A DNA stretch of 64,000 nucleotides from Desulfurivibrio alkaliphilus AHT 2 (GTDB lineage Bacteria > Desulfobacterota > Desulfobulbia > Desulfobulbales > Desulfurivibrionaceae): positions 1,493,742-1,557,741 of the forward strand of contig NC_014216.1 of NCBI RefSeq assembly GCF_000092205.1, given 5' to 3'. This document shows, one piece after another, positions 1 to 64,000 of the stretch (its first letter is position 1; each line of letters begins with the position of its first letter). The notes beneath the pieces were generated by a model. That model was not told where the DNA came from. It worked only from the letters and a program-made list of their open reading frames with translations, and did no database searches. Position numbers and translations under genes: made by a program.

Positions 1-121
1 CAAGGGATTTCGCCGGCTGGCTGAGGTCGTCACCGGCATACAATTCAAAAACGGAATCAAGGTGTCAGATCAACCTATGCGGATGGCCGCCTGAGGACTC
101 CGTACACCAGATTTGACAATA
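1..121 (+). mobile_element. probable right end of an insertion sequence (IS256-like?)
   Basis: A reading frame open from base 2 ends at the TGA at 92-94 and has no homology I recognise; it would be the last 30 codons of a transposase. Just after it, 101-123 reads CGTACACCAGATTTGACAA and resembles the terminal inverted repeats I remember for IS256/mutator-type elements, which carry a TTGACA-like end. Similarity to a PAS domain begins abruptly at the GYSR codons from about 125. The foreign sequence therefore seems to stop near 121, inside the PAS gene. The other IS end lies outside the window, so family and boundaries are inferred. Confidence 0.4.
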
Positions 122-1702
122 ACTCCCGGCTACTCCCGGCAGGAGGTGATGGGGCAAAACCCGCGCATCCTCAAGTCCGGCCACCATAGCGATGAGTTTT
201 ACCGCCAGATGTGGCAACAGCTGACCACCACCGGTCACTGGGAAGGGGAAATCTGGAGCCGCCGCAAAAACAGTGAAGTTCACCCCAAGTGGCTGTCAAT
301 CAGCGCCGTCACCGACCGCCGGGGCCGCACCAGCCATTACGTGGGAATTTCCAGCGATCTGACGGCGATCAAGCAAACCCAGGATCAACTGGAAAACCTG
401 GCCCACTTTGACCAGCTAACCGGCCTGCCCAACCGCCTGCTCTTTCACGAGCGCCTGCAACAGGCCATCACCCGGGCCCGGCGTAGCGATCATCAGGTGG
501 CCCTGCTGATGTTCGACCTGGACCGCTTCAAGGAGGTCAACGATGCTTTAGGCCACAGCGCCGGCGACTTTGTCCTTGGCGAGGTGGCCGAACGCTTGGA
601 GCGGATCAAAGACGAAGCCGACAGTATCTGCCGCCTGGGCGGTGACGAATTCTGCCTACTGATCACCAAGGTGGATAACATCGACGAAGTGGCCCAGGCG
701 GCCCAGCAGGTGCTGGGCCTGTTCACCCAGTCCTTCAAATTGAACGGTCACGAGCTGCACCTGACCCCCAGCATCGGCATCTCACTTTTTCCCGACGACG
801 CCGAGGATGCGGAAACCCTGATAAAAAACGCCGACACCGCCACGTACCACACCAAGAAAAACGGCGGCAACAACTTCCACTTTTTTCAGGCCTCGATGTT
901 TGAAGCGGTGCTCACCCGGATGACCATGAAAAACCGGTTGCGGCAGGCCCTGGAATTCGAGGAATTCGAGCTTTACTATCAGCCCAAGATCGGCGCCGAC
1001 GGCCTGACCGTCCGGGGGGTTGAAGCCCTGATCCGCTGGGTGCAGCCGGAACGCGGGCCGGTCAGCCCGGCGGATTTTATCCCCCTGGCGGAGGAAACGG
1101 GGCTGATCGTACCCATCGGGGAATGGGTGCTGCGCCAGGCCTGCAAGCAAAGCCTGCAATGGCAGAAGGAGGGCCTGCCCCATTTGCGGATTGCGGTCAA
1201 TCTCTCGGCGGTGCAGTTTCAGCAGCCGCAACTGGCGGCCGATATCGCCGCCATCATCCGAAACAGCGGCCTGAGCCCAGATTTCCTGGAACTGGAGATC
1301 ACCGAAAGCATTATCATGGAAAACCTGGAAACCGCCACCGCCACCATGCGACAACTGCAGGAGATGGGCATAACCCTGGCCCTGGATGACTTCGGCACCG
1401 GATACTCATCGCTGGGATATTTGAAAAATTTCCCTATCAACAGCCTCAAGATCGACCGGACCTTCGTCAATGACATCACCGACCACGAGGATGACCGGGC
1501 GGTGATTATAACCATCATCACCCTGGCCCACCTTCTCAAGATGGAGGTGGTGGCGGAAGGGGTGGAAACCGCCGCGCAGGTGGACTTTCTGCGGGAAAAA
1601 GGCTGCGATCTTTTCCAAGGTTATTTTTTCAGCCGCCCCTTGCCGGCGGCGGCCATCACCAGGTTTCTGCATGACCATTTCAGCCGGCCGGAAATCCCTT
1701 AA
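113..1702 (+). CDS. PAS-GGDEF-EAL cyclic-di-GMP turnover protein, 5'-truncated
   Basis: The open frame encodes the back half of a PAS domain (GYSRQEVMGQNPRILKSG), then a GGDEF diguanylate cyclase domain and an EAL phosphodiesterase domain. The GGDEF signature is intact near residue 176 (LGGDEF). The EAL signature is intact near residue 303 (VEALIRW), as is the later DDFGTGYSSL metal-site motif. Family proteins make or degrade c-di-GMP in response to the PAS signal. The frame can only start at a TTG at 113 or an ATG at 149, because a stop lies at 92-94. An intact PAS core would need about 40 more residues upstream. The gene is probably interrupted by the element at 1-121, so it may be a pseudogene or be expressed as a truncated enzyme lacking its sensor. 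Confidence 0.8.
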   Translation: MTITPGYSRQEVMGQNPRILKSGHHSDEFYRQMWQQLTTTGHWEGEIWSRRKNSEVHPKWLSISAVTDRRGRTSHYVGISSDLTAIKQTQDQLENLAHFDQLTGLPNRLLFHERLQQAITRARRSDHQVALLMFDLDRFKEVNDALGHSAGDFVLGEVAERLERIKDEADSICRLGGDEFCLLITKVDNIDEVAQAAQQVLGLFTQSFKLNGHELHLTPSIGISLFPDDAEDAETLIKNADTATYHTKKNGGNNFHFFQASMFEAVLTRMTMKNRLRQALEFEEFELYYQPKIGADGLTVRGVEALIRWVQPERGPVSPADFIPLAEETGLIVPIGEWVLRQACKQSLQWQKEGLPHLRIAVNLSAVQFQQPQLAADIAAIIRNSGLSPDFLELEITESIIMENLETATATMRQLQEMGITLALDDFGTGYSSLGYLKNFPINSLKIDRTFVNDITDHEDDRAVIITIITLAHLLKMEVVAEGVETAAQVDFLREKGCDLFQGYFFSRPLPAAAITRFLHDHFSRPEIP

Positions 1703-1727
1703 CCGCCGGCTTTACCGCAGCGGGAGG

Positions 1728-2018
1728 TTAAAGATAACCCTCCCACTCCTGGGGCAGGCGGCTCTTTTTTTCGTTGTTACAGTTCTTGCAGCACGGCACC
1801 AGGTTGTTTTTCCGGCTCAGCCCCCCCCGGACCAGGGGCACCACATGGTCCATGGTCAACTCTGCGGGGGCAAACTTGCCGCCACAGTAATGGCAGATCC
1901 CCTGGGCCAACTTCTGCCGCCACCAGCGTGAACGGCGCAACTCCCTGGCCCTGGCCTTTTCCCGGCGGAGACAGGCCTCGTCAATGCCATCCAGGCTGCT
2001 GCCATAAAGTTCATCCAT
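1728..2018 (-). CDS. HNH endonuclease
   Basis: This 96-residue protein has the complete small HNH nuclease signature: CHYC, then [10 protein letters not shown], then [14 protein letters not shown]. The paired CxxC motifs bind structural zinc and the DH plus downstream N/H positions form the metal-dependent active site. Stand-alone HNH proteins of this type are common in bacteria and their substrate is usually unknown. The start codon overlaps the folC stop by one base (TAATG), so the gene is probably translationally coupled to folC, an unexplained partnership. No phage genes lie nearby. Confidence 0.85.
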
Positions 2019-3379
2019 TAAGCTTCATCCCTCACCAGTTCTCCTTGCAATAACCGGCGGGCCGCCCCCACCAGATAGAGCGAACCGGCCACCAACACCA
2101 GATCGTCGGGGGTGCTGGCCTGCCAGGCCAGTTGCAGTGCCCCGGCGGTATCTTCCGCTTCACGGGCGGCCGTCCGGGTGGCCGGGGGCAGCATTTGGCG
2201 CATGGCCGCCGGGGTGGCCGAACGTTCGCTTTCCGGCCGGGTCAGGACCAGTTCATCCGCCAGGGGAGCGATTTGCTGCAAGCCGGCGGCCACATCCTTA
2301 TCCGCCATACTGGCCCACACCACCACCAGCCGCCGATAGCTAAAGTCTTCCTGCAGGGCGCCGACCAGGGCGCCGATGCCGGCCGGATTATGGGCCCCAT
2401 CCAGCAGCACCCGCCGCCGCCCGTCGGCACCGGCCGGCCTGATCTCAAGATATTCCAACCGCCCCGGCCAGTTTACCGCCGCAATCCCGGCCCGGATCGA
2501 CTCCTCGGTCACCGGCCATATCGGGGCCAGCAACTCCAGGGTTGCCAGGGCCAGGCTGAGATTATCCCGTTGGTGCCGGCCCCGCAGCCGGCACTGCAAG
2601 CCGCTGATTTCACCATTGAGCCCCCGGTAATGCCAGAGGTTGCCGGCCGCTGCGGCGGCGGAATCGCTGACGCTCTGAGCGCTATCTTGCCGCGCTTGCC
2701 TGTCATCGCCGTAGGCCCAGGAAAAGTTGCGCCCCAGCAAGTAACATGGGGCCTTAAGCAGCCGGCAGCGCTGCTCTACCACCTCCCGGGACTCATCGGC
2801 GGCCACACCGGTAACCAGAGGCACCCCGGCCTTGATGATCCCGGCCTTTTCCGCCGCCACTTCAGCTAAAGTGTCGCCCAGATAAGCCTGATGATCCAGG
2901 GAGACGTTGGTGATCACCCCCACCTCGGGGGTGATCACGTTGGTGGCGTCCAGGCGCCCGCCAAGACCAACCTCCAGGATTGCCACATCCACCCGGCGGG
3001 CGGCAAACCAGAGCAGGGCCAAAGCGGTGGTGAACTCAAAATAGGTAATCTGGTCATCCCCCAGCACCTCATGAATGGCCGTGGCATGGCGGGCAAATTC
3101 GTCTTTGCCGATAAACTCGTCGTTGATCCGGAAACGTTCCCGTACGCAGCTTAAATGGGGCGAGGTATAAAGGCCCACCCGGTAGCCGGCCCGGGACAGG
3201 ACGGCCAGCAAAGCCGCCGCCACCGACCCCTTGCCGTTGGTACCGGCCACATGGATGAAACGCAACTGCTGCTGGGGTTTTCCCAGCCGCGCCAGAAAGC
3301 GCTCCATGCTGTCAAGCCCCAGCTTGATTTTAAAAAATTGCAGACGATCGAGATAATCCCAGGCCTGCTGATAATCCAT
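2018..3379 (-). CDS. folC: bifunctional folylpolyglutamate synthase/dihydrofolate synthase
   Basis: A Mur-ligase-family enzyme of 453 residues that adds glutamate to dihydropteroate and to folates in the cytoplasm, using ATP. The ATP-binding loop is near the N-terminus ([13 protein letters not shown]), followed by the family motifs TSPHL and FEFTTALA, and by the C-terminal ligase domain with [11 protein letters not shown] chose the second of two adjacent ATG codons (MDYQQAW) because an AGGA ribosome site is then five bases upstream; a longer frame from a TTG at 3412 also exists. The gene follows uvrD on the same strand, with a palindromic repeat element between them, and overlaps the HNH gene downstream by one base. 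Confidence 0.93.
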
Positions 3380-3414
3380 CATAATCCTGTTTCCAGTTAA
3401 GATTACAAGCAACC

Positions 3415-3560
3415 GTTCACCAGGGGTACTAACCTACAGGTATAACGGGCCGTAAGCGAACAGCCGTGCCGCAGGTTCGGGTAAGCAGCCAGGCGCAGCG
3501 TACCCCCTGTACGTAAGCCTGGCTGATCGCCCGAAGACGCGGTGCGGCTGTTCGCTTACG
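3415..3560 (+). repeat. full-length palindromic repeat element, copy 1
   Basis: The left 36 bases (3415-3450, beginning GTTCACCAGGGGTACT) are the non-palindromic module. Bases 3451-3560 form a long imperfect hairpin whose outer 22 bases pair at 20 positions. The mismatches are the conserved TG/TG pair. The apical hairpin is CGTACCCCCTGTACG. The right end lies one base from the uvrD stop codon, so the element separates uvrD from folC. An 8-base match (TTGTAATC) flanks it on both sides and may be an eroded target duplication. Short frames predicted across the element are its translation, not genes. Confidence 0.9.
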
Positions 3561-3561
3561 A

Positions 3562-5844
3562 TTACAAAGTTTCGAGTTTGGCGTAGTCCAGATGCAGGGT
3601 CTTAAAGCCGTGGCGATCAAAGCGGACATCCACCGTGCTGGGGGGAACCATCCTCACCACCACCCCGGGACCGAAGAAGGGGTGCCTGACCCGCGCGCCC
3701 ACCGCCAGGGGCCGATCGGCGGCCGGTTGGCGGCCACCGCCCTCTTCACTGCTTGCCTCCCCCTGTCCCGGCCGGGGCCGGTACAGCTGCCGTTTGGGGT
3801 AAGGGTCGGCCGTTGCCGGAGGAGGCCCGACCGCCGGCAAATCCAGAAGCCGGGGAGGAACTTCTCCCAGAAAGGGAGAGGGATGACAAAGTGCGGGCCG
3901 CCGATCCATGCCGGTCACCTCCCGGGGATAAACCAGGTAGAGGTTACGCTTAGCCCGGGTGGCGGCGACATAAAAAAGTCGCCGCTCCTCCTCATACTGC
4001 TCGTCATCTTCTGCCTGTCCGGAGGGGAATTTACCTTCGGCCAGGTGGATGATGAACACGCTGTCCCACTCCAGCCCCTTGGCGGAATGAATGGTGGAGA
4101 GCACCAACCGGTCCGGCAATCCCTCCGCCCCACCGGCGTTGACTGCAGGCGGGTCCAGGGCGGTGTCAGCCAGAAAATCACGGATATCCTGATAACCGGC
4201 CAGCAAAGGGCGCAACTGCTCCAGATCGCGCTGGCGCCGGGGATAATCATCGGGGTAAAGGCGCTGGAAAATGGGCTGATAATAAACCAGCACCAACTCC
4301 AGCAGGGGCAGCGGGGCCGGCCCGGCAGCCTGGAGATCCGCCAACAGTTCCTGCAGTAGCAAAAACCCCTGCTGCCACCCTTTGGCGGCCGGGTAAGCGG
4401 CCAGCACCTGCAGATGAGCGGCCAGCGGCTGCTCTGCCCCGCCCTCTTCGCCGCCGGTCCCTTCCGCATCTTCGGCGGCGGCCGGGGCCGGAAAACGGTC
4501 AATGATGCCGGCGGCGGTCTTGGGCCCGATCTTGTCGAGCAACAGCAGCAGCCGGTGCCAGGAAAGCCGATCGGCGGGATTACAGAGTACCCGCAAGTGA
4601 GCCAGCACGTCTTTGATGTGGGCCGATTCGGTTAATTTAAGCCCGCCCCGTTTCTCAAAGCTGATCCCGGCGGCGGCCAGTTCCAGTTCCAGTTTGTAGG
4701 AGTGAAAACCGGAACGAAAGAGAACGGCGATCTCTTCGGTGGGCAGGCCGGAGGCTTGCAGCTGGCGAATATTTTCCACCACAAAGCGGGCCTGGGCCCC
4801 TTCGTTGCGGGCCGCGTACAGCACCGGCTTGCCGCCGCCGGCCAGCTTGCTGAACAGATTTTTGCGGTACTGCTCCGGGGCCGGGGCGATGATGGCGTTG
4901 CTGACCTGCAGTATTTCCGGAGTTGAACGGTAGTTCTCCTCCAGCCGGATTATCCGGGTGCCGGGGAACTGCTTGGGAAACTCCATGATGTTGCGAAAAT
5001 CCGCCCCCCGGAAGCTGTAGATGGACTGGGCGTCGTCGCCCACCGCCATCACATGGTTGCGGGGAGCCGCCAGCAGGCGGACAATTTCCGCCTGCACCGG
5101 GTTGGTGTCCTGGTATTCATCCACCAGCAAGGCCTGAAAGCGGCGGCCCAGTTCGGCCCGCACTTCCTCGTTTTCCCGCAACAGCTGGCGCCAGTAGAGC
5201 AGCAGGTCATCGTAATCCATCAGGCCGTGGGAGATTTTGAAACGGCGGTAATGTTCGGCAATCAGCAGAATGTCATCCAAGAACTCCAGCAGGTGGAGGT
5301 ACTGGGACTCCACCAGGTCGAAGATCCCGATTTCCGTGTTGGCCGCCTTGCTGATGATCGCCAGCAGCAAGCGGCGACTGGGGAAACGCCGGCCGGCCCC
5401 GCCCAGCCCCAGTGAGGACTTGAGCAGATTGATAATTCCTTCTGCATCACCCTGATCAAGGATGGTAAAATTGGCCCGGTAACCGACATGGGCGGCGTAG
5501 CGGCGCAGAATCAGGTTGGCAGTGGCGTGAAAAGTGCCGCCGGTCACCTGGCGGCAGGAAGCATCGGGCAGCAGGTGGCCGGCCCGGGCGATCATCTCCT
5601 GGGCGGCCTTGCGGGTGAAGGTCAGCAGCAGCAGGCTCTCCGGCGCCACCCCCTGCTCCACCAAGTATGCCAAACGGTGGACCAAAGTCCGGGTCTTGCC
5701 GCTGCCGGCCCCGGCAATCACCAAAATCGGCCCGGCCGGGGCCGAAACCGCTTCCCGTTGAGCCGGGTTCAGGCCGGCCAGCGCCTCGGCGGCGGCAACA
5801 GGGGTAGCACTGGTAGGATCGGAGTTGAACAGGGAGCGCTGCAT
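3562..5844 (-). CDS. uvrD: UvrD/PcrA-type ATP-dependent DNA helicase
   Basis: A superfamily 1A 3'-5' helicase of about 760 residues that unwinds DNA in nucleotide excision and mismatch repair and clears replication forks. Seen in the sequence: Q-motif LNPAQREAV, Walker A AGAGSGKT, VDEYQDTN in motif II, GDDAQSIYSFRGA in motif III, NYRS, and VLSTIHSAKGLEWD. The last 50 residues (ARVRHPFFGPGVVV...) match the Tudor-like tail of PcrA/UvrD that contacts RNA polymerase. I chose the ATG at 5844 (MQRSLFN); a GTG six codons upstream is possible, and neither has a strong ribosome site. PcrA versus UvrD naming cannot be settled from sequence alone. Confidence 0.93.
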   Translation of the reverse strand: MQRSLFNSDPTSATPVAAAEALAGLNPAQREAVSAPAGPILVIAGAGSGKTRTLVHRLAYLVEQGVAPESLLLLTFTRKAAQEMIARAGHLLPDASCRQVTGGTFHATANLILRRYAAHVGYRANFTILDQGDAEGIINLLKSSLGLGGAGRRFPSRRLLLAIISKAANTEIGIFDLVESQYLHLLEFLDDILLIAEHYRRFKISHGLMDYDDLLLYWRQLLRENEEVRAELGRRFQALLVDEYQDTNPVQAEIVRLLAAPRNHVMAVGDDAQSIYSFRGADFRNIMEFPKQFPGTRIIRLEENYRSTPEILQVSNAIIAPAPEQYRKNLFSKLAGGGKPVLYAARNEGAQARFVVENIRQLQASGLPTEEIAVLFRSGFHSYKLELELAAAGISFEKRGGLKLTESAHIKDVLAHLRVLCNPADRLSWHRLLLLLDKIGPKTAAGIIDRFPAPAAAEDAEGTGGEEGGAEQPLAAHLQVLAAYPAAKGWQQGFLLLQELLADLQAAGPAPLPLLELVLVYYQPIFQRLYPDDYPRRQRDLEQLRPLLAGYQDIRDFLADTALDPPAVNAGGAEGLPDRLVLSTIHSAKGLEWDSVFIIHLAEGKFPSGQAEDDEQYEEERRLFYVAATRAKRNLYLVYPREVTGMDRRPALCHPSPFLGEVPPRLLDLPAVGPPPATADPYPKRQLYRPRPGQGEASSEEGGGRQPAADRPLAVGARVRHPFFGPGVVVRMVPPSTVDVRFDRHGFKTLHLDYAKLETL

Positions 5845-5889
5845 GGCCGTCGAATGTAACACAGAACCCCGGCGGGGCGGAGAAAAAAG

Positions 5890-5917
5890 TTGAACTTCTG
5901 CGCCTCGTTGCTAGAAT
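5890..5917 (+). promoter_or_regulatory. candidate sigma-70 promoter
   Basis: TTGAAC, a 16-base spacer and TAGAAT lie in the divergent region between uvrD and the small gene at 5986. Transcription would start near 5924, about 60 bases before that gene. Confidence 0.6.
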
Positions 5918-5985
5918 GAGCAGATCTTTTTAATCAGGGTGCTTCCTGCCCACCCCCGATAACCACGAGCACGCGGAGCAACCAC

Positions 5986-6390
5986 ATGGACCAGAACCAC
6001 ATCCAGCAACTCCTGACCGAAGAAAAACTTGCCGAACTGCTGCCCCCAGGCCGGGCTGATGAATTTTTCGAAGCTCTGCTGGGCGATGCCGCCGAAGGCT
6101 CTTACGACATCAAGTTGAGCTTTCAGCATTTCAACCCCGAGGAACAGACCCTGCAGCTGACCCTGGAGCTCCACGAGCGCCCCGGCAAATGCCTGGCCTG
6201 CAACCTTACATACGGCCTGCCCGAAGTCTTTTCCCGCCACCCCATCATCAACATCAACGGCCTGGTGGAAAAAATCGATCAAATGCTGGGAGAGGGGATG
6301 AGTTGCCGGGAATGGCGGCTGGGGGCCACCCGCCAGGCCTCCAAGTCACTGCACATGATTCCCCTGATCATCAAGCTCGCTCCTGCCTGA
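5986..6390 (+). CDS. conserved protein of unknown function (134 aa)
   Basis: An acidic soluble protein with no signal peptide or membrane segment. It contains one CLAC pair around residues 69-72 in a GKCLACNLTYGLPEVFSRHP context and ends in a hydrophobic IPLIIKLAP stretch. I believe similar Desulfobacterota proteins exist in databases under the misleading automatic name 'pancreas/duodenum homeobox protein 1'; nothing here resembles a homeodomain. A GGAG ribosome site precedes the ATG by eight bases and a good promoter lies at 5890-5917, so the gene is likely monocistronic. Function is unknown. Confidence 0.75.
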   Translation: MDQNHIQQLLTEEKLAELLPPGRADEFFEALLGDAAEGSYDIKLSFQHFNPEEQTLQLTLELHERPGKCLACNLTYGLPEVFSRHPIININGLVEKIDQMLGEGMSCREWRLGATRQASKSLHMIPLIIKLAPA

Positions 6391-6405
6391 AACGGCCCCC
6401 AAAAA

Positions 6406-7167
6406 TCATACCTGGTTGAAATAGCGCCCCACTTCGGGTGGGGCATGGGCATCGGAGCCAATCTCCAGGGGAAGCTGGTAGGCGGCGGCCCGGGCCAGCA
6501 GTTCGGGGCCGGGGTAGGGTTGCCGGCGGCGGTGGGCAAAGCCTGAGGTGTTGATTTCCAGCGCCATCCCGTTGACCGCCATGGCCTTGAAGATGCGCTC
6601 AAAAACCGGAGACTGGCTCTGCGCCGCCAAGGCCGGCCCAACTTCCGGATGATGGCGCAGGGCCGCGTCCAGATGACAAAGCACCGTTGCCGGCAGAGAT
6701 TCCACCGCCTCGGCCAGCAGGGAGAAATACTCGGCCAGGGCCCGGGCTACCCCGTAATTGCCGAAGACCGCCAGGGTCTTTTCGTTGCGGCTCAGCAGAT
6801 TATAGTGGCGGCCGGCTATCTCCAGGAAATGGCAGGAGATGCCCACCCGGTCCCAGGCCTGTTCCCGCAGGAAGGCCAAGGTGGTATCCACCTGGCGGGG
6901 ATTGTACCCCACCTCCACCCCCAGGCCGATTTCAATCCGGCCGGCATAACGCTGTCGCAGGCGTTCACCTTCCCGGCGATAAACCGCAAAATCATCGGCG
7001 GTAAGCCAGGTCCGACGGGGGGCGTTGACCCCGGCCTCAAAGTGCTCCAGAAAAACCAGCCGCCGCAAGCCTTTGGCCAAAGCCGCCTGCACGTACTCCT
7101 CCATACTGCCGGCGGCATGCAGGCAAAGGGAGGTGTGGACGTGGCCGTCGCAGGTCGGATCAGGCAT
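6406..7167 (-). CDS. PHP-domain phosphoesterase, histidinol-phosphatase (HisK/HisJ) type
   Basis: A 253-residue PHP-superfamily metal-dependent phosphatase. The first metal motif CDGHVHTSLC is at the N-terminus, followed by FLEHFEAG, a GLGVEVGY glutamate motif, ISCHFLEIAG, LCHLDAALRHHPE and a C-terminal GSDAHAP. These are the usual metal ligands of HisJ-type histidinol phosphatases, which perform the penultimate step of histidine synthesis. No other his genes are nearby, so the substrate is inferred from family only. I chose the ATG at 7167, just before the first motif. Its start overlaps the end of the upstream 63-residue gene by eight bases, implying translational coupling. Confidence 0.8.
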   Translation of the reverse strand: MPDPTCDGHVHTSLCLHAAGSMEEYVQAALAKGLRRLVFLEHFEAGVNAPRRTWLTADDFAVYRREGERLRQRYAGRIEIGLGVEVGYNPRQVDTTLAFLREQAWDRVGISCHFLEIAGRHYNLLSRNEKTLAVFGNYGVARALAEYFSLLAEAVESLPATVLCHLDAALRHHPEVGPALAAQSQSPVFERIFKAMAVNGMALEINTSGFAHRRRQPYPGPELLARAAAYQLPLEIGSDAHAPPEVGRYFNQV

Positions 7168-7351
7168 TACCCCGGGGGAAGAAATGGACAAAACCGTCAA
7201 CTTCCGAGGTGTCGCAGACCTTGCCCAGGCCCAGCTCAAAAAACTGCTCGAAGTTTTCTATGGGAACGGCAAAACTGTCGCCGTCGGGCAGATGATAGAC
7301 CACCGCCCGGACCTTGGAGAGATCAATGTTGCTGCTGCTTACTTTATGCAT
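7160..7351 (-). CDS. small hypothetical protein (63 aa)
   Basis: Begins MHKVSSSNIDLSKVRAVVYH and looks like a compact soluble domain with alternating beta-type hydrophobics. I do not recognise a family. Its last codons overlap the start of the PHP phosphatase gene by eight bases in a different frame, the main argument that it is real. It could be an accessory protein of the phosphatase. Confidence 0.6.
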   Translation of the reverse strand: MHKVSSSNIDLSKVRAVVYHLPDGDSFAVPIENFEQFFELGLGKVCDTSEVDGFVHFFPRGNA

Positions 7352-7485
7352 ATCTTAAACCTCGCGGGTTCAGGATCGAACGATAATGCTGCTCACATTA
7401 CTCAACACTTTAATCATTATATCGGCATTGGCAAGCCTCGAGCTTAAGGGAAAAAATCTGACCGGGAACCGGCGGTCACCGGGGG

Positions 7486-9789
7486 TCAGTAACTTTTCCG
7501 AACCAGCACCTCCCGGGGCTTGGCCCCGTCGGCGGGGCCGATGACCCCTTCTTTCTCCATGGTTTCAATCATCCGGGCGGCCCGGTTGTAACCTACCCGG
7601 AGGCGGCGCTGCACCATGGAGATGGAGGCCTGCCCGGTTTCGGTAACCAGAGCCACCGCCCGGTCGTAGTGTTCATCCATGGTGCCGTCTTCCCCGTCTT
7701 CCCCGCCACCATCTGGTTCCTCGGCAATCTCCAGCACCGAGGGATCATATTCCGCCGCCCCCTGCGACCTGAGGAACGAGACTATCCGCTGGCTCTCCTG
7801 CTCGGAGATGTAGGCACCGTGGATCCGTTGCAGCTTGGAGGCCCCAGGCGGCAGAAAAAGCATATCGCCGGCCCCCAGCAGATGCTCCGCCCCACTGCCG
7901 TCCAAAATGGTGCGGGAATCGATTTTGGAGGAAACCTTAAACGACATCCGGGTGGGGAAGTTGGCCTTGATCAAGCCGGTGAGCACATCCACCGAGGGGC
8001 GCTGGGTCGCCAGGATCAGGTGCATGCCGGCAGCCCGGGCCATCTGGGCCAGGCGGGCCACGGCGTCTTCCACCTCCCGGGAGGAGACCATCATCAGATC
8101 GGCCAATTCGTCGATGATGATGACAATCAGGGGCAGCTTCTCTTCGGCCTCCTGGTTATAGCCCGCCAGGCTCTTGACCCGGGCCTCTTCCATGAGCTGG
8201 TAGCGCCGCTCCATCTCCCGTACCGCCCACTGCAGGGCCCGGCTGGCCAGCTTGGGGTCCACCACCACCGGGTGCAGCAGGTGGGGAATCGCCTCGTAGC
8301 CGGAAAGCTCGATCCGTTTGGGATCCACCAGCAGCAGACGCACTTCATCGGGGGTGGCGTTGTAGAGAATGCTGCAGATGATGGTATTAACGGCCACACT
8401 CTTGCCGGAACCGGTGGCCCCGGCAATCAGCAGATGGGGCATCTTGGCCAGATCCGCCACCACCGGATTGCCCACCACGTCCATCCCAAGGCCGATGGTC
8501 AACCGGGAGGAGGTTTTCTGAAAACTTTCATGGGCAAAGATATCCCGGATGGGCACAATCTGGCGCTCGGGATTGGGGATCTCGATCCCGATGGCCCCTT
8601 TGCCGGGCAGGGAGCCGGCGATCCGCACACTTTCCACCTTCAACCCCAAGGCCAGATCTTCGGTCAGGGAGACGATGCGGTTAATTTTCACGCCGGGGGC
8701 TGGAGCAAACTCGTAAGTGGTGATCACCGGCCCCGGTGAAATGCCCACCACCTTGCCCACCACATTGAAATCGGCCAGTTTTTCCTCCAGCTGTCGGCTG
8801 ACCTCGAAATAATACTCCTTGTCCAGGTTCAGCTCACGACTGGCCGGGCGATCCAGCAGGTCAAGAGAGGGCAACCGGTATTCACCCGGGGTTTCAGGGG
8901 GCAGCAGTTGAAACTCCTCCTCGAGATCACCAGGGGGGTCGGCCGGCTTATCCTTGCCGCCACCATTGCTTTCCGGCAGCGGCAACTCCAGGGTAAAGGG
9001 CTCCGGCTCAAACAGATTAAACGACGGCAATTCCTCCCGACTATGACCCGGCGCACAGTCAACGCTTTCCTCCCGACCAGCGTTCCTTTTACCGCCCGGC
9101 AGGGAGGGCAAGCGTGCCGGTGGGCGCAGAGCCGTGCCCAGCCAGGAGCGCGGCGCGGCACTGAACTCCCAAAGGCGCAGGACAACGGCCCGGCCGCCGG
9201 CGGAGACCCGACGGGCAAAAAGATAGGGGGAAAACTCCAGGGTAAGCATCAGGGAGACCACAAAGAGGGCCAAAAAGAAGAGCAGTGACCCTGGGCCGCC
9301 CAGGATCCGCTGGCCCAGGTCGGCAAGCAGGCCGCCCAGGTAACCGGCCTGGGGGTACAGGTTGCCGAACAGGCGCAGCGCCTCACCACCCCCCAGCCCG
9401 GCCAGCGAACTGCCGGCCAGCAGCAGGCCGCTGGTGCCAAGCAGCACCAGGGGGAGGCGGCGCAGAGTAAAGGCGGGGGAAAACGATTGCAGGGCAACGG
9501 CCATGATCAGCAGCGGCAGCAAAAAGGCGCTGATCCCCAGAAAATTCATCACCAGCCCGGCCACCACCTGGCCCACTACCCCGCCCCAGTTGGCCGCCGC
9601 CGCTTCCCCAATTGGAACGGGGGAAACGGCCGCCGTCCCCCCCCCAGAGCGCAACAACTCGGCTCCGCCGGCGGGGGTGGGCAGTGAATAGCTGGCAAAG
9701 CAGACAAAAAGAAAGAGGGCCAGAAAGATGCCGGCCACCGAGGCGATTTCACGCCCCATTCCGGGCGTCTGTCCGTTGCTGGCTGCCAT
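7486..9789 (-). CDS. ftsK: DNA translocase FtsK/SpoIIIE family
   Basis: A 767-residue septal DNA pump that moves and helps resolve chromosome termini at division. The first roughly 200 residues contain four or more hydrophobic membrane segments. A proline/acid-rich linker then leads to the motor domain with FtsK-alpha/beta features (EFAPAPGVKINRIVSLTEDLA), Walker A GATGSGKS and Walker B IIIIDELADLMM. The final 70 residues are the gamma winged helix that reads polar KOPS sequences (ALVTETGQASISMVQRRLRVGYNRAARMIE). It is shorter than E. coli FtsK, as in many bacteria with a short linker. A degenerate copy of the palindromic repeat lies between its start and nusB. Confidence 0.96.
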   Translation of the reverse strand: MAASNGQTPGMGREIASVAGIFLALFLFVCFASYSLPTPAGGAELLRSGGGTAAVSPVPIGEAAAANWGGVVGQVVAGLVMNFLGISAFLLPLLIMAVALQSFSPAFTLRRLPLVLLGTSGLLLAGSSLAGLGGGEALRLFGNLYPQAGYLGGLLADLGQRILGGPGSLLFFLALFVVSLMLTLEFSPYLFARRVSAGGRAVVLRLWEFSAAPRSWLGTALRPPARLPSLPGGKRNAGREESVDCAPGHSREELPSFNLFEPEPFTLELPLPESNGGGKDKPADPPGDLEEEFQLLPPETPGEYRLPSLDLLDRPASRELNLDKEYYFEVSRQLEEKLADFNVVGKVVGISPGPVITTYEFAPAPGVKINRIVSLTEDLALGLKVESVRIAGSLPGKGAIGIEIPNPERQIVPIRDIFAHESFQKTSSRLTIGLGMDVVGNPVVADLAKMPHLLIAGATGSGKSVAVNTIICSILYNATPDEVRLLLVDPKRIELSGYEAIPHLLHPVVVDPKLASRALQWAVREMERRYQLMEEARVKSLAGYNQEAEEKLPLIVIIIDELADLMMVSSREVEDAVARLAQMARAAGMHLILATQRPSVDVLTGLIKANFPTRMSFKVSSKIDSRTILDGSGAEHLLGAGDMLFLPPGASKLQRIHGAYISEQESQRIVSFLRSQGAAEYDPSVLEIAEEPDGGGEDGEDGTMDEHYDRAVALVTETGQASISMVQRRLRVGYNRAARMIETMEKEGVIGPADGAKPREVLVRKSY

Positions 9790-9820
9790 AGAGTAATAAC
9801 CAGTTCCGCAGAGTAAAATC

Positions 9821-9867
9821 GTAATCGTTCAGCAGCACCACGGGGCGAACGTTTACGTAAAAGCTAC
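9821..9867 (-). repeat. half copy of the palindromic repeat
   Basis: The first 19 bases (GTAATCGTTCAGCAGCACC) are identical to one arm of the copies at 39888 and 41262; the remainder has decayed. It lies between nusB and ftsK. Unlike most copies, its intact outer end faces the ftsK start rather than a stop codon. Confidence 0.7.
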
Positions 9868-9871
9868 AAAT

Positions 9872-10288
9872 TCACCGGCCCTGGCGGCTCAGGGTTTTAC
9901 GAATGGCATCCAGCACGCCGTTGATAAAGGCCGGCGAATCTTCGGAGCCAAACCGCTTGGCCAGCTCGATGGCCTCGTTGATGGCCACTCCGGCCGGCAC
10001 GTCCGCCGCAAAATTAAACTCATACACCGCGATCCGGATAATGTTGCGGTCGATACACGACATCCGGGAAACCCGCCAATGAGCGGAGCCGGCCTCGATG
10101 ATCCGGTCGATGGCGGCCAGGTTTGCCACCACCCCTCCCACCAGCCCCTCCCCATAAGGCAAGGCCTTGCGGCTGACTTCGAAATTTTCACACAACACCG
10201 GCAGGGTGTCAAGGGCGGAGACATTGCTCATATCCGCCTGGTAAAGGGCCTGCAGGGCCAGTTCACGCGATTTTCGCCGTGCACCCAT
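9872..10288 (-). CDS. nusB: transcription antitermination factor NusB
   Basis: A 138-residue all-helical RNA-binding protein that, with NusE (S10), binds boxA RNA and promotes antitermination of rRNA transcription. Recognisable features are the N-terminal GARRKSRELALQALYQ and the C-terminal VPAGVAINEAIELAKRFGSEDSPAFINGVLDAI. It directly follows ribH with six bases between them, the common ribH-nusB pairing, and so is probably the last gene of the riboflavin operon. Confidence 0.96.
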   Translation of the reverse strand: MGARRKSRELALQALYQADMSNVSALDTLPVLCENFEVSRKALPYGEGLVGGVVANLAAIDRIIEAGSAHWRVSRMSCIDRNIIRIAVYEFNFAADVPAGVAINEAIELAKRFGSEDSPAFINGVLDAIRKTLSRQGR

Positions 10289-10294
10289 GGACGC

Positions 10295-10762
10295 TCAGGC
10301 CAGTTGCTTGAGCAGGTCGACCATTTCCACCGCGGCGGCGGCGCATTCGGAACCCTTGTTGCCCGCTTTGGAGCCGGCCCGCTCAATGGCCTGCTCAATG
10401 GTATCGGTGGTCAGTACCCCGAAAATCACCGGCAAGCCGGTTTCCATGCCCACCTGGGCGATCCCCTTGGCCGCCTCGTTGGCCACAAAATCGAAATGGG
10501 GGGTAGCTCCACGAATAATCACCCCCAAGCAAATCACCGCATCATAGCGCCCACTTTTGGCCATTTTGCCGGCCACCAGGGGAATCTCGTAAGCACCTGG
10601 CACCCGGGCCACCTCGATATCATCACCGGCGGCGCCGGACCGGGTCAGGGTGTCCAAGGCCCCCTCCAGCAGTCGCTCGGCAATGAATGAGTTGAAGCGG
10701 GAAACAATGATCCCGAACTTCTTGCCTTCGGCCCGTAAATTACCATCAATATATTTAACCAT
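10295..10762 (-). CDS. ribH: 6,7-dimethyl-8-ribityllumazine synthase
   Basis: A 155-residue enzyme that condenses dihydroxybutanone phosphate with the ribityl pyrimidine to form lumazine, the penultimate step of riboflavin synthesis. Family motifs are visible: IVVSRFN-type N-terminus ([11 protein letters not shown]), [33 protein letters not shown] and [19 protein letters not shown]. It lies 18 bases after ribBA and six before nusB. Confidence 0.97.
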
Positions 10763-10780
10763 CTCTCACAGCTCCCCGTT

Positions 10781-12022
10781 TCAAGGTTCGTTTCTGGACA
10801 TTTGCCCCAGCGCCTTGCTGTAGGCCAGCCGCTCCAGCAGATGGCCCATCTTGTCCTTTTTGGTTTTCAGATACTGCACGTTTTCCGGTTCAGCCTCCAT
10901 TTCAATGGGCAGCCGGTCGGTCACCTTCAGGTCATAGCCCTCCAGGCCGATGATCTTTTTGGGGTTGTTGGTCAGCAGCCGCATCTTGCGCACGCCGAGA
11001 TCGCGCAAAATCTGGGCGCCAATCCCGTAATCACGCAGATCCGGCTTGAAGCCCAGTTCGAGATTGGCCTCCACCGTATCCAACCCTTTGTCCTGCAGGG
11101 CGTAGGCCTTGAGCTTGTTGACCAGGCCGATGCCGCGACCTTCCTGCATCATGTAGAGCAGCACCCCGGAACCTTCCCGGTCGATCATCCGCAGTGCATT
11201 GTACAGCTGACCGCCGCAATCGCAGCGCTTGGAGGCAAAGACATCACCGGTAAGGCAGGCGGAATGGACCCGCACCATGACATCCTGCTCCGAATCGATC
11301 TTACCCTTGACCAGGGCCACATGTTCCAGGCTGTCCACGTCGTTCTGGTAGACAATGGCCCTAAACTCGCCATGCATGGTGGGCAGCGTCACCTCGGCGG
11401 CCCGGTGCACCAGCTTGTCCTTGCGCACCCGGTAGGCTACCAGATCGGCGATGGTGGCTATTTTCAGGTCATGCAGGCGGGCAAACTCCTGCAGATCAGG
11501 CATCCGCGCCATGGTACCGTCATCTTTCATGATCTCGCAGATCACCCCGGACGGGTTGCAGCCGGCCAGGCGGGCCAGGTCCACCGACCCTTCGGTCTGG
11601 CCGGTACGCACCAGCACCCCTCCCGGCTTGGCCCGCAGGGGGAAAATATGCCCCGGGCTGACCAGATCTTCCGGCTTGGCCTCGGGATTGGCCGCCACCT
11701 CGATGGTGCGGGCCCGATCAGCGGCGGAAATGCCGGTGGTCACCCCGGTTCTGGCCTCGATGCTGACGGTGAAGGCCGTCTCATAGGGGGAACGGTTGTT
11801 CTGGACCATCATGGGCAACTGCAACCGCTCCAGCTGTTCCGCGGTCAGGGTCAGGCAGATCAGGCCACGGCCGTGGGTGGCCATGAAGTTGATGGCCTCG
11901 GGGGTAACCTTCTCTGCCGCCATGCAGAGATCGCCTTCGTTTTCCCGGTCTTCGTCATCCACCAGGATGATCATCTTGCCGGCCTTGATATCCTCAATTA
12001 CGTCTTCAATGGGGCTGATCAT
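10781..12022 (-). CDS. ribBA: bifunctional DHBP synthase/GTP cyclohydrolase II
   Basis: The N-terminal ~200 residues are 3,4-dihydroxy-2-butanone-4-phosphate synthase ([32 protein letters not shown]). The C-terminal half is GTP cyclohydrolase II, with zinc cysteines in [15 protein letters not shown] and the MQEGRGIGL motif. Together they feed both precursors into riboflavin synthesis. The ATG start ([12 protein letters not shown]) is clear. A 109-base gap with long T-tracts on the coding strand separates it from ribE. I looked there for an FMN riboswitch and did not find its conserved elements. Confidence 0.96.
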
Positions 12023-12131
12023 GCTTGCAATTCTCCCGTCTTCCGTAAGCCTCGGGGGCGCGACCGGCCAGGCAGCGGCGCCGCTGGGGCGGTACGGCTC
12101 ACTGATTATTTAAAAAAAACAAAAAAATATA

Positions 12132-12800
12132 TTACCTCAAAAAGCCGTGTTTGGCCAGAAAAGCCTGATCCAAGCCGGAGCCATCCTCCCCTGCCCGGTT
12201 CCCGGCCGGGTCTTTGGGGCTGAGCAGTTTCTCCACATACTTGCCGATCAGGTCCACCTCCAGGTTGACCCCGTCTCCCACCGCCACTTCTCCCAGGGTG
12301 GTGATCTCCAGGGTGTGTGGAATGATGGACACCGAAAAGCGCTCTTCATCGACCTCGTTGACGGTGAGGCTGATGCCGTCCAGGGCCACCGAACCTTTGG
12401 CAATGATATAACGGCCCAGGCCGGGGGGCACGGCAAAATCAAAGAGGGTGAAGGTGCCCAGGGCTCGACGGGCCAGCACGGTGGTAACGGCATCAACATG
12501 GCCGCTGACCATATGCCCCCCCAGCCGGTCGCTGAGGCGCAACGCCCGTTCCAGGTTAACCACCCCACCCACCCCCAGGCGGCCAAGGTTGGTCCGGGTC
12601 AGGCTTTCCGGCGAAACATCGGCCAGGAAATGGCGGCCGCGGATATCGCGGGCCGTCAGGCAGACCCCGTTGACCGCGATACTCTCCCCTTCCACCGGGT
12701 CCGGCAGGGGAAAATCGGTTTCCAGCGCCAGGGTCATACCGCCGCCGGCCGGTCGTTTGGCCTTGACCTTGCCTTTGCCCAAAATAATCCCGGTAAACAT
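12132..12800 (-). CDS. ribE: riboflavin synthase, alpha chain
   Basis: Catalyses dismutation of two lumazines to riboflavin. The 222-residue protein shows the two tandem lumazine-binding barrels: the first begins MFTGIILGKGKV with NGVCLT and the second contains GGHMVSGHVDA and DGISLTVNEV. It lies 45 bases after ribD. Together with ribBA, ribH and ribD it gives a complete pathway in one cluster. Confidence 0.95.
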   Translation of the reverse strand: MFTGIILGKGKVKAKRPAGGGMTLALETDFPLPDPVEGESIAVNGVCLTARDIRGRHFLADVSPESLTRTNLGRLGVGGVVNLERALRLSDRLGGHMVSGHVDAVTTVLARRALGTFTLFDFAVPPGLGRYIIAKGSVALDGISLTVNEVDEERFSVSIIPHTLEITTLGEVAVGDGVNLEVDLIGKYVEKLLSPKDPAGNRAGEDGSGLDQAFLAKHGFLR

Positions 12801-12845
12801 CTGCCAATCTCCTGAAAGTCCGGTGCCCCGGGTAGGGGGGCACGA

Positions 12846-13952
12846 TTACTTCAAAGGCCGCAAGCGGCCGCGAATCATCAGGTCGTCGCCGCACCGGCGA
12901 CGCTCGATCTCGTGGAGCCTCGGCGCCTGGGACGGGTCGGCCAGCCCCAGTTCACTCACGGCGGCCATCCCATCGCCGCCGAGCAACAGCGGCGCGATAA
13001 AGAAAATCACCTCATCGGCCAACCCCCGGCGCAAAAAAGAGCCATGCACCCGGCCGCCGCCTTCCACCAGCAGGGTGGTAACTCCGGCCCGACCCAAGTG
13101 CTCCAGCACCTCAACCAGGCGCAAGGTGCCGTCCGCCTCCAGGCCCACCCGGTGAACCTCCACTCCCGGTCGCCGCAGCTGCCGCTCCTTGCTCTCAGCG
13201 GCATCCGGCCCGCAAAAGATCCAGGTGGCAGCGGCGGAATCATGGGCCACCACCTTGGCCGCAGGCGGGGTAGCCAGCTTGCTGTCCAGAATAACCCGCA
13301 AAGGGTCGCGCCCTTTGCCCGGCAGCCGGGTGGTAAGAGAGGGGTCATCGGCCAGCACCGTGCCCGACCCCACCAAGATGGCATCGCTAAGGCAGCGCAG
13401 GCGATGAACCTGGCGCCGCGCCTGCTCACCGGTAATCCACTTGCTGCGCCCCGTTGCCGCTGCAATGCGGCCATCCAGGCTGACGGCGGCCTTGAGCTGG
13501 ACCCACGGGTAGCCGGTGGTTACGCGCTTGCTGAAGGGCAGATTGAGCCGCCGGCAATCATCGGCCAGCACCCCGGCCAGCACCTCCAGGCCGCGGCCGG
13601 CCAGGTAGGCTCCTCCGCCCCCGGCCACCGGGTTGGGATCGGACATGCCGTACACTACCCGGCGAATACCGGCGGCCTCGATGGCTTTACTGCAGGGAGG
13701 GGTTCGCCCCTGGTGATTACAGGGCTCCAGGGTCACATAAATGGTGGCGCCGCCGGCCAGATCACCGGCCGCCGCCAGGGCGTTGATCTCGGCATGGGGC
13801 TCTCCAGCCCGCCGGTGCCAGCCCCGCCCCACCACCTGGCCATCTTTCACCAGCACCGCGCCGACACATGGATTGGGCGAGGTTTTACCCACGCCCTTGC
13901 GGGCCAGCTCCAGGGCCATCTTCATATATGCCTGGTCAGTTGCCGAAACCAT
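12846..13952 (-). CDS. ribD: bifunctional riboflavin deaminase/reductase
   Basis: The N-terminal deaminase domain has the zinc site HAEINAL and PCNHQGRTPPC. The C-terminal reductase domain has VQLKAAVSLDGRIA and LLVEGGGRVHGSFL. Together they convert the early pyrimidine intermediate of riboflavin synthesis. I chose the ATG at 13952 (MVSATDQAYM). The open frame extends to 14003 without homology, and an ATG pair nine codons downstream is an alternative. A full palindromic repeat separates this gene from nrdR upstream. Confidence 0.94.
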   Translation of the reverse strand: MVSATDQAYMKMALELARKGVGKTSPNPCVGAVLVKDGQVVGRGWHRRAGEPHAEINALAAAGDLAGGATIYVTLEPCNHQGRTPPCSKAIEAAGIRRVVYGMSDPNPVAGGGGAYLAGRGLEVLAGVLADDCRRLNLPFSKRVTTGYPWVQLKAAVSLDGRIAAATGRSKWITGEQARRQVHRLRCLSDAILVGSGTVLADDPSLTTRLPGKGRDPLRVILDSKLATPPAAKVVAHDSAAATWIFCGPDAAESKERQLRRPGVEVHRVGLEADGTLRLVEVLEHLGRAGVTTLLVEGGGRVHGSFLRRGLADEVIFFIAPLLLGGDGMAAVSELGLADPSQAPRLHEIERRRCGDDLMIRGRLRPLK

Positions 13953-14020
13953 AACCTTAGAATGAAGTGCTTTACGACCGGTTACCCTTGCCCGGTCTGT
14001 CAAACGCCGTTACCGTAAGT

Positions 14021-14165
14021 GTTCACCAGGGGTACTAACCTGCCGGTTTAACGGGCCGTAAACGATCAGCCGTGCCGCAGGTTCGGGCAAGCAGCCAGGC
14101 GCAGCGTACCCCCTGTACGTAAGCCTGGCTGCTTACCCGAAGATGTGGTGCGGCTGATCGTTTAC
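14021..14165 (+). repeat. full-length palindromic repeat element, copy 2
   Basis: The 36-base module occupies 14021-14056 and differs from copy 1 at only three positions. The hairpin spans 14057-14165, with outer arms GTAAACGATCAGCC and its complement, apical CGTACCCCCTGTACG and the same TG/TG mismatch. The hairpin's outer TAA is the stop codon of nrdR (14162-14164), so the element encodes the end of that gene. It separates nrdR from ribD. Confidence 0.92.
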
Positions 14166-14629
14166 TCCGGCTCACCGGGGGTGGTGAGCATGCTTTTGAG
14201 CTCATGCATGAACTCGTTGAGATCCTTGAACTGGCGGTAGACGGAGGCAAAGCGGACATAGGCCACCCCATCCAGGCGACGCAGGCCATCCATCACCCGT
14301 TCACCCACCTGGTCCACAGGGATCTCGCGCTCGCCAAGATCCTGCAACTCCCGCTCCAGATCGTCGGCAAATTCCTCGATCTGCTCTATGCTCACCGGCC
14401 GCTTTTCGCAGGCCTTTTTGATTCCATCCACCACCTTGTGCCGATCCCAGGCCTCCCGCCGGCCATCTTTCTTGATCAGCATGGGCATGGTAACTTCCAG
14501 GCGCTCATAAGTGGTGAAGCGGCGGCGGCAGGCTTCGCACATCCGCCGCCGCCGGGTGATGGTATAGTCCTTGTTGAGCCGGGAATCAACCACCCGATTT
14601 TCCAGATGACTGCAATAGGGGCATTTCAT
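14162..14629 (-). CDS. nrdR: transcriptional repressor NrdR
   Basis: A 155-residue zinc-ribbon/ATP-cone repressor of ribonucleotide reductase genes. The start is fixed by the conserved MKCPYC; CPYC and CEAC form the zinc ribbon, followed by RRRFTTYER and the ATP-cone ([27 protein letters not shown]). Family members bind NrdR boxes upstream of nrd operons in response to ATP/dATP. The stop codon lies inside a palindromic repeat. It is 49 bases after the dCMP deaminase gene, a nucleotide-metabolism pairing. Confidence 0.96.
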
Positions 14630-14678
14630 GGCTGACCTGTCTTTTGGGAGGATTACCGTTGCCGAAAGTGTCGGCGAC

Positions 14679-15155
14679 TCATCTGTCCTGGCCTTCGTCG
14701 GCGGCAACCTGCACCAGCGGCACCCCGGCCTCGGAGAGCATCTCTGCGGCCATGCTGTCGGCATATCCCTCGCGGTAATAGATTTTGGTGATGCCGGCGT
14801 TGATCAGCATCTTGCTGCAAATGGAACAGGGCATGTTGGTACAGAAAAGCATGGAGCTCTGGAGGCTGACCCCATGCAGGGCGGCCTGAATGATGGCGTT
14901 TTGCTCGGCATGCAGGCCGCGGCACAACTCGTGGCGCTCGCCGGAGGGCACCGCCAGCTCTTCCCGCAGGCAACCGACTTCCAGGCAATGCCGAATCCCG
15001 CTGGGCGCCCCATTGTAGCCGGTGGCCACAATCCGCCGGTCGCGCACCAGAATCGCCCCCACCTTGCGCCGCACGCAAGTAGCCCGCTGGGCTACCAGGT
15101 CGGTAATTGCCATGAAGTACTCTTCCCAGGATGGTCTTGCCAGCTCTTTGGGCAT
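14679..15155 (-). CDS. deoxycytidylate deaminase (ComEB-like)
   Basis: A 158-residue zinc-dependent deaminase converting dCMP to dUMP for thymidylate synthesis. The catalytic HAEQNAI and PCSICSK motifs are present. An additional [23 protein letters not shown] segment is typical of the ComEB/dCMP deaminase group rather than riboflavin or guanine deaminases. It starts six bases after the glyA stop, so the two are likely cotranscribed; both serve one-carbon/thymidylate metabolism. Confidence 0.92.
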
Positions 15156-15161
15156 CGGGGT

Positions 15162-16451
15162 TCAGGTCGCCTGCAGGTCGGCGGCGGCCTCTCTGTCCGG
15201 CTGCATATCCAGGTAGATGGGAAAACGATCGCAAAGCTCGGCAACTTCCCGGCGAATCTCCGCCAGTACCGCCTGGTCGGGGGTGGTGCCGCCATTGGCC
15301 AGGGCCCGGTCGATCCAGGTGGCGATCTGTTCCATCTCGGGCTCCTGAAGACCCCGGGTGGTCACCGCCGGGGTGCCGATCCTGATGCCGCTGGTAACAA
15401 AACGTTTTTCGGTATCAAAGGGAATGGCGTTCTTGTTTACGGTAATCCCGGCTGCTTCCAGGATCTCCTCGGCGGCCTTGCCAGTGATTTTTTTCGGAGT
15501 CAGGTCCACCAGCAACAGGTGGTTGTCGGTCCCACCCGAAACCAGCCGGAAGCCGCGCGCCACCAGAGCCTGGCCCAGGGCCTGGGCGTTCTTGGCCACT
15601 TGGGCCATGTTGCGGCGGAACTCTTCGCTCATGGCCTCTTTGAACACCACCGCCTTGGCGGCGATAACATGCACCAGAGGCCCTCCCTGGATACCGGGAA
15701 AGATCTTGCTGTCGAGCTTTTTACCGAACTCCTCCTTGGCCAGGATCAACCCGCCCCGGGGGCCGCGCAGGGTTTTGTGGGTCGTGGTGGTGACGAAATC
15801 GGCATGGGGCACCGGTGAGGGGTGTATCCCGGCGGCCACCAGCCCGGCGATATGGGCCATATCCACCATGAACAGCGCCCCTATTTCATCGGCGATCCGG
15901 CGGAAGGCGGCAAAGTCGAGCACCCGGGGGTAGGCGCTGGCCCCGGCCACGATCATCTTGGGACGATGCTCCAGGGCCAGGCGCCGGACCTCATCCATAT
16001 CCAACCGTTCCGTCTCCCGAGAGACCCCGTAGGAAACGAAGTTATAGAGCTGGCCGGAGAAGTTCACCGCACTGCCGTGGCTAAGATGGCCCCCATGGGC
16101 CAGATCCATGCCCAGCACCGTATCGCCGGGATTCAGGCAGGCAAAATAGACCGCCATATTGGCCTGGCTGCCGGAATGGGCCTGGACGTTGGCGTACTCG
16201 GCGCCGAACAGCTCCCGGGCCCGGCCCACCGCCAGGGCCTCCACCTGATCGGCGTATTCGCAGCCGCCGTAATAACGGCGGCCGGGATAGCCTTCGGCGT
16301 ACTTGTTGGTAAAGATCGACCCTTGAGCCTCCAGCACCGCGGGGCTGACAATATTCTCCGAGGCGATCATCTCCAGTTGGTTGTACTGGCGCTTCAACTC
16401 ACCGCGTATGGCACGGTGGATTTCCGGATCACTGCTGGCTAAATAAGACAC
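15162..16451 (-). CDS. glyA: serine hydroxymethyltransferase
   Basis: A PLP enzyme of 429 residues interconverting serine plus tetrahydrofolate with glycine plus methylene-tetrahydrofolate. The PLP lysine is in [15 protein letters not shown]. Substrate-site landmarks include [17 protein letters not shown] and [13 protein letters not shown] chose the GTG at 16451 ([14 protein letters not shown]) because a GGGAAG ribosome site precedes it and it matches the family N-terminus; the frame extends upstream into a palindromic repeat, which is not part of the protein. Confidence 0.97.
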
Positions 16452-16490
16452 TGGTATCTTCCCGGCGTTGTTGTTTGGGAGTTGGCAAGC

Positions 16491-16637
16491 ACCCACCAGG
16501 GGCACTATCTTACCGGTTTAACGGGCGGTAAGCGGTCACAGGGTGCCGCAGGTTGCGGCAAGCGAGACGGCGAAGCGTACCTCAGTACGTGAGCCGGCTC
16601 GATCGCCGCAACCTGCGGTGCCCTGTGATCGCTTACC
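16491..16637 (+). repeat. full-length palindromic repeat element, copy 3 (divergent)
   Basis: The module at 16491-16526 has drifted (ACCCACCAGGGGCACT). The hairpin at 16527-16637 is 111 bases with arms starting GGTAAGCGGTCACAGGG. Its sequence differs from copies 1 and 2 over much of the stem, yet pairing is preserved. The TG/TG mismatch and the CGTAC...GTACG tip are retained. It ends one base before the rpiB stop codon and separates rpiB from glyA. Confidence 0.9.
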
Positions 16638-16638
16638 C

Positions 16639-17061
16639 TTAAAACATTTGGATGCGGCGCAGGTGCCGGCCCCCGGCAAATTCGGTGCTCAGCCAGATCC
16701 GGACAATTTCTTCCGCCTGGCCGGGGCCGATGGTTCGCCCACCCAGGCAGAGCACATTGGCATCGTTGTGTTCACGGCTCATCCGGGCGCTGAAGCCCTC
16801 GGTACAGAGCGCCGCGCGGATACCCCGGCGCCGGTTGGCGGCCATGGAAACCCCGATCCCGGTGCCGCAAATCATAATTCCCCGCTGGCAGGTTCCGGCG
16901 GTCACCAGCTCGCAAACCGCGTCCACAATCTGCGGGTAATCAACGGACTGACCGTCCATGGTGCCGCAGTCCCGAATTTCGTGACCCAACTGCTGCAACA
17001 CCGTAAGCACCGTCTCTTTCAGACCGAAGCCGCCATGATCAGACCCCAGGGCAATTTTCAT
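16639..17061 (-). CDS. rpiB: ribose 5-phosphate isomerase B
   Basis: A 140-residue RpiB/LacAB-family sugar isomerase interconverting ribose 5-phosphate and ribulose 5-phosphate. Visible motifs are the N-terminal MKIALGSDHGGFGLKE, the active-site GIMICGTGIGVSMAANRRRGIRAALC and HNDANVLCLGGRTIG. Ribulose 5-phosphate is a substrate of the nearby RibBA enzyme, so the gene fits the riboflavin cluster. It overlaps fabF by four bases (ATGA). Confidence 0.95.
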   Translation of the reverse strand: MKIALGSDHGGFGLKETVLTVLQQLGHEIRDCGTMDGQSVDYPQIVDAVCELVTAGTCQRGIMICGTGIGVSMAANRRRGIRAALCTEGFSARMSREHNDANVLCLGGRTIGPGQAEEIVRIWLSTEFAGGRHLRRIQMF

Positions 17062-18302
17062 GGCTCATAGCTCTTCATAATCATCACCGCATTGGTGCCG
17101 CCAAAGCCAAAAGAGTTGGACATGGCCGCCCGGATCGCCATAGCCCGCGCCTGGCCGGGCACATAATCGAGATCACAATCGGGCCCCGGTTCCTCCAGGT
17201 TAATGGTCGGGGGGGCCAGTTGGTGTTTGACCGCCAGAGCGGTAATCACCGCCTCGATCCCGCCGGCCCCACCCAGCAGATGACCGGTCATCGACTTGGT
17301 GGAGCTTACCGCCAACCGGGCGGCATGTTCCCCGAAAACCTTTTTAATGGCCCGGGTTTCAATCTCGTCGTTCAAAGGCGTCGAGGTGCCATGGGCATTG
17401 ATATAATCGATATCGCCAGGGCTCATGCCGGCATCTTTAAGGGCGTTTTCCATGCACAGCACCGCCCCGGCGCCGTCTTCCGGCGGCGCCGCGATATGGT
17501 AGGCATCCCCGGACATCCCGTAACCGGCCATTTCCGCGTAGATCTTGGCTCCCCGCGCCTTGGCGTGCTCCAGTTCTTCCAGCAGCATAATCCCGCCGCC
17601 TTCACCGATGATAAAACCATCACGGTCTTTATCGAACGGCCGCGATGCCTTCTCCGGGGCATCGTTGCGGGTCGACAAGGCCTTCATGGCATGAAAACCG
17701 CCAAAGGCCATGGGGCAGATCACCCCTTCACTGCCGCCGGTAAAAGCCAGGTCGCAGTCGCCGTTGCTGATGGCCCGAAAGGCCTCGCCGACGGCGTGGG
17801 TGCCGGCGGCGCAGGCCGTGGTCAGCGACAGGTTCGGTCCCTTGGTGCCGAGAAAGATCGAGACCTGGCCGGCCCCCATGTTGGGAATCGCCATGGGGAT
17901 AAAGAAGGGGGTAATCCGCCGCTCCCCTTTGGTATGCAGCACCTGGACATACTTTTCAATAACCGGCAGCCCGCCCATGCCGCAGCCGATGATGCTGCCG
18001 ACCCGGGCGGCATTTTCCGGCGTGATCTGAAAGCCGGAATCCGCCAGCGCCTCCCGGGCAGCCACCACGGCATACTGGACAAACAGTTCAAGGTGGCGGG
18101 CCTGCTTGGGCTCGAAATGATCATCGGAGTTGAAATCCTTAACCTCGGCGGCAATCCTGACCGCCTGGCCGGAGGCATCGTAGCGGGTAATGGGACCAAT
18201 ACCACCCCGGCCCGCACACAAGGCTTCCCAGCTCCGGTCAACCCCGGTTCCCACCGGGGAGACCAGGCCGATTCCGGTTACCACGACTCGTCTCTTCACC
18301 AT
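17058..18302 (-). CDS. fabF: 3-oxoacyl-[ACP] synthase II
   Basis: A condensing enzyme of 414 residues that elongates acyl-ACP with malonyl-ACP. The catalytic cysteine is in TTACAAGTHAVGEAF, and the two histidines are in NAHGTSTPLND and TKSMTGHLLGGAGG. The start is the second of two adjacent ATGs (MVKRRVVVTGIGLVSP). It is 28 bases downstream of acpP, the usual acpP-fabF pair, and is coupled to rpiB by an ATGA overlap. Confidence 0.97.
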   Translation of the reverse strand: MVKRRVVVTGIGLVSPVGTGVDRSWEALCAGRGGIGPITRYDASGQAVRIAAEVKDFNSDDHFEPKQARHLELFVQYAVVAAREALADSGFQITPENAARVGSIIGCGMGGLPVIEKYVQVLHTKGERRITPFFIPMAIPNMGAGQVSIFLGTKGPNLSLTTACAAGTHAVGEAFRAISNGDCDLAFTGGSEGVICPMAFGGFHAMKALSTRNDAPEKASRPFDKDRDGFIIGEGGGIMLLEELEHAKARGAKIYAEMAGYGMSGDAYHIAAPPEDGAGAVLCMENALKDAGMSPGDIDYINAHGTSTPLNDEIETRAIKKVFGEHAARLAVSSTKSMTGHLLGGAGGIEAVITALAVKHQLAPPTINLEEPGPDCDLDYVPGQARAMAIRAAMSNSFGFGGTNAVMIMKSYEP

Positions 18303-18330
18303 CAAACTCCCGCCGCTGGCTTAATCTTGA

Positions 18331-18561
18331 TCAGGAAATCTTCTTGATATGATCAATGGCATCCTGAACGGTGACGATCTTCTCGGCCACCTCATCGGCA
18401 ATCTCGATATCGAAAGCCTCTTCCATGGCCATGATCAGCTCCACCAGGTCCAGGGAGTCGGCCCCAAGGTCATCGATAAAAGAAGCGCCGGAAACCACTT
18501 TGGCCTTATCAACGCTCAACTGTTCTGCAATGATATCAATCAGTTTCTCCTCAACCGCCAT
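18331..18561 (-). CDS. acpP: acyl carrier protein
   Basis: A 76-residue acidic helical protein that carries growing acyl chains on 4'-phosphopantetheine. The attachment serine is in [19 protein letters not shown] strong TAAGGAG ribosome site precedes the ATG, as expected for a very highly expressed gene. The 184 bases between it and fabG may hold a dedicated promoter, but I see only weak hexamers. Confidence 0.98.
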
Positions 18562-18745
18562 GATCTTTCTCCTTACTAAGGTTGGTTAAAATACAAACAA
18601 GGATTAAGCCGTACAGGCCTAACATCAAATACCACAAATCCGCAACTTATTTTTTCCTTCCCGGCATTAGCCGCCGACAGCTTACGGCCAGGCACACCTG
18701 TTGTGGAAGGACAGCACCACCGCAGGTTGCCGCAGCACCGCCAGT

Positions 18746-19492
18746 TTAGCCCATGTACATGCCGCCGTTCACATGGATAAACTGCCCGGTAACATAACGG
18801 GCCTCGTCGGAGACCAGGTAAGCCACCGCGCCCGCCACGTCCTCGGCCTCGCCCAGCACGCCCAGGGGGATTTCCGCCCGGATTCGCTGGTTGATCTCCT
18901 CCGGCAGGTCTTTGGTCATGTCGGTAACGATATAGCCCGGCGCCACCCCGTTGACGGTGATATTGCGCGGGGCCAGCTCCCTGGCTACAGACCTGGTAAG
19001 GCCAACCAGGCCGGCTTTGGCGGCGGCGTAATTACTCTGCCCGGCGTTGCCGGCAAAGCCGATCACCGAGGAGATATTGACGATCCGGCCCCAGCGCTGC
19101 TTCATCATCGCCCGGCTCACTGCCTTGGTGCAGGTGAAGGCCCCTTTGAGGTTGGTGGCCAGCACCTCATCCCACTGCTCTTCCTTCATTTTCACCAGCA
19201 GGCCGTCGCGGGTGATGCCCGCATTGTTGACCAGAATATCAAGCCTGCCATGATCGTCCATAATTTTTTTAATGGCCGCTTCGGTGGCCGCGCTATCGGC
19301 CACGTTAAACTGGCTGATCTCCGCCCGGCCACCGGCCCGGGCAATCTCATCGGCCACGGCTTGAGCCGCCTCGGGCCGGCTGACATAGTTAACGATGGTC
19401 ATCGCACCCATGGCCGCCAGGCGCAAAGCCACCGCCCGGCCGATCCCCCGGCTGCCGCCGGTAACCAGGGCAACTTTATCTTGCAAGCTCAT
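18746..19492 (-). CDS. fabG: 3-oxoacyl-[ACP] reductase
   Basis: A short-chain dehydrogenase of 248 residues that reduces 3-oxoacyl-ACP with NADPH. It has the TGGSRGIGRA cofactor loop, NNAGITRDGLL, catalytic Ser in NISSVIG, and the SNYAAAKAG Tyr/Lys pair, ending in YVTGQFIHVNGGMYM. It lies between etfA and acpP. In most bacteria fabD would precede it, but here etfA does, separated by a decayed repeat. Confidence 0.96.
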   Translation of the reverse strand: MSLQDKVALVTGGSRGIGRAVALRLAAMGAMTIVNYVSRPEAAQAVADEIARAGGRAEISQFNVADSAATEAAIKKIMDDHGRLDILVNNAGITRDGLLVKMKEEQWDEVLATNLKGAFTCTKAVSRAMMKQRWGRIVNISSVIGFAGNAGQSNYAAAKAGLVGLTRSVARELAPRNITVNGVAPGYIVTDMTKDLPEEINQRIRAEIPLGVLGEAEDVAGAVAYLVSDEARYVTGQFIHVNGGMYMG

Positions 19493-19522
19493 CTATCACT
19501 CCTCCATTGCCAAGCACACGTA

Positions 19523-19594
19523 TGCGAACAGCCGCACCGCAGAGGTTGCGGCAAGGGTCGCTCGCCGCTTTCATCGACTCCCTGTGATCGCTTA
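19523..19594 (-). repeat. decayed palindromic repeat at the etfA stop
   Basis: One arm (GCGAACAGCCGCACCGC) matches copy 1 on the minus strand and the other end (CCCTGTGATCGCTTA) matches copy 3, while the middle is scrambled. The outer TTA is the complement of the etfA stop codon at 19592-19594. Confidence 0.65.
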
Positions 19595-20800
19595 GTTTTT
19601 ATCCAGTTGCTCAATCAGTTTGGGCACCACCTCAAACACATCACCGACAATCCCGTAGGTGGCGACGTTGAAAATCGGGGCCTCGGGATCGCGGTTGATG
19701 GCGATGATGGTCTCCGCCGACTGCATCCCCACCAAATGCTGGATGGCCCCGGAAATCCCGCAGGCGATATAGACTTTGGGGGCCACCGTCTTGCCGGTCT
19801 GACCAACCTGGTGGGGATAGGGAATCCAACCCGAGTCCACAGCGGCCCGGGAGGCCGCCACCGCCCCACCAAGGGCGTCGGCCAGCTGCCGGATCAGGGC
19901 AAAGCCTTCGGCATTTTCCAGCCCCCGGCCGCCGGCCACCACGATATCGGCTTCGGCCAGGTTTACCTGGTCCAGAGCGGCCGTAACACTCTCCAGTACT
20001 TTGGTGCGGGAAGCAAGCTTCTGGCCGGCCGGCTCCACCCGCACGATCTCCCCTTGCCGGTGCTCATCACGGGCCAGGGGCTTCATCACCATGGGCCGCA
20101 CGGTGGCCATCTGGGGACGAGTACGGGGGCAGACAATGGTGGCCATGATGTTGCCGCCAAAGGCCGGCCTGGTCTGCAGCAGGGCCCCGTCTTCCTCCCG
20201 CACGTCGAGTTCGGTGCAATCGGCGGTCAGGCCGGCGGCCAGCATGGTGGCCACCCGGGGAATAAAGGAACGCCCCACGGCGGTGGCCCCGGCCAGGACG
20301 ATCTCCGGCCGGTGCTCACGAACCAGTTCAGCCAGGATGTTGCCGTAAGCGTCATCGGTAAAATCAGCCAGGGCCGGGTCATCAACCAGGTAAACCCGGT
20401 CGGCCCCGTGGGCGATCAGCTCCCTGGCCGCCGCCTCCAAGCCGCCTTCCTCCGAAGCCTGGGCAGCTGAGCCCAGCAGCACGGCGGCCAACTCCACGCC
20501 ACGCTTGTCGGCCAGACGACGGCCGGCCCCCAGCAGTTCCAGGGCCACCGGCGCCAGCCGGCCCCGGCGATATTCGGCATAAACCCAGACTCCGGACCAG
20601 GAGGCAAGATCCGCCGGCAAGTCACCTTCCGGCCGCGGGATGCTGAGGGCACCGACCTCACAGACCTCGACACAGGCCCCGCACAGGGTACAGTTATCAC
20701 CCACCACCGCCAGGCCATCTTCCACCTGAATGGCCCCGAAGGTACAGGCATCCTCGCAAAGACCGCAGCCGATACAGGCCTCGGCATCAATTTTCAACAT
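19592..20800 (-). CDS. etfA: electron transfer flavoprotein alpha subunit with N-terminal ferredoxin domain
   Basis: Residues 1-60 are a two-cluster ferredoxin domain (CIGCGLCEDAC and CTLCGACVEVC, two [4Fe-4S] sites). It is fused to a complete EtfA with the FAD-binding C-terminal domain (PKVYIACGISGAIQHLVGMQSAETIIAINRDPEAPIF). Such fusions occur in anaerobes and some belong to electron-bifurcating or confurcating Etf systems; whether this one bifurcates is not shown here. It follows etfB and an acyl-CoA dehydrogenase in one operon, so it probably passes electrons between that dehydrogenase and ferredoxin or a quinone pool. The stop codon lies in a decayed repeat. Confidence 0.93.
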   Translation of the reverse strand: MLKIDAEACIGCGLCEDACTFGAIQVEDGLAVVGDNCTLCGACVEVCEVGALSIPRPEGDLPADLASWSGVWVYAEYRRGRLAPVALELLGAGRRLADKRGVELAAVLLGSAAQASEEGGLEAAARELIAHGADRVYLVDDPALADFTDDAYGNILAELVREHRPEIVLAGATAVGRSFIPRVATMLAAGLTADCTELDVREEDGALLQTRPAFGGNIMATIVCPRTRPQMATVRPMVMKPLARDEHRQGEIVRVEPAGQKLASRTKVLESVTAALDQVNLAEADIVVAGGRGLENAEGFALIRQLADALGGAVAASRAAVDSGWIPYPHQVGQTGKTVAPKVYIACGISGAIQHLVGMQSAETIIAINRDPEAPIFNVATYGIVGDVFEVVPKLIEQLDKN

Positions 20801-20835
20801 GTTCCGACTCTTTTCAACTCTGGATTAATCAAGAG

Positions 20836-20854
20836 GTAAGCGATGATTGCTTAC
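20836..20854. repeat. 19-bp mini-palindrome, probable repeat remnant
   Basis: GTAAGCGATGATTGCTTAC sits between etfB and etfA. It consists of the outermost 9-10 bases of both arms of the large repeat (GTAAGCGAT... and ...GCTTAC) with the interior missing. The TTA at 20851-20853 is the etfB stop codon on the minus strand. Confidence 0.6.
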
Positions 20855-21627
20855 AGCTGCTTCAGCTCGCGGGCCAACTGCGTCACCTGTTCATCGATAC
20901 TGCCGGTGAAGATGGTTCTCTCGCCCCGGGCCTGGGGTGAAAACACCCGCACCACTTGCGTGGGAGAACCCGGCAGGCCGATCTGGGCCGGGTCGGCATC
21001 GATGTCGGCGGCGCTCAAGGTTTTTATTGCCAGCTTTTTGGCCTTCATCTTGCCCTTAAGCGAGGGCAACCGCGGCTCGTTGATCTCTTTGACCACGGTA
21101 AGCAGGGCCGGCAACTGCACCTCCAGGGTATCGTAACCGTCGTCCATCAAGCGCTGCAACCGCATGGCGCCATCGGCGCAATCAAGCACCTTCTTAACGC
21201 AGGTGGCGTAGGGAAAACCCAATCTTTCCGCCAGCCCCGGCCCGACCTGGGCGGTGTCACCGTCGATGGCCTGCTTGCCGCAGAGCACCAGATCGGCACC
21301 TCCGATGGTCTTGATGGCCTGAGCCAGGGTATGGGTGGTGGCCCAGGTATCGGCACCGGCGAAGGCCCGATCGGAAACCAGCACCGCCTCGTCGGCCCCG
21401 CAGGCCACCGCCTCGCGCAGCACTTCCTGGGCCTGGGGAGGTCCCATACTGAGCACCGTCACCGTGCCGCCCAACTCCGCGGCCAGCCGCACCCCCTCTT
21501 CCAGGGCATGGCGGTCGTAGGGGTTCATGATCGACTGCACCCCTTCCCGGGCCAGGGTGTTGGTGGTGGGATCCAGCCGGACATCCTTGGCATCCGGCAC
21601 CTGCTTGACGCAGACTACAATCTTCAC
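20851..21627 (-). CDS. etfB: electron transfer flavoprotein beta subunit
   Basis: A 258-residue EtfB with N-terminal MKIVVCVKQVPDAKDVRLD, the AMP-binding region (VLCGKQAIDGDTAQVGPGLAE) and the Etf signature around LMDDGYDTLEVQLPALLTVVKEINEPRLPS. It pairs with EtfA to bind FAD and shuttle electrons from acyl-CoA dehydrogenases. Translation starts at a GTG overlapping the acyl-CoA dehydrogenase stop (GTGA), so the three genes are coupled. Confidence 0.95.
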   Translation of the reverse strand: MKIVVCVKQVPDAKDVRLDPTTNTLAREGVQSIMNPYDRHALEEGVRLAAELGGTVTVLSMGPPQAQEVLREAVACGADEAVLVSDRAFAGADTWATTHTLAQAIKTIGGADLVLCGKQAIDGDTAQVGPGLAERLGFPYATCVKKVLDCADGAMRLQRLMDDGYDTLEVQLPALLTVVKEINEPRLPSLKGKMKAKKLAIKTLSAADIDADPAQIGLPGSPTQVVRVFSPQARGERTIFTGSIDEQVTQLARELKQL

Positions 21628-22775
21628 TTGTTATACTCCTTGTTCAGCTCCTGGCCGATAACATTGCGCTGGATCTGGTTGGTGCCTTCGTAGATCTGGA
21701 GAATCTTGGCATCGCGCATCATCTTCTCCACCGGGTACTCGCGCATAAAGCCGTAGCCGCCCAGCACCTGCACCGCGTCCACGGTGACCTTCATGGCCAT
21801 GTCGGTGGCAAAGGTCTTGCAAACGGAAGAGGCCTTGGAGGCCTTGTCGGGATGCGCGTCGACATGGCGGGCGGCGGCGTAAACCAGTGCCCGGGCCGCC
21901 TCCACCTGGATGGCCATGTCGGCCAGCATATGGCTTACAGCCTGAAAGGAGATGATGGGCTTGTCGAACTGGATCCGTTGTTTGGCGTAGCGGACCGCTT
22001 CATCCAGGGCCGCCTGCCCCAGCCCGACCCCCAGGGTGGCAATGCCGGGTCGGGAAAGATCAAGGGTTTTCATCACGGTGATAAAGCCCAGTCCCGGCCG
22101 GCCGATAACCCGGTCGGCGGGAATCCGGCAATCTTTCAGGATCACCTCACGGGTGGATGAGCAGCGGATTCCCATCTTCTTTTCTTTAGGACCGACGGAA
22201 AACCCGGGATCGGTATCTTCCACCACAAACATGGTGGCGCCGCGGGCTCCCCGTTTGCGGTCGGTGATCGCAATCACCGTATAAATTCCCGCCTCGCCGG
22301 CGTTGGTAATCCACTGCTTGGTCCCGTTCAGCACCCAATGGTCGCCATCTTTGACGGCGGTGGTCTGGATGCCGGAGGCATCGCTGCCGGCCCCGGACTC
22401 GGTTAGGGCAAAGGCGGCAAAGCGCTTGCCGGCGGCAATATCGGGCAGGTACTTCTGCTTCAGCTCTTCACTGCCGGAAACCAGGATGGGGTAGGCCCCC
22501 AGCCCGCTGGCGGCAAAGGCGGTGGCCACCCCGGTACAGCCCCGGGCCACCTGCTCCAGGGCCAGTGCCATTTCAAAAGCACCGCCTCCGAAACCACCGT
22601 ATTCTTCAGGGATATAAAGGCCATAGAGATCGGCCTGGGCCAGGGCATTGAGGATTTCCCGGGGGTATTCCTCGGTTTCGTCAAAGTGGGCCCGTTGCGG
22701 AATGATCAACTCATCGCAGATCCGCCGGGCCACATCAACAATCATCTCCTGCTCTTCAGTAAGAAAATAATCCAC
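21624..22775 (-). CDS. acyl-CoA dehydrogenase
   Basis: An FAD-dependent acyl-CoA dehydrogenase of about 383 residues. Landmarks are FALTESGAGSDASGIQTTA, NGTKQWITNAGEAG, and the C-terminal QVLGGYGFMREYPVEKMMRDAKILQIYEGTNQIQR with catalytic-region YEGT. I chose the GTG at 22775 (DYFLTEEQEMIVD), which has GGGGGAA upstream; the longer frame has no homology. It is closest in style to short-chain (butyryl-type) dehydrogenases, but chain-length preference cannot be read here. Its place inside a fatty-acid synthesis cluster beside Etf genes is unusual. Confidence 0.93.
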   Translation of the reverse strand: MDYFLTEEQEMIVDVARRICDELIIPQRAHFDETEEYPREILNALAQADLYGLYIPEEYGGFGGGAFEMALALEQVARGCTGVATAFAASGLGAYPILVSGSEELKQKYLPDIAAGKRFAAFALTESGAGSDASGIQTTAVKDGDHWVLNGTKQWITNAGEAGIYTVIAITDRKRGARGATMFVVEDTDPGFSVGPKEKKMGIRCSSTREVILKDCRIPADRVIGRPGLGFITVMKTLDLSRPGIATLGVGLGQAALDEAVRYAKQRIQFDKPIISFQAVSHMLADMAIQVEAARALVYAAARHVDAHPDKASKASSVCKTFATDMAMKVTVDAVQVLGGYGFMREYPVEKMMRDAKILQIYEGTNQIQRNVIGQELNKEYNK

Positions 22776-22833
22776 AAGATTCCCCCTTGTTGCAATGCGA
22801 CCCGCCAGCCGCAAAAGAAAATGAAATATTTGG

Positions 22834-22854
22834 GCGGTGCGGCTGTTCGATTAC
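22834..22854 (+). repeat. half copy of the palindromic repeat at the fabH stop
   Basis: GCGGTGCGGCTGTTCGATTAC matches the right arm of copy 1 at 20 of 21 positions. The outer end is four bases from the fabH stop codon, the same placement and orientation as the full copies. Confidence 0.7.
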
Positions 22855-22858
22855 CCGC

Positions 22859-23836
22859 TCACCAGCGGATCAGCGATGCCCCCCAGGTAAAACCGCCACC
22901 GAAGGAACAGAGCAGCAGCAGGTCGCCCCGGCGCAGCCTGCCATTACGATGGGCCTCGTCCAAGGCAATGGGAATGGTAGCCGCGGATGTATTACCATAT
23001 TTGTCCACATTAACATAGACATTTTCCATGGGCAGTGCCAGGTGATCGGCCAAACTGCGGATAATCCGGATATTGGCCTGATGGGGGATAACCAAGCTGA
23101 GCTCCGCCGGCGCCACCCCCTGGTCGGCCAGAACCTTGCCGACGGCATCGGCCATGGCCCTGACCGCATGCCGAAAGACCTCCCGGCCGTACATCATGAT
23201 GCTGGGCTGTTCGTGGTCGTTGGGCCGCAAACCCGGGTTGTGCCCGGGCGCTCCTTCCAGGTGCAACAGTTGCCACAGATTACCGTCGGCAAAGAGACGC
23301 CCGGCCAGATAGCCGCCGTCCCCTTCCCGGCCGGTTACCACACAGGCCCCGGCCCCGTCACCGAACAGCACACAGGTGTTGCGATCCTGCCAGTCAACCC
23401 GGCTGGAAAGGGTCTCGGCGCCGATCACCAGCACCTTCATGGCCGGGTTGCAACGGACATATTTGTCGGCCACGTCAAGGGCATAAAGAAAACCGGAGCA
23501 GGCGGCGTTAAGGTCCATGGCGAAGGCCCGCCGGGCCTTGAGCTCCTTCTGCACCAGACAGGCGCAGGAGGGCATGGTCATGTCGGGGGTGATGGTGCCG
23601 ACCAGAATCAAATCCAGTTCTTCCGGGGCTACTCCCGCCATGGCCAGCGCCCGGCGGGCGGCGCCGGCGGCCAGCAGCGAGGTTTCTTCCCCCGGCCCGG
23701 CGATGCGCCGGGTTTTGATCCCGGTACGCGTGGTAATCCACTCGTCGGAGGTTTCCACCATCCCCTCAAGGTCGGTGTTGCTGAGCACCCGTTCGGGCAG
23801 CTGCGAGCCGGTGCCGATGATCGCCGTCCGCATCAT
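22859..23836 (-). CDS. fabH: 3-oxoacyl-[ACP] synthase III
   Basis: A 325-residue initiating condensing enzyme joining an acyl-CoA to malonyl-ACP. Catalytic cysteine in LNAACSGFLYAL, histidine in IPHQANIRII and asparagine in YGNTSAATIPIAL are all present. It overlaps plsX by four bases (ATGA), the widely conserved plsX-fabH pair. A half repeat follows its stop codon. Confidence 0.97.
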   Translation of the reverse strand: MMRTAIIGTGSQLPERVLSNTDLEGMVETSDEWITTRTGIKTRRIAGPGEETSLLAAGAARRALAMAGVAPEELDLILVGTITPDMTMPSCACLVQKELKARRAFAMDLNAACSGFLYALDVADKYVRCNPAMKVLVIGAETLSSRVDWQDRNTCVLFGDGAGACVVTGREGDGGYLAGRLFADGNLWQLLHLEGAPGHNPGLRPNDHEQPSIMMYGREVFRHAVRAMADAVGKVLADQGVAPAELSLVIPHQANIRIIRSLADHLALPMENVYVNVDKYGNTSAATIPIALDEAHRNGRLRRGDLLLLCSFGGGFTWGASLIRW

Positions 23837-24921
23837 TCCCCAACCCCGGCCCGAACCGCGGCAGACGGCCCGCCGGCCTCGGCTTCGGCCTCGGCTTTTT
23901 TGGCCAGAAAATCGTCAGCCGCCAGCAGGTTCATGATGTGATCGTTAACCCGGTGGCGCACCATTTCAGCAGCCACCCCGATGGCATTTTTGATGGCCAC
24001 GTCACTGGAGCGGCCATGGCAGACCACGCCGGTCCCCTGCAGGCCCAGCAGCGGCGCCCCGCCGTATTCGGCATAATCCACCCGGCGCCGGAAGGCGGCA
24101 AAGGCATCCCGGGCCAGCAGGTAGCCGACTTTGGCCAAAAACCGTTTCCTGATCTCATCGCCCAGCATGGAAACCACCACCTCGGCCAACCCTTCGCTGA
24201 GCTTGAGGCAGACATTGCCGACAAAGCCGTCGCAGACGATAACATCAATATCGCCCTGGAAGGTTTGCTGCCCTTCTATATTGCCAATGTAATTGAGGGA
24301 ACTCTGCTGAAAAAGCTGGTGGGTATTACGCACCAGGATGTTGCCTTTGCCGCCCTCCTCGCCGATATTGAGCAGGCCGACCCGGGGTCGCTCGATGCCG
24401 AAAAGCACCCGGGAAAAGGCAACGGCCATGACGCCGAATTCAAAGAGGTGCCGGGGCCGGCAGTCGACGTTGGCACCAACGTCCATCATCACCACCGGCC
24501 CCTTCATGGTGGGAAAGGAGTTGGCGATACCGGGTCGGGAAATGTTTTCCAGCCGGCCCAGATATTTCAGCCCGGCGGCCATGGTGGCTCCGGAATTGCC
24601 GGCACTGACCACGGCATCAACCTTGCCCTCCTTGTGCAGGGCAAAGGCACGCATGATGGAAGAATCCTTTTTGCGGCGGATCGCCTCAAAGGGGGATTCA
24701 TCCATGGCCACCACCTGGGTGGTGGCCACCACTTCCAGCCGCCCGGCCACCTCGGACGGCAAATCAAAAGCCGCCATGGCCGCCCGAATCCGCACCTCAT
24801 CACCCAGCAGGGTAACGGAGATTTCATCCTGGCGGGCCGCCAGTACCGCACCAGCAACCATCTCTTCCGGTCCCCGGTCACCGCCCATGGCGTCCAGGGC
24901 AATGCGCAGCTTGCCGGTCAT
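23833..24921 (-). CDS. plsX: phosphate acyltransferase PlsX
   Basis: A 362-residue enzyme converting acyl-ACP to acyl-phosphate for phospholipid synthesis. N-terminal IALDAMGGDRGPEEMVAGA, VVSAGNSGATMAAGLKYLGRL and GNIEGQQTFQGDIDVIVCDGFVGNVCLK are typical. The C-terminus extends about 20 residues in an Ala/Glu-rich tail. It follows rpmF by ten bases, the standard rpmF-plsX-fabH order. Confidence 0.97.
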   Translation of the reverse strand: MTGKLRIALDAMGGDRGPEEMVAGAVLAARQDEISVTLLGDEVRIRAAMAAFDLPSEVAGRLEVVATTQVVAMDESPFEAIRRKKDSSIMRAFALHKEGKVDAVVSAGNSGATMAAGLKYLGRLENISRPGIANSFPTMKGPVVMMDVGANVDCRPRHLFEFGVMAVAFSRVLFGIERPRVGLLNIGEEGGKGNILVRNTHQLFQQSSLNYIGNIEGQQTFQGDIDVIVCDGFVGNVCLKLSEGLAEVVVSMLGDEIRKRFLAKVGYLLARDAFAAFRRRVDYAEYGGAPLLGLQGTGVVCHGRSSDVAIKNAIGVAAEMVRHRVNDHIMNLLAADDFLAKKAEAEAEAGGPSAAVRAGVGE

Positions 24922-24931
24922 GCGGTTTCAG

Positions 24932-25114
24932 TTACTCGGCATCAAGCTTAATAACCGCGCGTCCTTTGTAAGAACCGCAACCGGGGCAAAGGCGATGGGG
25001 CAGCTTGGGCTCACCGCATTCGGCACATTTGGCCACGGAAGGTCCGGAGAGGGCGTCATGGGCCCGACGGGTTCTGGTCCGGGAATGGGATTTACGCTTT
25101 TTCGGCAGGGCCAT
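24932..25114 (-). CDS. rpmF: 50S ribosomal protein L32
   Basis: A 60-residue basic ribosomal protein, starting [18 protein letters not shown] after Met, with a zinc-ribbon CAEC...CPGC. Position between the DUF177 gene and plsX is conserved across many bacteria. Confidence 0.97.
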
Positions 25115-25174
25115 TTTATATACCTCCAGGTATTAATTCGATGGACTAAGTTTATAGCAAACAAATAACTGCGC

Positions 25175-25696
25175 TTATGTCTTCTTCAAAACCCGCAGGG
25201 CGGCAAAGGGTGAATTCTCTCCCTTGGTGGCGCAACCGCAATCGCCCTGGTTAAGATCAGCCCCGCAGCGGGGACACAATCCGCGGCACTCCGCCCGGCA
25301 CAAGCTTTTGGCAGGCAGATTAAGATACAACTGCTGGCTGAGCAGATCGCCAAGATCCACCAACTCCTCAGCCAGAAAGACGGTATCCATCTCTTCCCGG
25401 CTGCAACTGTGCTCCCTGGCAACTGCCGGGGGCAGGTTGTCGGGGGCGGACAACTCCAGGCGCAAGCGGAACTCGGCCGCCAACGGATACCGATAAGCCT
25501 CCAGACAGCGGTCACAGGACAAACTGACCGTCACCTCCAGCCGGCCGGCGCAGACAACCCGTTCCCCTTCCCGACTCAAGGCAACCGTGGCCCGCGCCAC
25601 CCCGTGGCGCCCCAGCTCATGGTCCGGAAACCACGACTGATCAGTAAGTTCAAGGGTCAGCCCCTGGGGCGGGATTTCGGTAAACCTGATCTGCAT
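25175..25696 (-). CDS. YceD/DUF177 family protein
   Basis: A 173-residue protein of the DUF177 family that is nearly always upstream of rpmF; relatives have been linked to 23S rRNA accumulation. The central CDRCLEAYRYPLAAEFRL motif and the C-terminal cysteine cluster (CRAECRGLCPRCGADLN...CGC) fit the family and probably bind zinc. I chose the ATG at 25696 (MQIRFTEIPPQG), though an ATG three codons upstream is possible. Confidence 0.9.
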   Translation of the reverse strand: MQIRFTEIPPQGLTLELTDQSWFPDHELGRHGVARATVALSREGERVVCAGRLEVTVSLSCDRCLEAYRYPLAAEFRLRLELSAPDNLPPAVAREHSCSREEMDTVFLAEELVDLGDLLSQQLYLNLPAKSLCRAECRGLCPRCGADLNQGDCGCATKGENSPFAALRVLKKT

Positions 25697-25762
25697 GGCA
25701 ACCAACGGGCACTCCGGGGAAAAATACCAAAACGGGCAACTATAGAATATTTAACCGTTCTG

Positions 25763-26278
25763 TCAAGGAGTTTCCTGCCGCCTGATCCTGATCAGCCAAA
25801 AATGCAGCCATCCAAGCAGGGCCTCCCCCCATTGGCGACGGAAATCCAACCAGGACCACAGCGCCAGCAGCAGAACAAAGTTCATGCTGTAGAGCTTGAA
25901 ATCCTGCCCCGTTGCCCCAACCGCCCCCCCGCGCTCGACCAACAGCCCCAGCGGATAGGCCACCATCCCGGCAAAAAGCAGGATGTAGCCAATGAGATAA
26001 CCAAAAAACAGTAGAAAGCCGGCGCTCACCTCGGGCCAGCGGCGTTGCACCCCGGCGGCGACGGCTTGCAGCAGGCGGTCGAAGATCGCCTGCGCCAGCC
26101 CGAACAGCCCCCCAAGAGGGAGAGCAAGCAGCAACACCGTCAAGGCAAGCGGCCAGGCGACCGGGCGGGAAAGCACAAAATAGGCGCTGAGCAGCAAGAC
26201 CAGCAGCTGGTAGAGCAGGATGCGGCGCAGTAAAGGTTTTTGCCACCAATCCCTGACGAAATTCATCACAAAATCCAT
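25763..26278 (-). CDS. integral membrane protein of unknown function (171 aa)
   Basis: At least four hydrophobic segments are visible, around residues 18-36, 40-62, 86-112 and 130-145, with a basic N-terminus and a basic RIRRQ tail. I recognise no family. The start overlaps the upstream cyclic-nucleotide-domain gene by 13 bases, so the two are probably translated together and may act together. Confidence 0.75.
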   Translation of the reverse strand: MDFVMNFVRDWWQKPLLRRILLYQLLVLLLSAYFVLSRPVAWPLALTVLLLALPLGGLFGLAQAIFDRLLQAVAAGVQRRWPEVSAGFLLFFGYLIGYILLFAGMVAYPLGLLVERGGAVGATGQDFKLYSMNFVLLLALWSWLDFRRQWGEALLGWLHFWLIRIRRQETP

Positions 26279-26772
26279 GCCAGTCGCTCTCCGGCCCCCT
26301 GCAATCGCCGGCGGACCACCTGGATGATCCGGAGCAACAGCTTTTGCGCCAGTTCCGGTTCATCGCTTAGCAACTGCTGCAAGCGCTCCCTGGGCAAAAC
26401 CAGCAGGCGGCTGTCATCAACCGCCGCCACCACCGTTCCGGCCGCTGGTTGCCGGGAGGCCTCCACCACCGCGCCTTCTCCTATCATGCCGCCCGGTTCA
26501 AACTCGGCCAGCAAAATGTAACGCCCGGGAAAAGAGGAGAGTTTTTTCACCGCCAGCCTGCCGGCCAGCACAAAGGCCAAAAATGGGGCCGGGCGCTGAT
26601 CATCCAGGATCACTTCACCCGCCTTCCATTCCCGGACTTCGCCCAGAGCCTTCAGGCGCAGCGCCTCAGCCGGCTCCAGGAAGGCCAGCACCTTCGTCGC
26701 CTCCTCGGCTCCTGGCGGGCGGCCCACCGGCAGGCCGGCGCCGGCCTTCTCTGCAGAACCGGTAGAGGTCAT
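26266..26772 (-). CDS. cyclic nucleotide-binding domain protein (Crp-like, no DNA-binding domain)
   Basis: A 168-residue protein with one cNMP-binding jelly roll: LAFVLAGRLAVKKL, then GGMIGEGAVVEASRQPAAGTVVAAVDDSRLLVLPRERLQQLL, then an alpha-helical end. No helix-turn-helix follows, so it is not a Crp-type transcription factor by itself. Ligand-binding residues of the phosphate cassette are only partly conserved. It overlaps the mlaC stop by four bases and the next membrane gene by 13, placing it at the end of the mla operon. Confidence 0.8.
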   Translation of the reverse strand: MTSTGSAEKAGAGLPVGRPPGAEEATKVLAFLEPAEALRLKALGEVREWKAGEVILDDQRPAPFLAFVLAGRLAVKKLSSFPGRYILLAEFEPGGMIGEGAVVEASRQPAAGTVVAAVDDSRLLVLPRERLQQLLSDEPELAQKLLLRIIQVVRRRLQGAGERLAWIL

Positions 26773-27431
26773 GATTGGCCATCCAACTCCCGACCACTGG
26801 CGATACTTTCTTCCATTCGCCGGATCAGTTCCTCAAAGGGGTAAGGGTCAAACTGGCTGCGGAAATTGCGCACCAGGCTCACCCCTTCGATATCCACATC
26901 GTAAACCACCCAGCGGCCGTCTTTCTCGCGCATCCGGTAATGTACCGGCACCGCCTGGTCCCTCATGATAAAATCGGTGGCCACCCGGGCAAATCGGTTG
27001 CCCCGGCGATCCTCGCGAATTTCCTGCTCGCCCACCACCACCTTCTCGCCGGAGTATCGATCCACCTGATCGACATAATTGTTTTCCAGATACTGCTTGA
27101 ACAGGCCGATGAAAAGCTGCCGCTGCTCGGTGCTCAACTCGCGCCAGCGCGGCCCCAGGGCGCGCATGGAGATCTCTTCAAAGTCGAAAAATCTCTCCAC
27201 CAGGGCCACCACTTTATCGTAGCGGGACTGGCGATTTTCCGTCCCGGCCAGTTCCGGATCGGTCAACACATCGATAATTTCATCCACCGCCTGTGTCACC
27301 GTGTCCCGGGGTTCCGCCGCCGCCACCCCCCAAGGGGCAAGCGCCATGATCAGCATCAGGGCAGCCGGCAGCAACCACCGCCCGCCGGCAAGCGCCATTC
27401 CGGCCGGCAAAAAAGTTTTGTCGCTCTGCAC
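26769..27431 (-). CDS. mlaC: phospholipid-binding periplasmic protein MlaC
   Basis: The Ttg2/MlaC family carries phospholipid across the periplasm between the MlaA lipoprotein complex and the inner-membrane MlaFED pump. The protein has a signal peptide (WLLPAALMLIMALAPWGVAAA), then DTVTQAVDEIIDVL, FDFEEISMRALGPRWRELSTEQR and VDRYSGEKVVVGEQEIREDRRGN. I chose the GTG at 27431 because AGGAGG lies nine bases upstream; the frame running to 27554 crosses a repeat element. It is separated from mlaA by that repeat. Confidence 0.92.
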   Translation of the reverse strand: MQSDKTFLPAGMALAGGRWLLPAALMLIMALAPWGVAAAEPRDTVTQAVDEIIDVLTDPELAGTENRQSRYDKVVALVERFFDFEEISMRALGPRWRELSTEQRQLFIGLFKQYLENNYVDQVDRYSGEKVVVGEQEIREDRRGNRFARVATDFIMRDQAVPVHYRMREKDGRWVVYDVDIEGVSLVRNFRSQFDPYPFEELIRRMEESIASGRELDGQS

Positions 27432-27460
27432 CTTATCATTCCTCCTGGCTTGTGTTATCT

Positions 27461-27607
27461 GGTAATCGTTCAGCAGCACCGCATCTTCGGGCGATCGGCC
27501 AGGCTTACGTACAGGGGTTCGCGGCGCCTGGCTGCAAGACCAAACCTGCGGCACTGCTGAACGATTGCAGCCCGTTAAACCGGCAGGTTAGTACCCCTGG
27601 TGAACGG
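27461..27607 (-). repeat. full-length palindromic repeat element, copy 4, with target-site duplication
   Basis: The hairpin occupies 27462-27568 and the 36-base module, in reverse, 27570-27605. The element is flanked on both sides by the identical 11-mer TTGTGTTATCT (27450-27460 and 27608-27618), which looks like a target-site duplication from insertion. Unlike the other copies, its module end faces the upstream gene. The module encodes the last residues VHQGY and the stop codon of mlaA. Confidence 0.92.
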
Positions 27608-28586
27608 TTGTGTTATCTCCTCCGGCGGCCTCACGGAACAGCCTGGGCGCCTCCGGCCCCGTCCCCCGATCCATGATCTGCCGGCGACGGTACTGCCAGT
27701 ATGCATCCCGCACCGCAATATAAGGATCAAAAGCTGCGCCGGTCAGCCGCTCATACTCGCCAACATGAAAGGAGGCATTGTTGACGGTCCGGCCGGCGTG
27801 TACCACCGCCCCGGTCCTGGGGTCTTCCATCAGCAGACGAGAGGTTGGGTTGACCAGGGAATCGCCGGCCATCCCCACGGAGTCGCGCAGGGTTGACGGA
27901 CCAAGCAACGGCCAGGTGATAAAAAAACCGGCGCCCAACCCGTAAACACCCAGAGTTTGGCCAAAATCAGCATTCCTCTGCTCAATACCGAAAGTGTCGG
28001 CGGCAGGGTCCACCAGGCCGGCTATCCCGATGGTGGTATTGACAGTAAACCGCAACAGCTCCCGGCCGCTGTCCCGCACCCGCCCCTGCAACAAATGGTT
28101 CACCACCCGCACCGGGGCGGTCAGGTTGCGGAAAAAACGCCGGAAGCAAAGCCTGATATCCTCCGGCAAGGTGGCGGCATACCCCCTGGCCAGCGGATCC
28201 AGCACCCGGACATAAAGGCGGTCGTTAAATTTAAAAACCAGCCGGTTGATGGGCTCCAGAGGATCGGCCAGCCGCTCACCGGGCCGGCCGGCGTCCCAGG
28301 GGTCATCATCCCAAGGATCGTCATCCCAGGGGTCATCATCCCAGAAGTCATCATCCCGGAGATCGCCGGGCTCCCCTTCTCCGGCCACCGCCTCCGGGGC
28401 GGCCGGCGGCCCGGCGGGATCAACGCCATGCTCGACAGAGCCGGCGGCGGCCGCCACCGGCAGCAGCAACAGGCAGGCCAGCAATAGTAGCGTCAGTACC
28501 GACCAGGCCGGACCACATCCCGCCGGCTTGCGCCTTTCTATCCCGTCCAGAAAGAACCTCCTCCTCCCAACCCGGCCGACCAGCAC
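27588..28586 (-). CDS. mlaA: MlaA/VacJ family lipid-asymmetry protein
   Basis: Outer-membrane component that removes mislocalised phospholipids. The core is classic VacJ: DPLEPINRLVFKFNDRLYVRVLDPLARGY, FFRNLTAPVRVVNHLLQGR and QTLGVYGLGAGFFITWPLLGPSTLRD. A hydrophobic signal segment (VLTLLLLACLLLLPVAAAA) comes first. No clear lipobox cysteine follows it, so membrane anchoring is uncertain. Residues about 79-95 are a tandem DDDPW repeat. The frame starts at a GTG at 28586; a stronger AGGAGGAGG site instead sits just before a CTG at 28550, a possible unusual start. The C-terminal VHQGY-stop comes from an inserted repeat. Confidence 0.9.
   Translation of the reverse strand: MLVGRVGRRRFFLDGIERRKPAGCGPAWSVLTLLLLACLLLLPVAAAAGSVEHGVDPAGPPAAPEAVAGEGEPGDLRDDDFWDDDPWDDDPWDDDPWDAGRPGERLADPLEPINRLVFKFNDRLYVRVLDPLARGYAATLPEDIRLCFRRFFRNLTAPVRVVNHLLQGRVRDSGRELLRFTVNTTIGIAGLVDPAADTFGIEQRNADFGQTLGVYGLGAGFFITWPLLGPSTLRDSVGMAGDSLVNPTSRLLMEDPRTGAVVHAGRTVNNASFHVGEYERLTGAAFDPYIAVRDAYWQYRRRQIMDRGTGPEAPRLFREAAGGDNTTVHQGY
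28293..28357 (-). repeat. 15-bp tandem repeat in mlaA encoding DDDPW
   Basis: About four imperfect copies of a 15-base unit (CATCCCAGGGGTCAT on the plus strand) encode DDDFWDDDPWDDDPWDDDPW. The copies differ at third positions, so the repeat is not brand new. It lies in the mature N-terminus before the VacJ core. Confidence 0.9.
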
Positions 28587-28603
28587 GCCGGAACTTGCGG
28601 TAA

Positions 28604-29050
28604 TCAGACGCCGCCGAAAATGTATTTGCTGACCAACTCTTCCAGGTCAAGGGCCGACTCGGTCTCCATCAGCCAGTCGCCATCGGCCAGCACCAGATCG
28701 GACCCACCGGGGCTGATACTGATATATTTTTCGCCGATAATTCCCTGGGTTTTGACGGAAGCGATGGAGTCTTCACTCAACTCCACGGCCCGATCGATAT
28801 ACAGGGTCACCAGCGCCCGTTGCCGCTCGCTCAACTCGATTGCTCCCACCCGGCCCACTCCAACCCCGGCTATTTCCACCACCGCTCCCCGGCGCAGCCC
28901 GGATATATTACCGAACTCGGCCTGCAACTGGTACTGCTGCCGCTTGCTTAAGGGGGCAAAATCTCCCAGTTGGACCGACAGGTAGACAAAGGAAAAAAAG
29001 CCGGCCAGTACGAAGAGCCCCACCACCAGGTCAAGTTTTACGTTGTTCAT
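28604..29050 (-). CDS. mlaD: MlaD-type MCE-domain lipid transport protein
   Basis: One N-terminal membrane helix (VVGLFVLAGFFSFVYLSVQ) followed by one MCE domain (YQLQAEFGNISGLRRGAVVEIAGVGVGRV...GIIGEKYISISPGG). MlaD forms a periplasmic hexamer on the MlaFE transporter and channels phospholipid. At 148 residues it has the standard short form. It overlaps mlaF by 20 bases. Confidence 0.94.
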   Translation of the reverse strand: MNNVKLDLVVGLFVLAGFFSFVYLSVQLGDFAPLSKRQQYQLQAEFGNISGLRRGAVVEIAGVGVGRVGAIELSERQRALVTLYIDRAVELSEDSIASVKTQGIIGEKYISISPGGSDLVLADGDWLMETESALDLEELVSKYIFGGV

Positions 29051-29822
29051 AATCGCTTTCCATGGTTTTACTCAAATAGATTTCGCCCATGGTGATCCGG
29101 ACAAATTCACGGATATCCGGGTCACTGCTGCGCTGGATATCTTCCGGCGAGGCAAAACTTTTGGCCCCGCCCTGCCCCATGATAATCACCTGGTCGGCCA
29201 GGTTGAAGATCTTGGGAATATCATGGCTAACGATTACCGCAGTATAGCCGAATTTTTGCTGGGTTTCGAGAAAGAGCCGGTAAATCTCCAAAGCCTTCTC
29301 GGGGTCCAGGCCGGTGGTGGGCTCATCAAAAAGCATGATCTCCGGCTGCAGCATCAGGGCCCGAGCCAAGCCCACCCGTTTTTTCATGCCCCCGGAAAGC
29401 TGGGCGGGAAACTTTTCCTCGTGCCCGGCCAGACCGAGTTGCTCCAGGGTATCCAGCACCCGCCGACGGATCTCCTGCTCACCCAGGTTGGTGCGCTCCT
29501 CCAGGGGCAAGGCCACATTGGCAAAGACCGACAGGGAGTCAAGCAGTGCCCCGCCCTGAAACAGCACTCCGAAGTTGGCCCGGATTTCGTTAAGCTCCCG
29601 CCCCCGCAGGCGGGCGATATCCCGGCCCTGCACCAGCACCCGGCCCGAATCGGGCCGCAGCAGCCCTAAAATCAGCTTCAAGGTTACACTTTTACCCTGC
29701 CCGCTGGCCCCGGCGATCACCGTGGTGCGGCCACCAGCGATGACAAAATCCACCCCGCTGAGCACCCGTTGCCGCCCAAAGGACTTGCTGACCTGTGCAA
29801 ATTCAATAACCGGGCTGCTCAT
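29031..29822 (-). CDS. mlaF: Mla ABC transporter ATPase
   Basis: A 263-residue ABC ATPase with Walker A GASGQGKS, Q-loop VLFQGGALLDSLSVFANVALPL (the Mkl/Ttg2A style), signature LSGGMKKRVGLARAL and Walker B IMLFDEPTTGLDP. It powers lipid transport by MlaE. The start is the ATG at 29822 (SSPVIEFAQVSKSFG), overlapping the mlaE stop as ATGA. The same frame stays open upstream across mlaE, but that part is a shadow. Confidence 0.95.
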   Translation of the reverse strand: MSSPVIEFAQVSKSFGRQRVLSGVDFVIAGGRTTVIAGASGQGKSVTLKLILGLLRPDSGRVLVQGRDIARLRGRELNEIRANFGVLFQGGALLDSLSVFANVALPLEERTNLGEQEIRRRVLDTLEQLGLAGHEEKFPAQLSGGMKKRVGLARALMLQPEIMLFDEPTTGLDPEKALEIYRLFLETQQKFGYTAVIVSHDIPKIFNLADQVIIMGQGGAKSFASPEDIQRSSDPDIREFVRITMGEIYLSKTMESDYEQRKT

Positions 29823-30613
29823 AACAGAATGGCCGTAAGCAGATAGTTCCACAGCAGCACCGAAATGGAGGCAAGCACCACCGCCTGGGTGGTGGCGCAG
29901 CTGACTCCCTCGGCCCCGAAACCGGCCCCCCTGATCTGGTGAACAAAGTAACCACGGCCGGAACAGATCCACACCACCAGCAGACCGAATACCAAAGACT
30001 TGATAAAACCCATGTTGATATCCTGGGCCAGCACGCTCTGCTCCATGGCGGCAAAATAGGAGCCGGCATTGACCCCCAGCAGCACCACCCCGGCCAGGTA
30101 GCCGCCAAATATGCCCACCACGTTGAAGATCATGGTCAGTAGCGGGATGGAGATGACGGTGGCCAGAAATTTGGGCGCAATCAGGTAGCGAAAGGGATCG
30201 ACGGCCATGCACTCCAGGGCGTCGATCTGTTCGGAGTTGCGCATAATGCCGATCTCGGCGCACATTGCCGAACCGGCCCGACCAATGACCATCAGGGCGG
30301 TGAGTACCGGGCCCAACTCCCGCACCAAAGAGAGCGCAACCATGGTGCCCAACGCCCCTTCGGCGCCGAATTTGCGCAAGGTGTAATAGCCCTGCAGCCC
30401 CAGGACCATCCCGGTGAAAGCGGCGGTAAAGAAGATAACCGGCAGGGAGTTGGCGCCGATCAAACGAATCTGGCGGATCACCTCGGCAAGCCTGAACGGT
30501 CGCTTAAAGAGGCCGGCCAGCGCCCGGGCCAGAAACCCCCCCATCCGCCCAAGGTCTCCGACCACATACAGGGTCCGCTCCCCTACCCTTTCAATGTTTG
30601 CCAGTAATGCCAA
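29819..30613 (-). CDS. mlaE: Mla ABC transporter permease
   Basis: The MlaE/Ttg2B permease family: FFTAAFTGMVLGLQGYYTLRKFGAEGALGTMVALSLVRELGPVLTALMVIGRAGSAMCAEIG is diagnostic, with five or so membrane helices and GVSCATTQAVVLASI at the C-terminus. I prefer the TTG at 30613 (ALLANIERVGERTLY) because GAGG lies about nine bases upstream; a GTG at 30628 is an alternative. The longest frame, from 30712, starts within the promoter and cannot be used. First gene of the mlaEFDAC operon. Confidence 0.92.
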   Translation of the reverse strand: MALLANIERVGERTLYVVGDLGRMGGFLARALAGLFKRPFRLAEVIRQIRLIGANSLPVIFFTAAFTGMVLGLQGYYTLRKFGAEGALGTMVALSLVRELGPVLTALMVIGRAGSAMCAEIGIMRNSEQIDALECMAVDPFRYLIAPKFLATVISIPLLTMIFNVVGIFGGYLAGVVLLGVNAGSYFAAMEQSVLAQDINMGFIKSLVFGLLVVWICSGRGYFVHQIRGAGFGAEGVSCATTQAVVLASISVLLWNYLLTAILL

Positions 30614-30712
30614 TGAAGGTAACCTCACCCCGGATTTTCCGCCTGCCCGTGCCGGCCCAGCCCCCGAAAGACTTTTATGACCCAAGCGGGCGCCAGGCCG
30701 ACAAAGATGCAC

Positions 30713-30742
30713 AAACTAGCCGCCCCCAGCCGGGATTGTCAA
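30713..30742 (-). promoter_or_regulatory. sigma-70 promoter of the mla operon
   Basis: On the minus strand TTGACA (30737-30742), an 18-base spacer and TAGTTT (30713-30718) precede mlaE. Transcription would begin near 30706, giving a leader of roughly 90 bases. Confidence 0.65.
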
Positions 30743-30846
30743 GCAAATCCTCTGCCCGGGAGCGGTCAAAATCCTGCAAAGCTCCACCGTTTACCGCAGG
30801 CCATGACTCCGACGACGACCAGCCGAGCCCGGGACCGCAAAAACAA

Positions 30847-30889
30847 AGAGGGAAACCAGGCGCATACACCTGATTTCCCTCTGTTTTTT
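30847..30889 (-). terminator. bidirectional rho-independent terminator after the tRNA genes
   Basis: A 14-base stem (AGAGGGAAACCAGG with its complement, one mismatch) and an 8-base loop lie directly downstream of tRNA-Asp. On the minus strand it is followed by TTTGTTTTTG; on the plus strand by GTTTTTTC. It should end the tRNA-Val/tRNA-Asp transcript before the mla promoter. Confidence 0.85.
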
Positions 30890-30890
30890 C

Positions 30891-30967
30891 TGGCGGGGTT
30901 GACGGGGCTCGAACCCGCGACCTCTGGCGTGACAGGCCAGCACTCTAACCAGCTGAGCTACAACCCC
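30891..30967 (-). tRNA. tRNA-Asp (GTC)
   Basis: The 77-base minus-strand sequence folds as a tRNA: acceptor GGGGTTG paired with CAACCCC, D-arm AGCTCAGCTGGTTAGAG, anticodon loop CTGTCAC, T-arm GGGTTCGAGCCCC, and an encoded CCA end. It lies 25 bases after tRNA-Val in the same transcript. Confidence 0.97.
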
Positions 30968-30992
30968 TGGAGATGGAACTGAAAAAAAGGGA

Positions 30993-31068
30993 TGGTGGGC
31001 GAAACAGGGCTCGAACCTGTGACCCTCGGCTTGTAAGGCCGATGCTCTCCCAGCTGAGCTATTCGCCC
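30993..31068 (-). tRNA. tRNA-Val (TAC)
   Basis: The 76-base minus-strand sequence has acceptor GGGCGAA, anticodon loop CTTACAA within CGGCCTTACAAGCCG, T-arm ACAGGTTCGAGCCCTGT, and an encoded CCA. A good promoter lies just upstream. Confidence 0.97.
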
Positions 31069-31085
31069 ATCCCGTTGAGGCCCCT

Positions 31086-31114
31086 TATTAACCACGGGGC
31101 CGAATTTTCGTCAA
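31086..31114 (-). promoter_or_regulatory. sigma-70 promoter of the tRNA-Val/tRNA-Asp unit
   Basis: TTGACG (31109-31114), a 17-base spacer and TTAATA (31086-31091) on the minus strand. The predicted start near 31079 is about ten bases before tRNA-Val. A GC-rich GCCCCGTGG/CCGGGG-like stretch lies between the hexamers. Confidence 0.65.
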
Positions 31115-31156
31115 GCAAAAAAGCCCAACCCTTATAAATAAAAGAGCCCGCCTGGT

Positions 31157-33586
31157 TCAGCAGTGCGGCCGGGGATACTCCAGGGGTTCCAGGCCGGGTA
31201 ACAGCTGGTGCTGATGATCGCCGCCGCCCTGTTCATCATCGTGGAACAGGGCCTCTCCTTCCGGCAGGGCCAGGGCCAGTTGCAACACCTCATCAACGCT
31301 GGCCACCGGCTCGATCCGCAGGCCTTTCAGTATTTTAGCGGGGATTTCAGCCAAATGGCGCTCGTTTTCCCGGGGAATCAACACCTGCCTGATATTACCC
31401 CGTTTGGCCGCCAGCAGTTTCTCCGCCAGCCCACCGATGGGCAACACCCGCCCGCGCAGGGTAATCTCGCCGGTCATGGCCACTTCCCGGCGCACCGGGA
31501 TCTTGAGCAGGGCCGAGACCAGGGAGGTGGCCATGGTGATTCCCGCCGACGGGCCATCCTTGGGGATGGCCCCTTCCGGGACATGGACATGGATATCAAG
31601 TTTCTGGTAAAAGTCCGGCGCCAGATTAAGGCGCCGGGCCCGGGTGCGCACGTAGCTCAGGGCCGCCTGGGCCGACTCCTGCATAACATCACCCAGCTTG
31701 CCGGTGACCGTCAGTTTGCCCTTGCCGGGCATCAGGGCCGTTTCAATCTGCAGCAACTCGCCGCCCACCTCGGTCCAGGCCAGCCCGGTGGCCAGCCCCA
31801 CCCGGTCTTCATCCTCGGCCAGACCGTAGCGGTACTTGGGTACGCCAAGGTAGCGGGCCACCGCCGCCGGGGTCAGGCGGTATTTCTTTCGCCCATCACG
31901 CTTCAGGCGATCCCGGGCCACCTTGCGGCAAATGGCGGCAATGGTACGGTCCAGATTGCGCACCCCGGCCTCCCGGGTATAGCGGCGAATGATTTCCCGC
32001 AGACCGGCCTCGGTGAAGATGATCTCGCCGCGGCTGAAGCCATTGGCCTCCAACTGCTTGGGCACCAGGAAGCCGCGGGCGATATTGACCTTGTCTTCCT
32101 CGGTGTAACCGTTGATCCGGATGATCTCCATCCGATCCTGGAGGGGGGCGGGAATGGCGGCCAGGTTATTGGCGGTGGTGATAAAAAAGACATCGGAAAG
32201 GTCATACTCCAGATCCAGGTAGTGATCACTGAAGCTGTGATTCTGCTCCGGATCAAGCACCTCCAGCAGGGCGGCAGCGGGGTCCCCCCGGAAATCCATG
32301 CTCATCTTGTCCACTTCATCCAGGCAGAGCACCGGATTGGCCACCTTGGCCTTCTGCATGGCCCGCAGGATCTTACCCGGCATGGCCCCGATGTAGGTGC
32401 GCCGATGCCCCCGGATTTCGGCCTCATCCCGAACGCCGCCCAACGAAAGACGCTGGAAACGGCGCTCCATGGAGCGGGCCACCGATTTACAGATGGAGGT
32501 CTTGCCCACCCCGGGGGGACCCACCAGGCAGAGGATCGGCCCTTTTAGTTTGTCTACCTGGCTCTTGACCGCCAGGTACTCCAGGATCCGCTCCTTGGGT
32601 TTGCTCAAGCCGTAATGGTCCTCTTCCAGCACCTTCTCGGCCAGTTCCAGATCAAACCGGCTGTCGCTTTTTTCCTGCCAGGGCAGAGCCAGGATGCACT
32701 CCACGTAGTTGCGCACCACCGTGGCCTCGGCGCTCATGGCCGGCATCATTTTCAGCTTTTTCAGCTCCTGCTCGGCCTTTTCCCGAGCGCTGTCGGGCAT
32801 TTTCTTGGCTTTGAGCCGCGTTTCCAACTCAACCAGATCGGAGGCGGGGTCATCCTTGCCGCCCCCCATCTCTTTCTGGATCACCCGCATCTGCTCGGCC
32901 AGGTAATAATCCTTCTGGGTCTTGTCGAGTTTCTTCTTGACCCGGCCGCGGATGCTCTCTTCCAGTTTGGCCACCTGGATTTCCTGGTGCAGCAGATTCA
33001 GCACCAACTCAAAGCGCGGCGCCAGTTCCAGGGTGGCCAGCACCTGCTGTTTTTTATCGCTGTCCACCGGCAGGTGGACCACCAGGACATCCACATACCT
33101 GGCCGGCTCGCTGATCCGGCCCAAAGACTTAACCACCTCGGCGGGCAACTTCTTGTAATGCTTGATGTACTCCTGGAAGGCGGCGCGCAACTCGCGCATG
33201 TATGCGCTGACTTCCGCCGCTGAGGTTGCCGGGTCCGGCAGTTCCTCCACCGCCACCATGAACATCTCGGCATGGGGCAGGTGGCGGCTGATTCGCCCCC
33301 GGCGCTTGCCCTCCACCAAGGCCTTGATGGTACCATCGGGCAGGCGCAGCAACTGCATCACCGTGGCCACGGTGCCGATCTCGTGCACGCCGTCCGGGCC
33401 CGGCTCATCCTCGGAGGGATCTTTTTGCGCCGCCAAAAAAAGCTCGGAGCGCGAGGCCATGGCCTCTTCCAGGGCTTTAATGGAACGCTCCCGCCCCACT
33501 ACCAGCGGGGCGACCATATAGGGGAAGAGGACAATGTCCCTGAGCGGCATCAGGGGGTATGTCTTATTACTGCCAAATTCATCCAT
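31157..33586 (-). CDS. lon: ATP-dependent protease Lon
   Basis: An 809-residue AAA+ serine protease that degrades misfolded and regulatory proteins. The N-terminal substrate domain begins [22 protein letters not shown]. Walker A is GPPGVGKT and Walker B is [10 protein letters not shown]. The C-terminal peptidase has the Ser-Lys dyad in [10 protein letters not shown] and [12 protein letters not shown]. It lies three bases after clpX in a clpP-clpX-lon quality-control operon. Confidence 0.98.
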
Positions 33587-33589
33587 GGC

Positions 33590-34849
33590 TCAGGCGCTTT
33601 TCTTTTCTTCGTTGTCGTACAGCACCACCGGGTAGTCATGGTTGGTGATAACTTGTTCGCTGATCACGCATTCCCGGACATTTTCCTGGGAAGGCAGGTC
33701 GTACATGATATCCAGCATGGCTGCTTCCATCACCGACCGCAACCCCCTGGCGCCGGCCTTGCGCTGAATGGCCTCGCGGGCAATGGCCGCCAGCGCCCCT
33801 TCGGTAAAACGCAGGCGAATGTCGTCAAAGGCAAAAAGCTTTTCATACTGGCGGGTCAGGGCGTTCTTGGGCTCCCGGAGGATCCTGATCAGATCCTCTT
33901 CCTCCAGCTCATCCATGGTGGCGGTAACCGGCAAGCGGCCCACCAGTTCCGGGATCAGGCCGTACCGCAGCAGATCTTCGGAGGCCACCTGGGCTAAAAT
34001 CTCGCCGGTCTTCTTTTTGCTCTTGCCCACCACCTTGGCCCCAAAACCCAGGGACTTGCTGCCTGCCCGCTGACCAATCACCTGCTCCAGGCCGACAAAG
34101 GCCCCGCCGCAGATAAAGAGAATGTTTGAGGTGTCAAGCTTGATATACTCCTGCTGCGGGTGCTTGCGCCCGCCCTTGGGCGGGATGCTGGCCACGGTGC
34201 CCTCGATGATCTTGAGCAGGGCCTGCTGCACCCCTTCCCCGGAGACATCCCGGGTTAAGGAGGCACTGTCGGACTTGCGGGCGATCTTGTCGATCTCGTC
34301 GATATAAACGATACCCCGGCTGGCCCGCTCCACGTCATTATCGGCGGCCTGCAGCAGGCTGACCAGGATATTCTCTACATCCTCGCCGACATAACCCGCT
34401 TCGGTAAGGGTCGTGGCATCGGCGATGGCAAAAGGCACATTGAGGATGCGGGCCAGGGTCTGGGCCAGCAGAGTCTTGCCGCTGCCGGTGGGACCAATCA
34501 GCAGGATGTTGCTTTTTTGTAGCTCCACATCCTGGTAGTCTCCTTCCAGATCGCCCTCCACCCGCTTGTAATGGTTATGCACCGCCACCGCCAGGCTGCG
34601 CTTGGCCCGTTCCTGGCCGACCACATATTCGTCCAGCAGTTCCTTGATCTCGCTGGGCTTCAGCAGGGGAACCCCGCTGTCGGCGCTCTCATCCTGGCGC
34701 AACTCCTCATTGACGATCTCGTTGCAGAGATCGATGCATTCGTTGCAAATATAGACGGTGGGACCGGCGATCAGTTTCCGCACCTCGCTCTGGGGCTTGC
34801 CGCAGAACGAGCAGGAGATCTCGGTTTCATGGTCTTTTTTGCTGGCCAT
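33590..34849 (-). CDS. clpX: ATP-dependent Clp protease ATP-binding subunit ClpX
   Basis: A 419-residue AAA+ unfoldase for ClpP. It has the N-terminal zinc domain (CSFCGKPQ...CNECIDLC), Walker A GPTGSGKT, and [14 protein letters not shown]. The C-terminal domain contains [28 protein letters not shown]. The gene directly follows clpP with a two-base gap. Confidence 0.98.
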
Positions 34850-34851
34850 TG

Positions 34852-35454
34852 TCAGCTTTCCTCGCTGGTTTTGGTCCTTTCGTACAAGACCTTGTCGATG
34901 ATACCGTAAGTCTTGGATTCTTCCGCGCTCATAAAATAATCGCGCTCGGTGTCTTTCTGAATTCTTTTAATACTCTGGCCGGTGTGGGAGGCCAGAATCC
35001 GGTTTAAGTCCTGCCGCATCCGCAGGATCTCTTTGGCATGGATATCGATATCCGACGCCTGCCCCTGATAGCCCCCCATGGGCTGGTGGATCAGGATCCG
35101 GGAGTTGGGCAGGGCATAGCGTTTACCTTCGGTGCCGGCGGCCAGCAGCACCGCCCCCATGCTGGCAGCCTGCCCCAGGCAGAGGGTGGCGACATCACAT
35201 TTAATGTAGCGCATGGTGTCGTAAATGGCCAGGCCGGCGGTTACCACCCCGCCGGGGGAGTTAATGTAAAAGGTGATATCCTTGTCCGGGTCGTCGGCCT
35301 CCAGAAAAAGCATCTGGGCGATGATCACATTGGCCACGTCATCGTTGACCCCGGTGCCCAGGAAAATGATCCGCTCTTTCAACAGGCGGGAATAAATATC
35401 GTAAGAGCGCTCCCCCCTGGGGGTCTGCTCAATAACAAAAGGGATCAGGCTCAT
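34852..35454 (-). CDS. clpP: ATP-dependent Clp protease proteolytic subunit
   Basis: A 200-residue serine peptidase forming the double-ring barrel used by ClpX. The catalytic serine is in [12 protein letters not shown] and the histidine in [11 protein letters not shown]. The start codon overlaps the trigger factor stop by one base (TAATG), so tig-clpP translation is coupled. Confidence 0.98.
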
Positions 35455-36794
35455 TACGCCTCCTTTTCGGGGTTGTCGGCGGTTTCCGGCGCAGCTTCGA
35501 CCTGGTCGGCGGGTACCGTTTTGATCTTGGCCTCGGCCACCAAAAAGTCGAGAATCTTCTCGGTCAGCAGTTCGTGGATAAAGGGCATCAGTTCGTTGCG
35601 GCTGTGGAAGTATTTTTTCACCTCCTCCACCGGCATATTGTACTGATCGGCAATACGCTGGAAACCCTTACTGATATCCTCATCGGCCACCTTGATCTCT
35701 TCCACTTCGGCGATTTTTTTCAAAATAAAATCGCCCCGGACCCTTTTTTCGGCCCCTTCCCGGTATTTTTCAATCAGCGAATCGCGGTTGATCCCCGCCT
35801 CTTCCAGGCTCAATCCGCGATTCTGCAGATTGTTCTCCAGCTCTTTGATCATGGCGTCGACTTCATGAGCCACCAGCCGGGGCGGCACTTCAAAGTCGTG
35901 GTTATCCAGGATCGCCTTCATCACCCGGTCCACCAGATCGCCGCGCCCGGCGTTTTCCTTTTGCTGCCGGAGCTTTTCCCGGATCTGCCCGCGCAGGTCG
36001 TCCAGGGTGGCCAGATCGGCATCGATATCCTTGGCGAACTCATCGTCCAGTTCGGGCAACACCCGTTCCTTGACCTCTTTGACCTTGACCGCAAACTCAA
36101 TACTTTTGCCGGCCAGCAGCATATTGGGGAAGTTGGCGGGAAAATCCACCGTAAAGGTTGATTCCTCTCCGGCCTTGAGCCCCTTGAGGCTATCCTCAAA
36201 CTCCGGCCCGATCTGCCCGCTGCCGACATCCACGGTAAAATCGCGGCCGCCGACGTGCTTCATCTCCTCGCCCTGGTCATAGGCGGTGAAATCGATAACC
36301 GCCAGGTCCCCGTCGGCAATCACCCGGTCCTCGACGGCCCGCAGCGGCGCCGACTCCCGGCGCAGCTTTTCCAGCTCGGCCGCTACCTCTTCGTCACCAA
36401 CCTCAAGTTCGGGCTGCTCCACCTCCACCTTCTTGTACTCGCCCAAGGTGAAATCGGGGCGGACATCAATTTCGGCCTGATAGAAAAAGGTACCGTCGTC
36501 CTCGAAGCGATGCTCCCGCACTTCCGGGTGGACCACGGCATCCAGGCCGGCTTTTTCCAGAGCGTCGAAATAACTCTCCTGCACCAGGCGGTCGGCCACG
36601 TCGTATTCGACTTTGGGGCCATAATTTTTCTCCAGCACCTTGCGCGGCACCTTGCCCTTGCGAAAGCCTTTGAGGTTAACCTCGCCCTTGAGTTTTTCAT
36701 AGGCGGCATTAAGTTCTCCAGCCACCATCTCCCGGGGCAGGGTAACATCAATTCTCCGGGTGAGCGAACTGACTTCTTCAACGCGAACCTGCAT
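35454..36794 (-). CDS. tig: trigger factor chaperone/peptidyl-prolyl isomerase
   Basis: A 446-residue ribosome-bound chaperone. The ribosome-binding signature [17 protein letters not shown] is present, followed by the FKBP-type isomerase domain ([23 protein letters not shown]) and a long helical C-terminal arm region. I chose the ATG at 36794 ([14 protein letters not shown]), which has GAAGGAAGG just upstream; a longer frame reaches 36854 without homology. It lies between tRNA-Leu and clpP. Confidence 0.97.
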
Positions 36795-36861
36795 TTTGCC
36801 TTCCTTCAAAAATTTATGGTTAATAAGACTCAGTACACTGAAACCTTGATTCATCTTTCAC

Positions 36862-36944
36862 TGGTGCGAGAGGGGGGAGTCGAACCCCCACGGTTGCCCG
36901 CTGGATCCTAAGTCCAGTGCGTCTACCAGTTCCGCCACCCTCGC
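36862..36944 (-). tRNA. tRNA-Leu (TAG)
   Basis: The 83-base minus-strand sequence has acceptor GCGAGGG, anticodon stem-loop CTGGACTTAGGATCCAG, a long class II variable arm (CGGGCAACCGT), T-arm GGGGGTTCGACTCCCCC and an encoded CCA. It is upstream of tig on the same strand. Confidence 0.97.
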
Positions 36945-37278
36945 TGCCTTAACGGTCCGTTTCTCAGCGGACCTATATACTTTATGCATGCCAACCATTT
37001 TTCGCCACCCCCCAGAGCCGAGGTTCCAGGGCAAGCAAAAACGGTAAGCAAAAAACCACATAAAGGTACTCAACTTTTAAGGTAGCGTCAAGGATGATGC
37101 CGGTTTGCAGCGGTGGCGCGCAAAAGGCGGCAGCAGAGGGCGGCAACAGCTTACACCTTTTGAATTCCATTGACTTTTCAGCGTAATATTGCTAGCTAAC
37201 CAGCAATCAATAAACTCAGCTAAAGTACAAGACTTACGCTCAGCTCTTCACCAAAAACCACAGGCAAACGAATTTACC
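36945..37278. other. intergenic region between tRNA-Leu and the MetE-like gene
   Basis: No gene is visible. The tRNA side is AT-rich with a TATATA box at 36971-36980 that could serve the minus-strand tRNA, but no matching -35. On the plus strand TTGACT (37170-37175) with TAGCTA 17 bases later is a weak promoter candidate for the MetE-like gene. Confidence 0.4.
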
Positions 37279-38361
37279 ATGACCGACACACCCCAATTCA
37301 GACCCGCCGGCAGCGCCACCCTGATCGGCAGCCTGCCGCTGAAAGATTATGACCTGGCCCTGGACCTGATTCTCAGCCACACCCCGGAAATTCCGCTCTG
37401 GCCCCAGTTGCCGGGCAGCCCCATCGAAGGTATGCTCCAGCAGTTCACCGCAGGCTTCCCCGGTTTTTGTGAAGAGGACGGCCGCGCCTTTTTCCGCACC
37501 AGCGACCCGAATTTTGCCGACCAGCAGCTGGCCTTTTTTGAAGCATACCTGGCCGCCGCCGAAGATCCCAGTCGCCTGGAAAAATCCCTCTTTGCCAGCA
37601 GCGAAGAGCGGGCCCCCGGCCTTTACCGCTTCCACCGGCGCCTGCAGGAGCGCCCGCCGGCGGCACTGCGGGCGGTAAAAGGACAAATCACCGGACCGTT
37701 TACTTTGCTGACCGGGCTTAAAGACGAACAGCAGCGCGACGCCTGGTTCGACCCGACCATCAACGAGATCGTGGTTAAAGGCCTGGCCCTGCGGGCGGCC
37801 TGGCAGGTCCGCTTCCTGGCCGCCAGCCAAAAGCCGGTGCTGCTGTTCCTGGATGAACCAGCCTTGGCCGGACTGGGCTCCTCGGCCTACATCAGCGTTT
37901 CCCAGGAGGAGATCGGGCAGAGCCTGGACGAAGTGCTGACGGCGGTGAGAGAGGCCGGCGGACTGGCCGGGATCCATGTTTGTGCCAATACCGATTGGGA
38001 TTTTCTCCTTACCCGCCAACTCGACGTGCTCAGCTTCGATGCCTACGGTTTTTTTGACCGACTGGCCGGCAGCAAAGAGACCCTTTATCGCTTTTTGCAA
38101 AGGGGGGGGATTCTGGCCTGGGGGCTGGTGCCCACCGGGGATCCCAAGGCGATTAACGAGGAAACCGCCGAAACCCTGGCCGAGCGCTGGGAACAACAGG
38201 CGGCACAAATTGTCAATGAAGACTGGGATCAGGCCAGTCTGCTGCAGCAGACCCTGATTACTCCCAGTTGCGGCACCGGCTCTTTAAGCCCCGATGAGGC
38301 CACCCGGGTCCTGGAATTGACCCGCGACCTTTCGGCCCTCCTGCGCCATCGCCATCTGTAA
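37279..38361 (+). CDS. short cobalamin-independent-type methionine synthase (core-MetE-like)
   Basis: A 360-residue UROD/MetE-superfamily barrel. It resembles only the C-terminal catalytic half of MetE; the usual enzyme is about 750 residues. The zinc/homocysteine ligands appear retained: His233 and Cys235 (GIHVCANT) and Cys331 (SCGTGSL). FLDEPALAGLG and KGQITGPFT match substrate-site motifs. So-called core-MetE proteins transfer methyl from a corrinoid protein rather than methyl-folate; that is known for some anaerobes and only inferred here. The ATG at 37279 lacks a strong ribosome site. lysS follows 43 bases downstream. Confidence 0.75.
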   Translation: MTDTPQFRPAGSATLIGSLPLKDYDLALDLILSHTPEIPLWPQLPGSPIEGMLQQFTAGFPGFCEEDGRAFFRTSDPNFADQQLAFFEAYLAAAEDPSRLEKSLFASSEERAPGLYRFHRRLQERPPAALRAVKGQITGPFTLLTGLKDEQQRDAWFDPTINEIVVKGLALRAAWQVRFLAASQKPVLLFLDEPALAGLGSSAYISVSQEEIGQSLDEVLTAVREAGGLAGIHVCANTDWDFLLTRQLDVLSFDAYGFFDRLAGSKETLYRFLQRGGILAWGLVPTGDPKAINEETAETLAERWEQQAAQIVNEDWDQASLLQQTLITPSCGTGSLSPDEATRVLELTRDLSALLRHRHL

Positions 38362-38404
38362 AATTTAAAAAAGATAAAAAACCTTTTGCAAGGATCCTTC
38401 ACCC

Positions 38405-39883
38405 ATGGATGAAAGCAATCAGATTATCGCCCAGCGCCGACAGAAAGCCGAAGAGTTGGCCGGCCTGGGCGTCAACCTTTACGCCAATGATTTCAAGCCC
38501 GGCCATCGCATTACCGATCTGCTACCGGCCGGAAACGACCCCGAAGCACCGCTGGCCGCCGGCACCATGGCGGTGGCCGGCCGGGTCATGGCCCTGCGCA
38601 AATTCGGCAAGGCCGCCTTTTTACATATCCAAGATGAAAGCGGCCGAATCCAGATTCACATCAAACGCGACGAGGTGGGCGACGAACCCTTTGCCGTCTT
38701 CAAAAAAATCGATATCGGCGATATCGTCGCTTTTACCGGGCCGCTGTTTCGCACCAAGACCGGCGAGGTAACCATCCAGGCCCTGTCCCTGCGACTGTTG
38801 ACCAAATCACTGCGGCCGCTGCCGGAAAAATTTCATGGTCTGACCGATATCGAAACCCGCTACCGCCAGCGCTACGTCGACCTTATGGTCAACCCCGAGG
38901 TCCGCGACACCTTTCGCAAGCGGGTGGAGATTATCCGCCTGATCAGGGACTTCCTGAGCAACCGGGGCTTTATGGAAGTTGAAACCCCGATGATGCAGGC
39001 CATTGCCGGAGGTGCCACGGCCAAGCCTTTCAAGACCCACCACAACGCCCTGGGGCTTGACCTGTATCTGCGCATCGCCCCGGAGCTTTATCTTAAGCGA
39101 CTGCTGGTGGGCGGCCTGGAGCGGGTTTTTGAGATCAACCGCAACTTCAGGAACGAAGGACTCTCCACCCGCCACAACCCCGAGTTCACCATGCTGGAGT
39201 TTTACCAGGCCTATGCCACCTACGAAGAGCTGATGGAACTCACCGAGGAGATGATCTCCTGGGTGACCATGGAAGTCTGCGGCTCCATGCAGATCAGCTA
39301 CCAGGGGCAAGCGGTGGATCTGGCCCCGCCCTGGCGCCGTTACACCATGGACGAAGCCCTGCAGCAGATTGGCGGCTTGAGCCCGGAACTACTAACCGAT
39401 TTTACCGCCCTGAAAGCTTTGGCCCACCGCCACGGGATTGTCCTGCAACCCCAGGCCGGCATCGGCAAGGTCAAAACCGAGTTGTTTGAATGCCTGGTGG
39501 AAGAAAAACTCGTTGATCCCACCTTTATCACCGCCTACCCCACCGAGGTCTCCCCGCTGGCCCGTAAAAACGAGGACGACCCGGAGATTACCGACCGCTT
39601 TGAGCTGTTCATCACCGGCCGGGAGGTGGCCAACGCCTTTAGTGAGCTCAACGACCCCGACGACCAGCGCCGGCGACTGATCAAGCAGATCGAGGAACGG
39701 GGCGAAGACGAAGAGATTTTTCCGGTGCTGGACGAGGATTACCTGCGGGCCCTGGAGTACGGCATGCCGCCGGCCGCCGGCGAAGGGATCGGCATCGATC
39801 GACTGACCATGTTGCTCACCGACTCGCCATCGATCCGCGATGTCATTTTATTCCCCCACCTGCGCCCGGAAAAGCAATCGTAA
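38405..39883 (+). CDS. lysS: lysyl-tRNA synthetase, class II
   Basis: A 492-residue class II synthetase charging tRNA-Lys. The N-terminal OB-fold ([22 protein letters not shown]) precedes motif 1, motif 2 ([33 protein letters not shown]) and motif 3 ([26 protein letters not shown]). A hairpin-only repeat begins five bases after the stop codon. Confidence 0.98.
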
Positions 39884-39887
39884 CCCC

Positions 39888-39994
39888 GTAATCGTTCAGC
39901 AGCACCGCAGATTCGGGCGATCAGCCAGGCTTGAGTACCGGTGTACGCGGCGCCTGGCTGCTTGCCCGAATCTGCGGCACTGCTGAACGATTAC
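39888..39994 (-). repeat. palindromic repeat, hairpin-only copy 5
   Basis: A 107-base hairpin with 43-base arms, of which about 39 pair (GTAATCGTTCAGCAG... and its complement), around a 21-base centre with GTACCGGTGTAC. The 36-base module is absent. It follows the lysS stop codon and separates lysS from the lol genes. Confidence 0.93.
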
Positions 39995-40030
39995 CAACCA
40001 TCATCCGCTTAAGGAAATCGTAACCCGCCA

Positions 40031-41260
40031 ATGAATTTTGCATGGTTTATCAGCCGGCGTTATCTCCAGGCCAAACGCCGGAAAGGTTTTATTTCCCTGA
40101 TCTCGCTGATCTCGGTGGCCGGCGTGATGGTGGGTGTGGCGGCCCTGATTGTGGTGCTGGCGGTGATGACCGGCTTCACCGCCGAGTTTCGCGACAAAAT
40201 CCTGGGCATCAACTCCCATATCATCGTCCAGCAACCCGGCTATGAAATCGACAACTACCACGAGCCGGCCCGACGGATTGCCGCCATTCCCGGCGTGGCC
40301 GGAGTCACCCCCTACATCTACGGGCAGGCCATGATTACCGGCGGCGTGGGCGGCACCGGCGCCATTGTCCGGGGGATCGACCCGGAAACGGTCAACCGAG
40401 TGCTGCAGCTGGAGGATTACCTGGAGGCCGGAGAGCTGGCCGGCCTGGCTGCCCCCGCCAACCGGCGGGCGGCACCGGGGGTGATCTTGGGCAAGGATCT
40501 GGCCAGAAACCTCGGGGTCGGGCTTGATGACCGGGTAAAGCTGATCTCCGCCGCCGGTCCCCTGACCCCCATGGGGGTGATACCCCAGATTACCACCTTC
40601 CGGGTGGCCGGGCTGTTTGCCTCGGGCATGTACGAGTACGACTCCTCCCTGGCCTACCTCAGCCTGGACACGGCCCGGGAGTTCATGGATCTCGGTGACC
40701 GGGTGCACGGCCTGGAGGTCCGGGTGGACGACATCAACCGGGCCGATCGGATTGCCCGGGCGATCAACGATGAACTGGGGCCAAGCTACCACGCCCGCGA
40801 CTGGATGAACATGAACCGGCAGATCTTCTCCGCCCTGGCCCTGGAAAAAGCGGCCCTGTCGGTGATCATGACCCTGGTGGTGATGGTGGCGGCCTTTAAT
40901 ATCGTCAGCACCCTGATCATGGTGGTCATGGAAAAGACCCGGGATATCGCCATCCTCAAGGCCATGGGGGCCACCGACCGCAGTATCATGCGCATCTTCA
41001 TGTACGAAGGCCTGGTAATCGGCACGGTGGGCACCGGCCTGGGAGTGACGGTGGGGCTGGGACTGTGCGAAATCCTCAGCCGTTACCGCTTCATCGACCT
41101 GCCCGACGTTTACCCCATTTCCACCCTGCCGGTGCAGGTGCTGCCCCAGGATGTGATCCTGATCTCGCTGGCGGCCGTGCTGATTACCTTTCTGGCCACC
41201 ATCTACCCCTCCTGGCGGGCGGCCAAGGTCGACCCCGCGGTGGCCCTGCGTTACGAATAA
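40031..41260 (+). CDS. lipoprotein-releasing ABC transporter permease (LolC/LolE)
   Basis: A 409-residue permease with the LolCE layout: one N-terminal membrane helix (ISLISLISVAGVMVGVAALIVVLAVMTGF), a large periplasmic domain, then three helices. The conserved cytoplasmic VMEKTRDIAILKAMGATDRSIMRIF and the C-terminal YPSWRAAKVDPAVALRYE are present. With LolD it extracts lipoproteins from the inner membrane. Only one permease gene is present, so it probably acts as a homodimer (LolF-like). Confidence 0.93.
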   Translation: MNFAWFISRRYLQAKRRKGFISLISLISVAGVMVGVAALIVVLAVMTGFTAEFRDKILGINSHIIVQQPGYEIDNYHEPARRIAAIPGVAGVTPYIYGQAMITGGVGGTGAIVRGIDPETVNRVLQLEDYLEAGELAGLAAPANRRAAPGVILGKDLARNLGVGLDDRVKLISAAGPLTPMGVIPQITTFRVAGLFASGMYEYDSSLAYLSLDTAREFMDLGDRVHGLEVRVDDINRADRIARAINDELGPSYHARDWMNMNRQIFSALALEKAALSVIMTLVVMVAAFNIVSTLIMVVMEKTRDIAILKAMGATDRSIMRIFMYEGLVIGTVGTGLGVTVGLGLCEILSRYRFIDLPDVYPISTLPVQVLPQDVILISLAAVLITFLATIYPSWRAAKVDPAVALRYE

Positions 41261-41261
41261 G

Positions 41262-41368
41262 GTAATCGTCCAGCAGCACCGCATCTTCGGGCGATCAGCC
41301 AGGCTTACGTACAGGGGTACGCTGCGCCTGGCTGCAAGACCAAACCTGCGGCACTGCTGAACGATTAC
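41262..41368 (-). repeat. palindromic repeat, hairpin-only copy 6
   Basis: A 107-base hairpin nearly identical to copy 4 (27462-27568), including the same diverged right arm (TGCAAGACCAAACC). The shared defect suggests these two copies have a recent common source or spread by conversion. It starts one base after the lolC/E stop codon and separates that gene from lolD. Confidence 0.93.
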
Positions 41369-41436
41369 CCCGTGGAACCTTTGATCATTATTAAGTTGGC
41401 AATTTTTGCCATGAACTTTTTGGATAGAACCGGAAT

Positions 41437-42162
<726 letters not shown>

Positions 42163-42250
42163 CACCGATGCCAAGGCCTGCTAATCAACGCTGATTTTAT
42201 GCGCCGCTCCGCAGGCTGATTCTTTGCCAACCGCAACTTCCCAGGTGCCC

Positions 42251-45076
42251 ATGAAACCACAACCCGTATTCGGGAAATTATACCAGCCGCACAGCAAACC
42301 TTGCCGGCCAGTTGCCCAAAGTCCTGTTGTAACTGACGGTTACGTCAACCTGTTACTCCCGGCTTTGACCAACTTTGCCAAAGGGCTGCGGCTTTTAATG
42401 CTGGCCCTGCTTTGCTGCCTCATCTCTCCGGCGCTGGCCACGGCCGACCAGGCTTCGCCCAGTACGGCCTTTTTGCCCTTCCAGAGTTTAGGCACAGCTG
42501 TCCCCGCCGAGCTGCAGCAACAGGCCGCTCAGGTACTGGCCGAATTGGGCCCGGAGCAGGGCTTTCTGCTGCTTGGGCGGGATGAATTGCCACCGGAACT
42601 GAGAGATCCCGACCCCTGGCCGCCAACGGTTGAAGATCTGCAGGCCCTGGCCCTGCCGCCCGAGGTGCGCTACCTGGTAGCCGGCAGCTTGACCGCCTTC
42701 GGGCGGTTGATCAGCATCGATGCCCAGGTGTTCGACCTCAGCGGCCGCCAGGAACCCCGCCATTTCACCGGCCCGGCCGGTGAGCGGAAGCAATTGCGCG
42801 CCTCACTGGCCGAGTTGGGGACCAGGATCATGGCCTTCACCGAACCGGCTGCGAGAATCAGCGCCATTCACATCGAGGGCAACCGCAATACCGGCTCCGG
42901 GGCGATTCTGCGCCGGGTTTCCAGCCAGGCCGGCGGGCGGCTTGACCCGGAACGGTTGCGGGACGACCTGCGCGCCATCTTCGCCATGGGCTTTTTTGAC
43001 GATGTCCGCATTGTCGCCGAAGAGACCCCGGCGGGAACCCGGGTTACCTTTGTGGTGCAGGAAAAACCGGTCATTAACCAGGTGGTTTTCAGCGGCAACG
43101 ACCGGATCAGAGATCGCCAAATCCGCGAAAACATTACCGTGGTGCCCAACACCATCGTCAATACCGCCCTGGTCCAGGAGGCGGCGGAGAGCATCCGCCA
43201 GTTGTACAAGGAAAAAGGGTATCACAACGCCCAGGTCGACACCGAGATCGACGAGGCGGAAGAGAACCGGGTCGACGTCCGGTTTGTTATCGAAGAAGGT
43301 GAACGGGCCTTTATCCGCCGAATCAACTTCACCGGCAATGAAAGTTTTCGCCCGCGCCCCTTGCGCAAGGTCATGGGCACCAAAAGACGGGGCATGTTCT
43401 CCTGGCTGACCGGCTCCGGCCGCCTGCAGCCGGATATGCTGGAGCAGGACCGGGCCAGAATCGCCGCTTTTTATCATAATCAGGGCTTTATCGATGCCCG
43501 GGTGGGAGAGCCCGAAGTGGAGCAGGTCGGCAAGCGTTTTATAGTCAACTTCCATATCGAAGAGGGTGAGCGCTACCGGGTGGGCGAGGTCTCGCTGACC
43601 GGGGAGTTTATCACCGAGGAAGAAGAGCTGCGGCAGTTACTGCGCCTGCCACGGCAGGAATATTTCAGCCGCGATGTTTTGCGGGCCGATCTCACCCGCT
43701 TAAGCGACCGCTACGCCGAAGAAGGCTACGCCTTTGCCGACGCCGAACCCATCGTCAGCCGCGACGACGACAGGCTGCAGATGGATATCACCATCAATCT
43801 GCAAAAAAACACCCTGGTTTATATCAATCGGATTAATATCCGCGGCAACACCCGCACCCGGGACAACGTCATCCGCCGTGAGATGCAGGTGCGGGAAGGC
43901 GATATCATGGACACCGGGGCCATCCGCCGCAGCATGGAACGCCTGCAGCGGCTCGACTTCTTCGAAGAGGTCAACATTCAGCCCGAACCGGCGCTGATGC
44001 GTGACGACCTGATGGATATCGAGATCGAGGTCAAGGAAAAACCCACCGGCACCTTCAGCATCGGCGCCGGTTACAGCTCCATGGACCAGTTCATGTTCAT
44101 GGGCCAGATCAGCCAGGAAAACTTCCGGGGCAAGGGCCAGCGCCTGGCCCTGCAGGCCGACATCAGCTCCAAGGCGACCCATTACAACCTCAGCTTCACC
44201 GACCCCCGGCTCTATGACAGCCGGCTGCTGTTCGGCATCGATCTGTACAACTGGCGCCGGGAATACATCGATTACACCAAGGAATCCACCGGCGGCGCGT
44301 TACGCTTCGGCTACCCGCTCTGGGAACACTGGCGCGCCTACTGGGGGTACGGCCAGGAGACCAATAAGCTTACCGACGTGCGGGATACCGCCTCGCGCTG
44401 GATTATCGATTCCATGGACTTGAAGCGCAACCGTTACGTGCGCCTGGGCTTAAACCGCGACACCCGCGACAACCGGCTGGACCCCACCCGGGGCTCTTTC
44501 CACGATATCGGCATGAAACACGCCGGCGGCTGGCTGGGCGGCGACACCGCCTTTACCCGCCTGGAGGCCTCCAGCACCAAATTCTTCCCCTGGGACGGCA
44601 TCCCCCTGCTGCGGGAAAGCCGCAGTAAACGGCTCAACGACTCCACCTTCCGGCTCAAGGGGGCGGCCGGCTATATCCGGGAGAACAGGACCGACCGGCT
44701 GCCGATTTACGAGAAATTTTTTCTGGGCGGCCTGCGCACCATGCGCGGCTTTGAAACCGCCACCATCAGCCCCCGGGACCCCGATCCGGACAACGATGAC
44801 CGCATCGGCGGCGAGATGATGTGGTACATGAACTCGGAATGGATTTTTCCCATTGTCCGGGATATCAACCTGAAAGGGCTGATTTTCTATGATGTCGGCA
44901 ACGTCTACACCAAATACCAGGGCTGGGACATCAACGATCTCAAGTCCAGTGTCGGCTTCGGTTTCCGCTGGCTCTCACCCCTGGGACCGCTGCGCCTTGA
45001 GTGGGGCTACAACCTTGATCCCGAACCCGATGAACGCCGCACCGTCTGGGATTTCAGCATCGGCGGGGTCTTTTAG
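42251..45076 (+). CDS. bamA: outer membrane assembly factor BamA with extra N-terminal domain
   Basis: The C-terminal 400 residues are the Omp85 barrel (VKEKPTGTFSIGAGYSSMDQFMFMGQISQENFRGKGQ, ending in WDFSIGGVF). Five POTRA domains precede it (from ISAIHIEGNRNT). Between the signal segment (LLMLALLCCLISPALATA) and the first POTRA is an extra domain of about 150 residues (FLPFQSLG...YLVAGSLTAFG...DAQVFDL) that resembles TolB-N/LpoB-like folds. The ATG at 42251 gives an unusually long pre-signal stretch of about 50 residues. A later start is plausible, for example a TTG just before TNFAKGLRLLM. BamA inserts beta-barrel proteins in the outer membrane. Confidence 0.93.
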   Translation: MKPQPVFGKLYQPHSKPCRPVAQSPVVTDGYVNLLLPALTNFAKGLRLLMLALLCCLISPALATADQASPSTAFLPFQSLGTAVPAELQQQAAQVLAELGPEQGFLLLGRDELPPELRDPDPWPPTVEDLQALALPPEVRYLVAGSLTAFGRLISIDAQVFDLSGRQEPRHFTGPAGERKQLRASLAELGTRIMAFTEPAARISAIHIEGNRNTGSGAILRRVSSQAGGRLDPERLRDDLRAIFAMGFFDDVRIVAEETPAGTRVTFVVQEKPVINQVVFSGNDRIRDRQIRENITVVPNTIVNTALVQEAAESIRQLYKEKGYHNAQVDTEIDEAEENRVDVRFVIEEGERAFIRRINFTGNESFRPRPLRKVMGTKRRGMFSWLTGSGRLQPDMLEQDRARIAAFYHNQGFIDARVGEPEVEQVGKRFIVNFHIEEGERYRVGEVSLTGEFITEEEELRQLLRLPRQEYFSRDVLRADLTRLSDRYAEEGYAFADAEPIVSRDDDRLQMDITINLQKNTLVYINRINIRGNTRTRDNVIRREMQVREGDIMDTGAIRRSMERLQRLDFFEEVNIQPEPALMRDDLMDIEIEVKEKPTGTFSIGAGYSSMDQFMFMGQISQENFRGKGQRLALQADISSKATHYNLSFTDPRLYDSRLLFGIDLYNWRREYIDYTKESTGGALRFGYPLWEHWRAYWGYGQETNKLTDVRDTASRWIIDSMDLKRNRYVRLGLNRDTRDNRLDPTRGSFHDIGMKHAGGWLGGDTAFTRLEASSTKFFPWDGIPLLRESRSKRLNDSTFRLKGAAGYIRENRTDRLPIYEKFFLGGLRTMRGFETATISPRDPDPDNDDRIGGEMMWYMNSEWIFPIVRDINLKGLIFYDVGNVYTKYQGWDINDLKSSVGFGFRWLSPLGPLRLEWGYNLDPEPDERRTVWDFSIGGVF

Positions 45077-45082
45077 CACGGC

Positions 45083-48000
45083 ATGAAGCAGCTTTACAAC
45101 GCCCTTGAGCAGAGCCCGACCCCCATAGAGATTTACGGGCTGCGGGGAGGGGCGGCGGCCTGGCTGGCCGGGCGGATCAGTGAACTGAACCGCCCCCTGC
45201 TCTGCCTCTGCCCCGACGAAGAAGAGAGCCAACGCCTGGCCGGTGACCTGGAGCTGTTCAGCCACCGGCCGGTGATCCACTACCCCGATCTGGAAATCCC
45301 CCCTTACGCGCCCCTGCAACCGGACCCGGCAATCATTGCCGCCCGGCTGGCCGCCCTCTACCGGGTCTTAAGCGCCGAAGAACCCTTTATCCTGGTTGCT
45401 GCCGGCCCGGCCCTGTTGCACAAAACCATGCCGCCAGCCAGGCTGGGCAACCTGGCCGAGCTGCTGCTCGGTGGTGAAGAGACCGATTCCCGTCAACTGC
45501 AGGAACGCCTGGCCGGCGGCGGCTACGAGGCGGTGGCCCAGGTCAGGGAGGTCGGCGAATACAGCGTCCGGGGCGGCATCATCGACATCTTCCCACCGGG
45601 CCGGGACTTTCCTTTGCGGCTGGACTTTTTCGGCGACATGGTGGAGTCTCTCCGCTACTTCGACCCCTCCAGCCAGCGCTCACTGGGGCAGGTCGACGAG
45701 GCCATTTTGTTACCCGCCAGCGATATTCTTTATCCGGCGGCGGACTCACCGGGCCATCGCGCCCTGCTCCAGCGCTTCCGGCACTTGAGCGAGGAATATC
45801 AGTGGCACCGGGAAGAGAGCAAGCGCCTCACCGATTGCCTGCAAAGCAGGCGCCATTTTGCCGGCAGCAGCTTTTTCCTGCCACTGTTCCAACCCGAAGC
45901 CGTTTCCGTCTTAAGCTACCTGCCCGCCGGCACCATGGTACTGTGCCTGGACCACCCTCGTCTGCAACAGGGGCTGGAGTTGCAGGAAGCCAGGATCGAG
46001 GCCAACTATCAGGAGATGCAAGCCGCCGCCAAACCGGCCCTGCCACCGGCGGAACTCTTTGTCAACCGGGCGGAGATCCTTAAGCGGCTGGAGACCTTGC
46101 CCGGTGCCAGGCTTTATCCTTTGCCCCCGGCGGAAGCCGACCAGCAGCGCAGTTTCGCCGTCGGTACCGGCAACCACGTCCTGCTCAAGCAGGAACTGGA
46201 CCTGCAGCGCCGCACCGAAGGGCTTTTAACTCCCCTGGTACGTCGGATCAAGCAGTGGCAGGAGCAGCAGGAAAGGGTCCGCCTGGCCTGCCGCTCGGAG
46301 CGCCACGCCCGACAAATGGCGCAAATGCTGGCCTCCCACGGCCTGGAATGCCGGGTCGTGCCGCCGCCGTGCCGGGAGTCGGCCACCGCCGACCCGAACC
46401 TGCTGCTGACCACCGCTCCGCTGAGCAGTGGTTTTGACCTGGCGGCGGAAAAACTCCACTGGCTGTCGGAAACCGAACTGTTCGGCGAGCAGCGACTGGC
46501 AAGCGGCCGCCGCCGGGAGCGAACCCCGGCCGTCAAGGCGGCGGATTTCGATGAACTCAATCCCGGGGAGCTGGTGGTCCACCGCCGGCACGGGATCGGC
46601 ATCTACCAGGGTCTGAAGCCCATTGCCATCAACGGTATCACCAACGATTACCTGACCATCCGGTATCGCGGCGACGACAAGCTTTTCATCCCGGTGGACC
46701 AGATCAACAGCGTCGGCAAATACAAGGGTATTGCCGAGCAGCAGCCGACCCTGGACAAACTGGGGGACAAAACCTGGCTGGCCACCCGCAACCGGATCAA
46801 AAAGGCGGTCTGGCAGGTGGCCCAGGACTTGCTGAAACTTTACGCCAAACGCCAGTTGGCGCCAGGTACCAGTTTTTCCACCCCCGGCGAGCTCTACAGC
46901 GAACTGGAAGAGTCGTTTCCCTACGACGAAACCCCCGGCCAACTCAAGGCCATCGACGAGGTACTGGCCGATCTGCAGGCCGACAAACCCATGGACCGCC
47001 TGGTCTGCGGCGATGTCGGCTACGGCAAAACCGAAGTGGCGGTTCGGGCGGCCTTCAAGGTGGTGGAAGACGGCGGCCAGGTCGCCATCCTGGTGCCCAC
47101 CACGGTGCTGGCCGAACAGCATGCCGCCACCTTCCGGGAACGGCTGACCGGTTTCCCCCTGCGGGTGGAAAGCCTAAATCGTTTCCGTACCCCGGCGGAA
47201 CAGAAGAAAATCGTGGCCCAACTGGCCGCCGGCAACATCGACATCATTATCGGCACCCACCGGCTGCTCTCCGCCGACATCAAGTTCCGCAATCTGGGGC
47301 TGCTGATTATCGACGAAGAGCACCGCTTCGGGGTAAGCCACAAGGAAAAACTGAAAAAAATGCGCAGCGGGGTGGATGTGCTTACCCTTACCGCCACCCC
47401 CATCCCCCGCACCCTGCAACTTTCCCTGCTGGGGGTGCGTGACCTTTCGGTGATCAGTTCCCCCCCCAACCTGCGGCGCACGGTAAAGACCTTTGTCGCC
47501 CGCCACGACGACCTGGTGATCCGGGAGGCCATCCACCGGGAGATGGGGCGCGACGGCCAGGTTTTTATAGTTCACAACCGGGTGAGCAGCATCCACGAAG
47601 TGGCGGCCAAAGTACAGAAGCTGGTACCCGAGGCCCGGGTGGCGGTGGCCCACGGCCAGATGCCGGGCAAGCAACTGGAAGAGATCATGGTCCGCTTTGT
47701 CCGCCGCGAAATCAACGTCCTGGTCTGCACCACCATCATTGAGTCCGGGCTGGATATTCCCAGCGCCAACACCATCATCATCACCCGGGCCGATCGCCTG
47801 GGACTGGCGGAGATCTACCAGTTGCGGGGCCGGGTGGGGCGCAGCAGCCGGCAGGCCTACGCCTACCTGCTGGTGCCGGCCCTTGATGACCTGGCCGGCG
47901 AGGCCCGGCGGCGGCTGCAGGCCCTGATGGATTACAACGAGCTGGGCGGCGGCTTCAAACTGGCCTTGAGCGATCTGCAGATCCGGGGTGGGGGTAACAT

Positions 48001-48622
48001 CCTGGGGGAATCCCAGAGCGGCAATATCGCTGCGGTGGGGTATGATCTCTACCTTGATTTGTTGCAAAAAACGGTGCTGGAGTTGAAGCAGAAGGCGGGT
48101 CGCAGCGCCGCCGGCGCCGAAGGCAGCGGTGAGGCTCTGAGCGAAGAGGAACTGGCCGCCGACGAGCTTGATCCGGAAATCAAGCTGCAGGTTCCGGCCC
48201 ATCTGCCCGCCAACTATATCAGTGATGTCAACCAGCGCTACCTGGCCTACCGCAAGATTACCGCCGCCGGCAACGACGAGGCCCTGGTCGACCTAAAAGA
48301 TGAGTTCACCGACCGTTTTGGCCCACTGCCCGCTGAAGCGGAAAATCTGTTCGACATTATCGCGCTCAAAAACCGGCTGGCCACCCTGGGGGTGAGCAAA
48401 ATAGAACAGGGGCCGGCAGCCCTGGTCCTGAGTTTTGCCCCCACCACCCCGGTGCCGCCGGAAAGGATTCTGGAGTTGGTGAAACAGGGGCCCAAAGGCA
48501 TGCGCTTCACCCCCCAGGGCCGCCTGGTCAGCCCGCTGCCGGCCAACCCCAGCACCGGCGTGCTCTTCAGTGAAATCAAAAAGTTGTTGCACACCCTCCG
48601 GGGGAATGATATTTCTCGTTAA
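45083..48622 (+). CDS. mfd: transcription-repair coupling factor
   Basis: An 1,179-residue SF2 translocase that removes stalled RNA polymerase and recruits UvrA. The UvrB-like N-terminus contains RGGIIDIFPPG and PLRLDFFGDMVESLRYFDP. The RNA polymerase-interacting domain has LNPGELVVHRRHGIGIYQGL. The motor has Walker A GDVGYGKT, DEEHRFG and RADRLGLAEIYQLRGRVGR, and the C-terminal TRCF domain follows. It starts only six bases after bamA. Confidence 0.97.
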   Translation: MKQLYNALEQSPTPIEIYGLRGGAAAWLAGRISELNRPLLCLCPDEEESQRLAGDLELFSHRPVIHYPDLEIPPYAPLQPDPAIIAARLAALYRVLSAEEPFILVAAGPALLHKTMPPARLGNLAELLLGGEETDSRQLQERLAGGGYEAVAQVREVGEYSVRGGIIDIFPPGRDFPLRLDFFGDMVESLRYFDPSSQRSLGQVDEAILLPASDILYPAADSPGHRALLQRFRHLSEEYQWHREESKRLTDCLQSRRHFAGSSFFLPLFQPEAVSVLSYLPAGTMVLCLDHPRLQQGLELQEARIEANYQEMQAAAKPALPPAELFVNRAEILKRLETLPGARLYPLPPAEADQQRSFAVGTGNHVLLKQELDLQRRTEGLLTPLVRRIKQWQEQQERVRLACRSERHARQMAQMLASHGLECRVVPPPCRESATADPNLLLTTAPLSSGFDLAAEKLHWLSETELFGEQRLASGRRRERTPAVKAADFDELNPGELVVHRRHGIGIYQGLKPIAINGITNDYLTIRYRGDDKLFIPVDQINSVGKYKGIAEQQPTLDKLGDKTWLATRNRIKKAVWQVAQDLLKLYAKRQLAPGTSFSTPGELYSELEESFPYDETPGQLKAIDEVLADLQADKPMDRLVCGDVGYGKTEVAVRAAFKVVEDGGQVAILVPTTVLAEQHAATFRERLTGFPLRVESLNRFRTPAEQKKIVAQLAAGNIDIIIGTHRLLSADIKFRNLGLLIIDEEHRFGVSHKEKLKKMRSGVDVLTLTATPIPRTLQLSLLGVRDLSVISSPPNLRRTVKTFVARHDDLVIREAIHREMGRDGQVFIVHNRVSSIHEVAAKVQKLVPEARVAVAHGQMPGKQLEEIMVRFVRREINVLVCTTIIESGLDIPSANTIIITRADRLGLAEIYQLRGRVGRSSRQAYAYLLVPALDDLAGEARRRLQALMDYNELGGGFKLALSDLQIRGGGNILGESQSGNIAAVGYDLYLDLLQKTVLELKQKAGRSAAGAEGSGEALSEEELAADELDPEIKLQVPAHLPANYISDVNQRYLAYRKITAAGNDEALVDLKDEFTDRFGPLPAEAENLFDIIALKNRLATLGVSKIEQGPAALVLSFAPTTPVPPERILELVKQGPKGMRFTPQGRLVSPLPANPSTGVLFSEIKKLLHTLRGNDISR

Positions 48623-48691
48623 CAGTTCGTTTGACAACCGCTGAGCCACGGACGATTGGAATTTTTTCTAAAAATCAAGTATATTGCCACG

Positions 48692-49672
48692 ATGGGAAAA
48701 ACTATTAAGCAAATTCAAATGTTCTGCGCCGGGCTGCTGGCGGCCCTGATCCTGTTGCTGCCCGCGGCTTCGGCGACGGCCACGGTTATCGACCGGGTGG
48801 TGGCGGAAGTGAACGGCCAGATCATCACCCTTTCCGAACTGGAAGCGGAAATGGCCACCATCGGCGAAGACTTTCTGCGCGGTGTGCCGGCCGGGGAAAG
48901 GGCAAAAGCCCGCCAGGAGGCCCAAAGCCAGGTGCTCTCCGGCATGATCGACCAGATTCTGGTGGAACGGCAGGCCCAACGCCGGGGCATTTTCGTGGGT
49001 GAGCGGGAGATTGACGCGGCAATGGCCCAGATCATGGAAGACAACCGGCTCAGCCGGGAGGAACTGATCCGGGAGTTGGAAAGAAGCGGCACCACCCTGG
49101 AACAGTACCGGCAGACCCTGCGCACCCAGATTTTACAAGCGCGGCTGCTCAACCTTGAGGTGCGGGAACGGATTGTTATTCCCGAAAACCGCATTCGCCG
49201 CTATTACGAAGAGCATTACGCCGACGGCAGCCAGCAGCAGGGCTACCACCTGCTGCAGATGGGCTTCGCCTGGGACGGCGACGACCAGAACCGAGCAGAG
49301 GCCAAGCAACGGGCCACCGGGGCCAGGGACCGAGTGCTCACCGGCGGCAGCTTTCGGCAACTGGCCAGGGAGCTTTCCGATCTGCCATCGGCTACCAGCG
49401 GTGGTGATCTGGGAGTTTTTGAGCAAGATGAACTGGCCGATGAGATGCGACGGCATATCTTGGCGATGACCCCGGGGGAGCTAACCCCGATCATGGAAAT
49501 CGGCGGCGCGTACCAGTTTTTCAAGCTGCTGGCGGGAGGCGGTGTCAGCCGCCCCTACGAGGATATGCGGGAAGAGATCCGGGAAATTCTATACCAGCAG
49601 GCGCTGGAGGAGAATTTTGAACGCTGGGTAAGCAACCTGCGCGAAGATGTCCAGATCCGGATCCTGCTTTAA
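48692..49672 (+). CDS. SurA-like periplasmic peptidyl-prolyl isomerase chaperone
   Basis: A signal peptide (FCAGLLAALILLLPAASATA) precedes a SurA N-terminal chaperone module (VIDRVVAEVNGQIITLSELE...) and one parvulin-type PpiC domain (GYHLLQMGFAW...FRQLARELSDLPSATSGGDLGVFEQDELADEM). E. coli SurA has two parvulin domains; one is common in this phylum. It delivers outer-membrane proteins to BamA, matching the nearby bamA. The frame also opens at a TTG at 48656, but the ATG at 48692 gives a better signal peptide. Neither has a clear ribosome site. Confidence 0.9.
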   Translation: MGKTIKQIQMFCAGLLAALILLLPAASATATVIDRVVAEVNGQIITLSELEAEMATIGEDFLRGVPAGERAKARQEAQSQVLSGMIDQILVERQAQRRGIFVGEREIDAAMAQIMEDNRLSREELIRELERSGTTLEQYRQTLRTQILQARLLNLEVRERIVIPENRIRRYYEEHYADGSQQQGYHLLQMGFAWDGDDQNRAEAKQRATGARDRVLTGGSFRQLARELSDLPSATSGGDLGVFEQDELADEMRRHILAMTPGELTPIMEIGGAYQFFKLLAGGGVSRPYEDMREEIREILYQQALEENFERWVSNLREDVQIRILL

Positions 49673-49702
49673 CGCCGGTCCACAATATCAGGGTGATGCT
49701 CC

Positions 49703-50680
49703 ATGAGTTCTGAACAAACCGGGCAGCACACAGCCGAAGAGCAGATGGAAGAAGGGCTGGCGCTGGGTGAAAAACTGCGGCGCGCCCGCACCGCCAAAGG
49801 AATTTCTCTGGAAGAGGCGGCAGGTGCCACCCGCATCCACACCTCCACCCTGCGGGCGCTGGAGGAGAACAACCGGGCGGCCTTACCGGCCAGCACCTTC
49901 ACGCGGGGTTTTGTGCGTATTTACGCCAACCACCTGGGCCTTGACCAGGAGGCGGCCCTGCGCCAGCATATCAAGGAGTCGGGCCTGCCCGAAGCCGCCA
50001 CCACCGAAAAAGTAAACATCCACGAAATCCTGGCCGGGGAAAGGATGGCGGAGCCCCTGCGGGCCCTCAGCGGCAGCCGTTTTTTTTGGGTAATGGCCCT
50101 GCTGGTAGCGGTGCTGGCTGTCTACTGGGGCTATAACAGTTATTTCCGCCCCATTGCCCAGCCAACCGCTTTCCCCCTGGAAAGCGTCTTCGACCAGGCC
50201 CAGCCGGAGGCGACTCCGTCCTCACCTGCAACCCAGGCTACCGCCTCCACCCCGGAACCGCTACCCGCCCCACCGGAACAGCCGGCCGTTGCAACCCAAC
50301 CACCGCCGGCCGCCCCAGCCCCCCTGACAGCAGCCAGGCCACCGGCCGACCGCCAACCGGCCCCAGCCGGGGCAGAGTCCACACCGCAACCGGAGGCACC
50401 GGCCCTTTCCCAGGCGCCCGTACCTTCCCACCCTGCAAACGCCGAGGCGTCCCATGTGCTTGAGGCCCGTTTTGTTGAAGACACCTGGGTTCGGCTCCAG
50501 ATCGACCAGGAACCGGCCCGCCAGCTCTTCTTTCAGCCGGGTGAAAGCAGAACCTGGAAGGCGGTGGAACAGCTGGAGTTACGAATCGGCAACGCCGGCG
50601 GGGTGGAATTGTCATACAACGGTGAGCCCTTGCCACCGCTGGGCCGCAGCGGTCAGGTCACCGATCTGAGCTTTCCTTAA
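49703..50680 (+). CDS. RodZ-like helix-turn-helix membrane protein
   Basis: The first 100 residues are a Xre-type helix-turn-helix (LGEKLRRARTAKGISLEEAAGATRIHTSTLRALEENN...FTRGFVRIYANHLGLD). A membrane helix (FFWVMALLVAVLAVYWGYNSYF), a proline/alanine/glutamine-rich linker of about 80 residues and a C-terminal DUF4115 beta domain (LEARFVEDTWVRLQID...) follow. This is the RodZ architecture. RodZ links MreB to the cell-wall elongation machinery. It follows the surA-like gene by 30 bases. Confidence 0.88.
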   Translation: MSSEQTGQHTAEEQMEEGLALGEKLRRARTAKGISLEEAAGATRIHTSTLRALEENNRAALPASTFTRGFVRIYANHLGLDQEAALRQHIKESGLPEAATTEKVNIHEILAGERMAEPLRALSGSRFFWVMALLVAVLAVYWGYNSYFRPIAQPTAFPLESVFDQAQPEATPSSPATQATASTPEPLPAPPEQPAVATQPPPAAPAPLTAARPPADRQPAPAGAESTPQPEAPALSQAPVPSHPANAEASHVLEARFVEDTWVRLQIDQEPARQLFFQPGESRTWKAVEQLELRIGNAGGVELSYNGEPLPPLGRSGQVTDLSFP

Positions 50681-50725
50681 AACTTTTCCCATAGCCTCAC
50701 CAACCACATACGTGCCACCCCGCAG

Positions 50726-51535
50726 ATGACCCTCCAACACACAAGGGCCGTAATCCTGGCGGTCAGGAGTCATGGCGAAGCCGACAAGATCGTCACCTTC
50801 TGCGGCCGGGAGACCGGCAAGCGCAACGGGATCGCCAAAGGCGCCCAGCGCAGCCGCATCCGTTTCGTCAACAAGCTTGAACTGTTCTCCTTGCTCGAAC
50901 TGAGCTACGAAGAAGGCCGCAGCAGCGGCCTGGTGCGGATCGACCAGGCCGAACTGCTGGAACCCTTTGCCGCCATCCGCGGCGATTACCTGAAGTATGC
51001 CGCCGCCAGCCTGGTGGGGGAGTTGCTGCAGGCCTGGCTGGAAGAAGCCGACCCCGACCCGCAGCTCTTCTCGCTGCTGCTCTGGGTGTTGCAAACCATT
51101 GCCGGTGACGCAACAAAAGACCGCAACCCCAGCCGGAACATCATGGCGGCGGTGGTTTTTTTCGAGTTGAAGCTGCTGGACCTGCTGGGTTATCGCCCCG
51201 GCCTGGAAGCCTGCCGGCAATGCCACGGCACAGCGCTTCCGGCCGGAGAAAGCTACCATTTCAGCCTGGCCGGCGGCGGGCTGATCTGCCCGGCCTGCAA
51301 CCGGCAAAGGGCAAGCCGCCACAACCTGCTGCCGCTCTCCCTGGCCACCGCCAAAATTCTGGCCAAGGCCCAGGAGTTGGCCAACGAAAAACTCTCCCGC
51401 CTGCGACTACCACCAACCAGCGGCCGGGAGGCCATGAACTTTCTGCACCACTACAGCAGACACCTGCTGCAGCGCGACATCCACTCCCGCACCTGCCTGC
51501 AAAACCTGCTCAACGATACAGGCAGGACCCCTTAG
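50726..51535 (+). CDS. recO: DNA repair protein RecO
   Basis: A 269-residue RecO: N-terminal OB-fold (TRAVILAVRSHGEADKIVTFCGRETGKRNGIAKGAQRSRIRF), central helical part, and a zinc-binding CRQCHG...CPACN. RecO loads RecA with RecF and RecR at gaps. It begins 45 bases after the RodZ-like gene and ends near a convergent repeat. Confidence 0.95.
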   Translation: MTLQHTRAVILAVRSHGEADKIVTFCGRETGKRNGIAKGAQRSRIRFVNKLELFSLLELSYEEGRSSGLVRIDQAELLEPFAAIRGDYLKYAAASLVGELLQAWLEEADPDPQLFSLLLWVLQTIAGDATKDRNPSRNIMAAVVFFELKLLDLLGYRPGLEACRQCHGTALPAGESYHFSLAGGGLICPACNRQRASRHNLLPLSLATAKILAKAQELANEKLSRLRLPPTSGREAMNFLHHYSRHLLQRDIHSRTCLQNLLNDTGRTP

Positions 51536-51557
51536 CCCCCCATCCAACGCAACGCAG

Positions 51558-51667
51558 GCTAATCGTGCAGCAGTGCCGCAGCTTGGGGCAAGCGGACCGG
51601 CGCCGCGTACCCCAGGTACGCAAGCCGGGCCGCTTGCCCCAAGCTGCAGTGCTACTGTACGATTAGC
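51558..51667 (+). repeat. palindromic repeat, hairpin-only copy 7
   Basis: A 110-base hairpin with arms beginning GCTAATCGTGCAGCAGTG and tip GTACCCCAGGTAC. Most of its stem sequence differs from the other copies but is base-paired, and the TG/TG mismatch is kept. Its right edge contains the stop codon of the FMN reductase (51663-51665). It lies between the convergent recO and FMN reductase genes. Confidence 0.92.
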
Positions 51668-52235
51668 GGATTTTGTCCAGTAGCCAGGCCATGTTCCGCC
51701 CCAGATCGGCCATGGTCTTCATCCCCTCGGGATCATTTTTTACCTCACCGGGATCCTTGCCAATACCAATGTTCCAGTAAGAAGAACCCACCACGATCAT
51801 CTGGCCGATGAGAAAAAAGGCATTAAGGGAACTGAAAACATGATAGGCCCCGGCCCGCCGCACCGCCACCACGCCAGCCCCGGCCTTACGCTTGAAGATA
51901 TCGTTATTGGCCCGGGACACCATGCCGCAACGTTCGATGAGGGCCTTCATCGAGGCCGAAACATCGGCAAAATAGGTGGGCGAGCCCAGAATGATCCCGT
52001 CGGCGGCCTCCATCTTGGCGATACAGTCGTTGATGATGTCCTTGTCCACCGCGCAGCGACGATCTTTCTTCTTAAAACACTGATAACAGGCAATACAGCC
52101 GGAAATGGGCTGGCCCGCCAGTTCCACCAGTTCAGTCTCCACCCCGGCCGTCTGCAGTTCGGCCAGAGCCCCGTTCAGCATGGTTGCCGTATTACCGCCC
52201 TTGCGGGCACTGCCGTTGAATGCCACTACTTTCAT
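51663..52235 (-). CDS. NADPH-dependent FMN reductase / iron-sulfur flavoprotein-like
   Basis: A 190-residue flavodoxin-fold protein with the FMN loop FNGSARKGGNTATML, GSPTYFADVSASMKALIERCG and a YWNIGIGKDPGEV element. CIACYQCFKKKDRRC has four closely spaced cysteines, as in iron-sulfur flavoproteins (Isf family) of anaerobes, which bind a [4Fe-4S] cluster. The physiological partner is unknown. The stop codon is inside a palindromic repeat. Confidence 0.85.
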   Translation of the reverse strand: MKVVAFNGSARKGGNTATMLNGALAELQTAGVETELVELAGQPISGCIACYQCFKKKDRRCAVDKDIINDCIAKMEAADGIILGSPTYFADVSASMKALIERCGMVSRANNDIFKRKAGAGVVAVRRAGAYHVFSSLNAFFLIGQMIVVGSSYWNIGIGKDPGEVKNDPEGMKTMADLGRNMAWLLDKIR

Positions 52236-52296
52236 GGTTTTCTCCCTGCTTTTTTGGATTCACAGTAATCTCAACCGCCCGTCGGCGTAATGGGCT

Positions 52297-52317
52297 GTAA
52301 CCGAACAGCCGTGCCGC
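52297..52317 (+). repeat. half copy of the palindromic repeat at the glgP stop
   Basis: GTAACCGAACAGCCGTGCCGC matches the left arm of copy 1 at 19 or more of 21 positions, including the TG. Its inner end shares one base with the glgP stop codon. Confidence 0.7.
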
Positions 52318-54818
52318 TAAACCTTCAGGCCCCAGATCTCCCGGGCGTATTCCCGAATGGTCCGGTCGGTGGAAAATTTACCCATCCGGGCCACGTTAAA
52401 GATCGATTTCCGAGCCCAGCTTTCCCGCTGGTCAAAAGCCCGCCCCACCTCTTCCTGGCAACGCAGATAATCAGGCAGGTCAAGCAAGGTCAGATAGGGA
52501 TCATCGGAGCTCAGTAAACTGTCCACCAGAGGTCGGAAGATGGCGGAATCACCCCGGCTGAAGATGCCGGCGCCCAGGGCATCCACCGCCGCCTTTATTT
52601 CCTCGTTCTCCTGGTAAACCGTTTGCGGCTGCCGGGCTGGATCCCGGCGGGCGGCCTCCACCTGCTCGGCGGTCATGCCGAAGATAAACATATTTTCCCG
52701 CCCGAACTCCTCGCACATTTCAATATTGGCCCCATCCATGGTACCAATGGTCAACGCCCCGTTGAGGGCAAACTTCATGTTGCCGGTGCCCGAGGCCTCG
52801 GTGCCGGCGGTGGAGATCTGTTCGGAAAGATCGGCGGCCGGGATGATTTTTTCCGCCAGCGAGACCCCGTAGTTGGGAATAAAAACCACCTTGAGGCGAT
52901 CTTCTACCCGCGGATCACGGTGTACGGTCTCGGCCACCGAGTTGATCAGCTTGATGATCAGTTTGGCCCGCTGGTAGGAAGGGGCCGCCTTGCCGGCAAA
53001 AATCACCACCCGGGGCGGGAACCCCTCGGCCCGGCCCCCGATGATGCGGTGATAAAGCACAATCACATGCAGGGCGTTAAGCAACTGGCGCTTGTACTCG
53101 TGGAGCCTTTTGACATGCACATCAAACAGGGCGGCCGGATCAACGCTAATCCCGCAGCGCTGGTCGATTAAAGCCGCCAGGCGCCGCTTGTTGTCGTGCT
53201 TTACCGCCAGCCAGCGGCGGCGGAATTCTCCATCTTCCGCCAGGGGTTCCAGTTCACGCAACCGGTAAAGGTCGGTGGCCCAGTCACCGCCGATCTTCTC
53301 GGTGATCAGGGCGGCCAGGCCGGGATTGCTTTTCAGCAGCCAGCGCCGCTGGGTAATACCGTTGGTTTTGTTGTTGAACCGTTCCGGGTAAAGGTCGTAA
53401 AAATCTTTAAAAATCCTGGTTTTTTGTAAATGGGTATGCAGCTCGGCCACCCCGTTGGTGGAATGACTGCCGACAATGGCCAGATGCGCCATGCGCACCT
53501 TGGGCTCGTCCCCTTCGGCGATCAACGACATGCGGCGCAGCCGGTCCTGATCGCCGGGGAAACGGGCCGCCACCTCTTCCAGAAAACGGCGGTTGATCTC
53601 GTAGACGATCTCCAGATGACGGGGCAGGATCCGCCCGAACAGATCCACCGACCAGGTTTCCAGGGCCTCCGGCAACAGGGTGTGATTGGTGTAGCCAAAG
53701 GTGCCAACACAGATCTCCCAGGCCTCCTCCCAACCCAGGCCCCCTTCATCCAGCAACAACCGCATCAACTCCGGAATGGCGATGGCCGGGTGGGTATCGT
53801 TGAGCTGGACTGCCACCTCGTCGGTAAACTGCTTGAAATCCTCGTGTTTTTTCTGGTAACGCCGGAGAATATCCTGAAAGGTGGCAGCCACAAAAAAGTA
53901 CTGCTGTTTAAAGCGCAACTCCTGCCCTTCCCGGATGTCGTCGGAGGGATAAAGCACCTTGGAGATGGTTTCCGAATCGACCACATCCCGAACCGCCTGC
54001 ACATAATCACCCCGGTGAAAAGACACCAGATCCATATCGCGGGGGGCCTTGGCGCTCCACAGCCGCATGTTGATCACCGAGTCGTTGTTAAACCCCGGTA
54101 CCAGTACATCATGGGCCATGGCCATGACCTCGTCGGTATCCACCCACTCGTAGCGTAACCGCCCCTGGTCATCCTGGTAACTGTAGACCCGGCCGTTAAA
54201 CTTTACCGGGTAGAGATTCCACGGGCGTTCAAACTCCCAGGGGGAGCCATAGCGCAGCCAGTTGTCCGGGGTTTCCATCTGGAAGCCATCCAGCAGGCGC
54301 TGATAAAAAAGACCGTATTCGTAGCGGATCCCGTAGCCGTAGGCGGGAATCCCCAGGGTTGCCATGGAGTCGAGAAAACAGGCGGCCAGGCGCCCCAAAC
54401 CGCCGTTGCCCAGGGCCGCGTCTTCTTCTTCTTCCCTGACCTCGGCCAGGTTGTAACCCATCTCTTTGAGAGTTTCCGACACCCGGTCCAGCAGGCCAAG
54501 ATTGACCAGGCTGTTGCCCAGGGAACGCCCCACCAGAAACTCCAGGGAGAGGTAGTACACCCGCTTGCGATTACGGGCATAAAACTCTTTCTGGGTCTTG
54601 ACCCAGCGTTCAATCAGAAAGTCGCGCACCGTATAGGCCAGGGCCTTGTAGAGCTCCCGGTTACCGGCCCGCTGGGGGTCCCGCCCGAGAAAGCTCAACA
54701 GGTGGTGGCTGAGGGTCTCAGCCAGTTCCGCGTTGTTCAGGTGCCCGCCGAAGCTGCAATAGGGCCCCACCGGGGAGGTGGGCGAACGCAGCGGGTTGTC
54801 GGGATCCGTCGTTGACAT
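52317..54818 (-). CDS. glgP: glycogen/alpha-glucan phosphorylase
   Basis: An 833-residue GT35 enzyme that releases glucose 1-phosphate from glycogen. N-terminal LAYTVRDFLIERWVKTQKEFY and YYLSLEFLVGRSLGNSLVNLGL are typical. The PLP-binding motif EASGTGNMKFALNGALTIGTMDGANIEM is intact. I chose the ATG at 54818 (STTDPDNPLRS) because GGAG lies six bases upstream; 31 more open codons upstream have no homology. No other glg gene is nearby. Confidence 0.96.
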   Translation of the reverse strand: MSTTDPDNPLRSPTSPVGPYCSFGGHLNNAELAETLSHHLLSFLGRDPQRAGNRELYKALAYTVRDFLIERWVKTQKEFYARNRKRVYYLSLEFLVGRSLGNSLVNLGLLDRVSETLKEMGYNLAEVREEEEDAALGNGGLGRLAACFLDSMATLGIPAYGYGIRYEYGLFYQRLLDGFQMETPDNWLRYGSPWEFERPWNLYPVKFNGRVYSYQDDQGRLRYEWVDTDEVMAMAHDVLVPGFNNDSVINMRLWSAKAPRDMDLVSFHRGDYVQAVRDVVDSETISKVLYPSDDIREGQELRFKQQYFFVAATFQDILRRYQKKHEDFKQFTDEVAVQLNDTHPAIAIPELMRLLLDEGGLGWEEAWEICVGTFGYTNHTLLPEALETWSVDLFGRILPRHLEIVYEINRRFLEEVAARFPGDQDRLRRMSLIAEGDEPKVRMAHLAIVGSHSTNGVAELHTHLQKTRIFKDFYDLYPERFNNKTNGITQRRWLLKSNPGLAALITEKIGGDWATDLYRLRELEPLAEDGEFRRRWLAVKHDNKRRLAALIDQRCGISVDPAALFDVHVKRLHEYKRQLLNALHVIVLYHRIIGGRAEGFPPRVVIFAGKAAPSYQRAKLIIKLINSVAETVHRDPRVEDRLKVVFIPNYGVSLAEKIIPAADLSEQISTAGTEASGTGNMKFALNGALTIGTMDGANIEMCEEFGRENMFIFGMTAEQVEAARRDPARQPQTVYQENEEIKAAVDALGAGIFSRGDSAIFRPLVDSLLSSDDPYLTLLDLPDYLRCQEEVGRAFDQRESWARKSIFNVARMGKFSTDRTIREYAREIWGLKV

Positions 54819-55015
54819 TTTTCTCTCCTTGAACCCAGGCCGCAAGAAAAGCCTTTCCTGTTTGGCAGCCGCCACTTGCTCCATCGCTTGGCCGGGGCAA
54901 ATGATCACCAAGTGCCCGGCAATTGTTCTCCAGCGTAACTTGTTGCCGCCGGGCGGGTCAATTTTTTTTGTGCCCCTCAGCCTGGCTGGCGACTGTCCGT
55001 TTACACAGAATCAGC

Positions 55016-56548
55016 TTAGCTGATCTGTTGAACGGTTACGAAATTCCGCACCCAGGCCAGGGCCTCTTGCCGAGTGCATACCGCCCCTTCCACCCGGGCC
55101 TGCTCCAGGCCGGCGAGAATCTTTTTAAACCACGGCCCGGGGGTAAGGCCCAGAAGTTGCTGAAGATCATGGCCATTGAGCAGTGGCGGCTGCTGCAACA
55201 CCGGCGCCAGTTGTTCCTCGGCCACCCGCATCACCTCGGCGTGCAGCGATGCCAGCTCCCTTTCCATGGCCGGCGGTTTGCCCGGCCCCCGGCCGGCCAG
55301 ACTGTCGGCCATGGCCAGGAAAAACAGGGCCGGCAGGTCCTCCCCCAGGGCCCGGACCAGGCGCAAACAGGCCCGGGGCTTGATGCCGGTGCGCCGGCGG
55401 GCGTTGTTAAGATGGAATGGCCACATATGGTGGCGCACCAGCAACTGCAGCAGGGTGCGGCGCCAGCGGCTGAGGCGCAGGCGCCGGGCCAGCCGGCCGC
55501 AGATTTCAGCCCCCACCCGGTCATGATGATAAAAGGTGAGCCGCTCACCCCGGCGGCCACCGGTGGCCGGTTTCCCCAGGTCGTGCAGCAGGGCCGCCCA
55601 GCGCAGCGCAATATCGCGCTGAAAGCATCGAGCTCCGGTGAAGTAAGGGGTCAGATGCTGATGAGAATCGGGGAAAAAACGGGCCGGATCGGCCAGCACC
55701 ACCTGCAGTTGGGCCAGGGTTTCATGGCAGTGCCCGGCCACATCAAGATGATGGCTGTCCGGTTGGGCCACGCCGCAGCCGGCAGCCAGTTCCGGCAGTA
55801 CCCGGTAGAGCAGCCCGGAGGCGGCCATGGCCGCCAAGGCCGTGGCGGCACCGCAAGCCGCCAGGGTGGCGTCCAGTTCGGCGACAATCCTTTCGGCGGC
55901 CACGGTGTCGATCATAAGCGCGTTACTGCTGATCAGCTTATCTGTCGCCGGGTCAAGCGCAAACCTCAAAGAGGCCTGGAAGCGATAGGCGCGCAGCAGT
56001 CGCAGCGGATCGGCCGCGAAGGCATTGGGGCCGGTAACGCGGATCACCCCGGCCTGCAAATCGGCCAGGCCGTCACAGGGATCAAGCAAGCGGCCGGGGG
56101 CGGCGGCCTTCACGCTTGCCGCCGAGGGCAGTGCCACCGGCTCCCCGGCCGGATTAAGCCGCCAGGCCATGGCGTTGATGGTAAAATCCCGGCGACGGAG
56201 ATCTTCTTCGATACTTGCCGCACCTTCCCGGAAGGCGGCGAAATCCAGCTCCCGGCCCTGCCAGACCAGCCGGGCCACATCATGCTCCCGGTCCAGCACC
56301 ACCAGGGTGCCGCCAAGCTCCCCGGCCAGGTCGCGGGCAAAGGCAACCGCCCCGGCCGGCAGGGTAAAGTCAAGGTCCCGGCCCAAGCCGGCAGCCGCCT
56401 CAACCGCAGGCCGTGATCCGCCAACCAACCAGTCCCGCAGGGCGCCGCCGGCCAGGTACAGCGGCGGCGCCCCCCGGCGGCGCAATACCTCCTGCAGGGC
56501 GGCCTCCAGGCGGCCTTGGGCGAAATTGCAGCCGGTCGCCGGATCCAT
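55016..56548 (-). CDS. CCA tRNA nucleotidyltransferase/poly(A) polymerase family, with HD domain
   Basis: A 510-residue class II nucleotidyltransferase. The head domain has YLAGGALRDWLVGG, GRDLDFTLP with the catalytic D-x-D, and RRDFTINAMAWRL. DPLRLLRAYRFQASLRFALD marks the neck, and an HD motif (RWAALLHDLGKPATG...FYHHD) adds probable phosphohydrolase activity. The family repairs or builds the 3' CCA of tRNAs; several relatives add only A or CC, which cannot be told from sequence. tRNAs in this window encode CCA, so a repair role is likelier. It lies ten bases after folE2. Confidence 0.9.
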   Translation of the reverse strand: MDPATGCNFAQGRLEAALQEVLRRRGAPPLYLAGGALRDWLVGGSRPAVEAAAGLGRDLDFTLPAGAVAFARDLAGELGGTLVVLDREHDVARLVWQGRELDFAAFREGAASIEEDLRRRDFTINAMAWRLNPAGEPVALPSAASVKAAAPGRLLDPCDGLADLQAGVIRVTGPNAFAADPLRLLRAYRFQASLRFALDPATDKLISSNALMIDTVAAERIVAELDATLAACGAATALAAMAASGLLYRVLPELAAGCGVAQPDSHHLDVAGHCHETLAQLQVVLADPARFFPDSHQHLTPYFTGARCFQRDIALRWAALLHDLGKPATGGRRGERLTFYHHDRVGAEICGRLARRLRLSRWRRTLLQLLVRHHMWPFHLNNARRRTGIKPRACLRLVRALGEDLPALFFLAMADSLAGRGPGKPPAMERELASLHAEVMRVAEEQLAPVLQQPPLLNGHDLQQLLGLTPGPWFKKILAGLEQARVEGAVCTRQEALAWVRNFVTVQQIS

Positions 56549-56557
56549 GGAAAAACC

Positions 56558-57556
56558 TCAACGCAAGAGAGCGGCCAGGGTGGTCTCAAGCCGGCAGTGG
56601 ACATCGTGGCTGTGGATACTCTCCAGCCCCACCGTACTGATTAGAATCCGAGCGGCCGGCGGCACCTCGGAAGCCAGGAGCCGACCAGCCGCCCGGGCGG
56701 TCTCCCGCACTGCATCTTCGGCAAACTGGGGATGGCGATGGGAGGCGTAAACCAACTCCGCCTCGTCGGGGCGCTTGAGCAGATCCTGGCTGAGATGCAA
56801 CGCCGCCGCCAGAGCCTGCAATAACAGCTCCTGCTCAGGCGCTTTTTCCTGAGGTAGTGCTCCGACTGCGGCCTCGGCGGTAACCGCCACCAGCAGCATG
56901 GTGTGCGAGCGTTGGGAATGGGTGGGCTGCAACAGCGGCTCGGCCTCGCCTGGCGGCGGCTTTTCTCCCGCCGGGGCCAGCAGCAGTTGATTGTAGGCCT
57001 GGGTACAAGGGCAGGCGGTGATATGATTCACCCCCACCCCGACCCCCATCCGCCAGCGCCATTGCCCCTCGGAGCACTCCAGATCCACCTCTACCCGCAA
57101 GTCATAAGCGTCCACGGAGCAGCGGCCGCTGACCCCGGTGCAGCTCAGGCGGGGCAAGCGGCCGTGCAACTCCACCCGCCCCCACCGTGATTCCTGGCCG
57201 GCGACCGCCCTCCGGGCCAGCTCCAGGGCGTAATCTCCTGCCTGGGCAAACTCCAGCTCATGCAAAGCGGTGATCGCCTCTTCCAGGCGCGACATGTGAA
57301 TCCCCCGCCGGGAAGCGACCAGGTCTACCTCCAGGCGCAACTCAAAGGGCAGCCGCCCTTGGGGCAGATTAACCCAAACGGTCTTGGCGCTGATGCCCAC
57401 GGCGTCCAAAGGGATCGCCACCGCCGGCACCTGCCCCGGTATATCGAGGCACTCCTGCAGCACCTGCTGGTGCCGGTGTTCCGGGAAAAAGGCTGCCGGG
57501 GGGGGCGCCCCCACCGCAGCCGTCGTCCGATCCGGACTAACCCGCCGGTTATACAT
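56558..57556 (-). CDS. folE2: GTP cyclohydrolase FolE2 (type IB)
   Basis: A 332-residue enzyme opening the folate pathway from GTP. It differs from the zinc-dependent FolE and is usable under zinc limitation. Recognisable are GISAKTVWVNLP, VDLVASRRGIHMSRLEEAI, ITACPCTQAYNQLLLAP (with the key cysteine), THSQRSHTMLLV and VYASHRHPQFAEDAVRETARAA. Its final residues (IHSHDVHCRLETTLAALL) also match. It is upstream of the CCA-adding enzyme and eight bases after the unknown 193-residue gene. Confidence 0.94.
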   Translation of the reverse strand: MYNRRVSPDRTTAAVGAPPPAAFFPEHRHQQVLQECLDIPGQVPAVAIPLDAVGISAKTVWVNLPQGRLPFELRLEVDLVASRRGIHMSRLEEAITALHELEFAQAGDYALELARRAVAGQESRWGRVELHGRLPRLSCTGVSGRCSVDAYDLRVEVDLECSEGQWRWRMGVGVGVNHITACPCTQAYNQLLLAPAGEKPPPGEAEPLLQPTHSQRSHTMLLVAVTAEAAVGALPQEKAPEQELLLQALAAALHLSQDLLKRPDEAELVYASHRHPQFAEDAVRETARAAGRLLASEVPPAARILISTVGLESIHSHDVHCRLETTLAALLR

Positions 57557-57564
57557 GAAATTTC

Positions 57565-58146
57565 CTAAAACAATGATTGCAGCGCTTCCAGATCCTTAAG
57601 ATCGATATCCACCTTGGCCTTGGCCTTGGGATAAAGGGCGCTGAGCAGTTTTTCATCTTCCAGCAGTTCAAGGAAACGACGATGGGTCTCATCAAAATCC
57701 GCCGGGGTCCGCCCGCTTGCCTTAAGCCTGGCCACCGCCGGGGCAAACAGCTGCGGCGCCCGGGAATAAACGGCATAAAAAAGGCGATCCCGGACCAGGC
57801 GAGGATGCTGCTCGTAGGGGGGAGCCTCCTTGCCCAGCGCGGTCATCACCTGTTCCACATTGCACTCCGGCAGGATGGAAAACAGCTTGGGAGTGTCATA
57901 GGTATCGGCCGCTTCCACCAGTTGCTGGATCATCCATGGCTCCAGCTCCTGCAACGCGGCCCTGATCCGGCTTCTGATCTCCGATTCTTCATTTTCCAGC
58001 AACAGCCGGACGTAAGGGGTGATCTCATGGCTGGCCAGTACCTGGCGGCGCAGCGCCTGGGCCAGCCACTCCACCTGCATCTCCGGACTGCGCGCGACAA
58101 AAGGCATGTAGCGCTCCAGCCATTTTTTTCTCTTTTGGTGTTCCAT
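57565..58146 (-). CDS. protein of unknown function (193 aa)
   Basis: A soluble helical protein with many charged residues, beginning MEHQKRKKWLERYMPFVARS. It has HEAT-like repeated helix pairs (ITPYVRLLLENEESEIRSRIRAALQEL and MIQQLVEAADTYDTPKLFSIL). No membrane segment or signal peptide. I recognise no family. Eight bases separate it from folE2, so it may be the first gene of that operon. Confidence 0.7.
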   Translation of the reverse strand: MEHQKRKKWLERYMPFVARSPEMQVEWLAQALRRQVLASHEITPYVRLLLENEESEIRSRIRAALQELEPWMIQQLVEAADTYDTPKLFSILPECNVEQVMTALGKEAPPYEQHPRLVRDRLFYAVYSRAPQLFAPAVARLKASGRTPADFDETHRRFLELLEDEKLLSALYPKAKAKVDIDLKDLEALQSLF

Positions 58147-58201
58147 GAAAACTTAACCGCCTGTTGTTGGCAAGGCAAAAATCACAACTGTACCAGTTCA
58201 A

Positions 58202-58229
58202 AGGTTACCTTTTTCCCCGGCTTTGACAA
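58202..58229 (-). promoter_or_regulatory. candidate sigma-70 promoter for the 193-aa gene and folE2
   Basis: TTGTCA (58224-58229), a 16-base spacer and TAACCT (58202-58207) on the minus strand, about 55 bases before the gene. Moderate match only. Confidence 0.4.
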
Positions 58230-58296
58230 CCTGTATTTTTGCTGCTCCCTCGACGGTAAGCGATCACCTGCCCTCCTTTAGGACCAGCATTTTTCA

Positions 58297-58325
58297 TTGA
58301 CCGGTTTTGCAGCCCCGGCTATTAT
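58297..58325 (+). promoter_or_regulatory. sigma-70 promoter with long leader
   Basis: TTGACC (58297-58302), exactly 17 bases, then TATTAT (58320-58325). Transcription would start near 58332, 164 bases before the gene at 58496. Confidence 0.65.
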
Positions 58326-58331
58326 TTCAGC

Positions 58332-58495
58332 CATACCAACGCCAATGTTAAACTGTTACCATTGGCGCCTTTGGCGTGACGATTTCCGGAAAGGGCAAGC
58401 GGTCATCGGGGCCCGCGAACGCTTGCCTTGAGCCGACTGGCGGAGCCCACCGGCCGTCGGCCGACTGCGGCCCCCTTGCGGGAGGTTCTGGTACA
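58332..58495 (+). other. structured 5' leader of the 58496 gene
   Basis: Two strong stem-loops are visible: CGCCAATG...CATTGGCG at about 58340-58366 and GGCAAGCG...CGCTTGCC at 58394-58427. GC-rich inverted segments (GGCCGTCGGCC) follow near the ribosome site GGGAGG. The length and folding suggest a regulatory leader. I compared it by eye with the c-di-GMP-I class and saw no convincing match. A 13-base fragment of repeat copy 3 lies just upstream (58255-58267). Confidence 0.45.
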
Positions 58496-59398
58496 ATGCC
58501 CGATGCCAACAAACGCGCCGCCCCACGGCAAAGCTCTCGATTGCCGATTATTCTGAGCATCCTGCTGCTGCTCGCCGCCTCAGCCCTCATGCTGTGGTAT
58601 TTTGCCCTGACCCCGCGCGAACCGGCGGTGACCTTCGAACCTCTGCTTACCGAGCCGGCGACCGAACCGCCCCCGTTCTCCCCTGAACCGACCGCCCCCC
58701 TGCCCCAACCGGTCCCGCCTTCCCCTCTCTACCTGGAGGTCGACGAGCCCGACGAATGCAAGTTGGTCGAGGGTCAGATCAAAGATTTTTTCACCCATTT
58801 GGACCAGCAGAACTATATCCGCCAAAGGGAACTGCCCGATGGCAGCCTGGCCTATTTTCACCAGCTCACCCAACGGCTGCTGGCCGCCCCACCGACGGTG
58901 AGCGGGGAAACCGCAGACATCCATACCGTGCTAAGGAATACCGCGCACCTGTACCGCGTTCTGGGACTTAAAGATCTCTGGCTACTCAGGGAAGTCATGC
59001 AGAATGAAAGGGCGACCCTGGAAGAGTTGCTTGCCCTGCTGTACCGCTGGTCTTTAGTCGCCGAGGAGTGCCAGGACAGCGACCTGGAAATCAGGCTGCC
59101 CCTGCCGGCCACCTACGAATACGCCGGGTTTTTCCTCAACACCTTGGGCGGGCGGGCTTATCTTTTCCGCCGTGACAGCCGGACAAGGTTGCTGACCACC
59201 TATTACGCGGTGCTGATCCTGGATCAGGCCAACGAAGCGGCAATCAACCGCCACGGGCTGGACATCCGCCCGGCCATCGACAACCTGCTGGCGGAAATCC
59301 CGGGGGCTGACAACCTGCGACAAAGAGAAGAGTACCTGGCTACCCTGATCGAGCTGCAGGACAAATACCGCCGACAATACGGCGCCGGGAAAATGTAG
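58496..59398 (+). CDS. membrane-anchored periplasmic protein of unknown function (300 aa)
   Basis: A short basic N-terminus, one membrane helix (LPIILSILLLLAASALMLWYFA) and a proline-rich linker (about residues 45-75) precede a helical domain of about 200 residues with an LPLPATYEYAGFFLNTLGGRAYLFRR segment. I chose the ATG at 58496 because GGGAGG lies 11 bases upstream; the frame opens 40 codons earlier inside the leader. I recognise no named family. The domain probably lies in the periplasm. Confidence 0.75.
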   Translation: MPDANKRAAPRQSSRLPIILSILLLLAASALMLWYFALTPREPAVTFEPLLTEPATEPPPFSPEPTAPLPQPVPPSPLYLEVDEPDECKLVEGQIKDFFTHLDQQNYIRQRELPDGSLAYFHQLTQRLLAAPPTVSGETADIHTVLRNTAHLYRVLGLKDLWLLREVMQNERATLEELLALLYRWSLVAEECQDSDLEIRLPLPATYEYAGFFLNTLGGRAYLFRRDSRTRLLTTYYAVLILDQANEAAINRHGLDIRPAIDNLLAEIPGADNLRQREEYLATLIELQDKYRRQYGAGKM

Positions 59399-59492
59399 AG
59401 TACGGGGCGCCCGGGGAAAAGCCACGCCCATGCTTGCCTCACAGGCCATCGGCTACCGCGGGCAAGATTAACCAAATTGCGTAAACGTTTAC

Positions 59493-59900
59493 CTAGTTGA
59501 CCCCTTTGCTGTTGAGGTGCGCCGCATACTTTTTGTCGGTGCCCAGGATGTGCTTGTCCAACCAGTCCTTGAGGAACTGCGACACTTCGACGGTGAGGTT
59601 CATCTTACCGGCCTTGAGGTCATTCTGCAGGGCCAGAACCTTGGCCGTCATCTTTTCGTGTTTGACCTTGTGGGCGGCGTAATCAGGGTAGCCGTGGGTT
59701 TGCATCAACCGCTCTTCGGTGGCAAAGTGACTGGCGCAGTATGAGACCAGCTTGTTGAGCAGCCCGGAGAGCACGTCTTTGGCCCGCTGCTGCATCATCG
59801 CTTCATGCAGCTCGTTGATCATACTCACCAGTTGCTTGTGCTGCTCGTCAATTTCCCGAACATTGACACTGTACTCATCCTTCCATTCAAACATCGCCAT
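59493..59900 (-). CDS. bacteriohemerythrin
   Basis: A 135-residue oxygen-binding di-iron protein. All seven canonical iron ligands are present: His21, His58, Glu62, His77, His81, His117 and Asp122. In anaerobes such proteins sense, store or scavenge oxygen. It is a stand-alone cytoplasmic form with no fused chemoreceptor. AGGAGG precedes the ATG by seven bases. Confidence 0.95.
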   Translation of the reverse strand: MAMFEWKDEYSVNVREIDEQHKQLVSMINELHEAMMQQRAKDVLSGLLNKLVSYCASHFATEERLMQTHGYPDYAAHKVKHEKMTAKVLALQNDLKAGKMNLTVEVSQFLKDWLDKHILGTDKKYAAHLNSKGVN

Positions 59901-60257
59901 TTTGCTACCTCCTGGAATTGTTGTTGGTTATGGAACGATCACGGCCAGCCGCCGACGGTTATGAACGTCGACATTGCAGGTGCGTCCATGCCCGGCCTCT
60001 TCTGCGGCACCCCGACAAGCGGTGGGGCGTGATCATTATTACCTGACCAGGCCACCACATTGAGGTGTATCTTAAGCATTTACCCGGCTCCATGCAAGAA
60101 GAACCATTATCAAACTCAAACAAAAACCTTGTTTAAAGCCCCAGCCAAGGTTCCGGTAAAAAGTGATCGCCCCATTTTGTCAAGTCGAATATAATACAGT
60201 TTTTTCCTAAGCATAAGCCGTTTACCACCCCCCTGGCACTGCTGCCCCGAGGTACCA
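59901..60257. other. divergent intergenic region, no gene seen
   Basis: Between hemerythrin (minus) and the helicase (plus). A perfect TATAAT at 60190-60195 could be a -10 for the helicase, but no -35 lies at a suitable distance, so activation by a regulator is possible. On the minus strand a TAATAAT near 60040 may serve hemerythrin. No repeat copy is present. Confidence 0.4.
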
Positions 60258-63200
60258 ATGCAACACCCCCACCAGGAGCCGACGCCGGCGACAAATCCGC
60301 CGTCCCAGGCGGCATACCGCCAGATCTGTAAGCGGCTTGAGCAGGCTTTGCAGGACCATGACCTGGAAGGATTCCAGGGGGCCATGCTGCAGTGGTTCAA
60401 CTTCCAGCCGCGGGCCGATTTCCCCGATCCAGTGCTCGCCTGTTGCACGCGCCCCTTCACGCCCAGTCGTTTTGCAACCCTGCCGGCGCCGATCAGGCTC
60501 TATGCCCTGCAGGCCATTTTTCGCCACCACATTCCCCGGCTGCTTGATCTGCAGCCGCAGCTTGATTTTCTGCGCCAACCAGTAGCCCTTGCGGGCCTGA
60601 GCCAAAAATTTCAGCAGCCTTTCCTCTATCTGCTGCTCGCCGCCCTGCTTTTACGCGGAGAAACCGAGCCGGCCGGGGAGCTTTTCCAACGTCACCACCG
60701 CAAGCTTGGCGGTTGCGGCCTGCGGGGCTGGTTATTTTTTCTGCACGGCGACTATACCGCCGCCATACGCTCATTCAAGATCGACCTCAACCGGCTCCGG
60801 CGCCGGGAAGAAAACCCCGGCGCCTTTTTTACCGGCTTTGAAGGGATCATCATGCTGCTGAGTCTGCTGGCCGCAGACAACCACCGCCACCTGGAGCTGA
60901 TCAGAACTTTAACCGACGATTTGGCCCTGGTCCAGCCCCACAACCCGCTGCTGCCGGTCTACCGGATCTTAAACGAGGTCACCGCTTTGCTGGAAAGCCG
61001 AGGCGGGGCACGCCACCTGCCGCCGACCCTGCCACCAACCGCTGGTGATGCCGTGACCACCCTTTTTTCCGGCCTGGCCGATCTCTGGCTGACCGGTGGT
61101 CTCGACCCCGCCATCCAGCCGGTGCTGGCAAAGCTTGACCGGCGGGCCAGCGCCAACGGCTACCACTGGCTGGCCGCCGGCTACCGGAGCCTGCTGCAGG
61201 CTGCCTCCCCAAGGCCACTCCGACCGGCCACCAAAGACCAACCGGCAGCGCAGAACAGCCGGCCGGCCGCCACTATCCCGCTGAGCTGGAATATCGGCGC
61301 CCTGGTCAAAACCACCGAACCATGGCGCCACGCCGTCATGGCGCTGCAGCACCACGACCCCCGTCCAACGACAAAGGAAAGCCCCCGGCGACTGGCCTGG
61401 CTGCTGCGTTACCGGGAAGATTTGGACCACTGTGGGCTCCGACCGCTATTTCAGCAACGACGGCCGGACGGCACCTGGAGCCGGGGCCGCCCGGTGGCCC
61501 TAAACCGGCTGCTCGCCCTGACCGAAGGAAACCCTGACAGCCGCCACCGTCCGTTACCAGCCATCGATCAACTGCCGCTTTCCCCACGGGATCAGGCCAT
61601 CTGCCATTGCCTGGCCCGCGGCGGCTCGACCCTAAGCGGCGGGTTCCACGTTCTCCCCCAACCGGACCTGCACCTGCTGGTCGGTCACCCCCATCTTTAT
61701 CTGGCCGGCGCCGGCCACCAGCCTCTCCGGCTGGAGCACGGCCAACCTACCCTGCTCATCGAACCGGAGCCGCCCCAAAACCTGCGCCTGCGCCTCCACC
61801 CCTTCCCCCCCCCTACCGGCCAGACGCTGCACCGCCGGGATGAAACTTGTCTCCAGATCATTTCCAGTCCCCCGGCATTGCGGGAGTTAGCCGCCTGGCT
61901 TGGCCCGGAGGGGGTGAGCCAACCCCGGCAGGGCAGCCAGCAGCTGCTTGCCCTGTTGCGCGAACTGCCACCGGATCTAGCGGTATTTTCCTGCCTCGAT
62001 CTGCAGTTGCCGCACAGCGAAACCATGGCGCCGAACAATCGGGTAATCGTGCAATTTTTCCCCGCCTCCTCAGGCTTGAAGGTACGCCTGCGGGTTCGCC
62101 CCCTGGGCCCCGATGGCCCCGAGCTTAACCCCGGCCACGGCCCGCCCCTGCTCTGGGCCGGCATCAGTGGCCGCCGCTACCGCCTGCGCCGCGAACTGGC
62201 CGAAGAAACCGACCGGGCCCAAAAACTGGCGGCGTACTGCAAGCTGGACTGGAAGAGGCAACAGAGCAACGACCCGGCCGGCCCCGATCCCGCCACCTGG
62301 ACCTTGACCTCCCCCCAAAGCTGCCTGGAGTTTTTAAACCGGCTGCAGGAAATTTCCCCCCCGGTGCCCCAGGAGTGGCCGGCCGGCCGGGGTTTTTCGC
62401 TAAGCCCCACCATTGAGTTGCAGCGATTGCAACTTAAGATCAGCAAAAAAAACGACTGGTTCGCTTTAAACGGCGCTTTGCAGCTGGACGACGGTCTGGT
62501 GCTGGAACTCTCCTCGCTGCTGCGCACCACCAAGCGAGGCAAGGGGCGGTTCATTCCCCTCGGGCATGGCCGCTTTCTCAGCTTAAGCAACGAACTTAAG
62601 CGTAAAATAGATGAGATCGAGGCTTTTGCCGAGCTCCACCGGGGCGAGATCAGGCTGCACCCTTTGGCCGTGCGGCTGTTGCTCAACGCCGAAGAACCCC
62701 AGGTGCCGGGCCAACGGCCGCAGGTATCCACCGATGGGCACTGGCAGGACTTCCTGACCCGGCTGGAGCAGAACCGCACCCGGCAGGACCCGCCACCGAC
62801 CGGCCTGAAAACCCGACTGCGCCATTACCAACTGACCGGCTACCGCTGGCTGCGCCAGATGGCCGACCTGCAGCTAGGCGCCTGCCTGGCCGACGACATG
62901 GGCCTGGGCAAGACCATTCAGGCCCTGGCCCTGTTGCTGGCCCGGTCCAATCAAGGGCCCGGCCTGGTGGTGGCCCCCACCTCCCTGTGCCTTAACTGGC
63001 AGGCCGAAGCCCACCGCTTTGCCCCGGGGCTGAGACTGATCCACTACAGCGGCCGCAACCGCAGCCAGTTACTGACGCAACTGGGGGCCGGCGATCTGGT
63101 GGTCTGCAGTTACGGCATGCTGCAGCGGGACGCCGGGGTTATCGGTGCCGTTCACTGGCACACCATTGTGCTGGACGAGGCCCAGGCCATCAAAAATTTT

Positions 63201-64000
63201 CTGGCCAAACGCTCCCGGGCGGCCATGCAGTTGCAGGGTGACTGCAAGCTGATCACCACCGGCACCCCGCTGGAAAACCATCTCACCGAACTGTGGACCC
63301 TGTTTCGTTTCATCAACCCCGGCTTGCTGGGCAGCCTGGAACAGTTCAGGAAAAAATTCATCATCCCCATCGAGCAGCACGGTGACCAGCAGGCCCGGCA
63401 ACGACTGAAAAAACTGCTCACCCCATTCATTCTGCGCCGGCTCAAGAACGAGGTATTGCAGGAACTGCCGCCGCGCACCGATATCACCCTGCAGGTCAGC
63501 ATGCACCGGGAGGAGGCCGCCTTGTATGAGGCCTTGCGCCGGCAGGCCAGGGCAACCTTGAAAAACGGCGCCAACCGTGACCGCCCCGGCGCCCCGCTGC
63601 AGGTGCTGGCGGAAATCATGAAGCTGCGGCGGGCCTGCTGCCACCCCCGGCTGGTGTTGCCGGACAGCACCATGCCCGGGGCCAAGCTGGAACTTTTGAC
63701 CAAGGTGGTGGCGGAACTGCTGGAAAACCGACACCGTATCCTGGTTTTCAGCCAGTTTGTCGACCACCTGGCCATCGTCCGGCAGTATCTGGATGAACAA
63801 CAGATCAGTTATCAGTATTTTGACGGGGCCACGCCGGCCCGCGTTCGCCAGCAGCGAGTCCGGGACTTTCAGGCCGGCCGGGGAAAACTGTTTTTGATCA
63901 GCTTGCGGGCCGGCGGCCTGGGGCTCAACCTTACCGCCGCCGATTACGTGATCCACCTTGACCCATGGTGGAATCCGGCGGTTGAAGAGCAGGCTTCCGA
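60258..64000 (+). CDS. SNF2-family helicase, 3'-truncated by the window
   Basis: One continuous frame of 1,248 codons, still open at the window end. Residues 1 to about 850 are a long N-terminal region with HEAT/TPR-like helices and no domain I can name. The SNF2 motor follows: LADDMGLGKT near residue 880, VVAPTSLCLNW, VLDEAQAIKN, TGTPLENHLTELW, ILRRLKNEV, then the second RecA lobe with VFSQFVDHL and SLRAGGLGLNLTAADYVIHLDPWWNP. Motif VI should lie just outside. Bacterial SNF2 proteins remodel protein-DNA complexes, for example RapA on RNA polymerase. The ATG has GAGG five bases upstream. Confidence 0.9.
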   Translation, partial: MQHPHQEPTPATNPPSQAAYRQICKRLEQALQDHDLEGFQGAMLQWFNFQPRADFPDPVLACCTRPFTPSRFATLPAPIRLYALQAIFRHHIPRLLDLQPQLDFLRQPVALAGLSQKFQQPFLYLLLAALLLRGETEPAGELFQRHHRKLGGCGLRGWLFFLHGDYTAAIRSFKIDLNRLRRREENPGAFFTGFEGIIMLLSLLAADNHRHLELIRTLTDDLALVQPHNPLLPVYRILNEVTALLESRGGARHLPPTLPPTAGDAVTTLFSGLADLWLTGGLDPAIQPVLAKLDRRASANGYHWLAAGYRSLLQAASPRPLRPATKDQPAAQNSRPAATIPLSWNIGALVKTTEPWRHAVMALQHHDPRPTTKESPRRLAWLLRYREDLDHCGLRPLFQQRRPDGTWSRGRPVALNRLLALTEGNPDSRHRPLPAIDQLPLSPRDQAICHCLARGGSTLSGGFHVLPQPDLHLLVGHPHLYLAGAGHQPLRLEHGQPTLLIEPEPPQNLRLRLHPFPPPTGQTLHRRDETCLQIISSPPALRELAAWLGPEGVSQPRQGSQQLLALLRELPPDLAVFSCLDLQLPHSETMAPNNRVIVQFFPASSGLKVRLRVRPLGPDGPELNPGHGPPLLWAGISGRRYRLRRELAEETDRAQKLAAYCKLDWKRQQSNDPAGPDPATWTLTSPQSCLEFLNRLQEISPPVPQEWPAGRGFSLSPTIELQRLQLKISKKNDWFALNGALQLDDGLVLELSSLLRTTKRGKGRFIPLGHGRFLSLSNELKRKIDEIEAFAELHRGEIRLHPLAVRLLLNAEEPQVPGQRPQVSTDGHWQDFLTRLEQNRTRQDPPPTGLKTRLRHYQLTGYRWLRQMADLQLGACLADDMGLGKTIQALALLLARSNQGPGLVVAPTSLCLNWQAEAHRFAPGLRLIHYSGRNRSQLLTQLGAGDLVVCSYGMLQRDAGVIGAVHWHTIVLDEAQAIKNFLAKRSRAAMQLQGDCKLITTGTPLENHLTELWTLFRFINPGLLGSLEQFRKKFIIPIEQHGDQQARQRLKKLLTPFILRRLKNEVLQELPPRTDITLQVSMHREEAALYEALRRQARATLKNGANRDRPGAPLQVLAEIMKLRRACCHPRLVLPDSTMPGAKLELLTKVVAELLENRHRILVFSQFVDHLAIVRQYLDEQQISYQYFDGATPARVRQQRVRDFQAGRGKLFLISLRAGGLGLNLTAADYVIHLDPWWNPAVEEQAS

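Follow-up and report, generated by a model that had tools for sequence, protein, structure and literature searches.

A probable IS66-type MITE, present in high copy number in Desulfurivibrio alkaliphilus, lies between mlaA and mlaC

The junction between mlaA and mlaC in the soda-lake bacterium Desulfurivibrio alkaliphilus AHT 2 is occupied by a non-coding element of around 150 bases, the related copies of which number well over a hundred in a genome consisting of a single contig of 3,097,763 bases. The element is very probably a copy of a non-autonomous transposon (MITE) that has IS66-type ends and is present in high copy number: the ends take the form GTAANCGTTCA..., and insertion duplicates 8 bp of the target. 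The assignment to IS66 is made because GTAANCG ends and 8 bp duplications are also found in IS66-family insertion sequences, the ends of which are described, in the excerpts consulted, as beginning GTAAGCG and being accompanied by 8 bp repeats (PMC11946415), or as GTAAGCGTCC.. and GTAACCGTCC.. (PMC12888890). Coordinates around mlaA and mlaC refer to the window, the whole 64,000 nucleotide stretch of DNA that was analysed (positions 1,493,742 to 1,557,741 of NC_014216.1). An IS66-family transposase acting in trans would recognise the left end (27462) and right end (27611) of the element, then either excise or copy it, and the element would be joined across an 8 bp staggered target.

A high-copy family with target duplications

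When the element was searched against its own genome, 40 of 284 first-look candidates were scored, all of which had at least 87% identity over most of the query (the query itself included); partial reverse matches were also returned, because the element contains a palindrome. A 21-base left-end pattern, allowed at most one mismatch, matched this genome 330 times and a right-end pattern 89 times, with no matches to the control (the reversed pattern, for the left end) in either case. Among the 38 genomes searched, the left-end pattern was present in 23, including all 15 of genus g4, again with no control matches, and the right-end pattern in eight. One genome of another family (G029; loci L250 and L257) has 59 right-end matches and none to the left-end pattern; judging by sequence, the tail is paired with a different partner there.

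Family structure was defined from 101 copies collected from 228 kb around known matches, chosen by best or pattern matches and not at random. Seven, which did not start at position 1 of the model, were dropped before duplications were scored, leaving 65 full-length and 29 short copies; two of the latter had no recognised right end and were also removed, such that 27 palindrome-only copies were scored. In their common register, full-length copies extend for about 150 bp from a left end of GTAA to a right end of TTAC, with GTAANCGTTCAGCAG as the left and GTAACCGTTCACCAG as the right family end; the consensus terminal inverted repeats are GTAATCGTTCAGCAG on the left and, on the other strand, GTAACCGTTCACCAG on the right. 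An 8 bp duplication matching at seven or more positions flanks 41 of the 65 full-length copies, as against a mean of 0.08 in 50 mispaired shuffles, with the other 24 falling below this threshold. The family is therefore typical of MITEs, being short and without a transposase gene, having terminal inverted repeats and a target duplication of fixed length, and existing as many dispersed copies. In relatives, 28 loci with a total of 53 end starts yielded three copies with an 8 bp duplication at 7/8 or better (control, 0.1), two of them tailed (L059 and L065) and one palindrome-only (L078).

The insertions are depleted in long open frames: by a crude test in a GC-rich genome, 18 of 60 joined insertion sites lay in a frame of at least 200 codons, compared with 77.5% of 80 background points. 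Elsewhere in the window, further family copies or variants are found on the minus strand at 3412-3559, 14020-14165, 16492-16636 and 51553-51665, and palindrome-only copies on the plus strand at 39888-39994 and 41262-41368. The palindrome-only copy at 41262 is common to this genome and the sister species.

The portions of the open-licence PMC literature that were consulted describe neither a MITE in Desulfurivibrio nor a comparable IS66 MITE, and the main texts of PMC5016858 and PMC12142623 contain no match to 'transpos'. As it is described in part of PMC10969869, the Chunjie MITE of Geobacter uraniireducens is likewise non-coding, inserted in an operon and represented by full and partial copies, with a length of 235 bp as opposed to the 150 bp observed here.

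The copy between mlaA and mlaC

In the family register, this copy occupies 27462-27611 on the plus strand (150 bp), running from GTAATCG to GGTTGT, in place of the consensus end GGTTAC. It is composed of an internal 107 bp palindrome (27462-27568), the left arm of which is also the left end of the element and the right arm of which includes a third, internal end-like sequence, and a 43 bp tail (27569-27611) bearing the terminal inverted repeat of the right end, the consensus of which is GTAACCGTTCACCAG when read on the minus strand. The left target site duplication is GTTATCTG (27454-27461, plus strand) and the right is GTTATCTC (27612-27619, plus strand), the two agreeing at seven of eight bases. 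The open reading frames that cross the copy are mechanical, and 150 bp is too short to hold a transposase gene, so the element must be moved in trans, as had been deduced when only the letters were considered.

That sequence-only reading had drawn the borders differently. It rested on the 11-mer TTGTGTTATCT, which is found, exactly as reported, at 27450-27460 and again at 27608-27618 (both on the plus strand) with 147 bases between, and directly adjoins both ends of an element delimited as GGTAATCG... from 27461 and ...GTGAACGG to 27607. That a repeated element should have a perfect 11 bp match at each of its ends lies far outside what chance would produce; however, neither these ends nor an 11 bp duplication can be retained, because the 65 full-length copies define a family with GTAA...TTAC ends and an 8 bp duplication. 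The copy departs from the family rule twice, in its TTGT right end and in one duplication base. The perfect 11-mer results from the 8 bp duplication, minus its mismatched base, combined with this TTGT, which stands at the place of the TTAC found in most full-length copies and is also present in the left flank. Chance, mutation of the end or an odd repair event may each be the source of the matching TTGT. A transposon of another family, generating 11-12 bp duplications and having the ends as originally drawn, would accommodate the perfect 11-mer, and also the copy at 2278002, which has a similar extension (ATTC) and likewise lacks TTAC at its right end. Such a transposon is nevertheless very unlikely, since these are the only two of the 41 duplicated copies with a 4/4 extension, just one more reaches 3/4, and both the family register and the empty sites described below indicate 8 bp.

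The two flanking genes are on the minus strand: mlaA (27588-28586; Pfam MlaA) and mlaC (26769-27431; Pfam MlaC), the latter encoding a product detected in 25 of the 27 genomes from the family. The mlaA frame now runs into the element, which contains its final codons and stop (27588-27590), and the protein ends ...DNTTVHQGY*. When the flanks are joined over a single duplication, mlaA would instead end ...GDNTSQEE*, compared with ...RDNISQED* in the same-genus genome G002 (the latter by our reading of the codons), and AAGCCAGGAGGA is common to the joined flanks and the G002 junction. The insertion thus appears to have swapped the last mlaA codons while leaving the ribosome site of mlaC intact, this being, by our reading, an AGGAGG ahead of a probable GTG start at 27429-27431.

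Empty sites and age of the insertions

The closest relative used was G002, 800 kb of which were compared; an average nucleotide identity of 86.84% between Desulfurivibrio AMeS2 and AHT2 is given in the part of PMC12142623 consulted. Both flanks were collinear in these 800 kb for 32 of the 101 copies, of which 26 had no family match there and six were flagged. Four of the flagged copies face a strong match in G002 (1535003, 1916655, 1934393 and 1934602, the last two being opposite a single G002 copy), and the matches opposite the other two, 1935997 and 1942881, are only weak and partial, at about 18 bits. Three of six sites inspected were readable as empty, the 8-mer being present once in G002 and twice around the element in D. 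alkaliphilus AHT 2: exactly so at 1772239 (GGTCCGTG), with one base of the single G002 8-mer changed at 1880781, and with two bases changed and an adjoining 3-base length difference at 1423502. Among the others, 1714608 was readable on its left side only, and 1533629 (a palindrome-only copy) and 1945248 were not clean.

At the mlaA-mlaC junction, the element is missing from G002, where the site has a single, diverged counterpart, matching at seven of 11 bases by our count. The comparison depends on a short stretch, because of this divergence and because G002 mlaA has extra codons just upstream of the counterpart; the junctions of the other genomes are too diverged to align. The alignment nonetheless indicates that the mlaA-mlaC copy is an insertion, absent from the orthologous junction of a same-genus genome. 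The insertion proposed in the earlier reading is in this way borne out, and the empty site that it anticipated is seen in G002, albeit with a counterpart too altered to display the 11-mer intact. The opposite pattern, in which a relative lacks the element and yet has the 11-mer twice, was not encountered in G002, the one alignable relative.

Pairwise identity among the 65 full-length copies has a median of 86.8%, reaching at least 97% in seven of 2080 pairs, with a maximum of 98.7%. The mlaA-mlaC copy has 92.1% identity to the consensus, ranking 34th of 65, and its nearest copy is also 92.1% identical. The insertion postdates the split from G002 (or the copy was lost in G002), but it is not part of a recent wave of copies. 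The description of the insertion as probably recent is favoured by its absence from the sister species and disfavoured by both identity values; it is weak, being true only in relation to the split between the two species.

IS66 transposases as candidate mobilisers

Paired GTAA ends were found in 15 distinct IS66-type loci from relatives and other bacteria, just four of which have an 8/8 duplication: L102 (ACTGCAAT), L103 (ATAGAGCA), L090 (ATTTTATT) and L236 (GTTGAAGG). In the remaining 11, the duplication matched at 0-5 of eight bases or none was noted. Two left arms of the MITE, at 414535 and 1269192, read GTAAGCGCTCAGCAGCACCGC and have 14 bases in common with one end of the IS66 element from the same genus, GTAAGCGCTCAGCAAACCCC; by eye, no sequence is shared between MITE and IS66 ends beyond the terminal 11-14 bases. 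Thus, while the start of the ends and the duplication length are those of IS66 insertion sequences (PMC11946415 and PMC12888890, in the parts consulted), the MITE differs in having no tnpA, tnpB or tnpC, in being 150 bp rather than about 2.4 kb long, and in this limited extent of end similarity. A wider survey identified 22 IS66 loci by protein search; none of the 18 loci examined for paired GTAA ends, 13 of these and five found earlier, has MITE-like sequence past the first end bases.

In D. alkaliphilus AHT 2 itself, PF03050 detected one IS66 locus and no intact IS66 transposase. The locus (L021:1311-2842) retains both ends, has no flanking duplication and is internally deleted, being short of 479 and 407 bp relative to an intact counterpart in G002, the three genes of which encode products of 137, 117 and 523 aa; the L227 protein is 100% identical to the G002 IS66 protein. 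A full-length IS with long matching ends, which the earlier reading had suggested seeking, was thus not found in the genome, where the deleted locus shares only the first 11-14 end bases. PF03050 was detected in just four of the 23 genomes bearing the left-end pattern, and in none of the 15 genomes of genus g4, all of which have the pattern; one g4 assembly consists of three contigs, and many other assemblies are fragmented, a state in which multicopy elements can be lost. As no IS66 transposase was seen in 19 of these 23 genomes, the active partner may have been lost, missed in fragmented assemblies or drawn from another family.

One of the IS66-type elements, L090:1240-3653, carries a DruA-domain gene, and has ends GTAACTGTTCAGGTCA in addition to its 8 bp duplication, ATTTTATT. 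A DruA-bearing relative of this kind was considered as the mobiliser and rejected: DruA (PF14236) is present in three of 38 genomes (G004, G027 and G028), the end pattern is found in G027 alone of these, and no convincing paired ends are present at the G027 DruA locus (L261).

The palindrome and palindrome-only copies

The 107 base palindrome was recovered from 92 of 94 copies. Its position 5, the variable base of GTAAN, is paired with its partner at position 104 in 91 of 91 cells, through four pair types (TA 44, GC 25, AT 16 and CG 6) and never through a G-T pair, the right arms having been chosen by a motif that leaves this partner free and the counts being inflated by the kinship of the copies. 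Two nearby pairs have 11 and 17 mismatches, and the corresponding base at the tail end does not covary with position 5. Such covariation, together with the strong fold of the element (z of -4.62 and -4.99), would suit a reading in which the element is no transposon but a structured RNA or a terminator, its hairpin maintained by selection. This is extremely improbable, as the absence of copies at orthologous G002 sites and the 8 bp duplications require mobility, and an Rfam scan of 27000-28200 returned no match at E values up to 1; the hairpin may play such a role in addition to being a transposon.

Palindrome-only copies, as a rule, end precisely at TTAC. Unlike full-length copies, none of the 27 has an exact duplication of at least 6 bp, and one (1849161) has an 8 bp duplication at 7/8. 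An origin through deletion of the tail is not supported, because the duplication ought to persist after such a loss. An unbiased search downstream of the short copies found an 8-mer match of at least 7/8 in seven of 29, where about two were expected, and therefore a few short copies have other tails. Other genera contain minimal palindromes, about 46 bp long and with GTAA...TTAC ends (L060 and L073, near 1501).

The lack of duplications around palindrome-only copies, the high copy number and the palindromic form are also features of a palindrome of the REP/REPIN type, mobilised by a Y1 (RAYT) transposase, for which the flanking repeat would be incidental. Y1 genes are present in 34 of 38 genomes, two being in D. 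alkaliphilus AHT 2, and GTAA palindromes or fragments are occasionally located near them: a 63 bp GTAA...TTAC palindrome (L224:1323-1385, in G027), by eye resembling a family variant, lies about 1.3 kb from a Y1 gene, a 35 bp GTAA...TTAC hairpin (L209:3899-3933, in the D. alkaliphilus AHT 2 genome) about 0.8 kb from another, and a one-arm fragment (L212) about 2.6 kb from a third. The family also resembles REP/REPIN sequences in consisting of numerous short, palindromic copies located away from long open frames, by the same crude measure. However, the family profile found no full copy in 18 Y1 neighbourhoods, detecting only the L212 fragment, and full-length copies have 8 bp duplications and terminal inverted repeats, unlike REP/REPIN. 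Y1 enzymes are not known to generate 8 bp duplications. The end tag is also different, being GTAA here and GTAG or CGTC in the REP/REPIN sequences treated in the part of PMC3733652 consulted. This account of the element is very improbable, the 8 bp duplications speaking against it for the full-length form; for the palindrome by itself, a link to Y1 genes may exist but is not established.

With the full-length element taken as an IS66-type MITE, a more elaborate and rather doubtful proposal is that two elements are combined in it. A palindrome with GTAA...TTAC ends, found widely across Desulfurivibrionaceae and in certain neighbours, with strictly complementary arms and, as a rule, no target duplication, would move or be maintained by a mechanism specific to itself; the addition of a 43 bp tail would convert it into an IS66-mobilised transposon, of which the palindrome arm is the left end.

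Conclusions

If the palindrome is mobile alone, a second mechanism is still to be found. The analysis expands a single repeat into a family of mobile elements mapped in Desulfurivibrio, for which the length of the duplication has been measured and a candidate enzyme can be named; one copy of this family also places a mobile hairpin within an operon that serves outer-membrane lipid transport.
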